Assembly: GCA_022447925.1 (NCBI GenBank)
Contig: JAKUTS010000003.1
Span: 62,001-126,000 of the forward strand
Length of the DNA: 64,000 bases
Source: SAR202 cluster bacterium
GTDB lineage: Bacteria > Chloroflexota > Dehalococcoidia > Lucifugimonadales > UBA2962
Direction: 5' to 3'
The notes beneath the pieces were generated by a model. The model saw nothing but the letters and a program-made list of their open reading frames with translations, made no database searches and had not been told where the DNA came from. Both the position numbers and the translations under genes were made by a program. The stretch's first letter is position 1. The number at the start of each line of letters is the position of its first letter. This document shows positions 1 through 64,000 of the stretch, piece by piece.

Positions 1-104
1 TCTTTAGAGTTGATTATGTAAGCAACTAGACCAACCAAAATGATTGTGATCAAGATGGTATATGAAACAATCCACTGCCATTGTAAAAATTTAGGTATAT
101 TCAC
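1..104 (-). CDS. sensor histidine kinase, N-terminal fragment
   Basis: Partial gene running off the left edge. Reading leftward from a GTG at 104 gives an open frame that begins MNIPKFLQWQWIVSY and continues as a strongly hydrophobic stretch (ILITIILVGLVAYII), which looks like a first transmembrane helix. The GTG overlaps the stop of the response regulator by four bases (GTGA), a typical sign of translational coupling. Only about 34 residues are visible, so no kinase motif can be seen. The assignment as the partner sensor kinase is inferred from the membrane helix and from its position directly after an OmpR-type regulator. Another membrane protein cannot be excluded. Confidence 0.55.
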   Translation of the reverse strand, partial: MNIPKFLQWQWIVSYTILITIILVGLVAYIINSK

Positions 105-814
105 CCGTCAAACCGATATCCTATGCCTCTCACAGTAACTATTCTCAGAGGTTTTTCTGGGTTCGTTTCTAATTTTTGTCTGAGCCAACTTATATGGACA
201 TCTACTGTTCGAGTGTCTCCAATGTAATCATGGCCCCATAAAGCCTCAAGAATTTGGAGCCTTGTTAAGGCCTTTCCTTTGTTACGCATAAAAAACGTTA
301 GTAAATTGAACTCCCTTGGACGTAAATTGAGTTGAACATCGTTTAGTTTGGCTGTGTAGCTGTATGTATCGACTACTAAGTTTCCAAAATTTAAAATGTC
401 GGTGGCGTTTGCTTTTGTGGTGCCATTTTTAGAGCTCGAATGACGTAATTGTACTTTTATTCTTGCTATTAATTCACGCATGCTAAAAGGTTTCGTGATG
501 TAATCATCTGCACCAAGTTCAAGACCTAATACCTTGTCGATTTCTTCCGTTTTGGCTGTAAGCATTATTATTGGGACATTATTTTCTTCTCTGATCCTTT
601 TGCATACTGTGAGCCCATCCATTCCTGGAAGCATTATGTCGAGTAAAATCAGATCTGGGCTATGATTTTGGGCTAGGGTTAAAGCTAGATCTCCATCATC
701 TGCCAGAATAAGACGGTAGTTTTCTTTTTCAAGGCTATATCTAAGAGCTTCTTGAATATTTGGATCGTCTTCAACCACTAGGATAGTCTTTGGATCTTTT
801 TCGCGATCACTCAT
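101..814 (-). CDS. OmpR/PhoB-family DNA-binding response regulator
   Basis: A 237-residue two-component response regulator. The N-terminal receiver domain has the acidic pair at D16-D17, the expected phospho-acceptor D59 in LILLDIMLPGMDG, the Thr of IIMLTAK and the Lys of DYITKPF. The C-terminal half is an OmpR-type winged helix ending in TVRGIGYRF. It should bind DNA as a phosphorylated dimer and regulate transcription. Its start overlaps the end of the upstream permease gene by 8 bp, and its stop overlaps the presumed sensor kinase start, so ABC transporter and two-component genes seem to form one leftward operon. The regulated targets cannot be read from the sequence; the co-transcribed ABC system is the obvious candidate. 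Confidence 0.93.
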   Translation of the reverse strand: MSDREKDPKTILVVEDDPNIQEALRYSLEKENYRLILADDGDLALTLAQNHSPDLILLDIMLPGMDGLTVCKRIREENNVPIIMLTAKTEEIDKVLGLELGADDYITKPFSMRELIARIKVQLRHSSSKNGTTKANATDILNFGNLVVDTYSYTAKLNDVQLNLRPREFNLLTFFMRNKGKALTRLQILEALWGHDYIGDTRTVDVHISWLRQKLETNPEKPLRIVTVRGIGYRFDG

Positions 815-3800
815 ACCTTAATGCCTCAGCAGGTGACACCTCTGATGCTTGAAGCGCAGGAATTAAAGTTGTTAATAATGACATTAAGTAAGCTCCAATC
901 CCAATCAAAGCGAACTTTACCCAGGGGATGATTGTTTTTATGTCTGGGTCTGCTGAGTCTCTTATGTCAGCCATTACATTGATTCCCGTAACTATTCCCA
1001 AAATTATTCCGATCAATATGCCCATTATACCTATAAAAGAAGATTCTCCAATAAACGTCAGTAATACGTTGCGTTTTGAAAAACCTATTGCCCGCATTAC
1101 ACCGATTGCATGTCTTCTTTCTACTACAGCTCTAGCACTAATAACGCCTAAGGATACAATTCCCACAACTAGACCAAGCAACATGAATCCAGTTAAAAGA
1201 TCAAAGAAAGATCTTTGTTGGCTTTGCAGCTCTATCAATGTTTCTTCTAAATCGAGAGTTTGAATGGCATGTTCAAATAATCCTGACTCTATTGCTACAG
1301 ACGGATCAGGGTAGCCTTCTTCAACTCTGAACAAATATCTAGTTGCATCTGAATTTATTCCAGTTTTATCAAATAGGAATTCTTGGCTTGTAAATATGCC
1401 GCTTGGTAATATAGGGCCATTATCCGTGAATTGATCGAGCACGCCTATAACTGTTACTTCATATTCGCTGCCACTTTCTAAATCCCTGATAGTCACTTTG
1501 ACTTCGTTCATAAAATCATTTTCAATAAATAATTCTTCAACATCTAGAGTTAGGTTGTCGTTTTCAGAATCAAAAGCAAAGCTATTTTTTGTTGGTATCA
1601 TTCCTGAATCTACGACTGCAAGTCCAGGGTTATTTTTTAAATCTTCCCACACAGCTTTTGAATCAAATCCATTTTCAGTAATATATTTTTCCGTTGCTAA
1701 ACTTATTCTAAATTTATTAGATTCCATGAAACCATTATCTACACCAGTGATGTTTGTAGTTATAAAGTCGGTTTGATTCGAATCTACTACCAAACCTTCT
1801 GTGTCCCTAACGGTTCTGAAAGTACTGACCTCCGTGATAAACGAAAGTTCTTCGGTGCTATCGATTTTCTCCTCGATATTTTTAATTGGGTTTAAATCAC
1901 TTAAAACATATCCCACTGTGTCGTATCCGCCGGCAAACCTTTCTCTATCATTTAAAAGGTTATTAAAACCTTCAATTACCATAGAGTTAACCAGAACTGC
2001 AAATATAACTACAGAAAACATTGCAACGGATAGGCCAGTTCTAAATCCATATCGAAGCGGATAAGATACAGCCGATTTGACTATTGGCGCTATAGATTTA
2101 ATCCTGCCAAGTGTATTAGCAAAGAAAGCTAAAACAGGTCTGCTGTTATTCATGAATATCAACACTGCACCAGTTACTAAAAATGTGCCAGTTATGAAGA
2201 AGCTAGCAAAATTATCAGTCCAATCGTCATTTAGTGAATCCCATATTGATGCAGGCAGAACAAAGATAACCACAAGGAATATTCCTGCACCTGTCAGCAC
2301 TATATTTTGGGACAATCCAAGCCACCTGAAAAACAAAGATAAACCTATTGGAATGATAGCTAAACCAAATATGAATGCTGGGAACTGGTTGCTGCTGAAA
2401 CTAGAGATAACTAATAAAATTCCGCCAATGGTTAAAATCAGAGACCAGATGAGGTTGCTTTTTGTGCGCCCTGATCCTTGTGGGTCTGGGATATCTCTTA
2501 TTGCTCTTACTATATTAAGTTTGCTAATTTTCCAGGAAGCGAAAAATACGGTTGCGAAAGTTATTACAGCGCCGAGCAGAAATGAGGTTAGTACGCTAAT
2601 AGATGAGACGTTTCCGGTAAGGTTAAAATCGTCTGAACTCCCCGAAAATATATTTGATGCAGCTACTATTAATAGAAGGCCGATACCAATACCGGCTAAA
2701 ACGCCAATTATTGCTGATCCAAGACCGTATATAGCGCCTTCTAACATGAAGAGCCTAATGAGTTGTTGTCGTTGCATTCCCACTGCGCGAGCCATTCCCA
2801 TCTCACTTTTTCGCTCTGCAGCAAGCATGGAAAATATCAAAAATATAAGTAACAAACCAACACCTATAGAAAACAACCCGAAAGTAGTGAAGAAAGTTAC
2901 AAATAGGCTGCCAATACGATTTGCTAACTCAACTAAGTCAGCTTTTATTGGTACGATCTTTAGACCATTCGATTTCAGAACTTCGGAATCTCCTAGCCTT
3001 TCTTCAATACCATCGGAGTATTTGACTCCCTCATATGGGTCTCCGTTGTTCGTTATAAGAACTCCAGACAGGAAGCCCTCTTCTGCTAATAGGTCTTGAG
3101 CTCGTTTTAACGGCATCATTATTGCTATAGAGCTACCTCGGCCCTTGAAATAGTAACCTTCTGAAATACCCTTTAAAATAAAAGGTGTTAGCTGGTTTGG
3201 GCCTAGAGCAATTTGTATTTCATCTCCAACTTCAGCCTCTAAAGCCTCAGCTCCTTCGATGTCTATGAAAATTTCATTTGGCCCAAGATCGCTAATCTCT
3301 AACGGTTGGTTTAGCTCGTCGTATAATGCTTCAAACTTAGTGGAATTCTGTTCATCTACTCCTATCATTGTTGCATTTATTTCGAATTGTCTGCGAGTTA
3401 CGTTGATAACAGCTACAGTTTTGGTTAGATCTGCTAATGTTGACTCGACGTCAGGGTCTGCTTCAAACTCAGCTTTAATCTCTTGATATAGTTTCTCATC
3501 AAAATATTCTGGTAAAGGCTGATTTGCCCACAGTTCAGATTCCTCATCGATAGTAATAAACATGTCGAGCTCTCGAAGAGCTGAAGTGGCCTCATTTTTA
3601 ATACTGTAAGTAACTGAATCACCAGTTGTAAAAGCAATGGAAATTATCGCAGTTGCTAGCATTAGACCAGAGATTATTAACCCTGCTCTTGCTGGTCTTC
3701 GAATAACGTTTCTGAATGCCATCCTTACCAGAATTGAATTTCTGGCTATGATGTATGCAAGGAAAATAACTATAATCGCAAAAACAATAAATAATGTTAG

Positions 3801-3839
3801 GGCGATACTAGTTACCGGTGCCCCAAAAATAGTGTCCAA
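807..3839 (-). CDS. FtsX/MacB-type ABC transporter permease, large double-domain form
   Basis: A 1010-residue membrane protein. An N-terminal helix (about residues 11-33) is followed by ARNSILVRMAFRNVIRRPARAG, the usual entry to an FtsX/MacB-type permease. A large extracytoplasmic domain then leads to a multi-helix core near residues 310-440. Further helices, a second extracytoplasmic domain and a C-terminal FtsX core follow (LTGFMLLGLVVGIVSLGVISARAVVERR, ending ALQASEVSPAEALRYE). The duplicated layout resembles transporters that work with lipoproteins, antimicrobial compounds or envelope signals rather than importers. The ATPase lies 31 bp upstream and the response regulator overlaps its 3' end. 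The substrate is unknown. It could be a lipid or lipoprotein exporter or a resistance pump. Confidence 0.88.
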   Translation of the reverse strand: MDTIFGAPVTSIALTLFIVFAIIVIFLAYIIARNSILVRMAFRNVIRRPARAGLIISGLMLATAIISIAFTTGDSVTYSIKNEATSALRELDMFITIDEESELWANQPLPEYFDEKLYQEIKAEFEADPDVESTLADLTKTVAVINVTRRQFEINATMIGVDEQNSTKFEALYDELNQPLEISDLGPNEIFIDIEGAEALEAEVGDEIQIALGPNQLTPFILKGISEGYYFKGRGSSIAIMMPLKRAQDLLAEEGFLSGVLITNNGDPYEGVKYSDGIEERLGDSEVLKSNGLKIVPIKADLVELANRIGSLFVTFFTTFGLFSIGVGLLLIFLIFSMLAAERKSEMGMARAVGMQRQQLIRLFMLEGAIYGLGSAIIGVLAGIGIGLLLIVAASNIFSGSSDDFNLTGNVSSISVLTSFLLGAVITFATVFFASWKISKLNIVRAIRDIPDPQGSGRTKSNLIWSLILTIGGILLVISSFSSNQFPAFIFGLAIIPIGLSLFFRWLGLSQNIVLTGAGIFLVVIFVLPASIWDSLNDDWTDNFASFFITGTFLVTGAVLIFMNNSRPVLAFFANTLGRIKSIAPIVKSAVSYPLRYGFRTGLSVAMFSVVIFAVLVNSMVIEGFNNLLNDRERFAGGYDTVGYVLSDLNPIKNIEEKIDSTEELSFITEVSTFRTVRDTEGLVVDSNQTDFITTNITGVDNGFMESNKFRISLATEKYITENGFDSKAVWEDLKNNPGLAVVDSGMIPTKNSFAFDSENDNLTLDVEELFIENDFMNEVKVTIRDLESGSEYEVTVIGVLDQFTDNGPILPSGIFTSQEFLFDKTGINSDATRYLFRVEEGYPDPSVAIESGLFEHAIQTLDLEETLIELQSQQRSFFDLLTGFMLLGLVVGIVSLGVISARAVVERRHAIGVMRAIGFSKRNVLLTFIGESSFIGIMGILIGIILGIVTGINVMADIRDSADPDIKTIIPWVKFALIGIGAYLMSLLTTLIPALQASEVSPAEALRYE

Positions 3840-3870
3840 TTAAATCCTCTTCCTCATAGCTATAGGTGTT

Positions 3871-4584
3871 TTACTTAATGTCGCTTTCTATTACACCATC
3901 TCTCATGAATATCGTTCTGTTAGTCAATTCAGCGACTTCATCGGAGTGGGTAACAATTACAAATGTTTGATTATTCTCTGCATTAAGCTTGATCATTAAT
4001 TTCATTACGTCTTTCGCATTCTCACTATCCAGGTTCCCTGTTGGCTCATCTGCCCAAACGATCTCAGGTGTATTAACTAAAGATCTAGCTATAGTTACTC
4101 TTTGGATTTGACCGCCTGACAATTCAGCAGGGTAGTGTTCTATCCAGTCTGTAAGGCCAACTAACTCTAACGCATTTTCGGCTGATTCCTTCGCATCTTT
4201 AGCGGATGTGCCTGAAACAAGTAAAGGCATCTCAACATTTTCACGGGCCGTTAGAACGGGTAGTAGGTTGAAAGCCTGAAAAATGTACCCCATTCTTTGA
4301 GCCCTATACTTAGTTTTGACTTTATCTGACATGGTAGAGAGTTCTGTGTTGTTTATTTTGACTGTGCCGCTAGATATTTCATCCAACCCAGACAAGCAGT
4401 TTAATAGTGTTGTTTTACCGCAACCGCTAGGTCCCATGACTGCCACCATTTCGCCGCGTTCAACATTGAGGGTTACATTGTTTAGTGCGGTGACTTTGAT
4501 CCGGCCAGTATCATACGTTTTAGTTACGTTTTCTGCCACAATAACTGGATCTGTCGAGTTGTCTGTTTGGTCTTGGTTATTCAA
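3871..4584 (-). CDS. ABC transporter ATP-binding protein (MacB/LolD type)
   Basis: A 237-residue ATPase subunit. Walker A (GPSGCGKTT) is at residues 51-59, the signature LSGGQ at 155-159, Walker B with catalytic Glu (VWADEPTGNLD) near 176-186, and the switch His in IVTHSDE near the C-terminus. The PTGNLD ending of Walker B is typical of the LolD/MacB/FtsE subfamily. It energises the FtsX-type permease encoded immediately downstream. Start ATG at 4584 is preceded by the weak purine tract AGGAAAT. The 226 bp upstream to the next gene carry no gene that I can see and probably hold the operon promoter. Confidence 0.93.
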   Translation of the reverse strand: MNNQDQTDNSTDPVIVAENVTKTYDTGRIKVTALNNVTLNVERGEMVAVMGPSGCGKTTLLNCLSGLDEISSGTVKINNTELSTMSDKVKTKYRAQRMGYIFQAFNLLPVLTARENVEMPLLVSGTSAKDAKESAENALELVGLTDWIEHYPAELSGGQIQRVTIARSLVNTPEIVWADEPTGNLDSENAKDVMKLMIKLNAENNQTFVIVTHSDEVAELTNRTIFMRDGVIESDIK

Positions 4585-4810
4585 ATTTTATTTCCTTGTC
4601 GTTATCAGATCGTCTATTAGTTGGTAATAATATGTTTAGTTTTCAAGTTATTGGTTAAATTTTCTTTAAAACGAGATTAACTGGTCATGTACACCAATAC
4701 TCTTTAAGCTTAAATCCCCAAGTCCTCGCTGTCAATAAAATACATCATATATTGTAAAAATGTATAATATAATCTACATAGCTAATCTCAATAATTTAAT
4801 ATTTGTATCT

Positions 4811-5368
4811 CTAATTATCGTTAAATTTCTTGTTTAAATCTAGCCAGTCATCGAAATCTACATCGAGTGAAGAAATGATTCGGGCGACCATCGAGTAGTA
4901 TCCAACAGTTATTATTAAATCAATTGTCATTTCACGACCTAATAAATGTTCAAGTGCATCGAAAGTATTTTTATTTAAAGTCGCATCACGTACCAATTCC
5001 TTGGCAGCTTGTATAAAAAGCCCCTCTTTTGGAGGCAGGCCCATCGGACCCTTACCAGATAATATTGAATCTATAACTTCATCTCTGACCCCTACTTCCC
5101 GTGCAACTGGTTCATGTTGAGCCCATTCATAACTGTTATTTAATTCCTTAGCCGTGGTCAAGATAGCTGTTTCTCGTATTGATGGGTCAAGGTTGGATTT
5201 GTACCTTATGTACTCACCAACTGAAGTCACTACTTCAGCTCCCTCAGGACTATTCATTAGAGCGCCAAATACATTCTGGACAGAACCTCTCGTTTTAGCT
5301 ACCTGATCAAATATAGGTTTATGATGATCTGATAGATCTTCACGTTTTACATACGGGACTCGAGCCAT
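4811..5368 (-). CDS. carboxymuconolactone decarboxylase (CMD/AhpD-like) family protein
   Basis: A 185-residue, mainly helical protein. It shows the CMD-family hallmark region RETAILTTAKELNNSYEWAQHEPVAREVG at about residues 65-93. The YEWAQHE form has no CxxC pair, so it lacks the peroxidase-type redox centre of AhpD and resembles the decarboxylase/unknown branch. Such proteins often sit beside aromatic or xenobiotic catabolism genes, but here the neighbour is a thiamine-related run, so its substrate is open. It begins 35 bp after the end of the preceding leftward ORF and may be the last gene of the run starting at 8342. Stop is TAA near 4811. Confidence 0.82.
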   Translation of the reverse strand: MARVPYVKREDLSDHHKPIFDQVAKTRGSVQNVFGALMNSPEGAEVVTSVGEYIRYKSNLDPSIRETAILTTAKELNNSYEWAQHEPVAREVGVRDEVIDSILSGKGPMGLPPKEGLFIQAAKELVRDATLNKNTFDALEHLLGREMTIDLIITVGYYSMVARIISSLDVDFDDWLDLNKKFNDN

Positions 5369-5402
5369 GATTATTCCTTTTGCTTGAAAATTTATCTGAA
5401 AG

Positions 5403-5738
5403 CTAACTCAGATATAAGCTTATGTTTGCGTGAGAGTAATGCACCCTTAAAGATGCTTTCCTTTCACGTTCTAATGTTTTTCGATACGATTCTTGATCGA
5501 CAGTTTTATCGTTTAGCACATGAGGACAAGGTTGCCTGCGCTCTATTTGCGGGCAGAGATGCATGCTGTCAGACTCGTCTAAAAATCCGCACATTTGCAT
5601 TGGATAAAACAATGCTTCAGCCATAGTACGTAAATCCGAGATTATCTCGCTTGGCCTAGAATCTCCATCAGATGTAATATCGACTTGTATTTTTTCCAAT
5701 TTAGTTAATCTCCAGTTATGTGTTTGCGAAATGATCAA
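5403..5738 (-). CDS. uncharacterised small protein
   Basis: A 111-residue ORF with no family that I recognise. It lies in the same direction as its neighbours, overlaps the 3' end of thiL by about 23 bp and ends 35 bp before the CMD-family gene, which fits an operon member. It contains four cysteines in its middle part (MCGFLDE, HLCPQ, QPCPH), possibly for metal or redox, and a charged C-terminal segment. A shorter ORF lies opposite at 5384-5626 but looks less protein-like. Without homologues the reality of this gene is uncertain, and the start may be internal. Confidence 0.42.
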   Translation of the reverse strand: MIISQTHNWRLTKLEKIQVDITSDGDSRPSEIISDLRTMAEALFYPMQMCGFLDESDSMHLCPQIERRQPCPHVLNDKTVDQESYRKTLERERKASLRVHYSHANISLYLS

Positions 5739-6732
5739 AACCGCTCGAAGTGTAGTTGCTATGCAAGCCTTTTGAGTTTAATACCCTTATCTCAGGATAA
5801 TCATCAGTTATTTCACCGATTATAGTAACGGAGGTTTTTAGGGAAGAAATTGCTTTATCAATTGACTCTTTGGTCCCTGTGAAAACAAGTTGATAATCCT
5901 CGCCTCCACTTAAGGATAGTTCTTCCCAATCAACAGGGAAAATAGATTTCAAATCTGTATCTACAGGAAGTGCATCAATCTTAATCTCTGCGCCTACTTT
6001 ACTGGCTTCGCATATATGTGCTAAATCCGCCAGCAGACCGTCACTAATATCTGCGGCACATTGTATGCCATTCGAAGCTAGCCACACTCCTGTATCTATT
6101 TGAGGTCTTGGCTTTATATGAGACTCGATTAGCTGTTGAGATTGTGGGAGAGTACCGGTGTTGTCTAGTAAAATTCTTAATCCACCAGCTGATGATCCAA
6201 CTGACCCAGTTACTGCCAGTAGTTCCCCAGGCTTAGCAGAAGATCGTTTGAGGGGATTGGCACGAAATTCATTGGATGGATCATAGCCTAACATGGATAT
6301 GGAAATGAACAAAGTTTCAGATTTTACAGTATCACCTCCTACAACCTTGCCTCCGAATTGCGAGCTTGCATAGGCTATGCCTTTGTATATTTTCGTTAGT
6401 AAATCCACTTCTTCGTTACCACTTAAACCTAAAGATACCGTTGTAAATAACGGCCTGAACCCCATAGCGGCTATATCACTTTGTGAAGATACCATGGACT
6501 TCCAGCCCAGATCCACTGGATCTATGAATCTTAAATCAAAATGAACATCGTTTACTAAGGCGTCCGTAGTGAACGCCTGATGACCTGCTGGAACATCCCA
6601 TACAGCCGCATCATCACCCAGGCCAACGATCTCGTTGTAATTGGTATTCAGTTCGTTGCTTTTGTAGTTGTCAGACAGTGTTTTAGACAAAAGTCTAATC
6701 AGCTCAAACTCGCCTATTTCATTAACTTTCAT
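5716..6732 (-). CDS. thiL: thiamine-monophosphate kinase
   Basis: ThiL phosphorylates thiamine monophosphate to the active cofactor thiamine diphosphate using ATP. The sequence shows the PurM/ThiL-fold signatures: the N-terminal GEFELIRLL, the Mg/ATP motif VGLGDDAAVW, then FTTDALVNDVHFDL, QSDIAAMGFRP and GGDTVKS, and the late SGGEDYQLVFT. I place the start at the ATG at 6732 (MKVNEIGEFEL), one base after the preceding stop. A longer in-frame start at 6783 would add 17 unconserved residues. The biosynthetic genes thiG, thiE and thiS lie 45 kb away, so the pathway is split. No TPP riboswitch is visible here. Confidence 0.93.
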   Translation of the reverse strand: MKVNEIGEFELIRLLSKTLSDNYKSNELNTNYNEIVGLGDDAAVWDVPAGHQAFTTDALVNDVHFDLRFIDPVDLGWKSMVSSQSDIAAMGFRPLFTTVSLGLSGNEEVDLLTKIYKGIAYASSQFGGKVVGGDTVKSETLFISISMLGYDPSNEFRANPLKRSSAKPGELLAVTGSVGSSAGGLRILLDNTGTLPQSQQLIESHIKPRPQIDTGVWLASNGIQCAADISDGLLADLAHICEASKVGAEIKIDALPVDTDLKSIFPVDWEELSLSGGEDYQLVFTGTKESIDKAISSLKTSVTIIGEITDDYPEIRVLNSKGLHSNYTSSGFDHFANT

Positions 6733-6733
6733 A

Positions 6734-7159
6734 TTATTTAGGTCTTCCTGACCTAAGCTTATGTTGTCTATACACACAATCATTCATTACCACCATAATA
6801 CCTGCATTCAATGCCATTTTCTCGGCATTTGTATCTTGAACTCCGTCTTGCATCCAAATACTTTTAACTCCAATTTTGATTGCATCTTTAACTACAGGCT
6901 GTACATGTTCTGACCTGCGAAATATATTTACTAAGTCAATCTGATGAGGGATTTGCCGTAAATGAGGATAGCTTTTAATCCCAAACACAGAGTTCACGTT
7001 TGGGTTTACTGGGATAACTTTATAACCATTATCGAGTAAGTAAGATCCTATACGATGACTGGAACGGCTTGGATCATCAGACAGTCCAACAATCGCTATT
7101 GTGTTTGTGGATTCAAAAATTCTATCGATTATTTTTGGATACGGTTGTTTAGGGTTCAT
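6734..7159 (-). CDS. CoA-binding domain protein (YccU family)
   Basis: A small Rossmann-fold protein of the CoA_binding_2 family. Near the N-terminus TIAIVGLSDDPSRSSHRIGSYLL is the characteristic nucleotide/CoA-binding loop, followed by GYKVIPVNPNVNSVFGIKSYP and the ending VVMNDCVYRQHKLRSG, in which the DxCxxxEH-like element is typical (here CVYRQH). I chose ATG 7159 (MNPKQPYPK). A TTG at 7177 would extend it by six residues. It overlaps the end of the kelch lipoprotein gene and abuts thiL. Family members bind CoA in vitro, but their cellular role is poorly defined. Confidence 0.85.
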   Translation of the reverse strand: MNPKQPYPKIIDRIFESTNTIAIVGLSDDPSRSSHRIGSYLLDNGYKVIPVNPNVNSVFGIKSYPHLRQIPHQIDLVNIFRRSEHVQPVVKDAIKIGVKSIWMQDGVQDTNAEKMALNAGIMVVMNDCVYRQHKLRSGRPK

Positions 7160-8342
7160 AAATCTCAACTGATGCAAGCATACCTTCTGTACCTATTCCT
7201 CCAATTATCAATATACGTCCATCGGAGAGTTCGACAACTTGATGATTTGTGCGACCAATGAGCAGATTGCCGGCTACCGACCATGTAGAGTCCGTAGGAT
7301 TATAGATCTCAACTTCTGACAAGTAACCTAAGCCACCTGTAACTAAAACTGAACCATTGCTGAGGCGGACTGATACATGCCCAGCACGTGGTTTGGTGGT
7401 TTCGCCGGCATAAGACCATGTGTCTGAATTTGGATCATATATCTCAGCTTTTGTTATTTTGCCTCTTCCTCCTACTACCAAAACTTTGCCATCAGATAAC
7501 AAAGTTGCTGTATGAGCTACTCGACCTTTTAGCATGGGGGCTGTTATTTTCCATGAATCTGTATCTGGGTTATATATTTCGGACGATTTTGAATAAGGCC
7601 CATCGAGTTTACCTCCACCTATCACAAAGACTTTACCGTCATTCAGTATTATCGATACATGATTTGAACGCTTTTCAGACATCGGAGCAGCAGCTGTCCA
7701 TTTTCCAAATTCAGGATCAAATATTTCAGTTTCTTTACTACTCGAAACAACTAAACCGTCACTATCATATGTCCCTCCACCAATTACCATGAATCTTCCA
7801 TCTTCTAGTTTTAGATAGCTCATTTCATGACGAGCTTTTATCATTTCTGGACCTGATATCCATATTCCAGTGCTTGGATCCCAAATTTCTGTTGAATTCA
7901 AAGGCCCGTTTTTTCGGTGGAAACCTCCGGTCAAAATAACTTTACCGTCAGGCAATTCAAATATTGCTGGTGAAAGTCTGCTGTCAGTGAGTTCACCTGT
8001 GAATGTCCATTCGCCTGAAGCAGGGTCAAAAATCTCCGCTGTTTTACTAAATTCTCCACCCCTTAACATATTTGCAGATTCGTAGTGTCCAGTCGCTGCA
8101 ATCAATGTTCCATTACTTAGTTTTAACAGACCAAATTTTTCCCTTCTTGATTTCAAGTCCTGACCGGCGTTAAAAATTAAAGATAGCTTTGCATCTGAAT
8201 CTTTATCGATATTGGATTCACTATTTTCGATACTGAGCTTCGATGCCGTAGATGGATAGATAGATTCAGCAGTATCACAGCCTAGACAAAGTAACGTTAG
8301 TAACAAAGAAAATAATATGATCGGCTTCTTAATATTAAGCAT
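7149..8342 (-). CDS. kelch-repeat lipoprotein
   Basis: A 397-residue exported protein. Residues 1-21 are a signal peptide (MLNIKKPIILFSLLLTLLCL) ending in a lipobox-like LCLGC with Cys22. The rest consists of six to seven kelch repeats with the GG...VEIYDP...W pattern (for example EIFDPASGEWTFTGEL, EIYNPDTDSWKITAPM), which should fold into a closed beta-propeller. Such propellers usually mediate binding to proteins or glycans, and some are enzymatic. It is the first gene of the leftward run leading into the CoA-binding gene and thiL, with which no functional link is evident. Its upstream region, 8343-8520, is shared with the divergent ABC-F gene. Confidence 0.88.
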   Translation of the reverse strand: MLNIKKPIILFSLLLTLLCLGCDTAESIYPSTASKLSIENSESNIDKDSDAKLSLIFNAGQDLKSRREKFGLLKLSNGTLIAATGHYESANMLRGGEFSKTAEIFDPASGEWTFTGELTDSRLSPAIFELPDGKVILTGGFHRKNGPLNSTEIWDPSTGIWISGPEMIKARHEMSYLKLEDGRFMVIGGGTYDSDGLVVSSSKETEIFDPEFGKWTAAAPMSEKRSNHVSIILNDGKVFVIGGGKLDGPYSKSSEIYNPDTDSWKITAPMLKGRVAHTATLLSDGKVLVVGGRGKITKAEIYDPNSDTWSYAGETTKPRAGHVSVRLSNGSVLVTGGLGYLSEVEIYNPTDSTWSVAGNLLIGRTNHQVVELSDGRILIIGGIGTEGMLASVEIYEP

Positions 8343-8520
8343 AAAAAGAGTATAAATTATTTATGTTAAAGAAAGAAAGAATATTATGAAAAAATGAAAA
8401 AATGAAATAAAACCGTCTCATTTCGAAACAAAAATTGATGGAAAAATTTGAGAAACTTTATTCACCTTTTCGGTTCACATCTAGTTGAGTTAAGGACCCA
8501 AAGTTAAATAAAGTGTAGTT

Positions 8521-10452
8521 ATGTTAAATGCAAATAACCTTACAAAAGCCTATGGGGATGAAATTTTATTTTCAGACCTTTCATTAAATGCTTCTGCTGG
8601 CGACCGTATCGCCCTGGTTGGAACTAACGGTTCTGGTAAATCAACGCTAATGGATATCTTAGCTGGAGAAACTATTGCTGATCGCGGAAAAGTATCACTA
8701 AAGAGAAACTGTAAGGTTGCGTATTTAAAACAGGAAAACTACAAGTTTGAAAACAGACCGTTGTTAAAGGAGGTTTGCCAAGAACCCGAGGAAATTTTAG
8801 GGCTTCGAAAAGAGCTAAGGGATATTCATGAGTTATTATCCAATGGAATCAATAAACAGACACAGTCAACACTACTATCTCGTATGGGAAAAATTAATGA
8901 CCATTTAGAGATTCATTCTCAGAACAACGCTGAGCATAAAGCAAAGATGATTTTATCAGGCTTGGGTTTTAAGCAAGTTGATTTTGGCAAACCTATAAAC
9001 GAATTCAGTGGTGGATGGATTATGAGAGCTTATTTGGGCAAGATACTTTTTCATGAACCTGATTTATTACTCTTGGATGAGCCGACCAATCATTTGGACT
9101 TGGAAGCAAATTTATGGTTTGAAGACTACTTACTGAATTTTAAAGGTGCTGTTCTTGTCACATCTCATGATAGAGCATTTTTGAATGCCGTCGCCACAAC
9201 AATATTAGCTATAGAAGATGAACAGGTAGTTATGCAAAAAGGAAATTATGATGAATACCTAATATCGAGAGAACAGGTTTTGAGAACTAAACAAGCGACT
9301 GCGGCTAGAACTGAAAAGCAAATAAAGAAACAGATGAAGTTTGTAGAGCGTTTTAGATCAAAAGCGACTAAGGCGAGACAAGTTCAAAGCAGGTTAAAGT
9401 CCATAGATAAAATTGAAAAGATAGAAATACCAAGAGCCACCAAGCGAGTGAGGTACTCTTTTCCTGAACCGCTAAGAAGTGGAAACGAAGTAATACATTT
9501 GGAGAATTTAAATAAATCATACGGTAAGAACGTTGTCTACAAAGGAGTAGATTTGTCTTTGAATAGGGGAGATAAAGTCGCTTTATTAGGAGTTAATGGG
9601 GCTGGTAAATCTACTATTCTGAAAATACTAGCAGGAGTTTTAGATTTCGACAGTGGAGGAAGAAAATTAGGACATAATGTAACAACCGGTTATTACGCTC
9701 AACATTTGCTTGAACTTTTAAATCCCGAAAAAACAGTCATACAAGAATTAGAAGAAGTCGCTGGAGGGGGTTTGCGAGGAGTCGTGAGAAATATCCTGGG
9801 AGGATTTCTGTTTTCAGGTGATGATATACATAAAACGATATCAGTTTTATCCGGAGGGGAAAAAGCTCGAGTCGCTTTAGCTAAATTATTGCTTCAATCC
9901 AGCAATTTACTTTTTATGGATGAGCCCACAAACCACCTCGATATTGAATCAAGAGAAATCTTAATTGATGCATTGAATGACTACCAAGGCACTTTATGTT
10001 TTATTACTCATGATCGAACTTTTATACATCAAGTCGCAAACAAAATCTTAAGGATAGAAGACGGACGGCTTGTTGTGTATCCAGGTGATTACTCAAGTTA
10101 CTTATCCAGCACGAGTAAAATGTTGTCCGAGCACGATTCAATTCAGCAGAAAGTATCTAATCCAAGTCAATTATCGGAGGGTAAACATAACCGGGAAAGA
10201 AGTACGCGGGGTTATTCTGTGAATAAAATGCGTAAATTAAATCAAAGGATAAGAACAATTGAATCAGAGCTTGAAAATATCAATTCTGAGATGAATAATC
10301 TAGAGAAGTTTTTTACTGATCCCAAAGAGATAGACAATCCGGAGCAACTAGCTAATTTAGGTCTAAAGCATGAAACTCTTCAAAAGCGATCTAAAGCGTT
10401 AGAGAAAGAATGGGAACAATTATCTAGTGAAATTGAGACAAACATCACATAA
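8521..10452 (+). CDS. ABC-F family ATPase (Uup/EttA-like ribosome-associated)
   Basis: A soluble 643-residue protein with two fused ABC ATPase domains and no membrane segment. Domain 1 has Walker A GTNGSGKST (about residues 34-42), signature FSGGW and Walker B LLLLDEPTNHLD. Domain 2 has GVNGAGKST, LSGGEKARVALAKLLL and LLFMDEPTNHLD. The interdomain linker carries the charged KQIKKQMKFVERFRSKATKARQ arm expected in ABC-F proteins. The C-terminus from about residue 560 is a coiled coil (NQRIRTIESELENINSEMN), as in Uup. ABC-F proteins act on the ribosome (translation rescue or antibiotic protection) or in DNA repair for Uup. The subtype cannot be settled here. Confidence 0.93.
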   Translation: MLNANNLTKAYGDEILFSDLSLNASAGDRIALVGTNGSGKSTLMDILAGETIADRGKVSLKRNCKVAYLKQENYKFENRPLLKEVCQEPEEILGLRKELRDIHELLSNGINKQTQSTLLSRMGKINDHLEIHSQNNAEHKAKMILSGLGFKQVDFGKPINEFSGGWIMRAYLGKILFHEPDLLLLDEPTNHLDLEANLWFEDYLLNFKGAVLVTSHDRAFLNAVATTILAIEDEQVVMQKGNYDEYLISREQVLRTKQATAARTEKQIKKQMKFVERFRSKATKARQVQSRLKSIDKIEKIEIPRATKRVRYSFPEPLRSGNEVIHLENLNKSYGKNVVYKGVDLSLNRGDKVALLGVNGAGKSTILKILAGVLDFDSGGRKLGHNVTTGYYAQHLLELLNPEKTVIQELEEVAGGGLRGVVRNILGGFLFSGDDIHKTISVLSGGEKARVALAKLLLQSSNLLFMDEPTNHLDIESREILIDALNDYQGTLCFITHDRTFIHQVANKILRIEDGRLVVYPGDYSSYLSSTSKMLSEHDSIQQKVSNPSQLSEGKHNRERSTRGYSVNKMRKLNQRIRTIESELENINSEMNNLEKFFTDPKEIDNPEQLANLGLKHETLQKRSKALEKEWEQLSSEIETNIT

Positions 10453-10655
10453 TTTTATGTTCTTACGTAATATAATCTCACACATCAATGAAAAAATATT
10501 CCAGTTAATGTATTTATATTTAACACCTTAACTTCCGTATACTGTTCGTTTAATGCTCTATATCATACGCACAACGCTTTGCAGAAACAGTTATTTCCTG
10601 AAGATTTAATATTGAAATAAATGTTTGATTGGAAATATTAATTTAGGAGAATACA

Positions 10656-11957
10656 CTGAAGTTTGAAGATATGGGTTTGAACCATCGTCTCTTGGACGCA
10701 ATAAGAGATGCTAAATATGTTGAACCTACCCCTATACAAGTTCAAACAATTCCTGTTTCAATGCAAGGACATGATGTATTAGGATTGGCTCAAACTGGCA
10801 CGGGCAAAACAGCAGCATTTATGTTACCCATATTGGACAAGATTCATAATAGCCGCACAAAGAAGATTAGTGCCTTGGTAATAGCTCCAACTCGCGAACT
10901 AGTAGATCAAATAAACAAAACAGCTGTGGATTTAGGAAAATATACCAAATCTAGAAGCTTGTCTGTCTACGGTGGTGTAAACAAACGTCCTCAGGAGTCT
11001 AAGTTATCACGATCTCCCGATATAGTTGTTGCTTGCCCGGGACGTTTATTGGACCACCTGAATGACAAAACTATTGATTTGTCTGGGGTAGAAACATTAG
11101 TTTTAGATGAGGCAGATACCATGTGTGATATGGGATTCCTCCCAGATATACGAAAAATACTTAATTATTTACCTGCTGAGAGACAAACCTTGTTTTTTGC
11201 AGCCACGATGCCGAAAGCTATAAGAGCCATGGCACAGGATATTCTTAAATCCCCGAAAACAGTCCAAATAGGGGTTATTTCACCAGCCGAAACGGTATCT
11301 CATGCCCTATATCCAATGAATGAAAAGATCAAGTCAAAATGCTTATTTAAAGTTTTGGAAACAACCGCCACCGGTCGCGTAATTGTTTTTACCCGTACCA
11401 AACATAGAGCAAAAATAGTGTCCGCTGACCTCGCTAATAGGGATTATAAAGTAACTGTTTTACAAGGTAATTTATCTCAGAACAAAAGGAACCAGGCAAT
11501 AAATGGATTTAAAAACGGTAAATACGATATTTTGGTGGCTACTGACATAGCATCAAGGGGAATCGACGTGTCAGAAGTTTCGCATGTGATAAATTTTGAC
11601 ATGCCAAATACTGTGGACGCTTATATACACCGCATTGGACGCACAGGTCGGGCTAAAAACAAAGGCGAAGCTTTGACGTTTGTTGTCCCGAATGATGAGT
11701 ATATGGTTCGTCAAATAGAAGCTATTTTAAAAGCTAAAATTGATAGGCGAACTATAGATGATGTTAATTATGGCAAAACACCAGTGATCGATCCGGGCTC
11801 TAAAAAATATCGAAGTAGTGATAGAGCGTCACAATACAAGGGACGTGGTAAAGGGAGATATATTGACGCTTCGAAGTCTAAAAGACGTGGGTTTAAAGGT
11901 AAGGCTAAGATTAAAAGTCACCGGTCCACAAAGAACTCAAATGGGATATTTAAGTAG
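10656..11957 (+). CDS. DEAD-box RNA helicase (RhlE-like), apparent CTG start
   Basis: ATP-dependent RNA helicase for RNA remodelling. Motifs in order: Q motif PTPIQ, AQTGTGKTAA (I), PTRELVDQ (Ia), PGRLLD (Ib), VLDEADTM (II), FFAATMP (III, normally SAT), IVFTRTKHRAK (IV), ATDIASRGIDV (V) and HRIGRTGRA (VI). The C-terminal 55 residues are a basic Arg/Lys/Gly/Ser-rich tail, likely for RNA contact. The first ATG (10671) would remove the conserved aromatic F of the Q-motif region. The in-frame CTG at 10656 gives (M)KFEDMGLNHRLL and has AGGAG at 10645-10649 with six bases of spacing, so I extend the gene to it. It is followed by tRNA-Ile on the opposite strand. Confidence 0.9.
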   Translation: MKFEDMGLNHRLLDAIRDAKYVEPTPIQVQTIPVSMQGHDVLGLAQTGTGKTAAFMLPILDKIHNSRTKKISALVIAPTRELVDQINKTAVDLGKYTKSRSLSVYGGVNKRPQESKLSRSPDIVVACPGRLLDHLNDKTIDLSGVETLVLDEADTMCDMGFLPDIRKILNYLPAERQTLFFAATMPKAIRAMAQDILKSPKTVQIGVISPAETVSHALYPMNEKIKSKCLFKVLETTATGRVIVFTRTKHRAKIVSADLANRDYKVTVLQGNLSQNKRNQAINGFKNGKYDILVATDIASRGIDVSEVSHVINFDMPNTVDAYIHRIGRTGRAKNKGEALTFVVPNDEYMVRQIEAILKAKIDRRTIDDVNYGKTPVIDPGSKKYRSSDRASQYKGRGKGRYIDASKSKRRGFKGKAKIKSHRSTKNSNGIFK

Positions 11958-11966
11958 AGTATAAAA

Positions 11967-12043
11967 TGGTGGGCCAGCGTGGACTCGAACCACGGACCTC
12001 AGTCTTATCAGGACTGCGCTCTAACCGACTGAGCTACTGGCCC
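11967..12043 (-). tRNA. tRNA-Ile (anticodon GAT)
   Basis: Read on the minus strand, the acceptor stem GGGCCAG pairs with CTGGCCC. The D-arm is AGCTCAGTCGGTTAGAGC, the anticodon arm is CAGTC-CTGATAA-GACTG with anticodon GAT, and the T-arm contains GGTTCGAGTCC. The 3' discriminator A is followed by a genome-encoded CCA (positions 11967-11969). All stems are complementary. It stands alone, not in an rRNA operon as tRNA-Ile often does. Confidence 0.97.
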
Positions 12044-12121
12044 ACAATCTATTAATTGACCTTAATATCAAAAAATCGCGAATTAACATTATAGAACGAA
12101 AATACACTAAGCACTGTAGTT

Positions 12122-13267
12122 TTAGAGTACTTCCACAATTCTATCGCCAACTATTTTTTCTTCACCTGGATTTAATCCAAACATGTGAATTTCCATATAA
12201 TCCTCACCCTCTTTCGCAAAGAAAGCTTTTCTCGTCCAAATGGGAGGATTGCCAGATTTTAGTTTTTCAACTAAATCTTCGACTGTAAAATTTGCTTTAG
12301 AGTTCGGTGTAATGGTTAAGCCAAAAGGCAGAACCCCAAGGATGTTATCTATCATTGCTACATTGATTGTTGGTATATGTTTTATTTTATCTATTATTGT
12401 TTGCGTCATAGTTTCTGCCTTACTAAGACGTTCTTCATGATTTAATCCCATCCATCTTTCTACGGCTACAACGCAACCTATAATTTCTTGCCTGTCTACT
12501 TTTTGTGGCCTGCCAAGCCCTCTAATTCTTCTGCCTTCATACCCAATAAAAGATTGTAGGGCTAATTTATCAATGGCTTCTTGAGTTCCCAGTGCAAAAC
12601 CTACTGAATGAGGAGCTCCTAAATATTTAGCGGCTACGCATTGAATATCAGCACCCATTCTGACATATTTACCAATATTTTCTGTTGGATAGATTTGTCC
12701 AGCAGCATCTACTAATACATACAAACCATTTTTCTTTGCTATTTCGATGGTGTCTTCTAGAGACAACGCACTGGGGTCTATCCTTTGTTCGTCAGCATAG
12801 TAATGAACAGCGACAGTTTTGTCAGTTATTGCGTTTTCTAGGTCTTTTTTCGTAGTTTCATTTTCTGATCCGAAAGTAACAAGTTTTGCACCAGCTAATT
12901 CTAAGCAGCGGTCATACCAGTAGTGCTGTTTTCTTTGAATCAATATTTCGTTTTTCATTCCAGATGTATCAGGAAGTTGTTCTATAAAATCATCATTGTC
13001 ACCTGCCATAAAAGCAGCAGTTGCCAAGGTGAGTGCCGAACCGGCTCCAGAAGTTACATACGCTGCTGGCACATTAGTCAACTTCGCAATGTGTTCTCCA
13101 GCTTTTTCCTCTAATTCCATCATCGGTATATAGCTGGAATCAGCTTTATCCATTGCTTCCTTAACTTCTTGAACAGGGGTTGAGCCTCCAAGCATTGTTA
13201 CGCTTCCAATAGCATTAATTATTGGTTGAGCACCGATCGATTTATAAACTTCGCCCCAATTACTCAT
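12122..13267 (-). CDS. SelA-fold PLP-dependent enzyme (DgaE/SelA-like family)
   Basis: A 381-residue fold-type I PLP enzyme. It starts INAIGSVTMLGGSTPVQEV, has the SGAGSALTLATAAFMAG motif that holds the cofactor phosphate, VDAAGQIYP with the Asp that contacts the PLP ring nitrogen, and the presumed Schiff-base Lys in CVAAKYLGAP. It matches the group often labelled L-seryl-tRNA(Sec) selenium transferase-like or D-glucosaminate-6-phosphate ammonia-lyase-like, and is shorter than true SelA. It is more likely a lyase or transferase of sugar-acid or amino-acid catabolism than the selenocysteine synthase. It is divergent from tRNA-Gly and the RraA-like gene, a neighbourhood consistent with hydroxy-acid catabolism. 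Confidence 0.82.
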   Translation of the reverse strand: MSNWGEVYKSIGAQPIINAIGSVTMLGGSTPVQEVKEAMDKADSSYIPMMELEEKAGEHIAKLTNVPAAYVTSGAGSALTLATAAFMAGDNDDFIEQLPDTSGMKNEILIQRKQHYWYDRCLELAGAKLVTFGSENETTKKDLENAITDKTVAVHYYADEQRIDPSALSLEDTIEIAKKNGLYVLVDAAGQIYPTENIGKYVRMGADIQCVAAKYLGAPHSVGFALGTQEAIDKLALQSFIGYEGRRIRGLGRPQKVDRQEIIGCVVAVERWMGLNHEERLSKAETMTQTIIDKIKHIPTINVAMIDNILGVLPFGLTITPNSKANFTVEDLVEKLKSGNPPIWTRKAFFAKEGEDYMEIHMFGLNPGEEKIVGDRIVEVL

Positions 13268-13433
13268 AATTAAAAAACCTCTTAGATTAAATAATAAAAT
13301 ACACCTAGAAAAGCTAACAACTGCATCTAAATAGAAGCCTATAACGGTCCGAGACTAATCTAGGTGCCTAATAAGTATAAAGTATGGGGTGCAGTTTAAA
13401 CAAAATTTGAGGTAGATTATTAAAAATGACACA

Positions 13434-13455
13434 AACTTTAAATCTTTTTAAAGTT
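13434..13455. repeat. short perfect palindrome upstream of tRNA-Gly
   Basis: AACTTTAAA (13434-13442), loop TCTT, TTTAAAGTT (13447-13455): nine perfectly paired bases 12 bp before the tRNA-Gly gene. It is A/T-rich and lies between the divergent PLP-enzyme gene and the tRNA, so it could be an operator or simply low-complexity promoter sequence. Its function is unknown. Confidence 0.4.
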
Positions 13456-13467
13456 ATGTGAATAAAA

Positions 13468-13542
13468 GCGGGAGTAGCTCAGTGGTAGAGTACTTGCTTC
13501 CCAAGCAAGTTGTCGCGGGTTCGAATCCCGTCTCCCGCTCCA
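13468..13542 (+). tRNA. tRNA-Gly (anticodon CCC)
   Basis: The acceptor stem GCGGGAG pairs with CTCCCGC. The D-arm is AGCTCAGTGGTAGAGT, the anticodon arm is CTTGC-TTCCCAA-GCAAG with anticodon CCC, and the T-arm GCGGGTTCGAATCCCGT is complete. Discriminator T is followed by encoded CCA at 13540-13542. It reads the GGG codon, which is infrequent in such an AT-rich genome. Confidence 0.97.
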
Positions 13543-13582
13543 CTATGTAAGGCTTTGATAATTCAAGTAGAAGGAGATTAGA

Positions 13583-14269
13583 ATGCAACAAGCTTCAATG
13601 GAGCAACTTAATGAGATACGTTCATTTGACAGCCCGACTCTATTTAATTCGATCGTAGAGGTTTCAAACACATCGGCTGGTGGTCAGCCAGTATGTTATA
13701 CAGATCAAACGTTGAAAAGTCTAACCTCAGGTTTGGGTTGTGCGGTTGGCTATGCAGTGACCTCTGAAGTCACCACTAATGATGAAGATTCTGCAGCATT
13801 GCCTTGGGATGATTACTACAAAGTATTAGATCAAACAAATGGTCCGATAATGGCCGTAATGAGAGATGCAGACACAAGATCAGGCAGAGGAGCTAACTTT
13901 GGAGATAATATGGCAGCAGCCCATGTGGGTCTTGGTGTTACAGGAGCGCTGGTAGAAGGAACTGTTAGGGACCTTCCAGGTATACAGGATGCAGGATTGG
14001 CAATTTGGGCTCACGGCACAGTTCCAGGACACGGGGTTTTTAATCTAACATCAGTGAATCGATCAGTGGTAATAGCAGGACTAATTATTCATCCAGGAGA
14101 TTTATTAATAGCTGACCTAAATGGCTGCACAAAGATTCCCGCAGATCTTCCATTGGATAAGTTGATTGAAACTTCATACACCATACGCGATAGAGAGCAG
14201 AGATTTCAGGAAATGTGTAGGCAGCCTGGATTTAACTATGAAAAATGGAAGACAGCTCGCGAAATTTAA
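13583..14269 (+). CDS. RraA-like / 4-hydroxy-4-methyl-2-oxoglutarate aldolase family protein
   Basis: A 228-residue protein of the RraA/HMG-aldolase family. Its core near residues 85-135 reads RDADTRSGRGANFGDNMAAAHVGLGVTGALVEGTVRDLPG, the family pattern of a GD...A...G..G.V..G.vRD loop with the Arg-Asp pair that binds the substrate and divalent metal. Enzymatic members cleave 4-hydroxy-4-methyl-2-oxoglutarate or decarboxylate oxaloacetate; RraA itself inhibits RNase E. The surrounding PLP lyase and hydroxyacid dehydrogenase favour a catabolic role. A clear SD (aaGGAGatt) precedes ATG 13583. It ends 2 bp from the convergent DUF454 gene. Confidence 0.85.
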   Translation: MQQASMEQLNEIRSFDSPTLFNSIVEVSNTSAGGQPVCYTDQTLKSLTSGLGCAVGYAVTSEVTTNDEDSAALPWDDYYKVLDQTNGPIMAVMRDADTRSGRGANFGDNMAAAHVGLGVTGALVEGTVRDLPGIQDAGLAIWAHGTVPGHGVFNLTSVNRSVVIAGLIIHPGDLLIADLNGCTKIPADLPLDKLIETSYTIRDREQRFQEMCRQPGFNYEKWKTAREI

Positions 14270-14271
14270 GT

Positions 14272-14655
14272 TTACTTAATTTGATCTTTGGTTGGTCTAG
14301 TCACAATAAACAGTGTGCCCATAACGGCTATTATGGCCACCGCAATTACGAAGATAATGCCATATGGAGACCACACTAGAGAGATTGTTGTAAATATCCA
14401 AATAGATGCGATTGAGAGGACCTTTGCCTTTAAAGGCATTTCCCCTGTATCCAAATAGTCTTTCACGACTTTGCCAAATATTTTATGGCCTGTTATCCAG
14501 TCGTACATTTTTTTATTGGATCTAACGAAACAACTTGCCGCTAAAATTAGAAATATTGTCCCTGGTAGGCCTGGCAATATATATCCGGCGATTCCTAACC
14601 CTAAAAATATAAATCCTAAAACATACAGGGAATACTTTTTTATATTCTTCAACAT
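14272..14655 (-). CDS. YbaN/DUF454 family inner-membrane protein
   Basis: A small membrane protein with helices near residues 8-40 and a C-terminal pair (VLSIASIWIFTTISLVW, YGIIFVIAVAIIAVMGTLFIV). The family signature GIAGYILPGLPGTIFLILAASCFVRSNKK is clear. I chose the ATG at 14655 (MLKNIKKYSL). The longer frame to 14718 would add 21 unconserved residues. Function of the family is unknown. It converges with the RraA-like gene with only 2 bp between them. Confidence 0.85.
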   Translation of the reverse strand: MLKNIKKYSLYVLGFIFLGLGIAGYILPGLPGTIFLILAASCFVRSNKKMYDWITGHKIFGKVVKDYLDTGEMPLKAKVLSIASIWIFTTISLVWSPYGIIFVIAVAIIAVMGTLFIVTRPTKDQIK

Positions 14656-14751
14656 TTTAAAAAATCGACAATGTACAATAATTGAAAAAATTGTTATGCA
14701 TTTCACAATTCTATACAAAATTATTAAATGAGATGTAATTAAGGAACCTCA

Positions 14752-15753
14752 ATGGTAAATAAAAGGCTAAAAGTTTATTACATAGGACAACACGATGGTT
14801 TAGATATGTCTCAGACTGAATCAGCTTTAGATAAAGCTGAAGCTGACTTGTTTTTGCTTGATCATATGGATGATGAATCTGAGTTAATATCAAGAATTAA
14901 GGACGCTGATGGACTAATCTCCGTTTACACTCCCATAACTAGAAACATTTTTTCGAATTTAAAAAAATGCAAAGCTGTATTAAGAACTGGCGTAGGTTTT
15001 GACGTGGTAGATATTGAAGCGGCGACTGAATTTGGAGTAGCAGTAATTAATGTTCCTGATATGTGGACTCAAGAGGTTGCAAATCAGGCATTAACATTGC
15101 TTCTAGCGTGTAATCGTAAGTTGCTAACAGGAGATTCAGTTATCCGTATGGGTGAATGGAATGACAAAATTCCAGGTAATGTTGGCCCTCTATACGGCGA
15201 GACTATGGGAATTATTGGGTTAGGTAATATTGGCTCGGCATTTGCAAAGAGGGCTGCTGCACTTGATTTAAATATAATCGGATATGACCCATATTTATCT
15301 GAGAAAGTATGGAAACAATTAAACATTAAAAAAGTGTCTTTAGTTGACCTAATTACTAAATCTGATTATGTGTCTATTAATTGCCCGCTCAATGAGGAGA
15401 CTCATCATATGATAGGCGAATCAATGTTTAAGCTTATGAAACCAACAGCTTACTTAATTAATACGGCTAGAGGTGCAATTGTAGATGAGAAAGCATTAAT
15501 TAAAGCACTCCAAGATGGCATTATTGCTGGAGCTGGCTTGGATGCTTTGGAGATAGAACCGCCAAAACCAAATAATCCTTTGCTCAAAATGAAAAACGTT
15601 GTTCTCTCAGCCCATGTAGGTCATTTTTCAGACGCCTCTATGGCTAGAAGGCCTGTAAGATTTGGAGAAGAAATAGCAAGAGTATTTTTGGGTGAGATGC
15701 CAATTAACCTAGTAAATTCGAAAGTAAATGAAAAATTACAGCTTAGGCAATAA
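14752..15753 (+). CDS. D-isomer-specific 2-hydroxyacid dehydrogenase (phosphoglycerate dehydrogenase-like)
   Basis: A 333-residue NAD(P)-dependent dehydrogenase that would interconvert a D-2-hydroxyacid and a 2-oxoacid. The NAD-binding loop is GETMGIIGLGNIGSAFAKRA near residues 146-165 with the acidic D of IGYDPYL. The catalytic Arg is in LINTARGAIVDEKAL, the Glu in LDALEIEPP and the His in LSAHVGHFSD, in the expected order. It resembles SerA-like members with a short N-terminal domain and no ACT domain, so a true SerA role is not proven. Neighbours suggest hydroxy- or sugar-acid catabolism. An AAGGA motif precedes ATG 14752. Confidence 0.9.
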   Translation: MVNKRLKVYYIGQHDGLDMSQTESALDKAEADLFLLDHMDDESELISRIKDADGLISVYTPITRNIFSNLKKCKAVLRTGVGFDVVDIEAATEFGVAVINVPDMWTQEVANQALTLLLACNRKLLTGDSVIRMGEWNDKIPGNVGPLYGETMGIIGLGNIGSAFAKRAAALDLNIIGYDPYLSEKVWKQLNIKKVSLVDLITKSDYVSINCPLNEETHHMIGESMFKLMKPTAYLINTARGAIVDEKALIKALQDGIIAGAGLDALEIEPPKPNNPLLKMKNVVLSAHVGHFSDASMARRPVRFGEEIARVFLGEMPINLVNSKVNEKLQLRQ

Positions 15754-15820
15754 TAAAAGTGCAATAATATAAACAGGAGGCACTTCCCTAGAAAATCTCA
15801 TATATCAGACCGTTAGTTTA

Positions 15821-16306
15821 ATGCCTATTTTAATTAATCAATACTCTTTCATTATTGTCAGCATCGCAAGTTTAATACTTGTTGGGATTTTTATATGGCG
15901 CATATTTAATCCTGCACTAGCTATATCAGCAATATTCGTAGCCATGTTAATTTTGTCAGTTGTTTTTATAAGCCTGCGTCGAGACGAAGCTACTCTTTCA
16001 AGTTTAGAAGACTTTAACCTTGCTTTGGAATCAGGCCCATTATTGATTGATTTCTACTCTGATTACTGAGTTGGGTGCCTAGTGGCTAAACCTGACGTTG
16101 ACAGGTTAGAAAAAAAACTTAAGGGCAAGGTGCAAGTTATTCGCTTAAATATTGCTAATGAATTTGGAAAGCAATTGAAATCCAAATTTAATGTACGAAT
16201 AGTGCCTGGGTTCGTGCTTGTTAACACAGAAGGCAAAGAAATATTGAAACGGACTGGGAAAGTTCCCTCTCTGGAAAAAATTGTTGAGCTAGTTGATTCT
16301 AAATAA
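15821..16306 (+). CDS. putative selenoprotein: membrane-anchored thioredoxin-like protein with UxxC motif (in-frame TGA at 16067-16069)
   Basis: The frame from ATG 15821 meets TGA at 16067-16069 but continues in the same frame to TAA at 16306, giving 161 residues if TGA is read as selenocysteine at position 83. Residues 8-30 and about 31-55 are two hydrophobic helices. A thioredoxin fold follows: LLIDFYSDY, then TGA, then VGCLVAKPDVDRLEKKL, IRLNIANEFG and the cis-Pro loop RIVPGFVLVNTEGKEI. The TGA falls exactly where thioredoxins have the first Cys of CxxC, giving U-V-G-C. A SECIS-like hairpin lies 19 bases downstream. Alternatives are a nonsense mutation or a base-call error (TGC or TGT to TGA). 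AGGAGG at 15775-15780 lies 40 bases before the ATG with no canonical start at the right distance, so initiation is also odd. Confidence 0.7.
16089..16107 (+). promoter_or_regulatory. candidate bacterial SECIS hairpin for the TGA at 16067
   Basis: AACCTG (16089-16094) pairs perfectly with CAGGTT (16102-16107) across seven bases, ACGTTGA. An A.A mismatch and an inner C-G pair (16096/16100) would leave a GUU apical loop with G at its first position. The loop begins 27 bases after the TGA. Bacterial SECIS elements lie within the coding region shortly after UGA, with a loop-proximal G, so distance and loop fit. Folding was done by eye. Chance hairpins of this size are not rare. Confidence 0.5.
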
Positions 16307-16308
16307 AT

Positions 16309-16977
16309 TTACTTTTTATTTTCGTTAACGTTGTTAAGAATACAGATAGCGGTCGTGACAAATATCCATAGCATTATCGTTATAAAAAATCCTCTTTGCA
16401 TCAATCCAACATGATTTGGAAACAAGCGGGCACCATCAAGGCCAAATGATATTGCAAAAAATATAGTCAATATCACAATTATTGTTGAGAAAATCTTCCA
16501 AGTATTACTACTAATGTTTTTATTCAATCCTATAACTGACAGGATAATTGCGATTAATATAGCAAAAAATCCGATTCGAGATGCTAGGTCATGCATTGAC
16601 CCTTCAGACAAATTCCAAATAGTTTCCTGAATACCTGCATCCTTGTAAACCGATGCAAATATTCCTGAGAGACCGTAAATAAAAACTAGGGCCCAAATCA
16701 ATATTCCTAAACTTTTTGTGTGCGCATTGATGAAAAGTAACGGTCCTAAAGTTTGTATCATTAGTGCGTATCCAAGGAACCCAGTGGTCATTAAAATGGC
16801 ATTCGGCATGTGGTGCCTAGCCAAAACACTATAGGCCTGTGAGATCACGCTATAATCCGGGGTGATTATTGAGGCGTATGTTGAAATGCCCATAAAATAA
16901 ATCGGCGCAATTAAGCTAAGCAGTGCTGCGTATCTAACAAAGTTGTGTGCAGAATGATATTTTAGAGCTTTGGCCAT
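16309..16977 (-). CDS. DUF998-like multi-pass membrane protein
   Basis: A 222-residue integral membrane protein with six predicted helices (about residues 13-35, 56-78, 86-110, 130-150, 158-178, 195-213). The short charged loop before the last helix, DGARLFPNHVGLMQRGFF, resembles the DUF998 family, as does the overall size. No catalytic motif is visible and the function is unknown. It converges with the thioredoxin-like gene, leaving 2 bp between stops, and lies 19 bp downstream of an MFS gene in the same direction, so the two may be co-transcribed. Confidence 0.65.
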   Translation of the reverse strand: MAKALKYHSAHNFVRYAALLSLIAPIYFMGISTYASIITPDYSVISQAYSVLARHHMPNAILMTTGFLGYALMIQTLGPLLFINAHTKSLGILIWALVFIYGLSGIFASVYKDAGIQETIWNLSEGSMHDLASRIGFFAILIAIILSVIGLNKNISSNTWKIFSTIIVILTIFFAISFGLDGARLFPNHVGLMQRGFFITIMLWIFVTTAICILNNVNENKK

Positions 16978-16996
16978 GCCCAGCCTAATAACCTAT

Positions 16997-18250
16997 TTAT
17001 GCAGATATATTATTTTCATTGAAGCAACGTTTTATGTATATGCAAAAAGAGAAAATACTTACGGTCGCAATACTAGCACATAAGGCTAAGGCAAATTGAG
17101 TCCCATAACCTTGAGCAAGGATGCCAAGTAGCAGTCCGCCAAAAGCAGATGCACCCCATCCTAATTGATGAATACTTGACACTCTACCTCGGTATTTATC
17201 TTCAATTATGGTTTGTAAGAAGGTGTTGTTTATGGTCTGGAAAGTAACGCTAAATGCCCCTACTATAGCGATAATAATCATGGCTACTTGGAACGAGTTT
17301 GTTATTGAGAAAGACACAAGACTCAATCCGAGCCCCAGACCTGTGATGATTTGCACATAATTTAAACTAATGCGCAAGCCGAAGCCAGTCAAGGTCGGGA
17401 CAGAGGAAGACTGTCTTAGTTTACCGAATTGTGCCATTGCAAATGCACCAAACATTCCTCCAACCCCACTACTAAGTAATAGATAACCGTAACTATTTAC
17501 ATCTCCAGAAAGAACCTTGGCTACATAATCAGGTAGCAATGTCATATAGGGTGCTGCGAATATGCCAGTAATTATTCCTATAGAGATTAATGAGACCATT
17601 ACTCCATTAAGGCGTATGTAGCCTAAACCTTCTAATAGATCAGCCCATGGCTTTTGTTTGTTATCGGTTCGGTATATCTTCTGCTTAGTTAATTGGCTAA
17701 ACATTAGAGTCGTAATTAAATAAGCGATACCAATGAAAATGAACACTCCTGCCATACCCCATATCTTGATAATCAGTGGTAAAAATGTCGGACCTATAAT
17801 AGCTGAGCCAGTTCCTAGCATTGACTGAAGCGCATATGCATTAACTAAATGTTCTCTGGGGAGAAGATTTGGCACCATAGCCTGTCGTGAAGGTATGTCG
17901 AAGGAAAGTAATATGCCATTAATAACTGAAATTAATATTAAGTGCCATGGGAGTATTACGTCGAAGGCAATCAGTAATCCTGTTAATGTCGCAGTACATG
18001 CAAATAAGGCTCGGGTAATTGTCACTAAACGGACTCTATTTACCCGATCTGCTACTACTCCTCCCCACATCGAAAAAAGTAATATTGGCACAGCACTTGC
18101 AAAGGTTAGGATTCCTAACATTATTTTTGAATCTGTCAATTCATGCATCAGCCAAAGGCGACCAGCAAATAACATATAAATCCCAATATTTGAGGTGGCA
18201 TTGCCCAACCAGAAGATTCTATACTCACGAAATTTTAATGCTGCTAACAT
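16997..18250 (-). CDS. MFS transporter (enterobactin-exporter/MFS_3-like)
   Basis: A 417-residue, 12-helix major facilitator permease. The N-terminus FREYRIFWLGNATSNIGIYM, followed by MWGGVVADRVNRVRLV (the motif-A loop between helices 2 and 3) and SFDIPSRQAMVPNLLPREHLVNAYAL, is the pattern of the MFS_3 group that exports siderophores, macrolides or other small molecules. The last cytoplasmic loop FLQTIIEDKYRGRVSSIHQLG is also typical. The substrate cannot be predicted. The gene starts opposite the CocE/NonD hydrolase gene with a 151 bp shared upstream region. Confidence 0.9.
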   Translation of the reverse strand: MLAALKFREYRIFWLGNATSNIGIYMLFAGRLWLMHELTDSKIMLGILTFASAVPILLFSMWGGVVADRVNRVRLVTITRALFACTATLTGLLIAFDVILPWHLILISVINGILLSFDIPSRQAMVPNLLPREHLVNAYALQSMLGTGSAIIGPTFLPLIIKIWGMAGVFIFIGIAYLITTLMFSQLTKQKIYRTDNKQKPWADLLEGLGYIRLNGVMVSLISIGIITGIFAAPYMTLLPDYVAKVLSGDVNSYGYLLLSSGVGGMFGAFAMAQFGKLRQSSSVPTLTGFGLRISLNYVQIITGLGLGLSLVSFSITNSFQVAMIIIAIVGAFSVTFQTINNTFLQTIIEDKYRGRVSSIHQLGWGASAFGGLLLGILAQGYGTQFALALCASIATVSIFSFCIYIKRCFNENNISA

Positions 18251-18401
18251 GTGATGGGAGTTTTAAATAAAACCTTTTTAATCTGCTTTGTGAGCAGTGG
18301 GGTATTAACAATTTTTGTAATTAAATTATTTTCGTTTGTAAAATGACTCAAGATATAACACAAGATCGTTTCAGGATATTTAACAAAGGCGCTCACTTAC
18401 A

Positions 18402-20192
18402 ATGATACCAAGTTCTAATAATAAAGATTTCCGAAATAGCGAAAGCTGTACTGTTGACATTAATGTTCCTATACCGATGCGAGATGGGACAAAACTATAT
18501 GCAGACATTTATAGGCCAGAAGGTAAGCCAAAAAGTCCAGTTTTATTGATGAGGTCACCTTATGGCAAACATACTCCCGCATATCGAAGTATGTATCTGG
18601 ACCCACTGAGGGCCGTTGGCAGGGGATATGTTGTTGTGGTCCAAGATGTTAGAGGCAGGCATATGTCCGAAGGAGAGTTTTATCCGTATATAAACGAGGC
18701 ACAAGATGGATATGACACGGTTGAGTGGTGCGGGTCACAATCATGGTCAGATGGAAATGTAGGTATGTTTGGAATTTCTTACCATGGCGCCACTCAGTGG
18801 CTGGCTGCAAGTGAGGGACCTCCATCCTTAAAAGCTATAATTCCAGGCGTTACGTCAGACGATTATTATGATGGATGGACATATCTGGGAGGTGCATTTC
18901 AGTTGTGGTGGATAACCCAATGGCTTGTTGGGTTCGCGGAAAACGATATTGGTAGAGGTTATACAAAAAGACCTGACAGAACGAGAGAGCTTGAAGAGAT
19001 GCAGAACTGGCTATTAGATCCTATGCAAATGTCCGAATCCTTGCCTTTGAAAGAAATGTCAGCTTTTAGTACAAACAATTCAGAAAATGACTTATGCGGT
19101 TTTTATTATGACTGGTTAGACCATCCAACTTACGATGACTATTGGAAATCATTTGCTCCAAAAGAAAAATTTCATAATGTAAACATTCCTGTCTTAAATA
19201 TCGCTGGGTGGCACGATATTTTTATTAGAGGGTCGATTAATTGTTATCAAGGAATGCAACAAAAAGGCGGATCAGAGTTAGCTAGAAGGCAGCAGCACCT
19301 AATAGTAGGTCCTTGGTTACATGCTCCTTTACCTCCGCCTCAAGCGGGTCAGCAGTTTTACGGTAGAACTGCAAGTGGAGCTTATATTGACTTGCATGGG
19401 ATGCAGCTGGATTGGTTTGACAGATGGCTAAAGGGAGAGAACAACGGTATAGATACACAGCCAACTGCATACGTATTTGTTATGGGTAAAAATAAATGGC
19501 AAGCTGAAGAAACATGGCCGCCTGAAGATGTGACAAGCGTTAGTTACTTTATAAGTAGTGAGGAAGGTGCTAATTCCAAAAACGGGGATGGAAAGCTAAT
19601 TACTTTACCTTCAAATAGTACAGAATCATCGGATCAATTTATATATGACCCCCAAAATCCTGTACCGTCTTTGGGGGGAGCATATGGATATGGGATACCA
19701 GGGGTTTTTGAAGTGGGCGTCCAGGATCAAAGTGTGATTGAAAATCGTCAAGATGTACTTGTTTATACTTCCGAAGTTTTAGATGAGGATTTTGAAATAG
19801 CAGGAAAAGTCACCATGAAACTTTGGGCTAAAACTTCTGTGGCTGATACCGATTGGACCGCAAAATTGCTTGATGTTGATAAGAATGGTAAATCAACTAA
19901 TGTCTGTGATGGTGTTTTACGCGCCAGGTTCAATAAGTCGTTGGAAACAGAGTGTTTTGTAAATAATAATCAAGTAGAATGTTTTGAGATAGATCTTGGT
20001 TTTACTGCGATGTCATTTTTTGCAGGACATCGAATACGAGTACAGATATCATCGAGCAATTTCCCTGCTTTTGACAGAAACCTTAATACAGGCAAAGGAT
20101 TTGATGATTCTCAGGTGATTATTGCGGAACAAACCATATTTCATGATTCGAAGTACCCTTCGTTTATCAGTTTACCGAAAGTTAATAGATAG
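18402..20192 (+). CDS. CocE/NonD family hydrolase (X-Pro dipeptidyl-peptidase S15 fold)
   Basis: A 596-residue alpha/beta hydrolase of the CocE/NonD type, which cleaves esters or amides. The N-terminal domain shows VPIPMRDGTKLYADIYRPEG, VVVQDVRGRHMSEGEFYPY and the nucleophile elbow GISYHGATQW (Ser near residue 126). The acid and His are expected in NIAGWHDIF (Asp) and VGPWLHAPL. The C-terminal part is the beta-sandwich domain (VLVYTSEVLDEDFEIAGKVT through RIRVQISSSNFPAFDRN). No signal peptide is visible, so it is probably cytoplasmic. A 586-residue paralogue lies at 37.8-39.6 kb. An MFS permease and an SDR follow in the same direction, suggesting uptake or export and oxidation of the released alcohol or acid. 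Confidence 0.9.
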   Translation: MIPSSNNKDFRNSESCTVDINVPIPMRDGTKLYADIYRPEGKPKSPVLLMRSPYGKHTPAYRSMYLDPLRAVGRGYVVVVQDVRGRHMSEGEFYPYINEAQDGYDTVEWCGSQSWSDGNVGMFGISYHGATQWLAASEGPPSLKAIIPGVTSDDYYDGWTYLGGAFQLWWITQWLVGFAENDIGRGYTKRPDRTRELEEMQNWLLDPMQMSESLPLKEMSAFSTNNSENDLCGFYYDWLDHPTYDDYWKSFAPKEKFHNVNIPVLNIAGWHDIFIRGSINCYQGMQQKGGSELARRQQHLIVGPWLHAPLPPPQAGQQFYGRTASGAYIDLHGMQLDWFDRWLKGENNGIDTQPTAYVFVMGKNKWQAEETWPPEDVTSVSYFISSEEGANSKNGDGKLITLPSNSTESSDQFIYDPQNPVPSLGGAYGYGIPGVFEVGVQDQSVIENRQDVLVYTSEVLDEDFEIAGKVTMKLWAKTSVADTDWTAKLLDVDKNGKSTNVCDGVLRARFNKSLETECFVNNNQVECFEIDLGFTAMSFFAGHRIRVQISSSNFPAFDRNLNTGKGFDDSQVIIAEQTIFHDSKYPSFISLPKVNR

Positions 20193-20269
20193 GCATTGTG
20201 AAATAGAACGGATTTTAAAAATTTCTTAGCTGGTGTCGTTATATTTATTAACAAATTGAACGAGTTGAT

Positions 20270-21745
20270 ATGCATAAAATAGCTATTCTTAATAACAGGT
20301 GGATATTTTTTGCAGCCGCAATGCCTGGAATATTATTAACTCTTATGGATGAGTTTGGTATTCATCAGGCAATTCCTGTGATTACAGACAATTTTAATGC
20401 CACTATCCCAGAATCTCAGTGGATTGCACTTGGGTATTTGCTCAGTACAGGGGCACTACTAATGCCTGCAGGTAGGTTTGCAGACAGAATCGGCTATAAA
20501 AGACTGTACTTTTATGGACTTTTGGTCTTTGTGGTTGGCGCTTTACTCTCTGGGTTTGCTCCATCTTTGTTGACGCTGATACTTTTTAAAGTCCTTCAAG
20601 GAGTTGCTGCAGCGATGATACAGGCAACAACAATACCAATAATTATCAGTAAATTCACAAATGATAGAGGTAAAGTGTTAGGAGCATTTGGCTTTTTGAT
20701 GGCGTTATCGGCAATTTTCGGGCCAGTAATTGGAGGCGGAATGGTTACTCTATTAAGCTGGAGAGCATTCATGTTTTTATCTGTGCCTCTGGGCTTAATT
20801 TCGATTGTTTTGGCCTGGTTTATATTAAATATATTTGATCGGGATTCTACATCTGTTGATAAAATCAAGGATAAATTTGATTGGGTAGGCGTGATGCTTT
20901 CTACTGGTTCACTACTACTATTACTTTTGACTCTTTCCAAAGCAAATGATTTTGGGTGGGGCTCACATTTCACTATCGTTGGATTTATAATTACAGGTGT
21001 ATTATTAGTATCTTTTATAATTTGGGAGTCAAAATTTGAATTTCCTTTACTGCCACTCCATCTATTTTTGAATGGGACGTTTTTAACTGGACAGATTGGA
21101 ATGTTCTTGGTAGTTCTTGGCAACTCATGTATTTTTTTCTTACTGCCGTTTTATATCCAAGATCTGAAAGGTTATGAAGCCTTCATTTCAGGCTTAGTAA
21201 TTGCAGGACTTCCGCTAGGATTTTTGGTCACAGGTCCAACTATCGGAGTGCTATCAGATCGTTATCCTAACGGCTGGAAAATATTTTTACCTTTCGGATT
21301 AACATTTAGTGCAATTTCAATGTTACTTTTATCAATATTATCGACTGATAGTTCGATTTGGCTTGCATTCACATATTGTTTTATGATGGGTTTTGGTATT
21401 GGTTTTATATTCATGCCAGCACAGAATGCTATTTATGGAATCATCGATCAAAAAGATCAAGGGGTTGTTACTGGATTCATTAATATGGTTAGAAATTCAT
21501 CTACGTTAACTAGTATCGCAGTAGGTACTGCAATCGTAACTGGTATTATGGCCAGTCAAGGATATCCAGCTTCCCTTGATGCGGTTCGAGAAGGCACAAT
21601 TGCTGGAATCCATAATTCATTTTTGTCAGGAATGACCACAACATTTTTGATTGGATTCTTCGTAATTGCTTTGGGTGTTTTAATTACAGTAGTATCATAT
21701 TTTCTAGGAAGACGGAGCAAACCTATAAACAGGCAAATAGTATGA
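20270..21745 (+). CDS. MFS transporter, DHA2 (EmrB/QacA-like, 14-helix) family
   Basis: A 491-residue permease with about 14 hydrophobic helices. It shows AGRFADRIGYKRLYFYG (motif A), LFKVLQGVAAAMIQATTIP and GFLMALSAIFGPVIGGGMVT (motif C region), all typical of the drug:proton antiporter-2 group. It should export small amphipathic or organic compounds. Its last codons overlap the start of the SDR by four bases (ATGA), implying translational coupling. With the upstream hydrolase it forms a three-gene unit. The natural substrate is unknown. Confidence 0.9.
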   Translation: MHKIAILNNRWIFFAAAMPGILLTLMDEFGIHQAIPVITDNFNATIPESQWIALGYLLSTGALLMPAGRFADRIGYKRLYFYGLLVFVVGALLSGFAPSLLTLILFKVLQGVAAAMIQATTIPIIISKFTNDRGKVLGAFGFLMALSAIFGPVIGGGMVTLLSWRAFMFLSVPLGLISIVLAWFILNIFDRDSTSVDKIKDKFDWVGVMLSTGSLLLLLLTLSKANDFGWGSHFTIVGFIITGVLLVSFIIWESKFEFPLLPLHLFLNGTFLTGQIGMFLVVLGNSCIFFLLPFYIQDLKGYEAFISGLVIAGLPLGFLVTGPTIGVLSDRYPNGWKIFLPFGLTFSAISMLLLSILSTDSSIWLAFTYCFMMGFGIGFIFMPAQNAIYGIIDQKDQGVVTGFINMVRNSSTLTSIAVGTAIVTGIMASQGYPASLDAVREGTIAGIHNSFLSGMTTTFLIGFFVIALGVLITVVSYFLGRRSKPINRQIV

Positions 21746-22536
21746 GCCAGAGACTAAAAGATAAAGTAGCAATAATTACCGGATCAGCTAATGGGATAGA
21801 GAGCAATGTAATGGGCATTGGTGGAGCATCTGCGAGGCTGTTTATAGAAGAAGGCGCATCAGTTGTAGTAGCGGACATAGACACAAGTCGTGGTGTTCAA
21901 ACTACTGAGCAACTCCAAGCCTTATCAACAAGAGCTGAGGCAGCTATATTTATGGAATTAGATGTATCCGTGGAAAGCCAATGGGCTGGATTAGTGAAAG
22001 CAACGACTGCAAAATTCGGAAAAATCGATATACTCGTTCATTCTGCTGGCAATTCACACACAGCTTCAGTAGAAAACACTACAGAAGACGAATGGGACAA
22101 GCAATTCGATGTGCATAGTAAAGGAATATTTTTGGGTACAAAGCATGTTGTTCCGATTATGCGTAAAAATCCAGGTGGTTCGATAGTAATCCTTTCATCT
22201 ATGGATGCAATGATAGGTGCTTCTGGCGGCACCGCCTATTCGGCTGCTAAAGGATCTTCTCGTACCTTTGCTAAAGTAGCTGCAATTCAACTTGCGAAAG
22301 ATAAAATCAGAGTTAATTCCGTTCATCCTGGATATACTGACACTCCGTTAGCTCGTGCTGCAATCGAACGAATTACTGCCGATGGATCTCCAGATCCGAG
22401 GGTTGCCAGGATACCTATGGGTCGATTAGCAGAAGCAGATGAAATCGCAAATGCGATTTTATTTTTGGCATCTGAAGAGTCCTCATATATTACTGGCAGT
22501 GAATTAGTGATCGATGGTGGCGTTACTGCACAGTAG
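21742..22536 (+). CDS. short-chain dehydrogenase/reductase with extended dinucleotide loop
   Basis: A 264-residue classical-type SDR, an NAD(P)-dependent oxidoreductase of alcohols or ketones. The catalytic set is present: Ser in VILSSMDAM and YSAAK with Tyr and Lys, plus the NNAG-equivalent HSAGNS and the ending ITGSELVIDGG. The cofactor loop is unusual: TGSANG is followed by seven extra residues (IESNVMG) before IGGASARLF, where normal members read TGxxxGIG. The SDR at 37.0 kb has the same insertion. D of VVADIDTSRG suggests NAD preference. The start overlaps the upstream permease. The stop is 3 bp from the convergent trmL gene. Confidence 0.9.
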   Translation: MSQRLKDKVAIITGSANGIESNVMGIGGASARLFIEEGASVVVADIDTSRGVQTTEQLQALSTRAEAAIFMELDVSVESQWAGLVKATTAKFGKIDILVHSAGNSHTASVENTTEDEWDKQFDVHSKGIFLGTKHVVPIMRKNPGGSIVILSSMDAMIGASGGTAYSAAKGSSRTFAKVAAIQLAKDKIRVNSVHPGYTDTPLARAAIERITADGSPDPRVARIPMGRLAEADEIANAILFLASEESSYITGSELVIDGGVTAQ

Positions 22537-22539
22537 GTA

Positions 22540-23022
22540 TTATTTTTTACTAAAGCCTAGTTGCCTCCAAGCTTCATAACTTGTTATAGCTACAGCGTTA
22601 GAAAGATTAAGACTTCTGTTGTTTGGAAACATAGGTATTCCGATATGTTGCTCTTCCGGAAAAATATTTAACACCTTATCTGGTAGACCTTTATCCTCAG
22701 GTCCAAACAAAAAAGAATCGTTCCAAGTATACTTTGGATTAGTATATATATTGCTAGTTGCGCTGGTGGCCGCGAATATTCGTCGCTCTGGAAACTCTTC
22801 TATGTATGAATGAATCGAATCATGTAATGTTGTCGAAGTTAGATCTGTGTAGTCTAGTGAAGCTCGCTTAAGATGCGCGTTATCTAATTTGAATCCCATA
22901 GGTTCCACAATATGTAGCTGAGCTCCATTATTAGCACATAACCTAATTATGTTACCTGTGTTATGGGGTATCTGTGGCTTATACAATAGTATGTGAAAGT
23001 TATTAATGTTTAGATCTTTCAA
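22540..23022 (-). CDS. trmL: tRNA (cytidine/uridine-2'-O-)-methyltransferase, TrmL (SPOUT)
   Basis: A 160-residue SPOUT-class methyltransferase that modifies the 2'-O of wobble nucleotide 34 in certain leucine tRNAs. It shows the three family motifs: [17 protein letters not shown] near the N-terminus, the [13 protein letters not shown] loop, and the knot region [20 protein letters not shown] that binds S-adenosylmethionine. Its length matches TrmL, which lacks the extra N-terminal domain of other SpoU enzymes. It is convergent with the SDR. The next gene begins on the opposite strand about 45 bp away, so the two share a small promoter region. Confidence 0.9.
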
Positions 23023-23067
23023 AATTACTTAAACGCTTAATTGTTTAGTACGGATGTTACAAATTAT

Positions 23068-24501
23068 ATGAAAATAAATCTTCGAATAATACTAATAGGG
23101 TTTATGGTATCTATTCTGTTAATTAGCAGTTATTCCTGTGAATCTAATTTAGGCGACAAAGACGATTTACAGGACACTCAGATTTTTGAGAAAAATGAAA
23201 CACCAACTCGAATACCCACTCTAGTACCTGTTATTGATGATATTCCGAGTACGGTAGAACCCTTAATATTGGAAAAAGATGACACCTCTAATGAGGTTTG
23301 CCCATGTGATGTTAAATCTGCGATTACATCCTCAAAATCAACAAATATTGATAACCGATCTGAAGAGATAAAGTCTAAACCTAGTCCTACACCAACCCCA
23401 AACATAACGAAATTACTAGAGCAACTCAAAGAAATTACCGTTGGAACAACCGAAGGAAAATTAACTCCTTTTAGTGGCACTGCATATGTTAGCTCTGAAA
23501 TCCTAGTTCCAACAGACCCAACTGCTTTTTATGACTTGGAAAAAATTGAAGACGCTGAAAGAGAAATGTATGATCGGCGTCAGGGAAAATTGGACGAAGT
23601 GCAAGGATGGATAACCGTTACTCCTCATTTATTTAAAGCAAGTTTTGTAGATGGATCGACTGTTGAGGTTCAAGTTAACCCTGAGTTTAAAGATGTCATG
23701 ATTGCAGAAGAGGTAGCCTTGAAATACCTTAAGGTTATTGGTCAGTTGCCTACATTTCTTAGAAAAGATTTAAAGACGGTATGGATTCATAAAGGAAATG
23801 AGCTTTTTGGAGGAGGTAACAATAATATCCTCATTCATCATGATCAAGGGATATGGTTAGATGGCCTTGGCTTGCTGGAAGAAATAATTTTACATGAGGC
23901 GGCACATACGTCATTAGATAATGATCACCTCTCGAATCCAGAATGGTTGAAAGCAGCGCAAGCCGATGGACAATTCATATCTGATTATGCGAAAGATTTT
24001 CCTTATAGAGAAGATGTAGCTGAGTCTTTTCCAATGTATTTTGCTTTTCGATATAAAGCTTCAAGATTGGAACCTCATATATTAAAACTTATAGAGGATA
24101 CAATTCCGAACCGAATTGAGTATTTTGACAAGGTAATTCCTGACTTAACTCTAGACTTAAATTTGTCTGACATTGTTATGCCTGAACCTACTAATACGCC
24201 TAGTCAAACTACAAAAAGCACAGTGCATTTAATAAACATAAAGAACTATGAATTTCAGGATATTAGCATTGATGTAGGCGATGTCATTCAATGGAAGAAT
24301 CTTGATCTTGATACGCATTCTGTCACATCGGGTATATGGGGTGACGATAATGTTGGCAAATTATGGGATAGTGGAAGACTTGAGTTTGGTGAGGTGTTCA
24401 ATGTTGAATTTTTTAATATTCAATCGGGACAATATCCATACTTTTGTCGTATCCACCCTGCAATGAAAGGTGTCATCAAATTATTGGATTTAACGCAGTA
24501 G
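23068..24501 (+). CDS. lipoprotein with HExxH metallopeptidase-like domain fused to a plastocyanin-like cupredoxin
   Basis: About 477 residues. I start at ATG 23068 (MKINLRIILIG). A TTG at 23041 would add nine residues. A signal peptide ends in a lipobox-like SSYSC. A Pro/Thr-rich linker follows (PSPTPTPN). The middle domain has LHEAAHTSLDNDH, an HExxH zinc motif with further His/Asp, followed by ADGQFISDYAKDFPYREDVAESFPMYF, as in gluzincin-like secreted proteins. The last 95 residues form a cupredoxin (IKNYEFQDISIDVGDVIQW, THSVTSG, YPYFCRIHPAMKGVI), with His, Cys, His and Met copper ligands. The fusion suggests an envelope protein that binds both zinc and copper. Function unknown. Confidence 0.8.
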   Translation: MKINLRIILIGFMVSILLISSYSCESNLGDKDDLQDTQIFEKNETPTRIPTLVPVIDDIPSTVEPLILEKDDTSNEVCPCDVKSAITSSKSTNIDNRSEEIKSKPSPTPTPNITKLLEQLKEITVGTTEGKLTPFSGTAYVSSEILVPTDPTAFYDLEKIEDAEREMYDRRQGKLDEVQGWITVTPHLFKASFVDGSTVEVQVNPEFKDVMIAEEVALKYLKVIGQLPTFLRKDLKTVWIHKGNELFGGGNNNILIHHDQGIWLDGLGLLEEIILHEAAHTSLDNDHLSNPEWLKAAQADGQFISDYAKDFPYREDVAESFPMYFAFRYKASRLEPHILKLIEDTIPNRIEYFDKVIPDLTLDLNLSDIVMPEPTNTPSQTTKSTVHLINIKNYEFQDISIDVGDVIQWKNLDLDTHSVTSGIWGDDNVGKLWDSGRLEFGEVFNVEFFNIQSGQYPYFCRIHPAMKGVIKLLDLTQ

Positions 24502-24513
24502 ATTCTTTTGACA

Positions 24514-24573
24514 AAGAAAAAGCCAGCTATCTATTTAGGTGGAGGCGTCCTATGTGTTTCGAGATAACTGGCT
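24514..24573 (-). terminator. rho-independent terminator for the leftward permease gene
   Basis: AGCCAGCTATCT (24521-24532) and AGATAACTGGCT (24562-24573) pair at 11 of 12 positions around a 29-base loop. On the minus strand the hairpin is followed by a T-rich run (complement of 24514-24520), so it would end transcripts from the nickel/cobalt-type permease gene. On the plus strand no T-run follows. The loop is long for a classical terminator. Confidence 0.6.
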
Positions 24574-24681
24574 TAATTCAGAACTTTTTTATCGAACTAC
24601 GTAATTTATAACGCCGTAAGAGATTGAAAGGTTAGCTCGGTATATTGTGATGGTGGATTTTATTAAACCTATAAAGGTTTT

Positions 24682-25449
24682 CTAAATTCGAATGATTTCG
24701 TACCCAGTTACCACTTCAAAAATCAATAATGAACCAAGGGCTAGATTAGCCAGGCCAGCTATTGACAATATGGCTTTTTGAGCCATCGGAAATCTGAATG
24801 CAGCTTTTAGGGGGAAGCTCAGTATTAGCGTTACGACAGACATAGAAACTATCGTACCTATTCCGAATAACATCAGGTAGCCAATGCCCATTAAATTTGA
24901 ATTAATGGTTGGTATAAGCAGAATTAATACTGCAGCACTCCCTGCAAGGCTATGCACCAAACCCACTGCAAAAGACTTAGGGCGAATCAATGGCAATAGC
25001 CCGCCTATAACTCCATGATTATATTTACCGTGCTTGTTTGCTGGTATCACGTTTAATTGATGATTATGGGTAGAGTGAATGTGTATATGGTGTTGGTCAT
25101 TATCAATCTGCATATGCATGTGTAGGTTGCCTCTAGATATGTTGCGTAAAACTTCTAGCCCTAGAATTATAAGCATTCCTCCGACTGCAATTTCAAAGTA
25201 ATGAGCTATATTTTGATAATGATTAATAAAGCTTTCTTTAACAAAAAGAATAATCAAGCCTAAAGCAATTAGTGGAATAGAATGACCTGCGCCCCAGGAT
25301 ATACCTACCCATATACTTTTCCATAAGTTGTTACTACTACTCAGTATTGCTGTTACAGCAACTACATGGTCAGCATCTGTCGCATGTTTTAATCCTAGAA
25401 GAAATCCCAATAGAAGAATTGAAGAAATTTGTGAAGATAATTCAAGCAA
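24682..25449 (-). CDS. nickel/cobalt-type transporter (NiCoT / UreH-like) with His-rich loop
   Basis: A 255-residue membrane protein of six to seven helices. Helix I carries LKHATDADHVVAVTA, the HAxDADH signature of NiCoT permeases and their UreH-like relatives. The helix after it has GHSIPLI. Between helices III and IV is a His-rich stretch (LHMHMQIDNDQHHIHIHS and THNHQLN), which probably binds nickel, cobalt, zinc or copper. A conserved LVHSLAGSAAVLILL follows. The protein should move a transition metal across the inner membrane. No urease or hydrogenase genes are in the window, so the client enzyme is unknown. It lies between a cupredoxin lipoprotein and a Met-rich lipoprotein. Confidence 0.85.
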   Translation of the reverse strand: MLELSSQISSILLLGFLLGLKHATDADHVVAVTAILSSSNNLWKSIWVGISWGAGHSIPLIALGLIILFVKESFINHYQNIAHYFEIAVGGMLIILGLEVLRNISRGNLHMHMQIDNDQHHIHIHSTHNHQLNVIPANKHGKYNHGVIGGLLPLIRPKSFAVGLVHSLAGSAAVLILLIPTINSNLMGIGYLMLFGIGTIVSMSVVTLILSFPLKAAFRFPMAQKAILSIAGLANLALGSLLIFEVVTGYEIIRI

Positions 25450-25666
25450 GTTAGTTATCCATTTGCAAAATCAAGTTTAAAAACTCTTAATACGGAATAT
25501 AGCAGAGAACGGTTTTCATTAAAAGATGATGTTTTGAATCCCTGGCTAAATTGATACTTGAGAAGAAACCATTTTCTGTGTCTATGAGTCAGTACATTGA
25601 TATAGATGAACTGTTAAAATTGATGGAGGTTATTTTTACGATGTTTGTAAATTGGGGAATATATCA

Positions 25667-26071
25667 GTGAAAAAATATTTACTGTCTAGCTTAGTTATTC
25701 TAATTATTCCTCTTTTGTTTGCTGCATGCGATTATAATTGGGGTTTTGGGCAAGGCAAGAAAGCTGAAGAAATCGTGTCAACACAAACGGATCAGTTTTC
25801 TAAAGAAGAGTCCATTGCAGTTGTTCAAACATGGTTGATAGGCATGGAAAATCCACTTGGTCAAAGCGGCGGTTGTCAAAAAGCGCTGCTATCAAATCAG
25901 ATCGATTGGATCGAAGAATTGATTGAGGCCGGAGTATGGCATGTGTCTGCTGTATCCAAACCCGATGATTCCGAAGAAGTCATAACTTACCTTTCAGTCA
26001 AAGTATATGAGGGGACTAACTCAATCAAGTTTTCTGTAAATAATTTATCAAAAATAAAAGGATGTAATTAA
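25667..26071 (+). CDS. small hypothetical lipoprotein
   Basis: About 134 residues. I prefer the GTG at 25667 (VKKYLLSSLVILI) because the basic signal-peptide head begins there and GGGG lies nine bases upstream. A TTG at 25652 is also in frame. The signal peptide ends in a lipobox LLFAAC. The remaining 110 residues have two further Cys (SGGCQKA, and KGC near the end) that may form a disulfide. There is no recognised domain. It lies 12 bp before the Met-rich lipoprotein gene and is probably co-transcribed with it. Confidence 0.7.
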   Translation: MKKYLLSSLVILIIPLLFAACDYNWGFGQGKKAEEIVSTQTDQFSKEESIAVVQTWLIGMENPLGQSGGCQKALLSNQIDWIEELIEAGVWHVSAVSKPDDSEEVITYLSVKVYEGTNSIKFSVNNLSKIKGCN

Positions 26072-26082
26072 GTCTTCCTGTT

Positions 26083-27528
26083 ATGAATATCATATTAACA
26101 AAATATAGCTGGTTAAAATCCACATTCCTTCTGAGCATTATAGTGTTGGTCTTGCTAATGGTTGCTTGTTCGAGCACATCGTCTGAAGAACAGATTAGCG
26201 TTGCAGGTGATCAAAACGTTAGCGAATCGAGTATCGTCGAAGTTCCAACTCCTGAGCCGACTCAAGTTCCAACTCCTGAGCCGACTCAAGTTCCAACTCC
26301 GGTGCCGGCTGAACCTATCGATGAAGCACCTGAAGCAGAAATCGATAGTTGTGCCGATATACCAGACTTAGATCAACAATCAATGTGTGAGTTTGGTTTG
26401 TCTATGGGATTAACGATAGAGGATATGATATCCATGGCTGAGTCAATGGGCATGGATCCACAAGAGATGATGGAAATGGCTGAATCCATGAATATGGACG
26501 ACATGATGGAAATGGCTGAATCCATAGATATGGATGACATGATGGAAATGGCTGATTCTATGGATATGGATGACATGATGGAAATGGGTGATTCGATGGA
26601 TATGGCTGATTCTATGGATATGGACGGCATGATGGATATGGCTGAATCCATGCTTAGTGAGGTAGATGACTGTGATGCTGAAAAAAATATGATGAAGAGG
26701 ATGATGTGCAAGATGGCTAGCTCCATGGGTTCTGGGTCGAACTCAACGCATTCAGATGAAGCTCCGAAACTCATGAATTTGCTTATCCAGAATTTGGGGC
26801 CATGGGATCAGGCAAAGGAGACTTTTGGAGACCTTAAATTTGACTCACGATTTGGAACAACAATTTTTGATGACTTTGGGATGGTGCATAATCCTGGCCA
26901 ATCAAATGAATACGATAATCCCACTTTTGAATTCAAAGCACCAGCTGCTTCAATAGTGATTTCTCCAGTAAGTGGTGTGGTCACAAGATTAGTATGGCAG
27001 CCTTCGTCTGGTTATAAGCAAGATGACTGGGAAATTATAATTAGTCCATCAAGAAGTTCTGATTGGGGAGTATTAATTGATCACATTGTAAGTATAGATT
27101 GTGATCGTACAGGAACTACACCGGTCGACTGTGATTTGCCGTTGACGATAAATGGACAGGTTATCTCAGAAGGTACAACAATAGAGGCGAATGATGTTAT
27201 TGGATATGTAGGTAACTGGGAAGACACTACAAACTCAGGTATTAATGGTCGTACCGAACTCACTTTATTTAAATACTATAGTGATAAATCTGGAGTTACT
27301 AACTATTGTCCGACAATGCACTTAGATGAATCAGTAGAGTCTTTATTTAAAACGAAAATTCAAGAGCTGATGAGTAACTATGAAACATGGCCTGGTAATA
27401 GTGCGAGTAGTAACCAGGATCAAAAGGTATTCAGTTATAATCAAGGTGAAATGGTTTCTCCAGGCTGCAAATATAGTGCAATTGAGGAAGACTCTACTAC
27501 TGGCGTAACCACACCGGTAATAGATTGA
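26083..27528 (+). CDS. Met/Asp-repeat lipoprotein with C-terminal M23/lipoyl-like beta domain
   Basis: A 481-residue secreted lipoprotein. The signal peptide ends in LLMVAC. A linker of PTPEPTQV repeats (about residues 54-75) leads to a region, about residues 105-190, made of roughly 12-residue repeats of the type MDDMMEMADSMD with very high Met and Asp content. The C-terminal 200 residues look like a beta-rich domain with APAASIVISPVSGVVTRL and TTIEANDVIGYVGNW, resembling degenerate M23 peptidase or lipoyl-type folds, but without the full M23 zinc set. The Met-rich repeats recall copper-binding Met motifs and the Asp could bind other metals. Function is unknown; context suggests metal handling. 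Confidence 0.75.
   Translation: MNIILTKYSWLKSTFLLSIIVLVLLMVACSSTSSEEQISVAGDQNVSESSIVEVPTPEPTQVPTPEPTQVPTPVPAEPIDEAPEAEIDSCADIPDLDQQSMCEFGLSMGLTIEDMISMAESMGMDPQEMMEMAESMNMDDMMEMAESIDMDDMMEMADSMDMDDMMEMGDSMDMADSMDMDGMMDMAESMLSEVDDCDAEKNMMKRMMCKMASSMGSGSNSTHSDEAPKLMNLLIQNLGPWDQAKETFGDLKFDSRFGTTIFDDFGMVHNPGQSNEYDNPTFEFKAPAASIVISPVSGVVTRLVWQPSSGYKQDDWEIIISPSRSSDWGVLIDHIVSIDCDRTGTTPVDCDLPLTINGQVISEGTTIEANDVIGYVGNWEDTTNSGINGRTELTLFKYYSDKSGVTNYCPTMHLDESVESLFKTKIQELMSNYETWPGNSASSNQDQKVFSYNQGEMVSPGCKYSAIEEDSTTGVTTPVID
26242..26307 (+). repeat. 24-bp tandem repeat encoding PTPEPTQV linker
   Basis: A 24-base unit beginning GTTCCAACTCCTGAGCCG occurs twice without change (26242-26265, 26266-26289) and a third time in part (26290-26307, CCGGTGCCG variant). 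It encodes a Pro/Thr-rich linker behind the lipobox, and the exact identity of the two copies points to recent duplication by slippage or recombination. Confidence 0.85.
26466..26652 (+). repeat. degenerate 36-bp repeat array encoding the Met/Asp repeats
   Basis: About five units of a 36-base repeat (core GACATGATGGAAATGGCTGA) encode successive MDDMMEMA(E/D)S(M/I)(N/D) blocks, with a shorter 18-base unit (MADSMD) inserted near the end. Units differ at a few bases, so the array is older than the PTPEPTQV repeat but is still prone to length change. Confidence 0.85.
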
Positions 27529-27593
27529 ACTTTTTCAGTATTTATTAAGTGAACAGTTTTTCACAGTTATTCTAAAAAAAGAGGTGCGTTTAA

Positions 27594-27863
27594 TTGGAAC
27601 TTTTTTGGAGAGCAAGGCGTAAAGGCGAGCGATTGATATTATCAGCTGGTCCTGGGCAAGAAGAAGAGGTCGGTGGAGTTAGAGAAACCAAAACAGGTTT
27701 TGACGCTTTTGCGAAAACCTTTGGATATGACCCGGGTCGCGCTCAAAAAGATATCCCATCAATGAATGAAGCTAAATCTTTCGTGGAAGCTTTTAGACCA
27801 TGGGAGCTTTTTACCGATATCGAAGGGCTAGAGCCAGAGACCGAAGTCAGATCTGAAGACTGA
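27594..27863 (+). CDS. uncharacterised 89-residue protein
   Basis: Starts at TTG 27594 with GAGGTG nine or so bases upstream. No family is recognised. The protein begins with a basic patch (ELFWRARRKGERLIL), contains a Gly/Glu-rich turn (AGPGQEEEVGG) and a segment AFAKTFGYDPGRAQKD, and ends with acidic residues. It has no signal peptide or membrane helix. It lies 65 bp after the Met-rich lipoprotein gene and 19 bp before a TatA-like miniprotein, so the latter two may be co-expressed. The gene looks real by frame, spacing and composition, but function is unknown. Confidence 0.6.
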   Translation: MELFWRARRKGERLILSAGPGQEEEVGGVRETKTGFDAFAKTFGYDPGRAQKDIPSMNEAKSFVEAFRPWELFTDIEGLEPETEVRSED

Positions 27864-27882
27864 TCATAAAGGCAACTACAGA

Positions 27883-28011
27883 ATGCCGATAATTTTTGGA
27901 CCGATAGAGATTTTAATAGTCATTGGTGTTATTGGCTCTTTATTAGGGCTAGGTAGGTTGACGGAAATCAGCCAAATTATATTGAAGACCATCAGATACA
28001 TTAAACGGTAG
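27883..28011 (+). CDS. TatA/TatE-like miniprotein (42 residues)
   Basis: A short ORF beginning at ATG 27883: MPIIFGPIEILIVIGVIGSL followed by LGLGRLTEISQIILKTIRYIKR. The layout matches TatA: an N-terminal membrane helix opened by a GP-x-E motif, a short Gly hinge (LGLG in place of the usual FG), then an amphipathic helix with RL-T-E-I and a basic end. Typical TatA continues with a charged tail, which is absent here. TatA oligomers form the export pore for folded proteins. A minimal TatE-like form or a remnant are both possible. AAGG lies about ten bases before the ATG. Its last 11 bp overlap the stop of the convergent MFS gene. Confidence 0.6.
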   Translation: MPIIFGPIEILIVIGVIGSLLGLGRLTEISQIILKTIRYIKR

Positions 28012-29248
28012 TTTCTTTATCGTCTTTCAATGCTGAGAGCTTGCTTGATGCGTTGATCAGTGGGAAAGACATCGCTATCAGAATGGCTATCACGGGGAAC
28101 ACCCAATTCAGACCATAAAGCTTAGCTATAGCCCCTCCTAAGAGGGCGATAAGCCCTCCTATAATCGGTGCGATTCCATACATTATAGCGAACCCTTTCC
28201 CGTGCATCTCTAGAGGTATATTTTCACTTATTAATGCATTCGTTAATGGAGATCTCATGTTTGTTAGTAGTCTTATAAAAGGAGCTAATACTAACAACCA
28301 GACTCCCGTCGTCAAAGTTATTACAATCAAGATTGGTATTTGTACAAGTAGGATTAAATTCAGGCTTTTATATATGCCAATCTTTGAACCTAAGATACCT
28401 CCATAAATGCTTCCAGGCACACCAGCTAAAACCATTAAACTGACAAAAAGACCTGTTAATGAAAGCCCGATTACCTTACCTTCTTTTAGGCCTCCTATTT
28501 CCGCTACTGCTATAGGCATGAAGGTGTCTAGGCCTGTTGCAGAAGCTTCCCCAATTATCAATATTGCATATGTCAAAAGAACCAACGGGTCTGCAAATGT
28601 CTTTATAACTGATTTGATTTGCTGTGAAATCTTTTGATTATTTGCATCTGGTAGTTGAAACTTGTCATATTGTTCGTCAACAATTGGTATCAAAAGTAAG
28701 GGTATGAGTGAAATGAATCCTGCTGTTAAAAAAGCATATCTCCAACCAAAGGATAACCCGATTGAGGTTAATAATATCGGAATTAAACCCATACCAATGC
28801 ATCCTGCAGATTCGTGTAATCCCAAAGCCCTAGTTTTAGATTTAATGAATCTTGTTATAGAGGATAATCCAACGGGATGGTATATGCCCGTTCCTATACC
28901 GAGTATTGCGAATGAGAAAACCAACATAATTTGGTTATGTGAGATGTAAACCAGGAAACACCCCAACGCAGATAATATTGCAAAACTGGAATAGATTAAT
29001 CTGCTGCTATATTTGTCTGCAAGGATTCCTGAAGTCACCCCGGCAAAGCCTCTAGAAATAATCATAATGTTTGCTACTATACCTAAGAAGAAAAAATCAT
29101 CATAATCAACGGCAATCAAGAATAGCAAAGCTGGATAAATCAGATGCCATGCATCACAAACTGCATGTGATAAACCTGTGAAAATTAATAGATTCCGCTC
29201 TTTTTTGCTGAAGATTTGCGGTGTAGTATCGGGTCGATCTCTGTTCAT
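28001..29248 (-). CDS. MFS transporter (NNP/fosmidomycin-resistance-like, 12-helix)
   Basis: A 415-residue permease with 12 predicted helices. The N-terminus FTGLSHAVCDAWHLIYPALLFLI, the motif-A-like GILADKYSSRLIYSSF and ILGIGTGIYHPVGLSSITRFIKSKTRALGLHESAG (helix IV-V region with GIYHPVG) recall the fosmidomycin-resistance (Fsr) branch. The last part (MHGKGFAIMYGIAPIIGGLIALLGG) is a normal C-terminal half. It should export or import a small organic compound. The promoter side faces the lipoprotein gene at 29379 across 130 bp. Confidence 0.88.
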   Translation of the reverse strand: MNRDRPDTTPQIFSKKERNLLIFTGLSHAVCDAWHLIYPALLFLIAVDYDDFFFLGIVANIMIISRGFAGVTSGILADKYSSRLIYSSFAILSALGCFLVYISHNQIMLVFSFAILGIGTGIYHPVGLSSITRFIKSKTRALGLHESAGCIGMGLIPILLTSIGLSFGWRYAFLTAGFISLIPLLLIPIVDEQYDKFQLPDANNQKISQQIKSVIKTFADPLVLLTYAILIIGEASATGLDTFMPIAVAEIGGLKEGKVIGLSLTGLFVSLMVLAGVPGSIYGGILGSKIGIYKSLNLILLVQIPILIVITLTTGVWLLVLAPFIRLLTNMRSPLTNALISENIPLEMHGKGFAIMYGIAPIIGGLIALLGGAIAKLYGLNWVFPVIAILIAMSFPLINASSKLSALKDDKETTV

Positions 29249-29378
29249 CGATATAAGGTATGTATTTATTCTTGTTAATACAAGAGAATGTAGGTGTTAA
29301 ATTCGAAAAAGATCTACTAACTTTATTAAGATTAGAGACGTTAATCTTATTAATACAAGAAATACACAGGACAATCTA

Positions 29379-30263
29379 TTGATAATCGATTCTTCAACAT
29401 ATTTAAATCACGAACTGACTTCGTTTAAGAGACAAATCAAACCGATATTACTAATAACCTTAACCATGTTAACGATATTCTTAGGTTCGTGCTCTGACAA
29501 ACAAGAAAGTAATGATGAGCTGTCTCGAGATACTGTATCCGTATCAGCGCCTATCAGAGACGTGGTTGTAGCCTCAAATTCAGAAACAAATGAACATACT
29601 GTTTTCGTCTTATCCGCCCAATTATTTGAGTGTCATACGCCATCAGTATGGAACGTTGAAAGAATAGGAGATTTGATTAATATTGAGGTTTATAACCTAC
29701 AGCCGGTTGAACTACCTGATGACTGCAAAGAGAGTTTAAGTACTACCCAAAATGAAATAGCTATTGGAAGTAAATTTGAAATTGGTAATACATACACTGT
29801 GGTAGTAAATGGATTCACTAAAGCGTTTATAGCTGGCGGTGATAATTTAAAAACCGTAGATGTTGCTAAACAAGAAATACTCGAAGAAGAAAAAGAATTT
29901 TTAAATGAAGTCATATTAGTTCCCGAATTGCCAGCAATTGATGTTCCTGTTATCTCGAATTCGGTTGATGCAGATTGGAATTTTGATAACCGAACTGTAA
30001 TTGTTACTGTTTTAGTTACAACAAAGTTAGAAGAGCCTGTTGAAGGATTAAATGTAGAAGTTTCCTTGGTAGGACCTGTAGGTCCAGATATTCAGTCCCT
30101 TACTGCTACGGAAATTACTGAACAAAATGGTATAGCTACTTTTGATGCGGTTTTAGATAAAGATGGATCGTATATGTTTTCCGTTGAATACATAAATGGT
30201 AGGGGTGTCGAGTTTGATAAGAATCTAGGAGAATCGTATTTACAGATCGATATAGGAGATTAA
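29379..30263 (+). CDS. hypothetical lipoprotein with Ig-like C-terminal domain
   Basis: A 294-residue predicted lipoprotein starting at TTG 29379 with AGGA upstream. Residues 18-38 (KRQIKPILLITLTMLTIFLG) form a signal anchor ending in a lipobox FLGSC; the preceding 17 residues are longer than usual, so a later start is possible. The first domain has a Cys pair (FECHTP, DDCKES). The C-terminal half (VDADWNFDNRTVIVTVLVTTKLEEPVEGLNVEVSLVGPVG) looks like an Ig-like/beta-sandwich fold. No enzymatic motif is visible. Its TAA shares a TTAA with the stop of the convergent D-aminoacylase gene. Confidence 0.7.
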   Translation: MIIDSSTYLNHELTSFKRQIKPILLITLTMLTIFLGSCSDKQESNDELSRDTVSVSAPIRDVVVASNSETNEHTVFVLSAQLFECHTPSVWNVERIGDLINIEVYNLQPVELPDDCKESLSTTQNEIAIGSKFEIGNTYTVVVNGFTKAFIAGGDNLKTVDVAKQEILEEEKEFLNEVILVPELPAIDVPVISNSVDADWNFDNRTVIVTVLVTTKLEEPVEGLNVEVSLVGPVGPDIQSLTATEITEQNGIATFDAVLDKDGSYMFSVEYINGRGVEFDKNLGESYLQIDIGD

Positions 30264-31843
30264 TCTCGGCCACGCCTTAGAGATTTTCCTGGTAATGCCA
30301 GAGTATGGGTTCCTTTATCTATTACCAACTCCCCGTTAACCATCACATAGTCGATGCCTATTGGAAACTGCTTTGGGTTTGATTTAGATGCGTGAGTTTT
30401 CACGGTTTTCGGATCAAAAATCACTATATCGGCTTTCATACTATTTCGTAATATTCCACGGTCTGTTAAACCAAGTCTTTGTGCAGGAAATGAAGTCATT
30501 TTTCTAATTGCCTCCGGTAAACGCAAATGTTTCTCAGCTCTAACGAATTCTGCTAAAACAATTGGAAAGCAACCGTATGTTCTCGGATTCGGATAATCAC
30601 CAAATAAGATAGCATCGCTTGCTATCATTCCATATGGATGCGATACGAAAGCTGGTAACGTATGAGCGTTAGTGCCAGTCCCAACCTGAGAAATGCCGAG
30701 TTTTTCTTCAATAAGAAGTTCAATCATGACATCAACTGGATCCATCTCTTTCAAGTTAGATATCTCTGAGAGTGACATGCCATCGAATTTTTTGTTAGAA
30801 GGTTTATGGAAAGCAGTTAGCCACAGATCATCCCATTTATAAGGGGCATCACTTTGGGAACACATTTCCCTTTTGATTTTATCTTTAGCATCAGGGTCTT
30901 TTAGTCTATTCATTATTGCCTCTGGACCGCCACTTTTACACCATGATGGTAATTGTATTGTTAGTGAAGTTCCTGAATAAGGATATGTGTAACAGTCAAA
31001 CGTTACATCCATACCCTTGCTCCTATTGTCATCAACTAGCCCTAAATAATCTAAATGACTTCCATCTCCAAGAAAACTTTGTCGATAATGAGTTAAATGT
31101 ATTGGGATACCGCTTCTTTTGCCAATTTCGATTGCTTCCTCCCAAGGAGCCAAAGTTCCTTGAGACTTCAAACTTGCCCGCGTGTGAGTATGGTAAAAAC
31201 CGCCTAATTCATTGGCTGTTTTAGATATTGCTATCAGCTCATCAGTACTGGCATAAGAACCTGGAGGATAGTCCAATCCGGTAGATATACCCCATGCGCC
31301 TTCTTCCATAGCCTCACGAACTACTGACTGCATATTATGAATCTGTTTTTGAGTTGCAGGAGTGTCATCCCATCCTACTGACCAAATTCGAACGGGAGAA
31401 TTGCCCAATATGATTGCCATGTTAATGGCAACTTTATTGTCATATTTACTTAGTTGATCAGCTACCGTTAGCCAGTCAGCGGGGACTGGAGGATATCCAT
31501 TTAAACCGGAATCTAGCCAAATATACCTGTTTAGTTCATCTACCGTTTTGAAAGGAGCATGGGATATGCCATCGATTCCAATTAACTCAGTTGTGACACC
31601 CTGCCGGACTTTAGGCTCGTGGTTAGGCTCTCCTAGTATTGTTAGTCCAGCATGTGAATGAAGATCTATAAAACCGGGGCATACAACCATATTTGTGGCG
31701 TCAATAACTCTACTCGCTGGTATCTCATTAACGCTGCCTCGAATTATCTGTATAGTATCTCCCGATACTCCCACTGATCCATAAAAACCCTCACTACCGG
31801 TTCCGTCTATGATCAATGCATTTTTAATTAGTGTGTTAAACAT
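30260..31843 (-). CDS. N-acyl-D-amino-acid deacylase (D-aminoacylase) family amidohydrolase
   Basis: A 527-residue metal-dependent amidohydrolase. Early motif VVCPGFIDLHSHAGLTIL supplies the first HxH metal ligands. The middle has GISTGLDYPPGSYASTDELIAIS and GFYHTHTR, followed by HLTHYRQSF, which are diagnostic for the D-aminoacylase/dihydroorotase-like branch. The late GCFPIVLAEFVRAEKHLRLPEAIRKMTSFPAQRLGL and ADIVIFDP are the usual ending. It hydrolyses N-acyl-D-amino acids or related N-acyl compounds to the free amino acid and carboxylate. No signal peptide is seen. The closest functional neighbours are unclear. Confidence 0.9.
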   Translation of the reverse strand: MFNTLIKNALIIDGTGSEGFYGSVGVSGDTIQIIRGSVNEIPASRVIDATNMVVCPGFIDLHSHAGLTILGEPNHEPKVRQGVTTELIGIDGISHAPFKTVDELNRYIWLDSGLNGYPPVPADWLTVADQLSKYDNKVAINMAIILGNSPVRIWSVGWDDTPATQKQIHNMQSVVREAMEEGAWGISTGLDYPPGSYASTDELIAISKTANELGGFYHTHTRASLKSQGTLAPWEEAIEIGKRSGIPIHLTHYRQSFLGDGSHLDYLGLVDDNRSKGMDVTFDCYTYPYSGTSLTIQLPSWCKSGGPEAIMNRLKDPDAKDKIKREMCSQSDAPYKWDDLWLTAFHKPSNKKFDGMSLSEISNLKEMDPVDVMIELLIEEKLGISQVGTGTNAHTLPAFVSHPYGMIASDAILFGDYPNPRTYGCFPIVLAEFVRAEKHLRLPEAIRKMTSFPAQRLGLTDRGILRNSMKADIVIFDPKTVKTHASKSNPKQFPIGIDYVMVNGELVIDKGTHTLALPGKSLRRGRD

Positions 31844-32033
31844 TCATATACCTAATCGAATAAGTTTTTACATTGTAATTGGTTATTGATATTAAATTCA
31901 TCCACTGTTTACATTTATACATATATGACATGATAACTCAGGTGTTTAAGCTACTGTTCTATTATGACTGTAACTGATATTTTTACTACATAGTAAGATT
32001 TCACGATAATTTAAGATTTAACTGAGGGGTAAA

Positions 32034-32942
32034 TTGAAAGCAATATTAACTGGTGGAGCAGGTTTTATTGGTTCTCATATAGCCGATGATCTCATAGGCA
32101 AGGGTGCAAAAGTTCTTGTTATTGATGACCTTTCGTCTGGTGATATTAATAATTTGTCAAAGAGTGTGGAATTTTTAAACCTAAATATTGCTGATCAGAA
32201 ATTACCAAAGATCCTAAAGGATTTCAAAGCGAACGTGCTGATCCATTGCGCCGCACAAGCTTCTGTGGCTCAGTCGATTAATATGCCAGCTTTTGATGCT
32301 GAAGTGAACATATTAAATGGCCTGCAAATTATAGATTATGCCGTGAATGCTGATGTCAAATCATACATATATTTGAATACCGGTGGTGCATTATACGGCG
32401 AGCCGAATTATTTACCTTGTGATGAGCAACATCCGATTAAGCCCATTAGCCCTTATGGGTTGAGTAAATGGACTCTCGAGAATTACTTTGATTTATTATT
32501 ACCATCTTCAACTAAATTTACCAGTCTGCGCCTTGCAAATGTATATGGTCCCCGTCAAGACCCTGAAGGTGAAGCAGGAGTGGTAGCGATATTTTCAAGA
32601 AGAATGCTTGATGACAAGGATGTGAAAATTTTTGGAGACGGAGAGCAAAGCAGAGACTTTGTTTATGTCCAGGATGTTGCATCAGCAGTACTTGCCACAA
32701 TAGATACAGAAGCACAAGGACATATAAATATTGGTTCCGGCGAACAGACATCTGTAAATCAGATTTTTAAACAATTAAGTACTGAGATTAGCTACACCAA
32801 AAAACCGCTTTATGAACCAGAGCGTCAAGGTGATGTCAGGCACATATATTTAAATGCTACGAAAGCGGAAGAAGATTTGAATTGGATAGCAAGCATAAAT
32901 TTACAAGAAGGCTTGAAGCGAACTGTTGATGCGTTAAGATAA
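32034..32942 (+). CDS. NAD-dependent epimerase/dehydratase (UDP-glucose 4-epimerase-like)
   Basis: A 302-residue extended SDR. The NAD-binding motif is GGAGFIGSHIADDLI at residues 7-21, with VIDDLSSG, then HCAAQASVAQS, the catalytic Tyr-Lys in SPYGLSKWTLE, and RLANVYGPRQDPEGEAGVVAIF, the usual GalE-like order. It probably interconverts nucleotide sugars for cell-surface polysaccharide. It is isolated from other glycan genes here. Start TTG 32034 is supported by GAGGGG at 32024-32029 and by the conserved KAILTGGAGFIG immediately after it. Confidence 0.9.
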   Translation: MKAILTGGAGFIGSHIADDLIGKGAKVLVIDDLSSGDINNLSKSVEFLNLNIADQKLPKILKDFKANVLIHCAAQASVAQSINMPAFDAEVNILNGLQIIDYAVNADVKSYIYLNTGGALYGEPNYLPCDEQHPIKPISPYGLSKWTLENYFDLLLPSSTKFTSLRLANVYGPRQDPEGEAGVVAIFSRRMLDDKDVKIFGDGEQSRDFVYVQDVASAVLATIDTEAQGHINIGSGEQTSVNQIFKQLSTEISYTKKPLYEPERQGDVRHIYLNATKAEEDLNWIASINLQEGLKRTVDALR

Positions 32943-32957
32943 CTTTAAAAACCTGAA

Positions 32958-33926
32958 CTACATTTTAGAATTCTTTATAACGTGGTACTTTTTATTCAAT
33001 CCCTTATTTCCTTCTTTCATGCAGTTCATTGTTGCTATACTTTTCGCATATTGAATTAAAAATTGAAAATTCTGCTTAGAATTCATTTTTGGTTCCAAAT
33101 AAAAAACATCGATTAGATGAGTATCATTCTCCTTCGATGCGTTAACTGTAGAAATGTGTTTTTTCGAATCTATCCAAATCCAACCTAAATCAAATAGTAA
33201 TTTCTTCTCTACATTTTGCTCTTGAATAGAAGAAACCATCGAACAACCTCTGTAGTTTTTATTTAATTTTATTATTGGACCTGATTTATCGATGATGGAA
33301 TCTATAGTTGTTTCATCTACATATGCCCAATATCTGGCTTGAGGTAGATCTATAAGAGTTGGAGCGAATCTGTGGCCGCCAGTATGGCTGGTTCTCCATA
33401 TACGGATGGAGTTCATGAGATCAGGTGATTGGGTATACTTGCGGCGCAACTGATTGTATAAGGGTACCGCAATCGAACCACAACACCTGTCTCGATTCCC
33501 GTGAGTACAAATCAATATGTCTCTAACAGACTCGGTATTTTGTTTAAACCTTGAATATTTTTCTGCCTGCTGAGCGCTTTTAATTAGCGATTTACATAGA
33601 TCTGTTAGAAATGCTTCTGGGACCAAGTACTCTAATCTATGGGCAGCCAGTAAAAATTTTGGATCTTTAGTAAACAACATCACTCTTCGCATTCCAGGTA
33701 CGGAGTATTGTTCGTCTGGCAATATACATTGAAGTCTAATGTTATGTCCTGTCTGGTTTAATTCATTTATGTAACTAGTTAAAGATTCATCAAAATGTTT
33801 TGACTCCTCAATTTTTGCTGACCATGGGGGAGGCAATTCAATTACAATACATTTTGTCCACATAGGGGCTGTCCCTATTGGGTCTTCTTCTAGTAACCGA
33901 GATAATTCAGAACAAGTCTTTAGCAT
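32958..33926 (-). CDS. sucrase/ferredoxin-like (thioredoxin-like ferredoxin) family protein
   Basis: A 322-residue protein of the Suc_Fer-like family. The C-terminal half has DILICTHGNRDRCCGSIAVPLY, with three cysteines in the arrangement used to bind a 2Fe-2S cluster in thioredoxin-like ferredoxins, followed by the diagnostic RTSHTGGHRFAPTLIDLPQARYWAYVD. The N-terminus (DPIGTAPMWTKCIVIELPPPW) also fits the family. The role is likely redox but is not established. Alone among its neighbours it is not in an obvious operon. It converges with the epimerase gene with 15 bp between stops. Confidence 0.85.
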   Translation of the reverse strand: MLKTCSELSRLLEEDPIGTAPMWTKCIVIELPPPWSAKIEESKHFDESLTSYINELNQTGHNIRLQCILPDEQYSVPGMRRVMLFTKDPKFLLAAHRLEYLVPEAFLTDLCKSLIKSAQQAEKYSRFKQNTESVRDILICTHGNRDRCCGSIAVPLYNQLRRKYTQSPDLMNSIRIWRTSHTGGHRFAPTLIDLPQARYWAYVDETTIDSIIDKSGPIIKLNKNYRGCSMVSSIQEQNVEKKLLFDLGWIWIDSKKHISTVNASKENDTHLIDVFYLEPKMNSKQNFQFLIQYAKSIATMNCMKEGNKGLNKKYHVIKNSKM

Positions 33927-34076
33927 AAAAAGTTATTTATATTGGGATAATTTTCGTATTTAGCAAGAAACATTTATTGTGTGAAATATATTATGATTCA
34001 TTTTTATAGGATTACAAACAAGTCCGAGTTTAAACCATGTTTTATTTAAATGACATTTTGATTTGAGGAAATTTAT

Positions 34077-35164
34077 ATGAAAGCTGCAGTACTTTATGAG
34101 CCAAACACTCCGTTAATTGTTGAGGAATTGAACTTGAGCTCTCCACAACCTGGAGAGGTGAAAGTTAGAATGGCTGCTGCTGGAGTATGTGCCAGTGATC
34201 ATCATTGGATGACGGGAGATGCACAGGGGCCAATGCCGATTGTACTCGGACATGAAGGCGCAGCAGTGGTAGAGGAAGTTGGACAAGGAGTAACCAGGGT
34301 AAAGCCAGGAGATCGTTGTATATTATCCTTCGTGTCTAGTTGTGGATATTGCCGTTTATGTAGAACTGGTAGCCCACAACTGTGTGACACCGCAGGTATA
34401 ACCGGGGCAACTCTTTTCGATGGCACGACTCGATTAAGTAAAGGTAAAACTCCGGTATACCAGATGGCGAAAGTAGGAATTTTTTCTGAAATGGGTGTTG
34501 TCCCGGAACAAGCATGCCATAAAATGCCTGATGCGGTGCCATTTGAAGTAGCTGCTTTGATTGGATGTTCAGTAACTACTGGTGTTGGTGCGGTTATAAA
34601 TAATTCTGCATCACGTCCCGGTTCAACAGTCGCTGTGTTTGGATGTGGAGGTGTAGGCTTAAATGTAATACAGGGCGCAAAACTAATGGGTGCTTCCAGA
34701 ATAATCGCGGTTGACATCTATAATCATAAATTGGAATTTACTTACAAATTTGGAGCGACGGATGTTATCAATTCAAAAGAAGTCGACGCGGTAGAGGAAA
34801 TTAAAAATATGACAGGAGGTGGGGTTGACCTGGCTTTTGATAGTTTTGGGGCTGCAATTACAACCTCAGCGGCAGTTAATTCCTTAAGGAAAATGGTACA
34901 GCAGTATTAGTTGGTTTAGCCCCTGTCGGTGCTGAAGTTCCTATAAATATGGTGGAGTTGGTAAGAAGTCAAAAGACCCTAGTTGGCAGTTATTATGGTT
35001 CAGCAAGTTCCCATGAAACTTTTGACAAGTTGATAGATTGGTATTTAAAGGGCAGATTGAGTATCGATGAGTTAATAACTAGGAGATATGCATTAGATGA
35101 AATAAATGAAGGGTTTGATGCATTGAGTAGGGGTGAGGATGGACGCGGCGTCATTATTTTTTAG
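34077..35164 (+). pseudogene. Zn-dependent alcohol dehydrogenase (MDR family), single-base frameshift at 34890-34893
   Basis: Two overlapping-frame ORFs together make one MDR alcohol dehydrogenase. The first part has VCASDHHWMTGDAQ with the catalytic Cys, GHEGAAVVEEVG with the His-Glu pair, CGYCRLCRTGSPQLC (structural zinc cysteines) and GCGGVGLNVIQGAK (NAD loop). It breaks after NSLRK in a run of four A. One added A gives RKNGTAVLVGLAPVGAEVPINMVELVRSQKTLVGSYYGS, the expected continuation to the stop at 35164. This is either a genuine frameshift (pseudogene), programmed slippage, or an assembly error in a homopolymer. It heads the second module with an MFS, TPR and SDR gene. Confidence 0.85.
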
Positions 35165-35187
35165 TCTATTAATTCGGAGTCATCGAT

Positions 35188-36426
35188 ATTTTTAAAAATA
35201 AGAGCCCTTTTGGATTCCATCGTGGTTGGGCGGTAGTAATTGTAATTTTTTTATCTGCTGCATTAGCAATTGGTGCATCAAACTACGCTTTTGGCCTATT
35301 TGTCGAACCTCTTGCTGACGAGTTTGGCTGGACGAGAACATACATTAGTGCATCGCTATCATTCATGGCTTTAGGAAGTCTAACGAGTCCATTAATGGGA
35401 AGCTTAATGGATAGATACGGTGCTAAACCAATTATGGTTGGTTCATTGATAATTATGTGCATCGGTTTTGCTTTACGCCCTCTAATGACTGAGCTTTGGC
35501 ATTGGTATTTTTTATCAGCCTTACAGTTTGGTGCTTTGAATGGAGCAGCTATTTTTCCTGCAGGCCGTTTGGTTGGCCTTTGGTTTCCGAAGACTCGAGG
35601 CAGAGTAATGGGAGTGACGATGATGGGTAATAACTTTGGCGGGTTAACAGTTCCAATACTTATTGGTTTGGCAATTGGAAGTCAGGCCGCATGGGAAATC
35701 GCATATATTTATGTTGCAGTCGCTGCTCTAATTTTTGCAGTTCTTGCGTTTTTTATTGTCCAAGAACCTAGTTTAGATAAAATGGAACAAGGAACTGGAC
35801 AGGTTAAAAATGAGGCTTTCGATGGTCGTAATTGGCTTATTCGAGACCTGCTTAAAAGTCCGACATTTTACGCAATAGCCTTAGCGATTATGTTAGGTAA
35901 TTTTACTTATACAACTGTACTAGGCCATGTTTTCGCACATCTAGTTGACATAGATATATCTGAAACGTCTGCAGCGCTTTGCTTAACTGTTTTAGCCGGT
36001 TGTGGGATGTTTGGCAAAGTTATTCTCGGGTACTTTACTGAAAAGATTCAAACGCGATTTGTGATGATGGTTTGTTTTGTTGGCCAGATATGTGGGATTA
36101 TCTTGATTCTATTGATGGGTAGTGGAGTAGGAGTATGGTTTGCGGTGGCGTTGTTTGGCTTTTTCATGGGATCCTTTGGCGCACTCGTTCCTTTATTAGT
36201 ACAGGATTCATTTGGGATAAAGAGTTTCGGTACAATAATGGGAGTCATATCTGCAACAACAGTAATATCATTTGGTTTTGGACCGATTCTCGCTGGACTA
36301 TCATATGACTTATTAGGCAGTTATCAAGTGGCTTTTATAGTTGTTGCAATAATGTTTGGAGTTGCAGTTTTTGTACTAAACTGGGCTCAGGAAAATCAAA
36401 ATATAAAAACACAGAAGGTTAATTAA
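35188..36426 (+). CDS. MFS transporter (MCT/OFA-like), apparent ATT start
   Basis: A permease of about 412 residues with 12 helices. The first ATG in frame is at 35365, but the upstream frame encodes the conserved MFS N-terminus (FHRGWAVVIVIFLSAALAI, GASNYAFGLFVEPLADEFGW), so the gene starts earlier. Between the in-frame TAA at 35170 and 35365 there is no ATG, GTG or TTG. ATT at 35188 has GGAG at 35176-35179, eight bases upstream, making ATT the best candidate; ATC 35182 is too close. Motif A is MGSLMDRYGAKPIMVGSL. The fold resembles monocarboxylate or oxalate/formate permeases. It is followed with no gap by the TPR gene. Confidence 0.85.
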   Translation: MFKNKSPFGFHRGWAVVIVIFLSAALAIGASNYAFGLFVEPLADEFGWTRTYISASLSFMALGSLTSPLMGSLMDRYGAKPIMVGSLIIMCIGFALRPLMTELWHWYFLSALQFGALNGAAIFPAGRLVGLWFPKTRGRVMGVTMMGNNFGGLTVPILIGLAIGSQAAWEIAYIYVAVAALIFAVLAFFIVQEPSLDKMEQGTGQVKNEAFDGRNWLIRDLLKSPTFYAIALAIMLGNFTYTTVLGHVFAHLVDIDISETSAALCLTVLAGCGMFGKVILGYFTEKIQTRFVMMVCFVGQICGIILILLMGSGVGVWFAVALFGFFMGSFGALVPLLVQDSFGIKSFGTIMGVISATTVISFGFGPILAGLSYDLLGSYQVAFIVVAIMFGVAVFVLNWAQENQNIKTQKVN

Positions 36427-36996
36427 ATGTCCCATGATCACCAAAAAAAATTACCTGACATGGATTCAATAATAGAAAACATGGAAAAAGAGGTTTCAAA
36501 CTTAACGGATTTAATTGATTCTAATCCCAATGACGCAAATACTTATTCGAGGAGGGGGCTGCTTCTAGGCCAGTTAGTTAGACCGAAGGAAGCGATCGAT
36601 GATTTTACTAAAGCAATCAGTATAAATCCGGAAGATTCGACTCTGTTTTACAATCGCGGAATGGCATATGTTCATGTTAAGCAATTATCGTTAGCGATAG
36701 ACGATTTTACCCAGTCAGCTGACATAGATCCTGGAAACGTAGATGCAATAAGTAATGCAGCTATGGCACATTATGAATCTTGCCATTATGATGTTGCTAT
36801 TAGGGAGTCAGATCGAGCAATCAAAATCGACCCTGAACGATCTTTGCCGTACGCCGTGCGGGCTTTAGCCAATGCCGCTCTCGGAGAGGAGGAATTAGCA
36901 AAAGATAACCTTGCCAAAGCCGTTAAATATGGTTTTGATCCACACACTTTAGGCATGTTAATAAAGCAAGCAAGACGTAACAGGCAGGAGAATTAA
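36427..36996 (+). CDS. TPR-repeat protein
   Basis: A 189-residue protein with about four tetratricopeptide repeats (YSRRGLLLGQLVRPKEAIDDFTKAISINPED, LFYNRGMAYVHVKQLSLAIDDFTQSADIDPGN and two weaker ones) and no signal peptide. TPR arrays form protein-binding surfaces. Its ATG follows the MFS stop directly and the SDR starts 1 bp after its own stop, so it is in a tight three-gene unit. A role as a scaffold for the neighbouring enzymes is only an inference. Confidence 0.85.
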   Translation: MSHDHQKKLPDMDSIIENMEKEVSNLTDLIDSNPNDANTYSRRGLLLGQLVRPKEAIDDFTKAISINPEDSTLFYNRGMAYVHVKQLSLAIDDFTQSADIDPGNVDAISNAAMAHYESCHYDVAIRESDRAIKIDPERSLPYAVRALANAALGEEELAKDNLAKAVKYGFDPHTLGMLIKQARRNRQEN

Positions 36997-36997
36997 T

Positions 36998-37774
36998 TTG
37001 GCCAACAGGCTTAAAAATAAAGTATCTTTTATAACTGGTGGAGCCAATGGGAATAAGGGAGAACTAATGGGCATAGCTGGAGCTTACGCCTGGCTAGCTA
37101 GTAAAGAGGGTTCAGCTATTGTTATAACAGATATAGATGTTGATTCGGGGAAACTTACCGCCGACCAAATAAATGAATCAGGTGGAAGGGCAGTTTTTGT
37201 TGAATTAGATGTAACAGATGAAACTAGCTGGCAAAAATCTATACATTTTGCATCAGATCACTTCGGAGGTATTGACGTATTGGTCAATAGTGCCGGAATT
37301 CATACCTTGAAAAACACCGAAGAAACAAGCAGTGAAGAGTGGGATAGGATGATGGCAATTCATGCTAAAGGCACTTTTTTAGGAACTAAATACGTAGTAC
37401 CAGAAATGCGCAAAAGAGGGGGAGGTTCAATAGTGAATGTTTCTTCTATGTGTGCCATGTTTGGAAGCCCTACAAACACTGCTTACCATGCTGCAAAAGG
37501 AGCTATAAGATCTTTTACGAAATCTGCTGCCATTCAATATGCACATGAAGGAATTAGGGTGAATTCAATTCATCCTGGATATACTGAAACACCTTTCACA
37601 ATCGCACCATTCTCGTTGCCAGGTGCTCTGGAGAGTAGAGTGTCAAAAATACCACTTGGAAGACTTGCCAGTGCTGAAGAGATAGCTAATCCAGTGCTAT
37701 ATTTAGCCTGTGAAGATTCATCTTACGTCACAGGTGCTGAACTGGTTGTTGATGGCGGTTTCCTCGCCCAATAA
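36998..37774 (+). CDS. short-chain dehydrogenase/reductase with the same extended dinucleotide loop
   Basis: A 258-residue SDR starting at TTG 36998 with CAGGAG at 36985-36990. The catalytic Ser lies in VNVSSMCAM and Tyr-Lys in YHAAK, with VNSAGIH and the ending VTGAELVVDGG. The cofactor loop reads TGGANG, then seven extra residues (NKGELMG), then IAGAYAWLA, matching the insertion in the SDR at 21.7 kb. The two proteins are clearly paralogous across their full length. It likely oxidises a secondary alcohol or reduces a ketone with NAD(H), judging from the Asp in VITDIDVDSG. It converges with the second CocE/NonD hydrolase across 15 bp. Confidence 0.9.
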   Translation: MANRLKNKVSFITGGANGNKGELMGIAGAYAWLASKEGSAIVITDIDVDSGKLTADQINESGGRAVFVELDVTDETSWQKSIHFASDHFGGIDVLVNSAGIHTLKNTEETSSEEWDRMMAIHAKGTFLGTKYVVPEMRKRGGGSIVNVSSMCAMFGSPTNTAYHAAKGAIRSFTKSAAIQYAHEGIRVNSIHPGYTETPFTIAPFSLPGALESRVSKIPLGRLASAEEIANPVLYLACEDSSYVTGAELVVDGGFLAQ

Positions 37775-37789
37775 AAAGTTATCGGATTT

Positions 37790-39550
37790 TTATCTTGGTA
37801 TGATTGGCAATATTATATGTGATGGAAATTCATTATTATGATAAATCGTCTGAGTAGCTTTAATGAAATCTGTTTCCTCGCCAATCGTGCCACCAGTATT
37901 TAAATTGCGATCAAATCTAGGGAAATTAGAACTAGATATATCTATCCTGATCTTGTGACCCTTTTTAAATACATTGCTTGTTGACCATAGATCTATTGTG
38001 TACTCATACACTTCATTTGGCTCTAACAGTACTGCTCTCTCAGTTCCATTTCGGTATCTTGCTCGTATTATAGAGTCAGTTAAGTTTATTGCCTTTTCTT
38101 CTTCGGGATAGACGTCTACAAGTTTTGCAGTAAAGTCTGTATCTTTACCTGAGGTAGACGCATACAATTTAACCGTTATGGGACCAGTTACCTCGATATC
38201 GTTTTCCAAAGCCGGTGTGGAAAATACAAGTACATCATTTCTTAACTCAATATCTGATTGATCGAACGCCCCGGCTCCTCCAAGTGCATCGTAGCAGCAC
38301 AGGCCACCGCCCTTTGTTGGTACGGGAAATTGTGGATCATAAATAAATGTGTCTGAGTCACTATTACCTGATTGCTTTGTTGCAAGTAGCCCATCGCCAT
38401 TTCTCGAGTTAGCATTTCCACTGCTATTTAAGTAATAGTTAGTATTTACTGCTCTTGATAACGGCCATTCACTTTCTTGACGCCAGACATTTTCGCCCAT
38501 TACAAATATATTTATTGGTTTTTCATCGGATAAACCGTTTTGAATACCTTTCAGATGATGGTCAAAAAACCTCAATAGTATTCCATGCATATCAATAACG
38601 CCTGAATATGAGCGAATACCAAAATATTCTTCTCCTACGGGGCTTCCTGGGAATCCAGGCAACATACCTGGATGAACCCAAGGTCCAATTAGAAGTTTTT
38701 GATTGGACCTTGCATTTGAAGTTTTTCCGTTTTCGGACATCCCAACATAGTTTTTAATTGTTCCACCCATAAATATGTCGAACCACCCTCCTATGGAGAG
38801 TGCAGGTACATCAATATTATTGTGATGTTCTTCAATAGCAATGGATTTCCAGTAATCATCGTATTCTGGATGCTCTAGCCATCTATAGTAGAAGTCACCA
38901 ATACCTTTAAGGGCAGGCCAATCCTTAAGCGAAAGATGAGAGTACTCATTCATTAATTGGTCAGCCATGTCTGTCAATTCGCCTATTTTGTCTGCAGGAG
39001 CTCCAAAGTTGTTGACTAGATTTTCATAGTTAGCTGAAACCAGATGGATCAAAGCCCACGACAGATTAAAATCTAGTTCAAATGCACCACCCTGATATGT
39101 CCATCCTTCATGATAATTTGAAGCTGTAATTCCAGGAGTAATTGCTTTCAAGGCAGGAGGCTGACTCATTGCCGCAAGCCACTGGGTGGCGCCTACATAT
39201 GATCCTCCGTACATACCTACGTTTCCGTCACACCAGTCTTGGTCAGCGATCCACTCTATTGTGTCGTATCCATCATTAATCTCATTTACAAACGGGTGAA
39301 ACTCTCCCTCTGACTCAAATCGCCCTCGACAATCTTGTACCATTACCGCATAACCTGACAGCCCAGCTGCGATGGAGTCTAGAGATAAGCTTCTGGCAAA
39401 AGGGGAGGTTCTGTTGTAAGGAGTTCTCTGTAATAACACGGGGTACTTGCCCGTGCCCTCCGGTATAAATAAATCAGAGTATAACGTAACCCCATCTCGC
39501 ATTTTAATTGGTATCGTTGATTTAAATTCAACGCCTGTTTTATCTGCCAT
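37790..39550 (-). CDS. CocE/NonD family hydrolase, second copy
   Basis: A 586-residue paralogue of the hydrolase at 18.4 kb. Shared landmarks: IPIKMRDGVTLYSDLFIPEG, VMVQDCRGRFESEGEFHPF, nucleophile elbow GGSYVGATQWLAA (Ser), FYYRWLEHPEYDDYWKSIA, IGGWFDIF (Asp) and LIGPWVHPGM (His), then the C-terminal beta-sandwich ending HKIRIDISSSNFPRFDRN. It lacks a signal peptide. Substrate could be an ester, amide or glutaryl-type bond. It is convergent with the SDR of the second module. Upstream (39551-39655) it faces away from the glutamine synthetase gene, which runs in the same direction. Confidence 0.9.
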   Translation of the reverse strand: MADKTGVEFKSTIPIKMRDGVTLYSDLFIPEGTGKYPVLLQRTPYNRTSPFARSLSLDSIAAGLSGYAVMVQDCRGRFESEGEFHPFVNEINDGYDTIEWIADQDWCDGNVGMYGGSYVGATQWLAAMSQPPALKAITPGITASNYHEGWTYQGGAFELDFNLSWALIHLVSANYENLVNNFGAPADKIGELTDMADQLMNEYSHLSLKDWPALKGIGDFYYRWLEHPEYDDYWKSIAIEEHHNNIDVPALSIGGWFDIFMGGTIKNYVGMSENGKTSNARSNQKLLIGPWVHPGMLPGFPGSPVGEEYFGIRSYSGVIDMHGILLRFFDHHLKGIQNGLSDEKPINIFVMGENVWRQESEWPLSRAVNTNYYLNSSGNANSRNGDGLLATKQSGNSDSDTFIYDPQFPVPTKGGGLCCYDALGGAGAFDQSDIELRNDVLVFSTPALENDIEVTGPITVKLYASTSGKDTDFTAKLVDVYPEEEKAINLTDSIIRARYRNGTERAVLLEPNEVYEYTIDLWSTSNVFKKGHKIRIDISSSNFPRFDRNLNTGGTIGEETDFIKATQTIYHNNEFPSHIILPIIPR

Positions 39551-39655
39551 ATCTTATTCTCCAAATCTTAAATAAATTATGAATTGTGGCAAATGATAGG
39601 TCTAATTTGATGCGTTAGTCAAATCAAAGAGAAGATAAAGTTTTTACACGGTTGT

Positions 39656-40654
39656 CTATATAGCTTCACATACGGTTTGAGTGATGAGGCCTGTGACAAT
39701 ATATGGGTTACAATTCGCATTAGGTCTTCTATCTTCTAAATAACCCTTTTTGTCTCTATCTACTTGCCATGGTATTCTTATTGATGCGCCCCGATCAGAA
39801 ACACCGTATCTGAATTCTTTGTAAGAACAAGTTTCATGAAGACCAGTTAGCCTTTCCTCAATTCTGTCTCCATAGTTCGAAATGTGTAAATCAGCTTTTT
39901 TACCTAGAGCTTCTGCTCCAGCAATTATTGGGTCATAAGATTCTCGCATCTCTTTTGTGGAGAAATTTGTATGAGCTCCAGCTCCGTTCCAATCACCTTT
40001 TACTGGTTTTGGATCCAGGGTCACGGTCACACCATAATCCTCAGAAATTCTATATAGCAACCATCTGGCCACCCATAACTGGTCAGATACTGAAACTGGA
40101 TCTAGTGGACCTACTTGGAATTCCCATTGTGCTGGCATGACCTCGGCGTTGATTCCAGAAATTGATAGCCCCGCTGCTATACATGCATCCAGGTGATCCT
40201 CTACAACATCTCTTCCAAAAACCTCATCCGCTCCGACCCCACAGTAATAGCCACCTTGTGGTGCTGGGAAACCATTCTCGGGCCAGCCTAATGGACGAGA
40301 ACCATCAAAAAATGTATATTCTTGCTCTATTCCAAACCATGGCTCATGTTTTGAGTATTTGTTCGAAATTTCAACACAGGTTGCTCGGTGATTACTTTTA
40401 TGAGGGCTCAAATCGATGTTGAGCACTTCACATAAAACAAGTATGTCATCATCCGATCTAGTAGGGTCTGGGCACGTAAATACTGGGTTTAAAACACAAT
40501 CGGAATCACTACCAACGGCTTGATTAGTGCTAGATCCGTCAAATCCCCAAACTGAGGGAGATTCACCCTTTGGTATTACCTTTGTTTTTGACCTTAGGAA
40601 TTGCGTTGGTTCTGAGCCGTCAATCCAGATATACTCTGCTCTATATGATGACAT
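39656..40654 (-). CDS. glutamine synthetase, type II (GSII)
   Basis: A 332-residue glutamine synthetase of the eukaryote-like type II class. It shows IWIDGSEPTQFLRSKTKV, SVWGFDGSSTNQA, FGIEQEYTFFDG (metal-binding Glu pair), YYCGVGADEVFGRD, INAEVMPAQWEFQVGP, DWNGAGAHTNFST, and FRYGVSDRGASIRIP with the ATP/glutamate-binding arginines. Canonical function: glutamate plus ammonia plus ATP to glutamine. GSII is found in some actinobacteria and proteobacteria. It lies beside a gamma-glutamyltransferase gene, so a gamma-glutamyl-amide synthase role is possible. No GlnB or NtrC-type genes are nearby. Confidence 0.92.
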   Translation of the reverse strand: MSSYRAEYIWIDGSEPTQFLRSKTKVIPKGESPSVWGFDGSSTNQAVGSDSDCVLNPVFTCPDPTRSDDDILVLCEVLNIDLSPHKSNHRATCVEISNKYSKHEPWFGIEQEYTFFDGSRPLGWPENGFPAPQGGYYCGVGADEVFGRDVVEDHLDACIAAGLSISGINAEVMPAQWEFQVGPLDPVSVSDQLWVARWLLYRISEDYGVTVTLDPKPVKGDWNGAGAHTNFSTKEMRESYDPIIAGAEALGKKADLHISNYGDRIEERLTGLHETCSYKEFRYGVSDRGASIRIPWQVDRDKKGYLEDRRPNANCNPYIVTGLITQTVCEAI

Positions 40655-40778
40655 TTTACCCTCTATATTGTGTTTTTATAGTTGCTATGCACAAACTGTA
40701 GTTATATTGTTAAACATACCATTTATTACCGATTGGAATCAACAATCATTTTATAAAAATGCAAAAGTTTTCTTATTT

Positions 40779-42371
40779 TTACCATGCTACAGCGGAGCCA
40801 TCCGCTCTGGGTTCACTTGCTCCGGTAAGCGTTCCATTTGATAAATCTGTTTCGATAATTTGACCACTGCCAAAAAAAGATGGATGAGGTTCAGCTAAAG
40901 TCATGTTGTGACCTTTAGATTTGAGTGAACTAAGAATATGTTTATCGGCAATACTTTCTATGAATGATTCGTTAATAATTGAGGTTCTGAATCTGGGTGC
41001 ATCTAAAGCTTTTTGAGGCGACAGTTTGAAATCAATCATATTGACCAACATTTGCAGGTGCCCTTGAGCCTGTTGCATACCACCCATTACTCCATAAGTT
41101 AGCCACAGTTGATCATTTACGGTCGCCATAGCCGGTATTATTGTATGAAATGGTCGTTTATTTGCTTCAATTAAATTTGGATGATTATCGCTTAAAGAGA
41201 ATCCTTTCCCTCTGTTATGTAGAGCGATACTTGTTTCTGGTACAACTATTCCAGTACCAAAGGCTTCAAACAAACTATTGATTAGCGAACAGGCATTACC
41301 ATCCTTATCTACTACACTAATATAAACGGTGTCATTAATTATTTTTGAATCGATTGAGCATTCAATATCAGCTACATTATCGGGATTTATAAAAGATCTT
41401 TTGTAATCCGCATGTTTTTTGCCTAATAGGTCTTTTATTGGGACATCAACTTTACTGGGATCGGCTATATATTTTTCTCCGTCTATAAAGGCTAACCTCA
41501 TGGCTTCGATTAGATGATGATAAGTTTCCGCTGATTGGAATCCCATTTTCGACACATCAAATCCAGATAATATATTAAGGGCTATAAGTGTATTCAATCC
41601 TTGACCATTAGGGGGGCATTCCCAACAAGTAATGCCCCTGTAGTCGGTTTTTATAGGTTCTACCCAATCTGCTTTGTGGTTCACAAAATCATCTTTGGTT
41701 AGCCATCCGCCAAGAGATTGGACGTGGCTTGCAATTTTAGAAGATAGGGAGCCTTTATAAAATTCGTCTGCCCCTCCCTCAGCTATAGCCCTTAGGGTGC
41801 GCCCCAATTGTGGCATAGTCACAATTTCACCGGCATTAGGGGGACGTCCATCAATTAGTAAATCACTTCTCAATCCATCTTTAGATAGTCGAGCGGCGTT
41901 TGCATTCCACTGCATCGCAATAATTTCCGAAACTGGATATCCAAGTTCTGCATATTCGATTGCGGGTTTCAAGCATTCTTGTAAATCCATATTTCCATAA
42001 CTATTTGTTAGGGACTGCCAACCACTGACAGTTCCTGGAACTGTGATCGCATAAGGGCTATCACTTGGGATTTCAGACAAATTCTGATCGCGGAGCTCCT
42101 GTAACGAAGTAGCGTTTCCAGCCCTTCCACTCGCATTGAGAGCTTTGATCTTGGGATCTCCTCCTATTTTTACTAACGCAAAGAGATCTCCGCCGATACC
42201 TGTGGACATCGGCTCAACGACATTTAATGTTGCAGCGGTCGCAACGGCAGCGTCAATAGCATTACCGCCGTTTAGTAATGTTCTCAATCCGGCCATTGCG
42301 GCTAATGGCTGAGTTGTTGCTACTACGCCGTTGCGACCGCGTACATTTGACCTTCTAGAAGTAAATTTCAA
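40779..42371 (-). CDS. gamma-glutamyltransferase (YwrD-like)
   Basis: A 530-residue Ntn hydrolase that should cleave itself into two subunits and hydrolyse or transfer gamma-glutamyl groups (glutathione-type substrates). It shows VVATTQPLAAMAGLRTLLNGGNAIDAAVATAATLNVVEP, STGIGGDLFALV, the nucleophile Thr in NDTVYISVVDKDGNACSLINSLF, and the oxyanion-side YGVMGGMQQAQGHLQMLVN near the C-terminus. The TVY form and absence of a signal peptide point to the YwrD/cytosolic branch rather than exported GGT. The downstream GSII and the NAD-kinase-like and dehydratase-like genes upstream run in the same direction with small gaps. Confidence 0.88.
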   Translation of the reverse strand: MKFTSRRSNVRGRNGVVATTQPLAAMAGLRTLLNGGNAIDAAVATAATLNVVEPMSTGIGGDLFALVKIGGDPKIKALNASGRAGNATSLQELRDQNLSEIPSDSPYAITVPGTVSGWQSLTNSYGNMDLQECLKPAIEYAELGYPVSEIIAMQWNANAARLSKDGLRSDLLIDGRPPNAGEIVTMPQLGRTLRAIAEGGADEFYKGSLSSKIASHVQSLGGWLTKDDFVNHKADWVEPIKTDYRGITCWECPPNGQGLNTLIALNILSGFDVSKMGFQSAETYHHLIEAMRLAFIDGEKYIADPSKVDVPIKDLLGKKHADYKRSFINPDNVADIECSIDSKIINDTVYISVVDKDGNACSLINSLFEAFGTGIVVPETSIALHNRGKGFSLSDNHPNLIEANKRPFHTIIPAMATVNDQLWLTYGVMGGMQQAQGHLQMLVNMIDFKLSPQKALDAPRFRTSIINESFIESIADKHILSSLKSKGHNMTLAEPHPSFFGSGQIIETDLSNGTLTGASEPRADGSAVAW

Positions 42372-42382
42372 TAGTCACCTCA

Positions 42383-43357
42383 TTAATTCGTTATGAATTT
42401 TTCTGCCAGCGCTGCCTGTTCCAGTGTTTCACCTATAGAAACAACAACAGGACCCAGTTTTCTTAGTGTTACTCTAGCTCTCTGGTTTTCTCGTAAAACC
42501 CAGGTTCTTTCCCCGTCAACCGCTATTGAGGAAGGCTTTAAGTTAACATCTAATTTTTCATCGAATTTCATCTCCGACCATTTTGTTACATTAACTTTGG
42601 AAATCACTCCTGGGGTGATTGGGGCGGAAACTAGATGTTTGCCATTTCCTAGCTTCACATAAATACCTGATTTTGATTGAATAGGAATCCTAGACGCAAT
42701 TGACGCTAGGCCGATACTTGAAGGATAAAAGCCAGACACAAAAATCTCATCGATTGATTCAGGATCCCAAACAGCTCTAGCCCCTATGTATGCTTGTTTT
42801 GAAATTGCAACATCAACGAGTGCGACTCCGACAATTGTTCCATCTATTTCAATTTCAATTAGAGGCTTTTGTTTGGTAGCTGTGTTTATATCAACGGAGT
42901 TGGTAGCAATTAGACCTGCTGCTAAGCCTGCAGTAGTTCCTTCAATCAAAACGGGAAAAACGTTATTAGTGCCTGTGGAAATTGGAACCAATGGTACAGT
43001 TGATGAATGTTCAGCTATGCTCCTGTTCGTACCGTCCCCTCCAAGGCTAACGATACAACTTACTCCTAATTCAACCATTATTTTGGTTGCTGAAGCGGTG
43101 TCCTGTTCGTTGCCAAATGCAGGAATACCCAGCACCTCAACTGGTATCGTGTTGGTTGATTTGTTTATCGCTGCTTTAATCAAACCAATTGTATCGGGCA
43201 TTGCTATTACCTTATCAACACCTGCGTTTGCAAGACCGGTTAGTATTCTGACAACAATATTTAATTTTTCTTCATCTGTTGTGAATCGGCCGTAAGACAC
43301 AATACGCCTTATGTCTTTGCCAGCTTTTGGATTTACTATTAAGCCAACGGTATTCAT
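42383..43357 (-). CDS. ATP-NAD kinase family protein (AcoX-like)
   Basis: A 324-residue member of the NAD/DAG-kinase fold. The N-terminus GLIVNPKAGKDIRRIVSYG and the central SLGGDGTNRSIAE (GGDGT nucleotide motif) are characteristic of the AcoX-like branch, followed by VPISTGTNNVFP. AcoX proteins occur in acetoin catabolism clusters with unknown catalytic role. True NAD kinases have a slightly different NE/D motif. Here the partners are a dehydratase-like enzyme 1 bp away and a gamma-glutamyltransferase 11 bp away, so the pathway is unresolved. It probably phosphorylates a small substrate with ATP. Confidence 0.82.
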   Translation of the reverse strand: MNTVGLIVNPKAGKDIRRIVSYGRFTTDEEKLNIVVRILTGLANAGVDKVIAMPDTIGLIKAAINKSTNTIPVEVLGIPAFGNEQDTASATKIMVELGVSCIVSLGGDGTNRSIAEHSSTVPLVPISTGTNNVFPVLIEGTTAGLAAGLIATNSVDINTATKQKPLIEIEIDGTIVGVALVDVAISKQAYIGARAVWDPESIDEIFVSGFYPSSIGLASIASRIPIQSKSGIYVKLGNGKHLVSAPITPGVISKVNVTKWSEMKFDEKLDVNLKPSSIAVDGERTWVLRENQRARVTLRKLGPVVVSIGETLEQAALAEKFITN

Positions 43358-43358
43358 T

Positions 43359-44336
43359 TCATGAATTTTTCAATAGAGGCTCAGTTTCAGATAATTGACC
43401 TAGTAAGGAGCTTTTCAAATGAGAGCCAGTTATTATCGCAGCAACTTTTTTACCAGCTATAAATTTTTTATTTTCGAAACACGCAGCGATTGTTATTGCA
43501 GCTGATGGCTCAGCCATGACTTGATCAAATTCCATTAGTGTTTTAACTGCGGGAAGAAGCATGGGCTCAGGAATGATCCAAATATCATCTATTAAATGAC
43601 TTATTTCTTCAGAAATCTTCATTATAGGTATTCTTACTTCAAGGCCATCTGCTTCAGTTTTTGTAGACTTGTTAATGTCAAAGTGTTGGCCAGTTATTGC
43701 TTTTTGCATAACTGGTGCTCCGCTTGTTACAAGGCCGATAATCTTACTTGAAGGTTTAATTTCTTTGAACACGGAAGCAATCCCTTTAATAAGCGATCCA
43801 TTTCCAATTGGCACTAGTATGATGTCCCAATCAATATTATTGGAATTGATTAATTCATCGGCAATCGTTGCCGCTCCGTATGACATTTCTGGCACGACAC
43901 CGTCTTCCCAGAATTCAGCCCGATCTTTAATTGCTGCTTGTTTACCATATTCTTTTGCTGCATCAAAATCTTCACCGTGATGCACTACTTGGGCTCCAGT
44001 TTCCAATATACAGCGAATTTTTGAAGGATTAGCATTATTAGACACAAAAACAGTTACAGCTACACCATGTCTTTTGCCAGCTTCTGCAATTGCCAGTCCA
44101 TAGTTACCTGCTGATGCAACATATACCGCAGTATTCTCAAGAGAATTTTTATTAGATGACATAGCTGTCAAACCGCCGCGCAATTTAAATGAACCGATTG
44201 GCGAACAGTCCTCACGCTTTAACCAAATTTCGGAATTAAGTTGAGTGCCTATGCGGGAACGCAATAAGGGAGTCGGGAGCCAATCCTCACTTTTTAATAT
44301 GTCATATGTTTGTTTTAAGTTTTCAGAAGGTTTCAT
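43359..44336 (-). CDS. PLP-dependent threonine/serine dehydratase-like protein
   Basis: A 325-residue fold-type II PLP enzyme. The Schiff-base Lys is in CSPIGSFKLRGGLTAM, the cofactor phosphate loop in VPIGNGSLIKGIASV, and the substrate loop in VASAGNYGLAIA. The ending GKKVAAIITGSHLK carries the Ser/Gly near the PLP nitrogen. It resembles threonine deaminase/serine racemase types without regulatory ACT domains. Possible reactions are deamination of threonine or serine, or racemisation. It is adjacent to the AcoX-like gene with 1 bp between them. Confidence 0.87.
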   Translation of the reverse strand: MKPSENLKQTYDILKSEDWLPTPLLRSRIGTQLNSEIWLKREDCSPIGSFKLRGGLTAMSSNKNSLENTAVYVASAGNYGLAIAEAGKRHGVAVTVFVSNNANPSKIRCILETGAQVVHHGEDFDAAKEYGKQAAIKDRAEFWEDGVVPEMSYGAATIADELINSNNIDWDIILVPIGNGSLIKGIASVFKEIKPSSKIIGLVTSGAPVMQKAITGQHFDINKSTKTEADGLEVRIPIMKISEEISHLIDDIWIIPEPMLLPAVKTLMEFDQVMAEPSAAITIAACFENKKFIAGKKVAAIITGSHLKSSLLGQLSETEPLLKNS

Positions 44337-44362
44337 TTTTCTTTTTATTGAATTGTATTCTA

Positions 44363-45280
44363 TTACTCACTAAACCTTATGCCTAACGGGTCTTGTTCAA
44401 AATCAATATTAGTGAGTGCATTTATTGCAACCTCTCGAATATTTTCATTATCATCTCCGGTCCACTCTAAAATTTCCCTTTTTGCCAACTCTCCTCCAAT
44501 GTAACCTAATGACGTTAATGCGGCCACCTTTATTTGGATGTCACTATCTTTAGTGAATGGTATTATTTTGGACACGGTAGATTCATCACCCAAAAAACCG
44601 ACAGCATTTAATGCTTCAAATCTGATGGCAGGGTTTTTATCTTTTAAATCATTTAGGATTAAGTTCAACCATTTTTCCTGCGAATTTCGTCCCATGGCAA
44701 AAATTGCACTTTGCCTTAAAAGAACATTTTTACTTCGATGAAATCGATTTAAAACATTATCAATCCGCTGGTCTGAAAAATAACCTAGAGCTTCTAGTGC
44801 TCGCCTGAGAACATTGTCTTCTTCATCTTTGTTCTCGACGGTTTTGATTAGAGCATCAAATATTTTTTTTGTATCTCTATTAATTAATTTTCCATTCTGA
44901 CTCATCCGAGCGAATGAGCTCAAAGCGATTGCAGCAGCTGATTTTACATCTGAGTCAGAGTCAGTTAACAATATTTTAATTAATGGCTTTATAAATGTTC
45001 TGTCTTGTAATTCCCATAAACCATCTAGCGCCGCTTTTCTAACAGCAGGCTCAGTATCTGATAAGCTGATTTTGCATATATTAGTAAAGTCAAGCTGTAC
45101 ATCAAATTCAGCGAGTTCATTTAATCGAATTAAAATCTTAACTTTTATTTTGCTAGGTACAATTTGCCATGTACTACAAAAGTGGTCAAGTTCGTCTCCT
45201 GATATTCCTGAAAACTCTAAGAGAGTTGAAGTCTTTATACTCTCATTATTTTGGGCAAGTTCAGTTAAATAATCTTCCAA
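44363..45280 (-). CDS. HEAT-repeat protein
   Basis: A 305-residue helical protein with at least five HEAT/PBS-lyase-like repeats (for example DTEPAVRKAALDGLWELQD, DSDVKSAAAIALSSFAR, KNPAIRFEALNAVGFLGDES, DIQIKVAALTSLGYIGGELA, NENIREVAINALTNI). It has no signal peptide. Such repeats form a solenoid for protein contacts, and phycocyanobilin-lyase-like members are enzymes, but nothing specific is visible here. It ends 26 bp before the start region of the dehydratase gene and could be the first gene of the 45.3-39.7 kb leftward operon. Confidence 0.85.
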   Translation of the reverse strand: MEDYLTELAQNNESIKTSTLLEFSGISGDELDHFCSTWQIVPSKIKVKILIRLNELAEFDVQLDFTNICKISLSDTEPAVRKAALDGLWELQDRTFIKPLIKILLTDSDSDVKSAAAIALSSFARMSQNGKLINRDTKKIFDALIKTVENKDEEDNVLRRALEALGYFSDQRIDNVLNRFHRSKNVLLRQSAIFAMGRNSQEKWLNLILNDLKDKNPAIRFEALNAVGFLGDESTVSKIIPFTKDSDIQIKVAALTSLGYIGGELAKREILEWTGDDNENIREVAINALTNIDFEQDPLGIRFSE

Positions 45281-45385
45281 TTTCTCCAGGTTCCTATTTC
45301 AAAGAATTACTATTTTAATTTTAATTGAATTGTCTCTTAAATCATATTTCGATTAAATGAATTGGATTTGTAAGGTAGAATTTAA

Positions 45386-46060
45386 TTGAAAATGAAGAAG
45401 GCAAGCACCCCGAATGTACTAAGATTGTCACGTATTTTGGAGACAGAATATGGGAAGATTTCATGGTACCCGAGGCGGAATGCTATAGACGAGCTTGTCT
45501 ATACAATACTTTCGCAACATACCTCTGACATAAACTCTGAGAGAGCTTTTGAGAATTTGATGACAAGATTTGATTCAATAGAAGCTATTTCTAATGCTGA
45601 TGTGATTCAAATTGAGCAATGCATAAAAACTGCTGGCTTGCATAAAATCAAAGCGGCCAGAATCAAAGAGGTTTTGAATATAATCGATACTAAAACAGGT
45701 GGATTTGATATTAGTTTCCTATCTGAAATGCCACTGGAAGATGCTAAAACCTGGCTAAAATCACTGCCTGGTATTGGACCAAAGACGGCGGCCATTGTTC
45801 TATGTTTTTCTTTTGGAATGCCTGCAATGCCCGTGGATACTCATATTTATCGTGTTTCTCGTCGATTAAGACTTATTGGCCCGAAAGTGTCCGCTGATAA
45901 AGCTCATGATTTGATGGAAAAAATCGTCCCGCCTGATGAGATATTCTCTTTTCATATGTACTTGATTCAACATGGGCGGAAAGTTTGTAAAGCTTTGAAG
46001 CCTAGGTGTAGTGACTGTGTTGTGGCACTAATGTGTCCTTCAAGATTAAAACCCAGCTAA
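45386..46060 (+). CDS. nth: endonuclease III (DNA glycosylase/AP lyase)
   Basis: A 224-residue base-excision repair enzyme for oxidised pyrimidines. It shows ILSQHTSDINSERA, the helix-hairpin-helix SLPGIGPKTAAIVL with the catalytic Lys, VDTHIYRVSRRL with the catalytic Asp, and the C-terminal 4Fe-4S cluster ligands spaced C-x6-C-x2-C-x5-C (CKALKPRCSDCVVALMC). Length matches Nth. TTG 45386 and ATG 45392 are both possible starts, differing by two residues. It is a single-gene unit facing away from the HEAT gene across about 105 bp. Confidence 0.93.
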   Translation: MKMKKASTPNVLRLSRILETEYGKISWYPRRNAIDELVYTILSQHTSDINSERAFENLMTRFDSIEAISNADVIQIEQCIKTAGLHKIKAARIKEVLNIIDTKTGGFDISFLSEMPLEDAKTWLKSLPGIGPKTAAIVLCFSFGMPAMPVDTHIYRVSRRLRLIGPKVSADKAHDLMEKIVPPDEIFSFHMYLIQHGRKVCKALKPRCSDCVVALMCPSRLKPS

Positions 46061-46166
46061 CTGCACGATAAATTAGTTCTATCAGAGAAACTTTTTATGT
46101 AGGATAAAATTCAAAGAGTTATATTACATTTATTGTAAACAGTAGATATGGAGATTTAAAATCGAC

Positions 46167-47201
46167 ATGAAAGTCGGCATATTGAACATAACGGGTTATG
46201 GCGGTATTGAACTCGCTCGTATATTGAACAGACACCCCGAATTTAAAATCACTTCTATTACTGGCAGAAGTGCTGCAGGGGAGAAGTTGGCAGATATTTT
46301 CCCGCATTTATCTGAATTGGATTTAACTATAAAAGATGAATTAGATGAGCAGGTTGACATTATATTTTCAGCGCTGCCACATGCCGCTAGCGCCCAGAAA
46401 CTTAAACCATATATTGAAAGTGGACAAAGAGTTGTGGATTTCAGTGCAGATTTCCGTTTGGACGATATTACAAATTATGAAGATTGGTACGGAAAAGATC
46501 ATCCCTTGCCTAGTCATTTAAGCTTGGCATCTTATGGATTGCCTGAATTGAATAGGGAGTCAATAAAGTCTAGCTCATTAGTTGCTAACCCTGGCTGCTA
46601 TCCAACTGCAAGTATATTGGCACTAGCCCCAGCAATGGCAAATTCATTAATCACTGAGGATATCATTATAGATGCGAAATCAGGAGTTTCCGGAGCTGGA
46701 CGTGGATTGTCTTTAAATACACATTTTTCGGAACTTAATGAAAGTATTAAGGCATATTCAGTTTCAGGCCATCGACACATGCCTGAAGTTGTACAGGAGT
46801 TAACCAAATTAAATAATGAAGTTAATATTAAGCTAACTTTCTTAACTCATTTAATTCCTATAACTAGAGGAATATTAGTGAGTGCCTATGCTGGTTTAAA
46901 TATTGCAAAACTAGATAATAAATCGAATAACTCGGAACTAATACGTGATGTCTACAAGCAATATTATAAGGATGAGAGGTTTGTTACTGTAACGGATCAA
47001 CCTCCTACAACCAAACAGGCTCAAGGGACTAATCAATGCTTACTATATCCAACTGTCGATATTCGCACTAATAGATTGATAGTTATATCCTGTATTGATA
47101 ATCTTGTTAAGGGTGCTGCTGGCCAGGCTGTTCAGAATGCGAATATACTATTTGGATTTCCTGAAGAAACAGGTCTCGAGGATCTTGCATTGTACCCATA
47201 A
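46167..47201 (+). CDS. argC: N-acetyl-gamma-glutamyl-phosphate reductase
   Basis: ArgC reduces N-acetylglutamyl phosphate with NADPH in arginine synthesis. The 344 residues show the N-terminal VGILNITGYGGIELARIL nucleotide loop, VDFSADFRL, the active-site LVANPGCYPTASILAL (Cys nucleophile), SGVSGAGRGLS, and FLTHLIPITRGIL. The substrate-binding His is in GHRHMPEV. Start ATG 46167 (MKVGILN). No argJ, argB or argD is next to it in this window. ArgC stands alone, so the pathway genes are dispersed or lie outside. Confidence 0.93.
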   Translation: MKVGILNITGYGGIELARILNRHPEFKITSITGRSAAGEKLADIFPHLSELDLTIKDELDEQVDIIFSALPHAASAQKLKPYIESGQRVVDFSADFRLDDITNYEDWYGKDHPLPSHLSLASYGLPELNRESIKSSSLVANPGCYPTASILALAPAMANSLITEDIIIDAKSGVSGAGRGLSLNTHFSELNESIKAYSVSGHRHMPEVVQELTKLNNEVNIKLTFLTHLIPITRGILVSAYAGLNIAKLDNKSNNSELIRDVYKQYYKDERFVTVTDQPPTTKQAQGTNQCLLYPTVDIRTNRLIVISCIDNLVKGAAGQAVQNANILFGFPEETGLEDLALYP

Positions 47202-47251
47202 AACTAAGTTTTTAGTTGCGGTTGCATAATATAAACTTGAAGATATGATAA

Positions 47252-47327
47252 GCTCCCATCGTCTAGAGGACTAGGACACAGCCCTTTCAAGGCTGAAACA
47301 CGGGTTCGAACCCCGTTGGGAGTACCA
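47252..47327 (+). tRNA. tRNA-Glu (anticodon TTC)
   Basis: The acceptor stem GCTCCCA pairs with TGGGAGT (G1-U72 wobble at the end), D-arm TCGTCTAGAGGACTAGGACA, anticodon arm CAGCC-CTTTCAA-GGCTG with anticodon TTC, T-arm ACGGGTTCGAACCCCGT, discriminator A and encoded CCA at 47325-47327. It lies between argC and the KDPG aldolase gene on the same strand. Confidence 0.96.
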
Positions 47328-47380
47328 AATTTATTGGTTTATAAGTTAAACGTACAAATTAAAACAGTTGTTTTTGATTT

Positions 47381-48034
47381 ATGAAGAAGATTGAAATTCT
47401 CGATCATATTTCAGAAAGATCGCTTATGGCGGTTTTAGTAGTAGACCAAGTTGAAGAAGCAATTAATACTTCTAAAGCTTTACTAAAAGGTGGAGTGTCA
47501 GTAATCGAATTAGCTCTAAGAACATCTGTGGCAATTGAAGCTATAAGTGCGGTAGTAGATCATTGTCCAGGCATGCTAGTTGGAGCAGGAACAGTCATAA
47601 GTTTAGAGCAAGTAGAAAGTGTGAAAAAGGCTGGGGCCCATTTTGCATTATCTCCTGGATTAAATACGAATATCATATTAGAAAGTAACAACTGTGATTT
47701 GCCGTTCATACCGGGAATAGCTAGCCCAACCGAATTACAATTAGCTTTAGAAGTTGGTTGTAATTGCTTGAAATTATTTCCAGCTGAGCCAATTGGTGGT
47801 TTGCCCTATCTAAAAAGCATATCTGAACCTTATAAACATCTTGAAGTGAAATATATTCCGCTCGGGGGTATAAACATTGATAATTTTAATGACTATTTAT
47901 CATGCCCCGAGGTTATCGCGGTAGGTGGGTCTTGGTTAACTCCAAAAACGCTAATTAAAAGTAAGGATTGGGGAAACATCACAGCAATAGCACAGAAATC
48001 AGTAGAAATCGTGGCAAAGCAGGAAATTTACTAA
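47381..48034 (+). CDS. eda: 2-dehydro-3-deoxyphosphogluconate (KDPG) aldolase
   Basis: A 217-residue class I aldolase that splits 2-keto-3-deoxy-6-phosphogluconate into pyruvate and glyceraldehyde-3-phosphate. The landmarks are VIELALRTSVAIEA (Glu and Arg), VGAGTVISLEQ, FALSPGLNTNI, the Schiff-base Lys in CNCLKLFPAEPIGG and PLGGINIDNF near the C-terminus. It lies 3 bp before the KDG kinase gene, and the pair would convert KDG to central metabolites. Related members can act on other keto-deoxy sugar acids (KDPGal, KHG), so substrate range is not fixed. Confidence 0.9.
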   Translation: MKKIEILDHISERSLMAVLVVDQVEEAINTSKALLKGGVSVIELALRTSVAIEAISAVVDHCPGMLVGAGTVISLEQVESVKKAGAHFALSPGLNTNIILESNNCDLPFIPGIASPTELQLALEVGCNCLKLFPAEPIGGLPYLKSISEPYKHLEVKYIPLGGINIDNFNDYLSCPEVIAVGGSWLTPKTLIKSKDWGNITAIAQKSVEIVAKQEIY

Positions 48035-48037
48035 GTC

Positions 48038-49117
48038 ATGAAAAGAATAGTAACTTTTGGAGAAGTAATGATTAGGTTTAGCCCACCTGGATTAAGCAGG
48101 GTGATCCAATCATTACCCGGTTCCATTGAAGCCAGTTACGGCGGAGCTGAAGCAAATGCTGCGGTTCAGATTGCAATGTTAGGTGGAAACGTTAATTTTG
48201 TATCATCTTTACCTGTGGGGTCTGTCGGTGATAGTTGTGCAAATTATCTTAAAGGGTTAGGGGTAAACATAAATTCAGTTGTTAGATCTGAATTGGGCTG
48301 TATGGGTGCTTACTACTTAGAGACTGGAGCCAACCAGAGGCCATCAGTTGTTGAATATCATCGGACCGGTTCAACATTTTCATTGTTACCAACAAAGCAC
48401 TATAACTGGGACAAAATCTTGGCTGGTGCTGAGTGGCTTCTAATCAGTGGAGTGACTCCAGCCATTTCGAAATTAGCAAGTGAAGCGGTTACGGATGCTA
48501 TAGAAACAGCTAACAATATAGGTGTCAAGGTTTGCTTTGATTTGAATTACAGGATGAAACTTTGGAGATGGGATCCGAAATTTACTCCAATACAGCTGGC
48601 ATCTAAAATACTAGCTCAGTGCATTCATAAATCTGATTTAGTTATCGGAAATGAACAGGTCTTTTCTAATGTTCTCGGCATCTCAACAAAAATGCAAAAC
48701 GGCGATTTGACTAACAGAAGCACAGACCTTGCTAGGCAAATAATAAAATCATTCCCAAATTTGTCGTATGTGGCATTAAATATGCGGGAAATACTTTCTG
48801 CAACTCATAATAGATTTGGTCTGACTTTTTACCATAAAGAGCGAGACCTTTCATTTTTGGCGCCATCTGATGAAACGGGATACATTCGTTATGAGATAGG
48901 TAACATAGTAGATCGAGTTGGAGCTGGTGACGCACTTGCTGGAGCACTTCTTTATGGAATGTGTAATTTAGATACATTTGATTACCAGCAAGTGGCTGAA
49001 TTTGCAGCCGCAGCTGGCTGTTTATCGCACTCAATTGTGGGTGACTTCAGCTTTAGTAACAGAAAAGAAATAGAAAATTTATTAACTGGAAACAGTTTAG
49101 GGGGAGTAGTTAGATAG
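48038..49117 (+). CDS. kdgK: 2-dehydro-3-deoxygluconokinase (PfkB family)
   Basis: A 359-residue PfkB/ribokinase-type sugar kinase. The N-terminus RIVTFGEVMIRFSPPG, the YGGAEANAAVQIAMLGG loop (PfkB signature 1) and the C-terminal DRVGAGDALAGALLYGM with the catalytic Asp and anion hole (signature 2) are present. The first two motifs are characteristic of KdgK. It phosphorylates KDG to KDPG, which the upstream aldolase cleaves. The two genes are separated by 3 bp, strongly suggesting an operon for sugar-acid (alginate, pectin or gluconate-type) catabolism. Confidence 0.9.
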   Translation: MKRIVTFGEVMIRFSPPGLSRVIQSLPGSIEASYGGAEANAAVQIAMLGGNVNFVSSLPVGSVGDSCANYLKGLGVNINSVVRSELGCMGAYYLETGANQRPSVVEYHRTGSTFSLLPTKHYNWDKILAGAEWLLISGVTPAISKLASEAVTDAIETANNIGVKVCFDLNYRMKLWRWDPKFTPIQLASKILAQCIHKSDLVIGNEQVFSNVLGISTKMQNGDLTNRSTDLARQIIKSFPNLSYVALNMREILSATHNRFGLTFYHKERDLSFLAPSDETGYIRYEIGNIVDRVGAGDALAGALLYGMCNLDTFDYQQVAEFAAAAGCLSHSIVGDFSFSNRKEIENLLTGNSLGGVVR

Positions 49118-49151
49118 ATTTATTTGATAAAATCCCAAACAGGAGACGAAT

Positions 49152-49697
49152 ATGGGTAAGATTTTATTTGGATTTTTTACATTAATTATTTTATTTGCAA
49201 TTGCTTGTGGCGGTAGTGGAGGAGCATCAGCTTCCTTCTCAGATGCTGAACGACCTGAAACAATCGAAGATGATGTTCGCCTTGAGCCAACACCAACTGT
49301 AGAAACTCAGTTAGGAGAATACGGTGGAGGAGGAGGAGAAGTAACAAGCCTTGAAGATAGAGGTTTTGGTGCCCCACAGGAAATAGCTTTGGGTGAAGAA
49401 TTTATGTTTGAAGAGGTGTTAACCGTAACCGTAGATTTCAGAGAGCTGGTTAGTGACAATCGCTGTGCGGAAGGAAGCACCTGTGAAGAACCAGGTCAAG
49501 CTGTGGTGAAGCTTGGTGTTAGATCTGGAGGGATGTCTATGGGAGCCAGTGACTTCATCATTGAATCGGGAGCAGAAGGCGAAATTAAAAAGCTAGGAAG
49601 ATTCTCGGTTCAGTTAGTGGATGTAAATCCATTACCAAATGCTGATGGAACTCTTAGTGATGGATACGTTGCGACTGTACTGGTATTCAGGCAATAA
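49152..49697 (+). CDS. hypothetical lipoprotein
   Basis: A 181-residue secreted lipoprotein: signal peptide MGKILFGFFTLIILFAIAC with a lipobox FAIAC, then a Gly/Ser and acidic linker. A folded domain follows, with a Cys pair (DNRCAEGSTCEE) and the ending DGYVATVLVFRQ, probably a beta-sandwich. The sequence GQAVVKLGVRSGGMSMG...FIIESGA suggests a small all-beta module. No motif indicates function. An AGGAG lies upstream of ATG 49152. A strong hairpin follows the stop. Confidence 0.75.
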   Translation: MGKILFGFFTLIILFAIACGGSGGASASFSDAERPETIEDDVRLEPTPTVETQLGEYGGGGGEVTSLEDRGFGAPQEIALGEEFMFEEVLTVTVDFRELVSDNRCAEGSTCEEPGQAVVKLGVRSGGMSMGASDFIIESGAEGEIKKLGRFSVQLVDVNPLPNADGTLSDGYVATVLVFRQ

Positions 49698-49725
49698 AGC
49701 CTTTCTGACTTAGATTAAAGTTTAG

Positions 49726-49758
49726 ATTGAGCAAAAACGTATTACGGTTTTGCTCAAT
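49726..49758 (+). terminator. long hairpin after the lipoprotein gene (probable terminator)
   Basis: ATTGAGCAAAAACGT (49726-49740) pairs with ACGGTTTTGCTCAAT (49744-49758) at 14 of 15 positions around a three-base loop ATT. It lies 29 bp after the lipoprotein stop and 28 bp before the next start. The right arm contains TTTT but no T-run follows, so it may be a terminator, a processing site or an mRNA-stabilising hairpin. Confidence 0.55.
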
Positions 49759-49785
49759 CATATAAAAGTAGAAAAATGGCGGATA

Positions 49786-51327
49786 ATGTCAAATAGCAGG
49801 GTTGCCATTTTAATCATTTTGGTTTTCATGGTTGGGACATATTCTTGTTCCGAAAATCCGCCTAACCAATATGAACATGACTTCGGGGAAGTCGCTGTAA
49901 CCAAGACTAATTCCTTGGCACCTCAAAATTCATCCCAAACCGTAACTGTTGATGGCTTTGAAATTCCTGTTTCATCACCGTTACCTAATTTGAAGCCAGG
50001 TTGGCTATGGGAGACTGATGGTCCCATAATAATTTCAAATCAACCCGACACATTATTGGATGAAATACCCGTAGTGGGATCTAAAGTATTTCTTGATATT
50101 GTGGTTTTCAACGGTACGTTGATACCAATAGAGTCAGGGTTTAATGTCGATATATTTTTTGATGATGAAAAAATATATTCAATTAAATTTGAAGGTTCCA
50201 CTCCGGCAACTGGATTCAGAACTAGTATGGATATCATGTCTGAACTAATAGCTTCTTTAAACGTGACGCCGGGAGAACATGTTTTGAGTTTACAGATCGA
50301 TCCGGAAAACTTTATTGAAGAAGTTGATGAGTCAGACAACTTTTTTGAAAAAAAAATCACATGGTCAGCGACTGAAGTACAACAAACTACAACGAAGTAT
50401 ACTAATGATGATTTGGATACAATCCTTTCTACTGTTCCTAGATTAATACAAGCGAATCCAATCGTGCTTGGCGAAGATCAGGGAATAGACATTCAAGACG
50501 TAATTGATATTGCTGATGCTGGAATATTTTTGCTGACTGGTGCAAGTGTGCTCGATCAAAGGATTAGAATTCAGATTCTCGATAGACAGGATTATTTATA
50601 TCGATTGGAATCGACTTTTAACGATCTTTTTGCCCTTAATGATGGCACTGATTTCTTAGCGCTAGCACAAGAGCGTGACTTTCAAAAAAAGTATTCACTT
50701 GGAAAGAAAGACAGATTAGAGGGTATGGTCGACGTTATGGTGGATGGATCCAATAGATTCGATGTCGTTATTAGTACATTAGTGCATGAATTGGCACATG
50801 CTTTACAAGATATACTTGCTCCCTGGCAAACAGAAGGACGCGATCCCAACAATTCCTTAGAACTAATGGCAGTTAGAGAAGCTCAAGCTCAACAGTTTGA
50901 AAGAGCTTTTTGGTTGGTAGTAAATGACGTTTCAGGTGGAAATTTATTACGGTTTAGACATACAAAAGCTAGGGATGTTTATATAAATTCAAATGCATCA
51001 TTTGATTCAACTGTAGGTTATTATCAGCATGATTTGGGACGTGCAATACAATGGCTTGCTGTATTATCCGACGGAAATCTCAAGCCTCTCAAGATTGAGT
51101 TACTAGAAAACGGCGAGCTAAGTTACGAATCAGGATTTAGATTGTTTGAATACTTACTGACACTTAAATCGGAAGAAGTTCAGGAATATGTTACTGGTTT
51201 ATTATCTACATTTGATGATCATTCGGATGTAATTGTGGCTGTGCAAAAGCAACGTCTAGTTGATATTGATATGCCTGATTTTCGAGAATACTCAGCTTTA
51301 GAAGATGTTGGTTTACTAATGCCTTAA
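49786..51327 (+). CDS. lipoprotein with CARDB-like domain and HExxH metallopeptidase-like domain
   Basis: About 513 residues from ATG 49786 (MSNSRVAILIILVFMVG). A TTG at 49750 would overlap the hairpin. The signal peptide ends in a lipobox-like GTYSC. Residues of about 80-200 resemble a CARDB/Ig-like beta domain (VVFNGTLIPIESGFNVDIFFDD, FIEEVDESDNFF). The C-terminal part includes STLVHELAHALQDILAPW, an HExxH zinc motif, followed by LELMAVREAQAQQFERAFW, whose Glu could be the third ligand. It is related in style to the lipoprotein at 23 kb. It shares TTAA with the stop of thiS. Confidence 0.75.
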   Translation: MSNSRVAILIILVFMVGTYSCSENPPNQYEHDFGEVAVTKTNSLAPQNSSQTVTVDGFEIPVSSPLPNLKPGWLWETDGPIIISNQPDTLLDEIPVVGSKVFLDIVVFNGTLIPIESGFNVDIFFDDEKIYSIKFEGSTPATGFRTSMDIMSELIASLNVTPGEHVLSLQIDPENFIEEVDESDNFFEKKITWSATEVQQTTTKYTNDDLDTILSTVPRLIQANPIVLGEDQGIDIQDVIDIADAGIFLLTGASVLDQRIRIQILDRQDYLYRLESTFNDLFALNDGTDFLALAQERDFQKKYSLGKKDRLEGMVDVMVDGSNRFDVVISTLVHELAHALQDILAPWQTEGRDPNNSLELMAVREAQAQQFERAFWLVVNDVSGGNLLRFRHTKARDVYINSNASFDSTVGYYQHDLGRAIQWLAVLSDGNLKPLKIELLENGELSYESGFRLFEYLLTLKSEEVQEYVTGLLSTFDDHSDVIVAVQKQRLVDIDMPDFREYSALEDVGLLMP

Positions 51328-51539
51328 CCTCCTCCGACTGCCCTTACGATTTCAATTTCATCCGAGGCAACTATGTGTACCTCATTTAGGTCTTTTCTTC
51401 TGATTACAACACCATTTAAAGCAACTGCCACAAGTTTTTTGTTTATATTTAATTGTGTAAGTAGTTGTTCAGCCGTCAAATCAGGATTGATTCGTTTGTC
51501 CTTACCATTTATTCTGACATTTATTGTTTTTCCCGTCAT
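51324..51539 (-). CDS. thiS: sulfur carrier protein ThiS
   Basis: A 71-residue ubiquitin-like sulfur carrier. I start at ATG 51539 (MTGKTINVRINGKDK), which overlaps the stop of thiE by four bases (ATGA). The longer frame adds unconserved residues. It shows LTAEQLLTQLNINKKLVAVALNGVVI and ends in EIVRAVGGG. The C-terminal Gly-Gly is adenylated then thiocarboxylated and donates sulfur to the thiazole ring in the ThiG reaction. The single extra Gly at the end is slightly unusual, as ThiS normally ends in GG. No ThiF is seen in the window. Confidence 0.9.
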   Translation of the reverse strand: MTGKTINVRINGKDKRINPDLTAEQLLTQLNINKKLVAVALNGVVIRRKDLNEVHIVASDEIEIVRAVGGG

Positions 51540-52162
51540 ATAAATTTGCCAACTCGTAGTTTTTTCTTTAGAGACCTTGCCGCACATTTAGGTTTTTGAG
51601 AATCCCATATATAACTTATTACCGCCACCCCATCAGCCCCTGCCTTAATTATGCTCTCGGCGTTATCTAAACTAATACCGCCAATTCCTAATACGGGTTT
51701 CTCTGTGGCACTACAGACTTGAGTTATTAAATTTATGCCTGAAGGTTTTATGCGGGGGTGAGAATTGGTATGAAATATAGTGCCTGCGATTAAAAAGTCT
51801 GCACCTGCTAATTCCGCTTCTATTGCAGCATTTTTCGAGTGAATAGATCGTCCAATGAGCAGTTCTCGAGAAATGTCCGAAGATTTGATATTCATTTGTT
51901 TTTCAGGGAGTTGTATTCCATCAGCATTAATTTTAGTTGCAATTTCAGGATTACCATTGAGAATCAACAATGCTCTGCCTTTGGTTATTTCCGCAATCAA
52001 ATTACCAATTTCAATGATCCTGGCGTCATTTAATAAAGGTTCTCGTAATTGGATCATGTCAACACCACCTTCTATTGCGGCATCTATTAAATCTAAATCG
52101 ATCTGACCGTACCTGCTAATGTCTGTTAATAAAGTTAAACATGGCGTCGGTAAAGTTCCCAT
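51536..52162 (-). CDS. thiE: thiamine-phosphate synthase
   Basis: ThiE joins HMP-pyrophosphate and thiazole phosphate into thiamine monophosphate. From ATG 52162 (MGTLPTPCLTLLTDISRYG) it has 208 residues. It shows GVDMIQLREPLLNDA, ALLILNGNPEIATKINADGIQLPEKQM, LIGRSIHSKNAAIEAELAGADFLIAGTIFHT and VLGIGGISLDNAESIIKAGADGVAVIS, the conserved barrel motifs for diphosphate and thiazole phosphate. An earlier start at 52282 adds about 40 non-conserved residues that overlap thiG. It lies in thiG-thiE-thiS order with little or no gap. Confidence 0.92.
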   Translation of the reverse strand: MGTLPTPCLTLLTDISRYGQIDLDLIDAAIEGGVDMIQLREPLLNDARIIEIGNLIAEITKGRALLILNGNPEIATKINADGIQLPEKQMNIKSSDISRELLIGRSIHSKNAAIEAELAGADFLIAGTIFHTNSHPRIKPSGINLITQVCSATEKPVLGIGGISLDNAESIIKAGADGVAVISYIWDSQKPKCAARSLKKKLRVGKFI

Positions 52163-52181
52163 ATGGTTGTCTTTATGAATT

Positions 52182-52970
52182 CTAACTCGAAACAATCCCT
52201 TGACTGGGACTGCTAGGTGAAGCGATATTTCTGGCCTGAATACGACCAGCAATAAAACCTTTTCTACCAGCCTCGACGCCAAGCTTAAATGCTTCTCCCA
52301 TCAAAACAGGTTCATCAGCTTGAGCTATTCCCGTATTTACCAGTACGGCGTCAGCACCTATTTCCATAGCTATTGATGCATCTGATGGAGTAGCCAGGCC
52401 TGCGTCTACTACAACTGGCACAGTTGCTTGTTGAATGATTAATTTTATTTCATCCAATGTTTGTATGCCTTGTCCAGATCCAATACCTGATCCCAACGGC
52501 ATTACCGTTGAACACCCAACATTTTCTAGCATTTTAGCTAATACTGGATCGGCATGAATATATGGCAAAACAACAAATCCTTCATTTACTAGATGTTTCG
52601 CTGCTTCATAAGTTCCGACTGGATCGGGCATTAGATGAGAGCCTTCAGGAATTACTTCCAGTTTTAACCAATTTGACCCAGTTAACTCACGTGCTAGGTT
52701 TGCGACGAATATTGCCTCTTCAGCGGTTTTGCATCCAGCTGTGTTTGGCAGAATAGTATATTTACCCCAATCAAAGAAATCTAAAATATTTTTTTCTTTC
52801 GGATTGTCTAAATTTAACCTTCTTATTGCCACTGTAACGATTTCTGCACCAGACGCTGCGATAGATTCGACCATTTCAGTGTTACTTCTGTGTTTGCCGG
52901 TGCCTACCATAAGTCTTGACTTAAAAACTTTGTTGGATATTGTAAGAGAATCGCTCAAATGTAACTCCAC
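52182..52970 (-). CDS. thiG: thiazole synthase
   Basis: ThiG makes the thiazole phosphate ring from 1-deoxy-xylulose 5-phosphate, dehydroglycine and ThiS-thiocarboxylate. The 262 residues show KSRLMVGTGKHRS, EIVTVAIRRLNL, LPNTAGCKTAEEAI, the Schiff-base Lys region NWLKLEVIPEGSHLMPDP, MPLGSGIGSGQGI and VPVVVDAGLATPSDASIAMEIGADAVLVNTGIA. It is the first gene of the thiG-thiE-thiS operon. No TPP riboswitch is seen upstream (52971-53144), so regulation is not visible. Missing in the window are thiF, thiO/thiH and dxs. Confidence 0.93.
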   Translation of the reverse strand: MELHLSDSLTISNKVFKSRLMVGTGKHRSNTEMVESIAASGAEIVTVAIRRLNLDNPKEKNILDFFDWGKYTILPNTAGCKTAEEAIFVANLARELTGSNWLKLEVIPEGSHLMPDPVGTYEAAKHLVNEGFVVLPYIHADPVLAKMLENVGCSTVMPLGSGIGSGQGIQTLDEIKLIIQQATVPVVVDAGLATPSDASIAMEIGADAVLVNTGIAQADEPVLMGEAFKLGVEAGRKGFIAGRIQARNIASPSSPSQGIVSS

Positions 52971-53144
52971 TGTTAAGTTAATGCAATTCAGTTTTAATGG
53001 CCGATATGATCTAGAAAACCGACAGTTCTGTTAATGATCTGTTATTCTGAACTACTTGTTTTTATTATTCTATTGAAATCAGGGTATTGTAATCAAACAT
53101 TGCAGTCAAATTTAAGAATAAATCATCAGCGGAAATAACAGCAA

Positions 53145-53651
53145 ATGAAATTGATCGACCAAGTACATGTCCGACATTTTACTTCTACTGGATTTGTAAT
53201 AAATAACAATTCTCTCTTATTGCACTGGCATTCAAAGGTCCAATCATGGCTTCCTCCAGGAGGTCATATTGAACCCAATGAAGATCCGGTGCAAGCTTTA
53301 AAACGAGAAGTTTTAGAAGAGAGTGGATTAGAAGTAGATATTATCCAGACGCAACAGCAGTTTCCGTTCAAATATCCAAAGCAAATACCATCTCCGTTTA
53401 CTATATTAATTGAGGATATCAATGACAATAAAATCGGTAAACACCAGCATATTGATCTGATTTATTTTTGTATGTTAACGCCTGGTCAGGGGGTTTCGGT
53501 AGAGTTAAACCCAGGGTGGATATGGGTTACAAAAGAGCATTTGGCAAAAGGTTTGCCATTAAAAAATGACAAGGGAGACTATGATCCGCCTCCGGAAGAT
53601 GTTTTAATACTGGCTTCTCATGCCTTTGAGGCCGTAAACTTAATTACCTAA
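53145..53651 (+). CDS. NUDIX hydrolase
   Basis: A 168-residue pyrophosphohydrolase. The Nudix box GGHIEPNEDPVQALKREVLEESGLEV (about residues 42-67) fits G-x5-E-x7-REUxEEXGU with the catalytic Glu residues. It is followed by a beta-rich body. It could sanitise nucleotide derivatives or act on a cofactor, but the substrate is not evident. Upstream is the divergent thiG operon, and leuS starts 35 bp downstream, so it may be co-transcribed with leuS. Confidence 0.88.
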   Translation: MKLIDQVHVRHFTSTGFVINNNSLLLHWHSKVQSWLPPGGHIEPNEDPVQALKREVLEESGLEVDIIQTQQQFPFKYPKQIPSPFTILIEDINDNKIGKHQHIDLIYFCMLTPGQGVSVELNPGWIWVTKEHLAKGLPLKNDKGDYDPPPEDVLILASHAFEAVNLIT

Positions 53652-53686
53652 AGTAATATAAAACCTAAATGGAGTATCTAATATCG

Positions 53687-56155
53687 ATGACTAGGTCAGA
53701 AAGCGATAACCTAGACTACAATCAGAATGACATAGAAGAGAAATGGCAGCGGAAATGGCAAGAAAGCCAACTGCATAAAGTCCATGATGATGAAGAAAGC
53801 CCTAATTGGTTAGAAATGACTATGTGGCCATACACATCTGGTGATCTTCATATCGGACATTGGTACGCAATGGCGCCGTCTGATGCACACGCCAGGTTTA
53901 AAAAAATGCAGGGCTACAATGTTTTACATCCTATGGGTTTTGATGCGTTTGGCCTTCCCGCTGAAAATGCTGCTATCAAACGTGGCATTCATCCATACGA
54001 ATGGACTATGTCCAATATTGAAAATATGAGAAAGCAGTTAAGGCGGATGGGCACGATCTATGACTGGGATCGAGAGGTTGTGACTTGTCAGTCTGATTAC
54101 TATAGGTGGAATCAGTGGATATTTTTAAAGTTCTTAGAGAATAATTTGGCTTACCAGGCTCACGCCCCAGCCAATTGGTGCCCGACCTGCAATACTGTAC
54201 TGGCAAATGAGCAAGTTGTTAATGGTAAATGTGAAAGATGTAGTTCTGAGGTATCTCAAAGGGATCTTAATCAGTGGTTTTTTAGAATCACAAATTACGC
54301 TGAAGAGTTACTTGATCAGTCTCAAATTGACTGGCCTAACAAAATTAATATCATGCAGACTAATTGGATAGGAAAAAGCTACGGAACTCATGTTCAATTT
54401 GATATAGATTCTCTTGGTTTGGAAACAAAGAAGATCGATACGTTTACAACTCGGGTTGACACAATATATGGAGTCACTTTTATAGTTATATCGCCGGAAC
54501 ACCCTTTGGTGGAACAACTAACGATTCCAGAACATAAAGATGAAGTTGATCAATATGTATCGAATGCAAGAAAACAATCTGAAATTGAACGACTTTCAAC
54601 CGAAAAAGAAAAAACAGGTGTATTTACCGGGGCTTATTGTTTAAATCCATTAACTAACGAGCAAACCCCAGTTTTTGTAGGAGATTATGTTCTTCTGAGC
54701 TATGGAACAGGAATAGTAATGGGTGTTCCTGCTCATGACGAGCGTGATTTCAAGTTCGCAAAAAAATATAATTTAGATATTAGAACCGTTATAAAGTCAA
54801 ATAAAGAAAATGAATCGGATCCTGATAAGGCTTACGCGGGAGATGGCATACTAGTCAACTCTGGGCCATATAACGGTTTAACAAGCAATGATGCAATTGA
54901 TAAGATTTCTGAATACCTTAAAACTCAAGGTTTGGGTGAAAAGTCTGTTCAGTATCGTATGAGAGATTGGTTAATTTCAAGACAGCGCTACTGGGGAACG
55001 CCAATTCCTATCATTTATTGTGATGATTGTGGGGCTGTTCCTGTTCCAGAGAAGGACTTACCAGTATTGCTACCAGACGACGCTGAATTTAAGCCCACTG
55101 GAGAATCTCCTCTCGAATTACATGAGCAATTTGTGAACACTGAATGCCCGGTATGTAAAAAATCAGGTCGTCGTGAAACTGACACCATGGACACTTTCGT
55201 CGACTCGTCTTGGTATTTTTTACGTTATTCTAGCCCTCAATACTTGGATGGCCCTTTCGATCCTGTTGCAATAAAAAAGTGGCAACCGGTAGATCAATAT
55301 ACTGGAGGTGCAGAACATGCAGTAATGCATTTACTTTATTCAAGATTTTTTACAAAAGCACTTAGAGATATAGGGTTGTTGGATTTCGATGAACCGTTTA
55401 TCAGGTTATTCAATCAGGGTCATATTACCCATTCAGGTGCTCGTATGAGTAAATCCAGGGGTAACGTTGTTTCACCTGATGATTACGTAAAGCAGGTTGG
55501 CGCAGATGCTGTGAGATGTTATTTAATGTTTCTTGGCCCTTGGGATCAAGGAGGCGATTGGATTGACACTGGTATTAATGGAATTTCAAGATGGCTAAAT
55601 AGGATTTGGTATTTATGCACCCGGGATTCTAATAGTATTGATTCATCAAACGTCATTGAAGATAAAAACTCAGAATTAAATCGCTTAACTCATCAAACTT
55701 TAAAGAAAGTTACAGAAGATTTGGAGAAGTTTAAATTCAACACTACGATTGCGACTTTAATGGAGTTCACAAATAAGTTGAATGATATTTGGAGAGAACA
55801 GCAAGTAGATCAAAATCTATGGCAAATTACTATTAGAAAACTTTTGCTTATGATTGCTCCCCTTGCGCCACACACAACTGAGGAACTCTGGGAAATTAAC
55901 GGATTAAAGTATTCGATTCATTCTCAACATTGGCCTGAATGGGATCCTGAACATGTAAAAGAAGAGGAAATTAATTTAGTTGTACAAGTTAACGGAAAGG
56001 TTAGGGATACAATTTTAGTATCAGCAGAAATAACAGAAGATGCAGCTAAACAAGCGGCCATGTCATCAAACAAGATCGAATTGCACATACAAGGCAAAGA
56101 AGTTAAAAAAACCATTTATGTGCCCGGTAAATTAATTAATATAGTTGCTATATAA
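53687..56155 (+). CDS. leuS: leucyl-tRNA synthetase
   Basis: Class I aminoacyl-tRNA synthetase that charges tRNA-Leu. It has the HIGH motif (DLHIGHWYAMAPSD), a CPTCNTVLANEQV-type zinc region, the CP1 editing domain with the GVPAHDERDFKFAKKY signature, and MSKS (ARMSKSRGNVVSPDDY) before a C-terminal anticodon-binding and ThrRS-like domain. Its length of about 822 residues is normal for bacterial LeuRS. I place the start at ATG 53687, where GGAG lies upstream; an ATG at 53669 is also in frame and adds six residues. It ends 2 bp from the convergent FAD oxidoreductase gene. Confidence 0.95.
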   Translation: MTRSESDNLDYNQNDIEEKWQRKWQESQLHKVHDDEESPNWLEMTMWPYTSGDLHIGHWYAMAPSDAHARFKKMQGYNVLHPMGFDAFGLPAENAAIKRGIHPYEWTMSNIENMRKQLRRMGTIYDWDREVVTCQSDYYRWNQWIFLKFLENNLAYQAHAPANWCPTCNTVLANEQVVNGKCERCSSEVSQRDLNQWFFRITNYAEELLDQSQIDWPNKINIMQTNWIGKSYGTHVQFDIDSLGLETKKIDTFTTRVDTIYGVTFIVISPEHPLVEQLTIPEHKDEVDQYVSNARKQSEIERLSTEKEKTGVFTGAYCLNPLTNEQTPVFVGDYVLLSYGTGIVMGVPAHDERDFKFAKKYNLDIRTVIKSNKENESDPDKAYAGDGILVNSGPYNGLTSNDAIDKISEYLKTQGLGEKSVQYRMRDWLISRQRYWGTPIPIIYCDDCGAVPVPEKDLPVLLPDDAEFKPTGESPLELHEQFVNTECPVCKKSGRRETDTMDTFVDSSWYFLRYSSPQYLDGPFDPVAIKKWQPVDQYTGGAEHAVMHLLYSRFFTKALRDIGLLDFDEPFIRLFNQGHITHSGARMSKSRGNVVSPDDYVKQVGADAVRCYLMFLGPWDQGGDWIDTGINGISRWLNRIWYLCTRDSNSIDSSNVIEDKNSELNRLTHQTLKKVTEDLEKFKFNTTIATLMEFTNKLNDIWREQQVDQNLWQITIRKLLLMIAPLAPHTTEELWEINGLKYSIHSQHWPEWDPEHVKEEEINLVVQVNGKVRDTILVSAEITEDAAKQAAMSSNKIELHIQGKEVKKTIYVPGKLINIVAI

Positions 56156-56157
56156 AT

Positions 56158-57330
56158 TCATCCGATTACGCGAAACTCATATGAAATTTGATTTTGTTTT
56201 CCTTTGCTAAACCTGTCTGCTTTTAACGGGTTTATATCAACAAAATCAACCTTTCCGTCAATTATTAATTCCGACATACATATACCTACGGCAGGAGCAA
56301 GTTTGAATCCATGACCGGAGAATCCGGTACAAATGTATAGCCCGTCAAACCCATCGATTTTGTCTACTATCGGATGCGTGTCAGGTGTGGAAGTATAAAG
56401 TCCAGCATAACCAGTAAAGTACTGACCTTCAGTAATCGAAGGTATCCTTTTAGATAATCTCAGCCATACATCTTCTAGATAATCCATGGACGGCTTCGGA
56501 TTATATTGATCAGGGTTTGCCACATGCTCTCTGTTACCGTTTCCAACCAGAGTCATATCATTACCTTCTGGTCTGAAATAGGTCATATTTGTCATGTCTG
56601 CTCCACTTGGATGATTTTGGAGTTGATTACCTTGTCTTTTTATTAGGAAAACTTCATGCCGGGTTGCAGTTAGAGGTAGTTCTATGTCTAGTTTTGACAA
56701 AAACTGACTTGACCAAGGACCTGTGGCCAAGATGGCTATCTCTGTTTCATAAGTTTCTTTCTCTGTATGTACTGCAAATACTTTATTTTTTCGTAATTCA
56801 ATTTGCTCTGCTGGGGATTTCAATACAATTTTGGCACCCAATTGTTCTGCTTGTTTGGCGTATGCCATAGCTGTGCCTGAAGGATCTCCGTGTCCACTTT
56901 GAGGCTCCCATGCAAAAACCTCATCATCGTTAAAATTAAAACCAGGAGCAACCTCATTAGCTTGTTTTAAATCGATTATTTCTGTATCAATACCGACTTC
57001 TTTTTGAATAGAAACATTTTTCATCAGGCCTTCTTTAGAATCAGGGCCAGCTATCGCAATAAAACCTGTTTTTATGAATTGTGGTTTCTGCTGCCCAATT
57101 AATTCATCGAAGTGCAGAAAGTAGGGAAAACTTTTCCAAGATAATTCCGCGTTAACTCGTGTAGAGTAGTGCATTCTAATCAATCCGGAAGACCTTCCAG
57201 TTGATCCCGAGCCCAGCGTATCTCGCTCTAGTAGAACACAATTTTTTAGGCCTTTTGAGGCCAGGTTATATAGAATGCTAGCCCCCATTACGCCACCACC
57301 TATTACTATCGCATCTACTTTTTGTGTCAT
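56158..57330 (-). CDS. FAD-dependent oxidoreductase (DAO family; sarcosine oxidase/DadA-like)
   Basis: A 390-residue flavoprotein from ATG 57330 (MTQKVDAIVIGGG). The first 12 residues of the longer frame to 57366 are not conserved. FAD-binding VIGGGVMGASILYNLASKG is at the N-terminus, GSGSTGRSSGLIRMHYS is the flavin-contact loop, and the C-terminal CTGFSGHGFKLAPAVG is typical of the DAO fold. Related enzymes oxidise amino acids, sarcosine or glycine. A role as ThiO (glycine oxidase) for the thiamine operon 4 kb away is conceivable but not supported by adjacency. Confidence 0.87.
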   Translation of the reverse strand: MTQKVDAIVIGGGVMGASILYNLASKGLKNCVLLERDTLGSGSTGRSSGLIRMHYSTRVNAELSWKSFPYFLHFDELIGQQKPQFIKTGFIAIAGPDSKEGLMKNVSIQKEVGIDTEIIDLKQANEVAPGFNFNDDEVFAWEPQSGHGDPSGTAMAYAKQAEQLGAKIVLKSPAEQIELRKNKVFAVHTEKETYETEIAILATGPWSSQFLSKLDIELPLTATRHEVFLIKRQGNQLQNHPSGADMTNMTYFRPEGNDMTLVGNGNREHVANPDQYNPKPSMDYLEDVWLRLSKRIPSITEGQYFTGYAGLYTSTPDTHPIVDKIDGFDGLYICTGFSGHGFKLAPAVGICMSELIIDGKVDFVDINPLKADRFSKGKQNQISYEFRVIG

Positions 57331-57454
57331 TAAACTTCTTTTTCCCTGATAATATTTTAAGATCATATAATATGAGAATATCTGGATACAGCCTTTAAAT
57401 TAATATTTGTGCTGTATCTGCGAACAGTTTTGGTTTTAGGAGAACTTAACTAAC

Positions 57455-58561
57455 ATGAAACTAAATGTTGCTATCTTGCCAGGTGACGGCGTTGGCCCTG
57501 AAGTGACTACAGAAGCGGAAAAAGTATTAAATTTGGTTGTAGACCGGTTTGGCCACAAGCTGGATACCAGCACTGGTCTTATCGGCGGATCAGCAATTGA
57601 TGAAACTGGGACAGCATTACCCGATAATACATTAGATATCTGCCGCAATTCAGATGCTATCTTGTTTGGTGCAGTTGGTGGTCCAAAATGGGATTCAGCA
57701 CCAGGAAACATAAGACCAGAAGACGGGATTTTAGCTATACGTAAAGAGCTCGGACTTTTTGCCAATATTAGGCCAGTTAAAGCATATAGTGCTCTAACGC
57801 ATGCGAGCCCACTCAAAGAAGATAGATTGTCTGGAGTGGATATGGTAATAGTTCGAGAACTTACCGGAGGATTGTATTTTGCTGAGCCGAAAAAGCGATG
57901 GGAAGACGAATCTGGGAAACAAGCAGTAGATACACTCCTATATTCCGAAAACGAGATTTTTAGGATAATGAAGGTAGCTTTCGAACTTGCCACAACAAGA
58001 AAATTAAAAGTGACTTCTGTTGATAAGTTCAATGTTTTAGAAACCGGGCGACTTTGGAGAGAGGTTGCAAATGAAGTTAGCTCTGATTATCCAAACATAG
58101 AGTTAGAGCATATGTTAGTTGACAATGCGGCTATGCAACTGGTGAGGGCTCCCGCAAATTTTGATGTTATTGTTTCTGAAAATACATTCGGAGACATACT
58201 GTCCGATGAAGCATCAGTTCTTACAGGTTCGATGGGAATGTTGCCATCTGCAAGCTTATCTGGCCCAATCGGTGATTCAAATACTTCCAATACGGCCAGT
58301 TTGTATGAGCCAATACATGGGAGTGCACCGGATATACAGGGCAAAGATATAGCTAATCCAATTGCTTCGATATTAAGCTTGGCTATGATGCTTCGTTATT
58401 CGTTTGGTCTTTATGATGAGGCTGATGCAATAGAATTAGCTGTGCAAACTACACTTGAATCAAAATATCGCACACCGGACCTGGCAACTGATAATTCCAT
58501 CGTAGTTTCAACATCAGAGATGGGTGCTCAAATCGCAGATCGGATAAATAAATACAAGTAA
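57455..58561 (+). CDS. leuB: 3-isopropylmalate dehydrogenase
   Basis: LeuB oxidises and decarboxylates 3-isopropylmalate with NAD in leucine synthesis. Across 368 residues it shows AILPGDGVGPEVTTEAEKV, the substrate-binding RELTGGLYF region, VDKFNVLETGRLWREV, VDNAAMQLVRAP, SENTFGDILSDEASVLTGSMGMLPSASL and EPIHGSAPDIQGKDIANPIA with the NAD-binding loop. The arginines of the active site lie in FANIRPVKA. Other leu genes are not in the window. Good SD (AGGAG) precedes ATG 57455. Confidence 0.95.
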   Translation: MKLNVAILPGDGVGPEVTTEAEKVLNLVVDRFGHKLDTSTGLIGGSAIDETGTALPDNTLDICRNSDAILFGAVGGPKWDSAPGNIRPEDGILAIRKELGLFANIRPVKAYSALTHASPLKEDRLSGVDMVIVRELTGGLYFAEPKKRWEDESGKQAVDTLLYSENEIFRIMKVAFELATTRKLKVTSVDKFNVLETGRLWREVANEVSSDYPNIELEHMLVDNAAMQLVRAPANFDVIVSENTFGDILSDEASVLTGSMGMLPSASLSGPIGDSNTSNTASLYEPIHGSAPDIQGKDIANPIASILSLAMMLRYSFGLYDEADAIELAVQTTLESKYRTPDLATDNSIVVSTSEMGAQIADRINKYK

Positions 58562-58619
58562 GAATTTGTGTATGGTTGATTCAAGTTTAGGGGTTTTAGT
58601 GAATCAATAAATTGACGAG

Positions 58620-59096
58620 TTATTTTAAGTCTTCTGGTTCGCCAAGATCCAAGATGCAGTCCCACTCCGATTTTGTTACAGGCTGAACAGACAATCTTGA
58701 AAATTTCACTAACGCCATGTCTTGGAGCATAGGATGAGCTTTAACATCTTTTAGACTTACCGGAGATTTAAGTTTAGCTTGGGCCTTTAAATCCACCATA
58801 AACCACACTGGTTTTTCTGGAGTGCTTTTAGGATCTGGATGCTCTGAGTTAGGATCCCAAGCAGTGTCGTCAGGATATGATTCCCTAACCACAACAGTTG
58901 TTCCTACGACTTTAGGAGGCACAATCATTGAGTGGTAAAACAGTACTTTGTCCCCAACCTTCATTTTTTGCATGTTATTTCGAGCTGTGTAATTTCTTAC
59001 ACCGTCCCATTCAGCCGTCATATCCTCTTCTGAAATTAAGTCATCAAATGAATAAGCTGAAGGTTCAGATTTAACAAGCCAATAATTTATATTCAT
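58620..59096 (-). CDS. EVE domain protein
   Basis: A 158-residue single EVE/PUA-like domain. Landmarks: YWLVKSEPSAYSFDDL, TAEWDGVRNYTARNNMQKMKVGDKVLFYHS, VVVRESYPDDTAWDP and PVWFMVDLKAQAKLKSPV. EVE domains bind modified DNA or RNA bases such as 5-methylcytosine derivatives, and this stand-alone form (YqfB/thymocyte nuclear protein type) is widely conserved without known role. The gene ends 58 bp from the stop of leuB, in the opposite direction. Confidence 0.9.
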   Translation of the reverse strand: MNINYWLVKSEPSAYSFDDLISEEDMTAEWDGVRNYTARNNMQKMKVGDKVLFYHSMIVPPKVVGTTVVVRESYPDDTAWDPNSEHPDPKSTPEKPVWFMVDLKAQAKLKSPVSLKDVKAHPMLQDMALVKFSRLSVQPVTKSEWDCILDLGEPEDLK

Positions 59097-59401
59097 ATAT
59101 CACTCATGCCACGTTCAAATAGTCTATTTTTGTATTAATCAATAGTATATCGCTATTTTTATAGTAGTTTCAGTATTCAAAACTTTGCCGCGATAACTAT
59201 ATGTGTAATTTACGCCAAATAAGATGCTGGGAAATTCAAAGTGTTGTTAATAAAGTTTTTATTAAATAAAAAAACCGGTATTATTTTTCTGGAATTATTA
59301 TAAAGTTATATTAAGGCTCTTGTTTTCCGCAAATATTTAAGGGCGTGATGTTGAAAATATTCAATTAAGAGATCACAATTGTTATAGAAATTGGAGGTTT
59401 T
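59097..59401. other. 305-bp AT-rich intergenic region
   Basis: Lies between the divergent EVE and zinc-ribbon genes. No ORF of plausible size, RNA or repeat is visible. It is strongly AT-rich, with A-runs near 59260-59275 and a GGAGGT ribosome-binding site at about 59394-59399. It probably contains both promoters. No conserved riboswitch was recognised. Confidence 0.5.
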
Positions 59402-59656
59402 ATGGCAGTAAAGACTGATGGTAAAAAAGCTAAGAGAGTAAACCCAAAAGATTGTACTCATCATTGGGTAATTGATTCACCAAATGGCCCGCAAAGCCAA
59501 GGGATGTGTAAGGTCTGTGGTGCAGAAAGAGAATTCATGAATTACTTAGAAAGTTCTGCATGGAGTAGTGGTGAAGAGAAAAAAACCGATGATTCTAACT
59601 CCAAGAATAAAGACAAGGCTAAAAATCCAGCTAAAGGCAGTAGATCTGCTAAATAG
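59402..59656 (+). CDS. small zinc-ribbon-like protein
   Basis: An 84-residue protein with ribosome-binding site GGAGGT directly upstream. The N-terminal half has DCTHHWVIDSPNGPQSQG then MCKVCGAEREFMNYLE, giving a C-HH...C-x2-C arrangement likely to bind zinc. The C-terminal third is Lys/Ser/Asn-rich and probably disordered. Similar small proteins with C-HHW and CKxCG occur in Chloroflexota and actinobacteria, without known role, in my memory. It could bind nucleic acid or a protein partner. Confidence 0.75.
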   Translation: MAVKTDGKKAKRVNPKDCTHHWVIDSPNGPQSQGMCKVCGAEREFMNYLESSAWSSGEEKKTDDSNSKNKDKAKNPAKGSRSAK

Positions 59657-59661
59657 CTAAA

Positions 59662-60429
59662 TTATCGAAACATATCGGTATGTTTATTTCTAAACAGTGA
59701 ATATGTTCCCAGATTGGTATCTTTATATTTAAATCCTCTAATAACGACAACAGGGATTCTTGTTGTTTTACGCATTACTAATTCAGCAGCCCCAGCTAGT
59801 TCGTCTATCACAGCGACTTCAGTTACATTCATGACTTTATTAAAGTCGTCCTTTTTACCCCTGTAATCGATTGTTGGTTGAATTCCTGATGAACCGATTG
59901 AGAAATTAATTTGACCTTCTCTCCAAGGTCTTCCGAAAGTGTCTGAAATTATTACTGATATGTTTTTAATACCAGAGATCCTCTTTATTTTTGATGCTAG
60001 TTTAATTGCGGATTCATCTGGGTTTTCAGGTAACCGAAGTGCCACTTCGTTTCCACTGACGTTTGATAAATCAACTCCGGAGTTTGCGCAAATGAATCCG
60101 TGATGAGTCTCGGTTATTAATATGCCTCTATCATAATCCAGTTTTATGATCTGACGACTGTCTTTGATAACAGTTTCTATAAGCCTCGGATCCTTGCCGC
60201 TTTTTTCACCGAATACCGTAGAAAATGATGATGGTTTTACGTCGGATAAATACACAAATTGTCCTTCAGACTTGCTTACAACTTTTTGCGCTATAACAAA
60301 AATATCATAGTCCTGGATTAAGTAGTTTTGTTCATCAGCATATCTTGTGATTAGCTCGGCGATATCGTCACCGGGCTTAACTTCTGGAATACCATGGATC
60401 CCAATGATTTCTATATTATTTTTATTCAT
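59662..60429 (-). CDS. cofE: coenzyme F420-0:L-glutamate ligase
   Basis: CofE adds glutamate residues to coenzyme F420-0, using GTP. The 255 residues show the family markers near the N-terminus (IPEVKPGDDIAELI, IAQKVVSKSEGQ), the ETHHGFICANSGVDLSNV element, the ISDTFGRPWREGQINFSIGSSG loop and the end AELVMRKTTRIPVVVIRGF. F420 is used for hydride transfer by luciferase-like and other enzymes in Chloroflexota and actinobacteria. No other cof genes are within the window. The upstream 155 bp separate it from the divergent CitE-like gene. Confidence 0.92.
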   Translation of the reverse strand: MNKNNIEIIGIHGIPEVKPGDDIAELITRYADEQNYLIQDYDIFVIAQKVVSKSEGQFVYLSDVKPSSFSTVFGEKSGKDPRLIETVIKDSRQIIKLDYDRGILITETHHGFICANSGVDLSNVSGNEVALRLPENPDESAIKLASKIKRISGIKNISVIISDTFGRPWREGQINFSIGSSGIQPTIDYRGKKDDFNKVMNVTEVAVIDELAGAAELVMRKTTRIPVVVIRGFKYKDTNLGTYSLFRNKHTDMFR

Positions 60430-60584
60430 TATTTAATCATTTTAGTAGAATAATTATTTAGTTATCCAAATAGCTGAGTTAAGTGTAAATTGTTGTGCGA
60501 CAGCATGCTATACTCATCAACTCAAATAGTGAGTTTATATTGTTTTTGTCTATTTTATTAATTTCGTAAATTGAATCTAATCTT

Positions 60585-61487
60585 ATGATTAAAGAACCTT
60601 TACTTAGAAGTTTGCTGTTTATACCCGGAAACCAACCTAAAATGTTGGAAAAGGCTTCTTCAGTGCGTCCAGATGCCTTCGTTTTGGATTTGGAAGATTC
60701 TGTTCCCGTGTCAGAAAAGAGAAATGCTAGAGAGATAGTGGCCAGTCACATTGATAAAATCAATGAAACTGGAATAAGGGTCATTCCTCGGGTGAATTCT
60801 TTAACGACTGGCTTTATAGATGACGATTTAATGGCCGTTGTAGGATCGAAAATTTGGGGAATTTCTGTGGGGAAGATTAGCACGCCAGAAGACGTATTAG
60901 TTATAGATCAAAAAATCTCAAAACTTGAAAAACAATACGGTGTCGAGGTTGGTAAAATTCGATTGTTGGTGTGGTTAGAAACGGCATTAGGCATCGTCAA
61001 TGCGCATCATATTTGTAATGCTAACGCAAGACTTTCGGCAGTTTGTTTTGGTGCGGAAGATTACACCAATGACATGGAAATACCGAGACATATGTCGTCT
61101 TCCAACCTAGATAACCCAGCGTTGGCATATCCTAGAACCATGGTACCTTTATATTCAAAAGCATCAGGTATTATTCCTTTAGACACTCCATATTTCGGTT
61201 ACAAGGATGAGGCAGGATTGATAACAGATTGTGAAAATGCAAAACAACTGGGATTTGAAGGAAAATTTGCTATACATCCTGCCCAGATAGACACGATAAA
61301 TAAAGTATTTTCCCCTAATGAACAAGAATATCAGAAGGCGTTGAAGGAAATTGATGCATTCGAGAAAAGTGAAGCAAAGGGTAGGGGCTCAACTTCTTTA
61401 AAAGATCAAGTGATAGATGTGCCTGTAGTAGAGCGTGCACGTAAGTTAGTTAACAAATATGAGTCTGTATTTGGAAAGAGGGAATAA
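60585..61487 (+). CDS. HpcH/HpaI aldolase / CitE-like lyase
   Basis: A 300-residue TIM-barrel lyase of the CitE/malyl-CoA lyase group. It shows RSLLFIPGNQPKMLEKAS, DAFVLDLEDSVPVSEKRNARE (Mg-binding Glu/Asp), IRVIPRVNSLTTGF, LVWLETALGIVNAHHI and SAVCFGAEDYTNDM, and the C-terminal FAIHPAQID. It may cleave a malyl- or citramalyl-CoA-type ester or a citrate lyase substrate. No citrate lyase alpha or gamma subunit is present, so a stand-alone CoA-ester lyase is likely. FolB follows 1 bp later. Confidence 0.88.
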   Translation: MIKEPLLRSLLFIPGNQPKMLEKASSVRPDAFVLDLEDSVPVSEKRNAREIVASHIDKINETGIRVIPRVNSLTTGFIDDDLMAVVGSKIWGISVGKISTPEDVLVIDQKISKLEKQYGVEVGKIRLLVWLETALGIVNAHHICNANARLSAVCFGAEDYTNDMEIPRHMSSSNLDNPALAYPRTMVPLYSKASGIIPLDTPYFGYKDEAGLITDCENAKQLGFEGKFAIHPAQIDTINKVFSPNEQEYQKALKEIDAFEKSEAKGRGSTSLKDQVIDVPVVERARKLVNKYESVFGKRE

Positions 61488-61488
61488 G

Positions 61489-61854
61489 ATGGCAGAAGAC
61501 AGAATTCAAGTAAAGGGTATGAAGTTTTTTGGACATCATGGCATAACCGAAGAAGAGCAGGCCATTGGACAAAGGATTGAGGTAGATGTAGAGATAGAAG
61601 TTGATTTAGAGGCGGCAGGGCGCGCTGATGATCCGAATTTAACTTTAGATTACACTTTAATTTATCAAGTGACACGAGAGATAGTAGAAGGTAAATCGGT
61701 GAAACTAATAGAGACATTAGCTGAGTCAATTGCCGATCGACTTATATTGAAGTTAAACGTGGATTCAGCTTGGGTAAAAGTGATAAAACCAAACCCTCCA
61801 ATCGATAATAGTGTAATAGGATATGTGGCAATAGAAGTGCAAAGAGATAAATAG
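61489..61854 (+). CDS. folB: dihydroneopterin aldolase
   Basis: FolB splits 7,8-dihydroneopterin in folate synthesis. From ATG 61489 (MAEDRIQVKGMKFFGHHG) it has 121 residues. It shows the family GHHGITEEEQAIGQRIEVDVEIEVDL, LDYTLIYQVTREIVEG, LIETLAESIADRL and VKVIKPNPPI, which holds the Lys/Pro active-site loop. The longer frame from 61459 adds ten residues that overlap the upstream gene. AGAGGG lies just upstream of the ATG. It may be in an operon with the CitE-like gene, one base away. Confidence 0.92.
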   Translation: MAEDRIQVKGMKFFGHHGITEEEQAIGQRIEVDVEIEVDLEAAGRADDPNLTLDYTLIYQVTREIVEGKSVKLIETLAESIADRLILKLNVDSAWVKVIKPNPPIDNSVIGYVAIEVQRDK

Positions 61855-61927
61855 GATTTATATCTTTATATTTAGATTGGTAATAGATATAAATTTGATG
61901 TCGTAAAATAAGGCAAGGAGTAATGTA

Positions 61928-62110
61928 ATGCCGATAGTAAAGGTTGAGATGTGGAATGGTAGAACTTCCGATCAGAAGGCGCAGTTAGCTAAAGAAATAA
62001 CCGACTCATTTGAGAGGTTGGGTACTGCTAGAGATGCGACTATAGTGGTGTTCAATGACGTTTCAAAGGATAATTGGGCACAAGGCGGAACATTAGCTTC
62101 TGAGTCATAA
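61928..62110 (+). CDS. 4-oxalocrotonate tautomerase-like protein
   Basis: A 60-residue tautomerase-superfamily member. After removal of Met it starts with Pro (PIVKVEMWNG), the catalytic base of 4-OT. It continues with the usual RTSDQKAQLAKEITDSFERLG helix and ATIVVFNDVSKDNWAQGG, which includes the C-terminal active-site region. It would form hexamers or similar oligomers and tautomerise an enol or act on a dehalogenation substrate. GGAG lies upstream. A T-box leader follows 60 bp downstream. Confidence 0.87.
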   Translation: MPIVKVEMWNGRTSDQKAQLAKEITDSFERLGTARDATIVVFNDVSKDNWAQGGTLASES

Positions 62111-62171
62111 ATCTAATTGACCGTATCGGATTAACCAGTCTATACTGGTTCTTATAAGAATAAATTAAAAG

Positions 62172-62438
62172 CTATGAACAGGATTAGTAACCCCTGAAAT
62201 TGACCAAGAGAGCCGGGTAAGCTGTGAGCCGGTGTCAATAGAAAGGGTTGAATGGACCTGGGAGCTGCCTCCTGAACACAGATGTAAATTACATCGTTAA
62301 TTAGGGAAACGCCGGAATTGGCTCCGTTAATAAAGCCTAGGACATAAAACTGTCTGCAATTAAGAGCCTTAATATAGAATTAAGGAAATAGGGTGGCACC
62401 GCGGAATAATAACCCGTCCCTTGTGGGATGGGTTTTTT
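62172..62438 (+). promoter_or_regulatory. T-box riboswitch (tRNA-Trp sensing) controlling trpS-trpE
   Basis: A full T-box leader. The early part has GATTAGTA near 62182 and AGAGAGCCGGG near 62208, the conserved stem I elements. The specifier loop contains GAATGGACC (62250-62258), giving a UGG tryptophan codon followed by A. The T-box proper is TGGCACCGCGG at 62394-62404, which pairs with uncharged tRNA 3' ends. It is followed by a rho-independent terminator. Uncharged tRNA-Trp would stabilise the antiterminator and allow trpS and trpE transcription. The boundaries are approximate. Confidence 0.92.
62411..62438 (+). terminator. conditional terminator of the T-box
   Basis: AACCCGTCCC (62411-62420), loop TTGT, GGGATGGGTT (62425-62434), then a T-run through 62438. 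The ten-pair stem includes one G-U pair. It competes with the T-box antiterminator. A false ATG at 62421 read into trpS lies inside the hairpin loop, so it is not the real start. Confidence 0.92.
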
Positions 62439-62462
62439 AATTACAGGATAAGGATAAATACA

Positions 62463-63494
62463 ATGCCTGCCGCAAGCATCAAGAAGAGCCGAATTTTAAC
62501 GGGTATCCAGCCATCTGGAGACATGCAACTAGGGAATTATCTGGGAGCAGTTAAGCACTGGGTTATGAACCAAGACGTTCAAACCAATTTCATCCCGGTT
62601 GTTGATCTTCATTCTATAACCGTAAAGCAGGATCCTCGAGAATTGTACCGACAGACTGTATCTCTAGTTGCAATGTTAATTGCATGTGGCATAGACCCGG
62701 ATAAAAGCACTTTATTTATACAAAGTCACGTCTCAGCTCATGCTGTACTGGCTTGGGTTTTAAATTGTACTACTCCAGTTGGGTGGTTAGAGAGAATGAT
62801 TCAATATAAAGAAAAAGCTCAAAATCAGGAGAGGGTATCAACTGGTCTTCTTACTTACCCTGTATTAATGGCTGCTGATATATTGATATACGATGCTGAT
62901 GAGGTTCCTGTTGGAGAAGATCAGAAACAGCATGTTGAGTTAACTCGAGATATAGCGGAACGATTTAATAATATTTACGGTGAAACTTTTGTTCTTCCAG
63001 AAGCTGTTGTCCCTAAAGTTGGAGCACGGGTTATGGGTTTAGATAATCCATTAATAAAAATGTCCAAAAGTTATGCTCACGTTCGTGGTCATGCTATAAG
63101 TATGCTAGATGATTCAAAGGAAATAGAAAGATCTATAAAACGTTCTGTGACTGATTCATATAATGAGATTCGCTTTTCCAATGAAAAGGAAAGAGCGGGA
63201 GTTAACAATCTTCTGGGAATTTACCAGGTAATTACTGGAAAGACAGTGGATGAAGTTGAAAATGATTTTAATGATGCGAGGGGATATGGAGACTTGAAAT
63301 CAAGGGTAAGCGATGTGGTAATTTCAGAAATTGAACCCATAAAAAAACGTTACCATGAACTAATAAATAACTCAGATGAACTGGGACGTTTAATTCAGAA
63401 GGGGGATGCTGCTGCAAAGCAATATGCTGACCCTAAATTAGATATTGTTTTGGAGAAGGTCGGTCTTCATAGGAATGATAATACGGGTGGGTAA
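62463..63494 (+). CDS. trpS: tryptophanyl-tRNA synthetase
   Basis: Class I synthetase that charges tRNA-Trp. I place the start at ATG 62463 (MPAASIKKSRILTGIQ), downstream of the terminator, because the upstream frame would start inside it. TGIQPSGDMQLGNYLGAV is the HIGH-equivalent region, DLHSITV and YPVLMAADILIYDADEVPVGEDQKQHVEL the substrate-binding parts, and IKMSKSYAH the KMSKS loop. Length (343 residues) is normal. Transcription is controlled by the T-box, and trpE starts 2 bp after the stop, so the operon responds to tryptophan charging. Confidence 0.95.
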   Translation: MPAASIKKSRILTGIQPSGDMQLGNYLGAVKHWVMNQDVQTNFIPVVDLHSITVKQDPRELYRQTVSLVAMLIACGIDPDKSTLFIQSHVSAHAVLAWVLNCTTPVGWLERMIQYKEKAQNQERVSTGLLTYPVLMAADILIYDADEVPVGEDQKQHVELTRDIAERFNNIYGETFVLPEAVVPKVGARVMGLDNPLIKMSKSYAHVRGHAISMLDDSKEIERSIKRSVTDSYNEIRFSNEKERAGVNNLLGIYQVITGKTVDEVENDFNDARGYGDLKSRVSDVVISEIEPIKKRYHELINNSDELGRLIQKGDAAAKQYADPKLDIVLEKVGLHRNDNTGG

Positions 63495-63496
63495 AT

Positions 63497-64000
63497 ATGA
63501 CTCTTGATGATTCGGAATATTCAATTAGTGTTGAAGATATTAAAAGCCTTTTAAATCAGGATGTTGATGGTAATCTCGTGCCACTGTCCAGAACTGTGAA
63601 CACCAAAAATGAGACCCCGGTTTCGATATATTCAAAAGTTGCATCTCAACCGTATTCCTTTTTGTTTGAAAGTGTAGAAGGAGCTGAGAGGATTGCGCGA
63701 TATAGTTTCATAGGCGTTAAGCCATATGAAACTATTAAAACTGGAGAAGGTCAAAAGCATGGTTCAGTTGACCCGCTGAGGTTGATTGAGCAGCGGCTAA
63801 GTGACAAAAAAGTTGTTGAGCAGTTTAAATCAAATAGATTTGATGGAGGCGCAGTTGGTTATGCATCTTATGAAACGGCGTCATATTTTGAAGATCTTCC
63901 AACGGCAGACCAAGATACACTCAATCTACCAGAATCCATTTTTATGTTTTTCAATACTTATATTATGTTTGATCACATTGATAACCAAATAAGTATTGTT
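63497..64000 (+). CDS. trpE: anthranilate synthase component I, 5' part (truncated by window edge)
   Basis: Partial gene, 168 residues to the right edge, starting at ATG 63497, 2 bp after trpS. It reads MTLDDSEYSISVEDIKSLL, then LVPLSRTVNTKNETPVSIYSK, PYSFLFESVEGAERIARYSFIGVKPYE and GGAVGYASYETASYFEDLP. This is the N-terminal part of TrpE, including the regulatory LxSRT-type tryptophan-binding motif. TrpE makes anthranilate from chorismate with glutamine-derived ammonia from TrpG. Its placement behind trpS under a T-box fits a tryptophan operon. Confidence 0.93.
   Translation, partial: MTLDDSEYSISVEDIKSLLNQDVDGNLVPLSRTVNTKNETPVSIYSKVASQPYSFLFESVEGAERIARYSFIGVKPYETIKTGEGQKHGSVDPLRLIEQRLSDKKVVEQFKSNRFDGGAVGYASYETASYFEDLPTADQDTLNLPESIFMFFNTYIMFDHIDNQISIV

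Follow-up and report, generated by a model that had tools for sequence, protein, structure and literature searches.

Thioredoxins with selenocysteine (Sec) in the redox site are an established part of the prokaryotic selenoproteome: reviews list a Sec thioredoxin (Trx, PF00085, UxxC; PMC9312934, PMC13188914), and thioredoxin-like selenoproteins have also been reported from ocean metagenomes (PMC9402790), among them, in the accessible part of one report, Trx-like 1 (COG0526, UxxC) and GOS_C, which has a Trx-like fold (PMC2398784). We here describe a gene in a 64,000-nucleotide stretch of a SAR202 genome (the window) which, judged by sequence comparison and with a probability of about 0.96, encodes a selenoprotein in which an in-frame TGA is read as Sec. 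That the product is both a selenoprotein and a membrane-anchored redox protein of the thioredoxin type we also regard as very probable. This reading draws on UGA conservation, covariation in the SECIS hairpin, the Sec machinery and the predicted fold, all of them computational results.

The protein shares with the listed Sec thioredoxin its Pfam domain, the placement of Sec first in the redox motif and a bacterial SECIS within the coding region, but the family in the window carries a membrane hairpin and the motif YS[DN]xUxxCLxxKPxVDRLE instead of WCGPC, a separation made on the description of the two. With the motif YSDYUVGC it scores 42.9 bits to the TrxA equivalog TIGR01068, against a cut-off of 96.8. 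The metagenomic families of PMC2398784 resemble it in being marine, UxxC-containing and thioredoxin-like and in their TGA-containing reads, whereas the accessible part of that report gives no membrane hairpin or link to SAR202; some of these reads could belong to the SAR202 family. The NCBIfam GOS_C model had no match among 26 scanned family members.

Membrane-tethered thioredoxin folds, probably outside the cytoplasm as here, are also found in ResA, TlpA, CcmG and the C-terminal domain of DsbD. ResA, TlpA and CcmG are anchored by a single helix, whereas the anchor in the window protein is a two-helix hairpin, and Sec replaces the first Cys. Its scores lie far below the NCBIfam cut-offs for DsbD (18.6 of 330 bits) and TsoB (20.5 of 805 bits), the TlpA and ResA models did not match it, and no NCBIfam selenoprotein model fits it. 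The cytoplasmic TrxA of the same genome (L018:9505-9843) is of the same domain family but has WCGPC, lacks a membrane part and scores 124 bits against PF00085 as well as above the TIGR01068 cut-off. In the part of the literature covered, we found no paper on a membrane-hairpin, non-WCGPC branch or on SAR202 with selenoproteins. UxxC Sec thioredoxins are already known; it is this branch, for which NCBIfam holds no model, that appears to be new.

Predicted product, membrane topology and role

The initial annotation had proposed that two apparently separate open reading frames (15821-16069 and 16082-16306) lie in one frame joined by a TGA, and these coordinates proved exact: the frame holds a single TGA among its 161 codons, with a TGC three codons further (Table 1). 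With TGA translated as U, the region around the motif reads ...LLIDFYSDY-U-VGC-LVAKPDVDRLE.... The thioredoxin domain is continuous over the TGA, as had been suggested, with a PF00085 match that spans it (residues 64-155, E=8e-11, 42.3 bits against a Pfam cut-off of 23.5). The score above the curated cut-off, together with the thioredoxin fold, places the protein in PF00085, which all 26 scanned family members match. Likewise recovered were the position of the TGA in the U-V-G-C motif, the second cysteine, the normal cis-Pro loop and the two predicted N-terminal membrane helices.

Table 1. Features of the predicted selenoprotein gene in the window.
Feature	Positions	Strand	Remarks
Complete predicted selenoprotein gene	15821..16306	+	161 residues including Sec83; ATG at 15821, stop TAA at 16304-16306
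Predicted first transmembrane helix, residues 9-28	15845..15904	+	AlphaFold model; hydrophobic sequence
Predicted second transmembrane helix, residues 31-52	15911..15976	+	AlphaFold model; charge pattern
TGA codon, probably read as selenocysteine (Sec83)	16067..16069	+	Opens the UVGC redox motif
TGC, putative resolving Cys86 of UxxC	16076..16078	+	Invariant alignment column
Putative SECIS hairpin AACCUG-[ACGUUGA]-CAGGUU	16089..16107	+	Loop starts 25 nt after UGA; GU at loop positions 3-4; covariation
Pro129, cis-Pro loop of the thioredoxin fold	16205..16207	+	Invariant

An AlphaFold model built from the family alignment (pLDDT 91, pTM 0.83) consists of a two-helix hairpin followed by a thioredoxin fold, and the solved folds nearest to it in a Foldseek search are thioredoxins. 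The product would be, on this model, a thioredoxin-fold oxidoreductase held in the membrane by its N-terminal hairpin. A nucleophile, a resolving residue and a cis-Pro make up the standard thioredoxin site; here Sec83 would be the attacking nucleophile and Cys86 would resolve the selenosulfide, and the protein may act on envelope proteins, its presumed substrates, by reducing or exchanging their disulfides or other oxidised groups. For a role as reductase or isomerase rather than oxidase we see an even chance.

The protein might instead be a DsbA-type oxidase, or a reductase that detoxifies peroxide or methionine sulfoxide, rather than a disulfide reductase. Its dipeptides between Sec and Cys (VG, IG, IA and VA in the family) are unlike those of a classical reducing thioredoxin, and Sec is common in peroxide-handling enzymes (table in PMC13188914); against this, the fold search returned thioredoxins, and no VKOR-type reoxidant was found in the incomplete assembly of this genome or in 17 of 19 other genomes tested. 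We consider such a role possible but rather unlikely.

A short turn, set in a stretch of positive charge, links the two membrane helices, and family members carry on average 1.9 Lys/Arg between the helices as compared to 0.04 at the N-terminus. Since by the positive-inside rule this pattern puts both ends of the hairpin outside, the redox domain probably lies outside the cytoplasm, and the UxxC site most likely at the outer face of the cytoplasmic membrane. Lipobox-type signals at the start of tandem or separate paralogues in three genomes (G035, G063 and G031) agree with this location. A cytoplasmic domain, in which case the selenoprotein would be a membrane-tethered reductase fed by ordinary thioredoxin reductase, is unlikely given the charge pattern and these signals, even though two helices return the chain to its starting side, so that sequence by itself does not fix the side, and no extracytoplasmic electron carrier was found (DsbD/CcdA and VKOR, searched in the same incomplete assembly). 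The initial annotation had placed the protein in the membrane, which stands; the probable extracytoplasmic side is an addition of ours.

The genome encodes CcmE and a cytochrome c assembly protein, so an extracytoplasmic protein of this kind might serve, for example, to hold haem-binding cysteines in the reduced state. A broader and distinctly doubtful proposal is that this undescribed, hairpin-anchored family serves SAR202 and related Chloroflexota as their chief thiol reductant in the envelope, replacing the DsbD/CcdA and VKOR routes that were not found and fed by some membrane electron donor.

The codon at the redox site across the family

A pair of open frames joined by a TGA says little alone, because the window holds 20 places where a TGA is flanked in both directions by at least 45 open codons, and our argument therefore rests on comparison. 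Three observations do go beyond chance: homology that extends across the TGA, purifying selection acting on either half (dN/dS of about 0.15-0.17 before and after the TGA, against the closest genus relative) and a conserved TGA with a SECIS. Among named relatives, SAR202 cluster bacteria (Chloroflexota, Dehalococcoidia) come closest, with 88% (VFGV01000022.1) and 66% (QGNM01000053.1) identity in the part after the TGA.

In the order (SAR202, Chloroflexota), the family is present in 97 of 250 genomes, 52 of them with a TGA form and 45 with only forms that have no TGA; the best matches in 98 relatives nearly all contain exactly one TGA. A protein of this type had been expected to be unusual for the lineage, but it is widespread, its TGA form alone occurring in 52 of the 250 genomes. 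Among 91 members extracted from DNA, the site codon is TGA in 55, TGC or TGT in 36 and anything else in none, so that the in-frame UGA aligns with the Cys of homologues, the pattern by which selenoproteins are recognised. Two further expectations were borne out here: Cys homologues have CxxC at the same place, and related genomes carry the same TGA, random stop codons being absent there. The same TGA and hairpin recur in the Thermoflexales, a different lineage of Chloroflexota, and one Verrucomicrobia assembly has a Cys form.

With the site masked, the family tree requires 8 Sec/Cys changes, a count of exchanges and not of their direction, at least 3 of which are forced by well-supported branches. 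Two genomes (G086 and G166) hold Sec and Cys paralogues together, and two others (G035 and G063; L043 and L044, frame +1 from about 1988) have a second TGA-containing homologue in tandem, which begins with a lipobox-type signal (ITILGC, AIIGC). Clustering the neighbours of about 100 loci showed synteny within genera and families only, and no operon partner conserved across families.

A pseudogene or sequencing error, with the TGA a true stop or a miscalled TGC/TGT, is very improbable. The genome is a draft assembly (1.58 Mb, 44 contigs, 86.7% complete), and TGA is one substitution away from TGC/TGT, but the same TGA recurs in 55 members from many separate assemblies, the site never shows TAA, TAG or a non-Cys sense codon, selection downstream of the TGA is purifying, and a covarying SECIS is present in TGA forms only. 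On site codons, SECIS covariation and dN/dS we rejected pseudogene, sequencing error and code reassignment.

SECIS hairpin and selenocysteine machinery

A putative SECIS with a 6-bp stem and a 7-nt loop lies at +23 to +41, counted from the U of the UGA. Bacterial SECIS elements are modelled as a stem of 4-16 bp with a loop of 3-9 nt and G[G/U] near the loop start, 16-37 nt after the UGA, with a minimum free energy of at most -7.5 kcal/mol (PMC13188914). The window hairpin fits this model for stem, loop and spacing; loop bases C30 and G34 are able to pair around GUU, which places G second in an N1-G-U-N-N2 pattern, and the loop GU is found in 50 of 53 distinct sequences. For energy, the window copy alone falls short of -7.5 kcal/mol, because the isolated 25-nt hairpin reaches -6.4 kcal/mol and the 50-nt RNA reaches -11.7 kcal/mol in a competing fold, in which an upstream hairpin starting at +4 is more stable than the SECIS stem. 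A ribosome pausing on the UGA would presumably sit over this competing hairpin. In one relative (L044), the same stem does form within a 50-nt RNA, whose fold reaches -15.2 kcal/mol.

The stem is rebuilt with different base pairs across the family (GCCUG/CAGGC, ACCUG/CAGGU, GCCUAUC/GAUAGGC, GCCCGUC/GACGGGC, GCCGAUC/GAUCGGC); L079 has CAAGUUCGU/ACGAGCUUG along with a changed protein sequence, and in G137/G138 it is shifted (UCGUUA/UAACGA). The null was drawn from 1000 sets in which synonymous codons had been randomised. TGA forms kept 280 of the 324 pairs (null 220.9, sd 6.5; 0/1000 as high), and 180 of 210 after dereplication (null 141.7, sd 5.4), whereas Cys forms kept 110 of 216 (null 102.3, sd 4.7). 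The Lys codons AAA/AAG covary with the Leu codons UUN/CUN through exchanges that are synonymous throughout (21:1:2:17, p=2e-8; with dereplicated sequences, p=6e-4); since the sequences are related, both p-values are indicative only. By these sequence comparisons, base changes that compensate one another, some of them purely synonymous, preserve the hairpin in TGA forms and not in Cys forms. Seven TGA members of two clades (L071, L074, L075 and L081; L076, L077 and L080) had no clear stem in the usual register.

All four components of Sec insertion whose search had been proposed, and whose absence would have spoken against a selenoprotein, are present in the genome: tRNA-Sec (selC; anticodon UCA, 60.9 bits), selA (531 bits, cut-off 268), selB (326 bits, cut-off 242) and selD (356 bits, cut-off 125). 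SelB with Sec-tRNA(UCA) would read the UGA of Table 1 as Sec, and the downstream hairpin would direct the insertion. The SelD of this genome has an in-frame TGA in SAGUAAK, at the Sec position of SelD selenoproteins (UxxK), and is itself a further selenoprotein candidate (L110:3863; contig C12, selD at 166832-167752). The tRNA-Sec adjoins the ordinary trxA (L018:9337-9433 and 9505-9843), and a thioredoxin match is found near tRNA-Sec in many relatives (for example G053 C68, G069 C1, G018 C1 and G025 C22). A SelA-looking gene in the window (12122-13267, minus strand) was rejected as a local Sec gene; the nearest type is a DgaE-type PLP ammonia lyase (TIGR01437; 195 bits, cut-off 385), and the true selA is located elsewhere in the genome.

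Across the order, tRNA-Sec or SelA was detected in 48 of the 52 genomes with a TGA form and not found in the remaining four (G002, G240, G137 and G138; 79, 55, 86 and 74% complete). TGA forms with hairpins are present in G137 and G138 (L083, L087 and L088) in the absence of any selA or tRNA-Sec found there; either these assemblies are incomplete or the machinery has diverged. Neither tRNA-Sec nor SelA was found in two Cys-only genera (g48, four genomes; g76, three tested) or in G057, G031 and G174. The machinery is present in other Cys-only genomes, so its loss alone does not account for Cys forms.

Reading of the UGA as another residue (Trp or Cys), or a general reassignment of UGA, is very improbable: a frame left open by translating TGA is in itself no proof of Sec, but the genome has a dedicated tRNA-Sec, SelA, SelB and SelD, the UGA aligns only with Cys and is accompanied by a SECIS hairpin, and TGA appears to end ordinary frames of the same family in relatives (e.g. 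L036, L039 and L052).

With the TGA read as Sec, this family forms a natural series of repeated Sec/Cys exchanges, and its strongly covarying SECIS can seed an annotation model. Standard annotation would split or discard such a gene, and with it a redox protein spread through SAR202. In the cells of SAR202, an abundant group of the deep ocean, selenium supply would be tied to a probable redox chemistry of the envelope.
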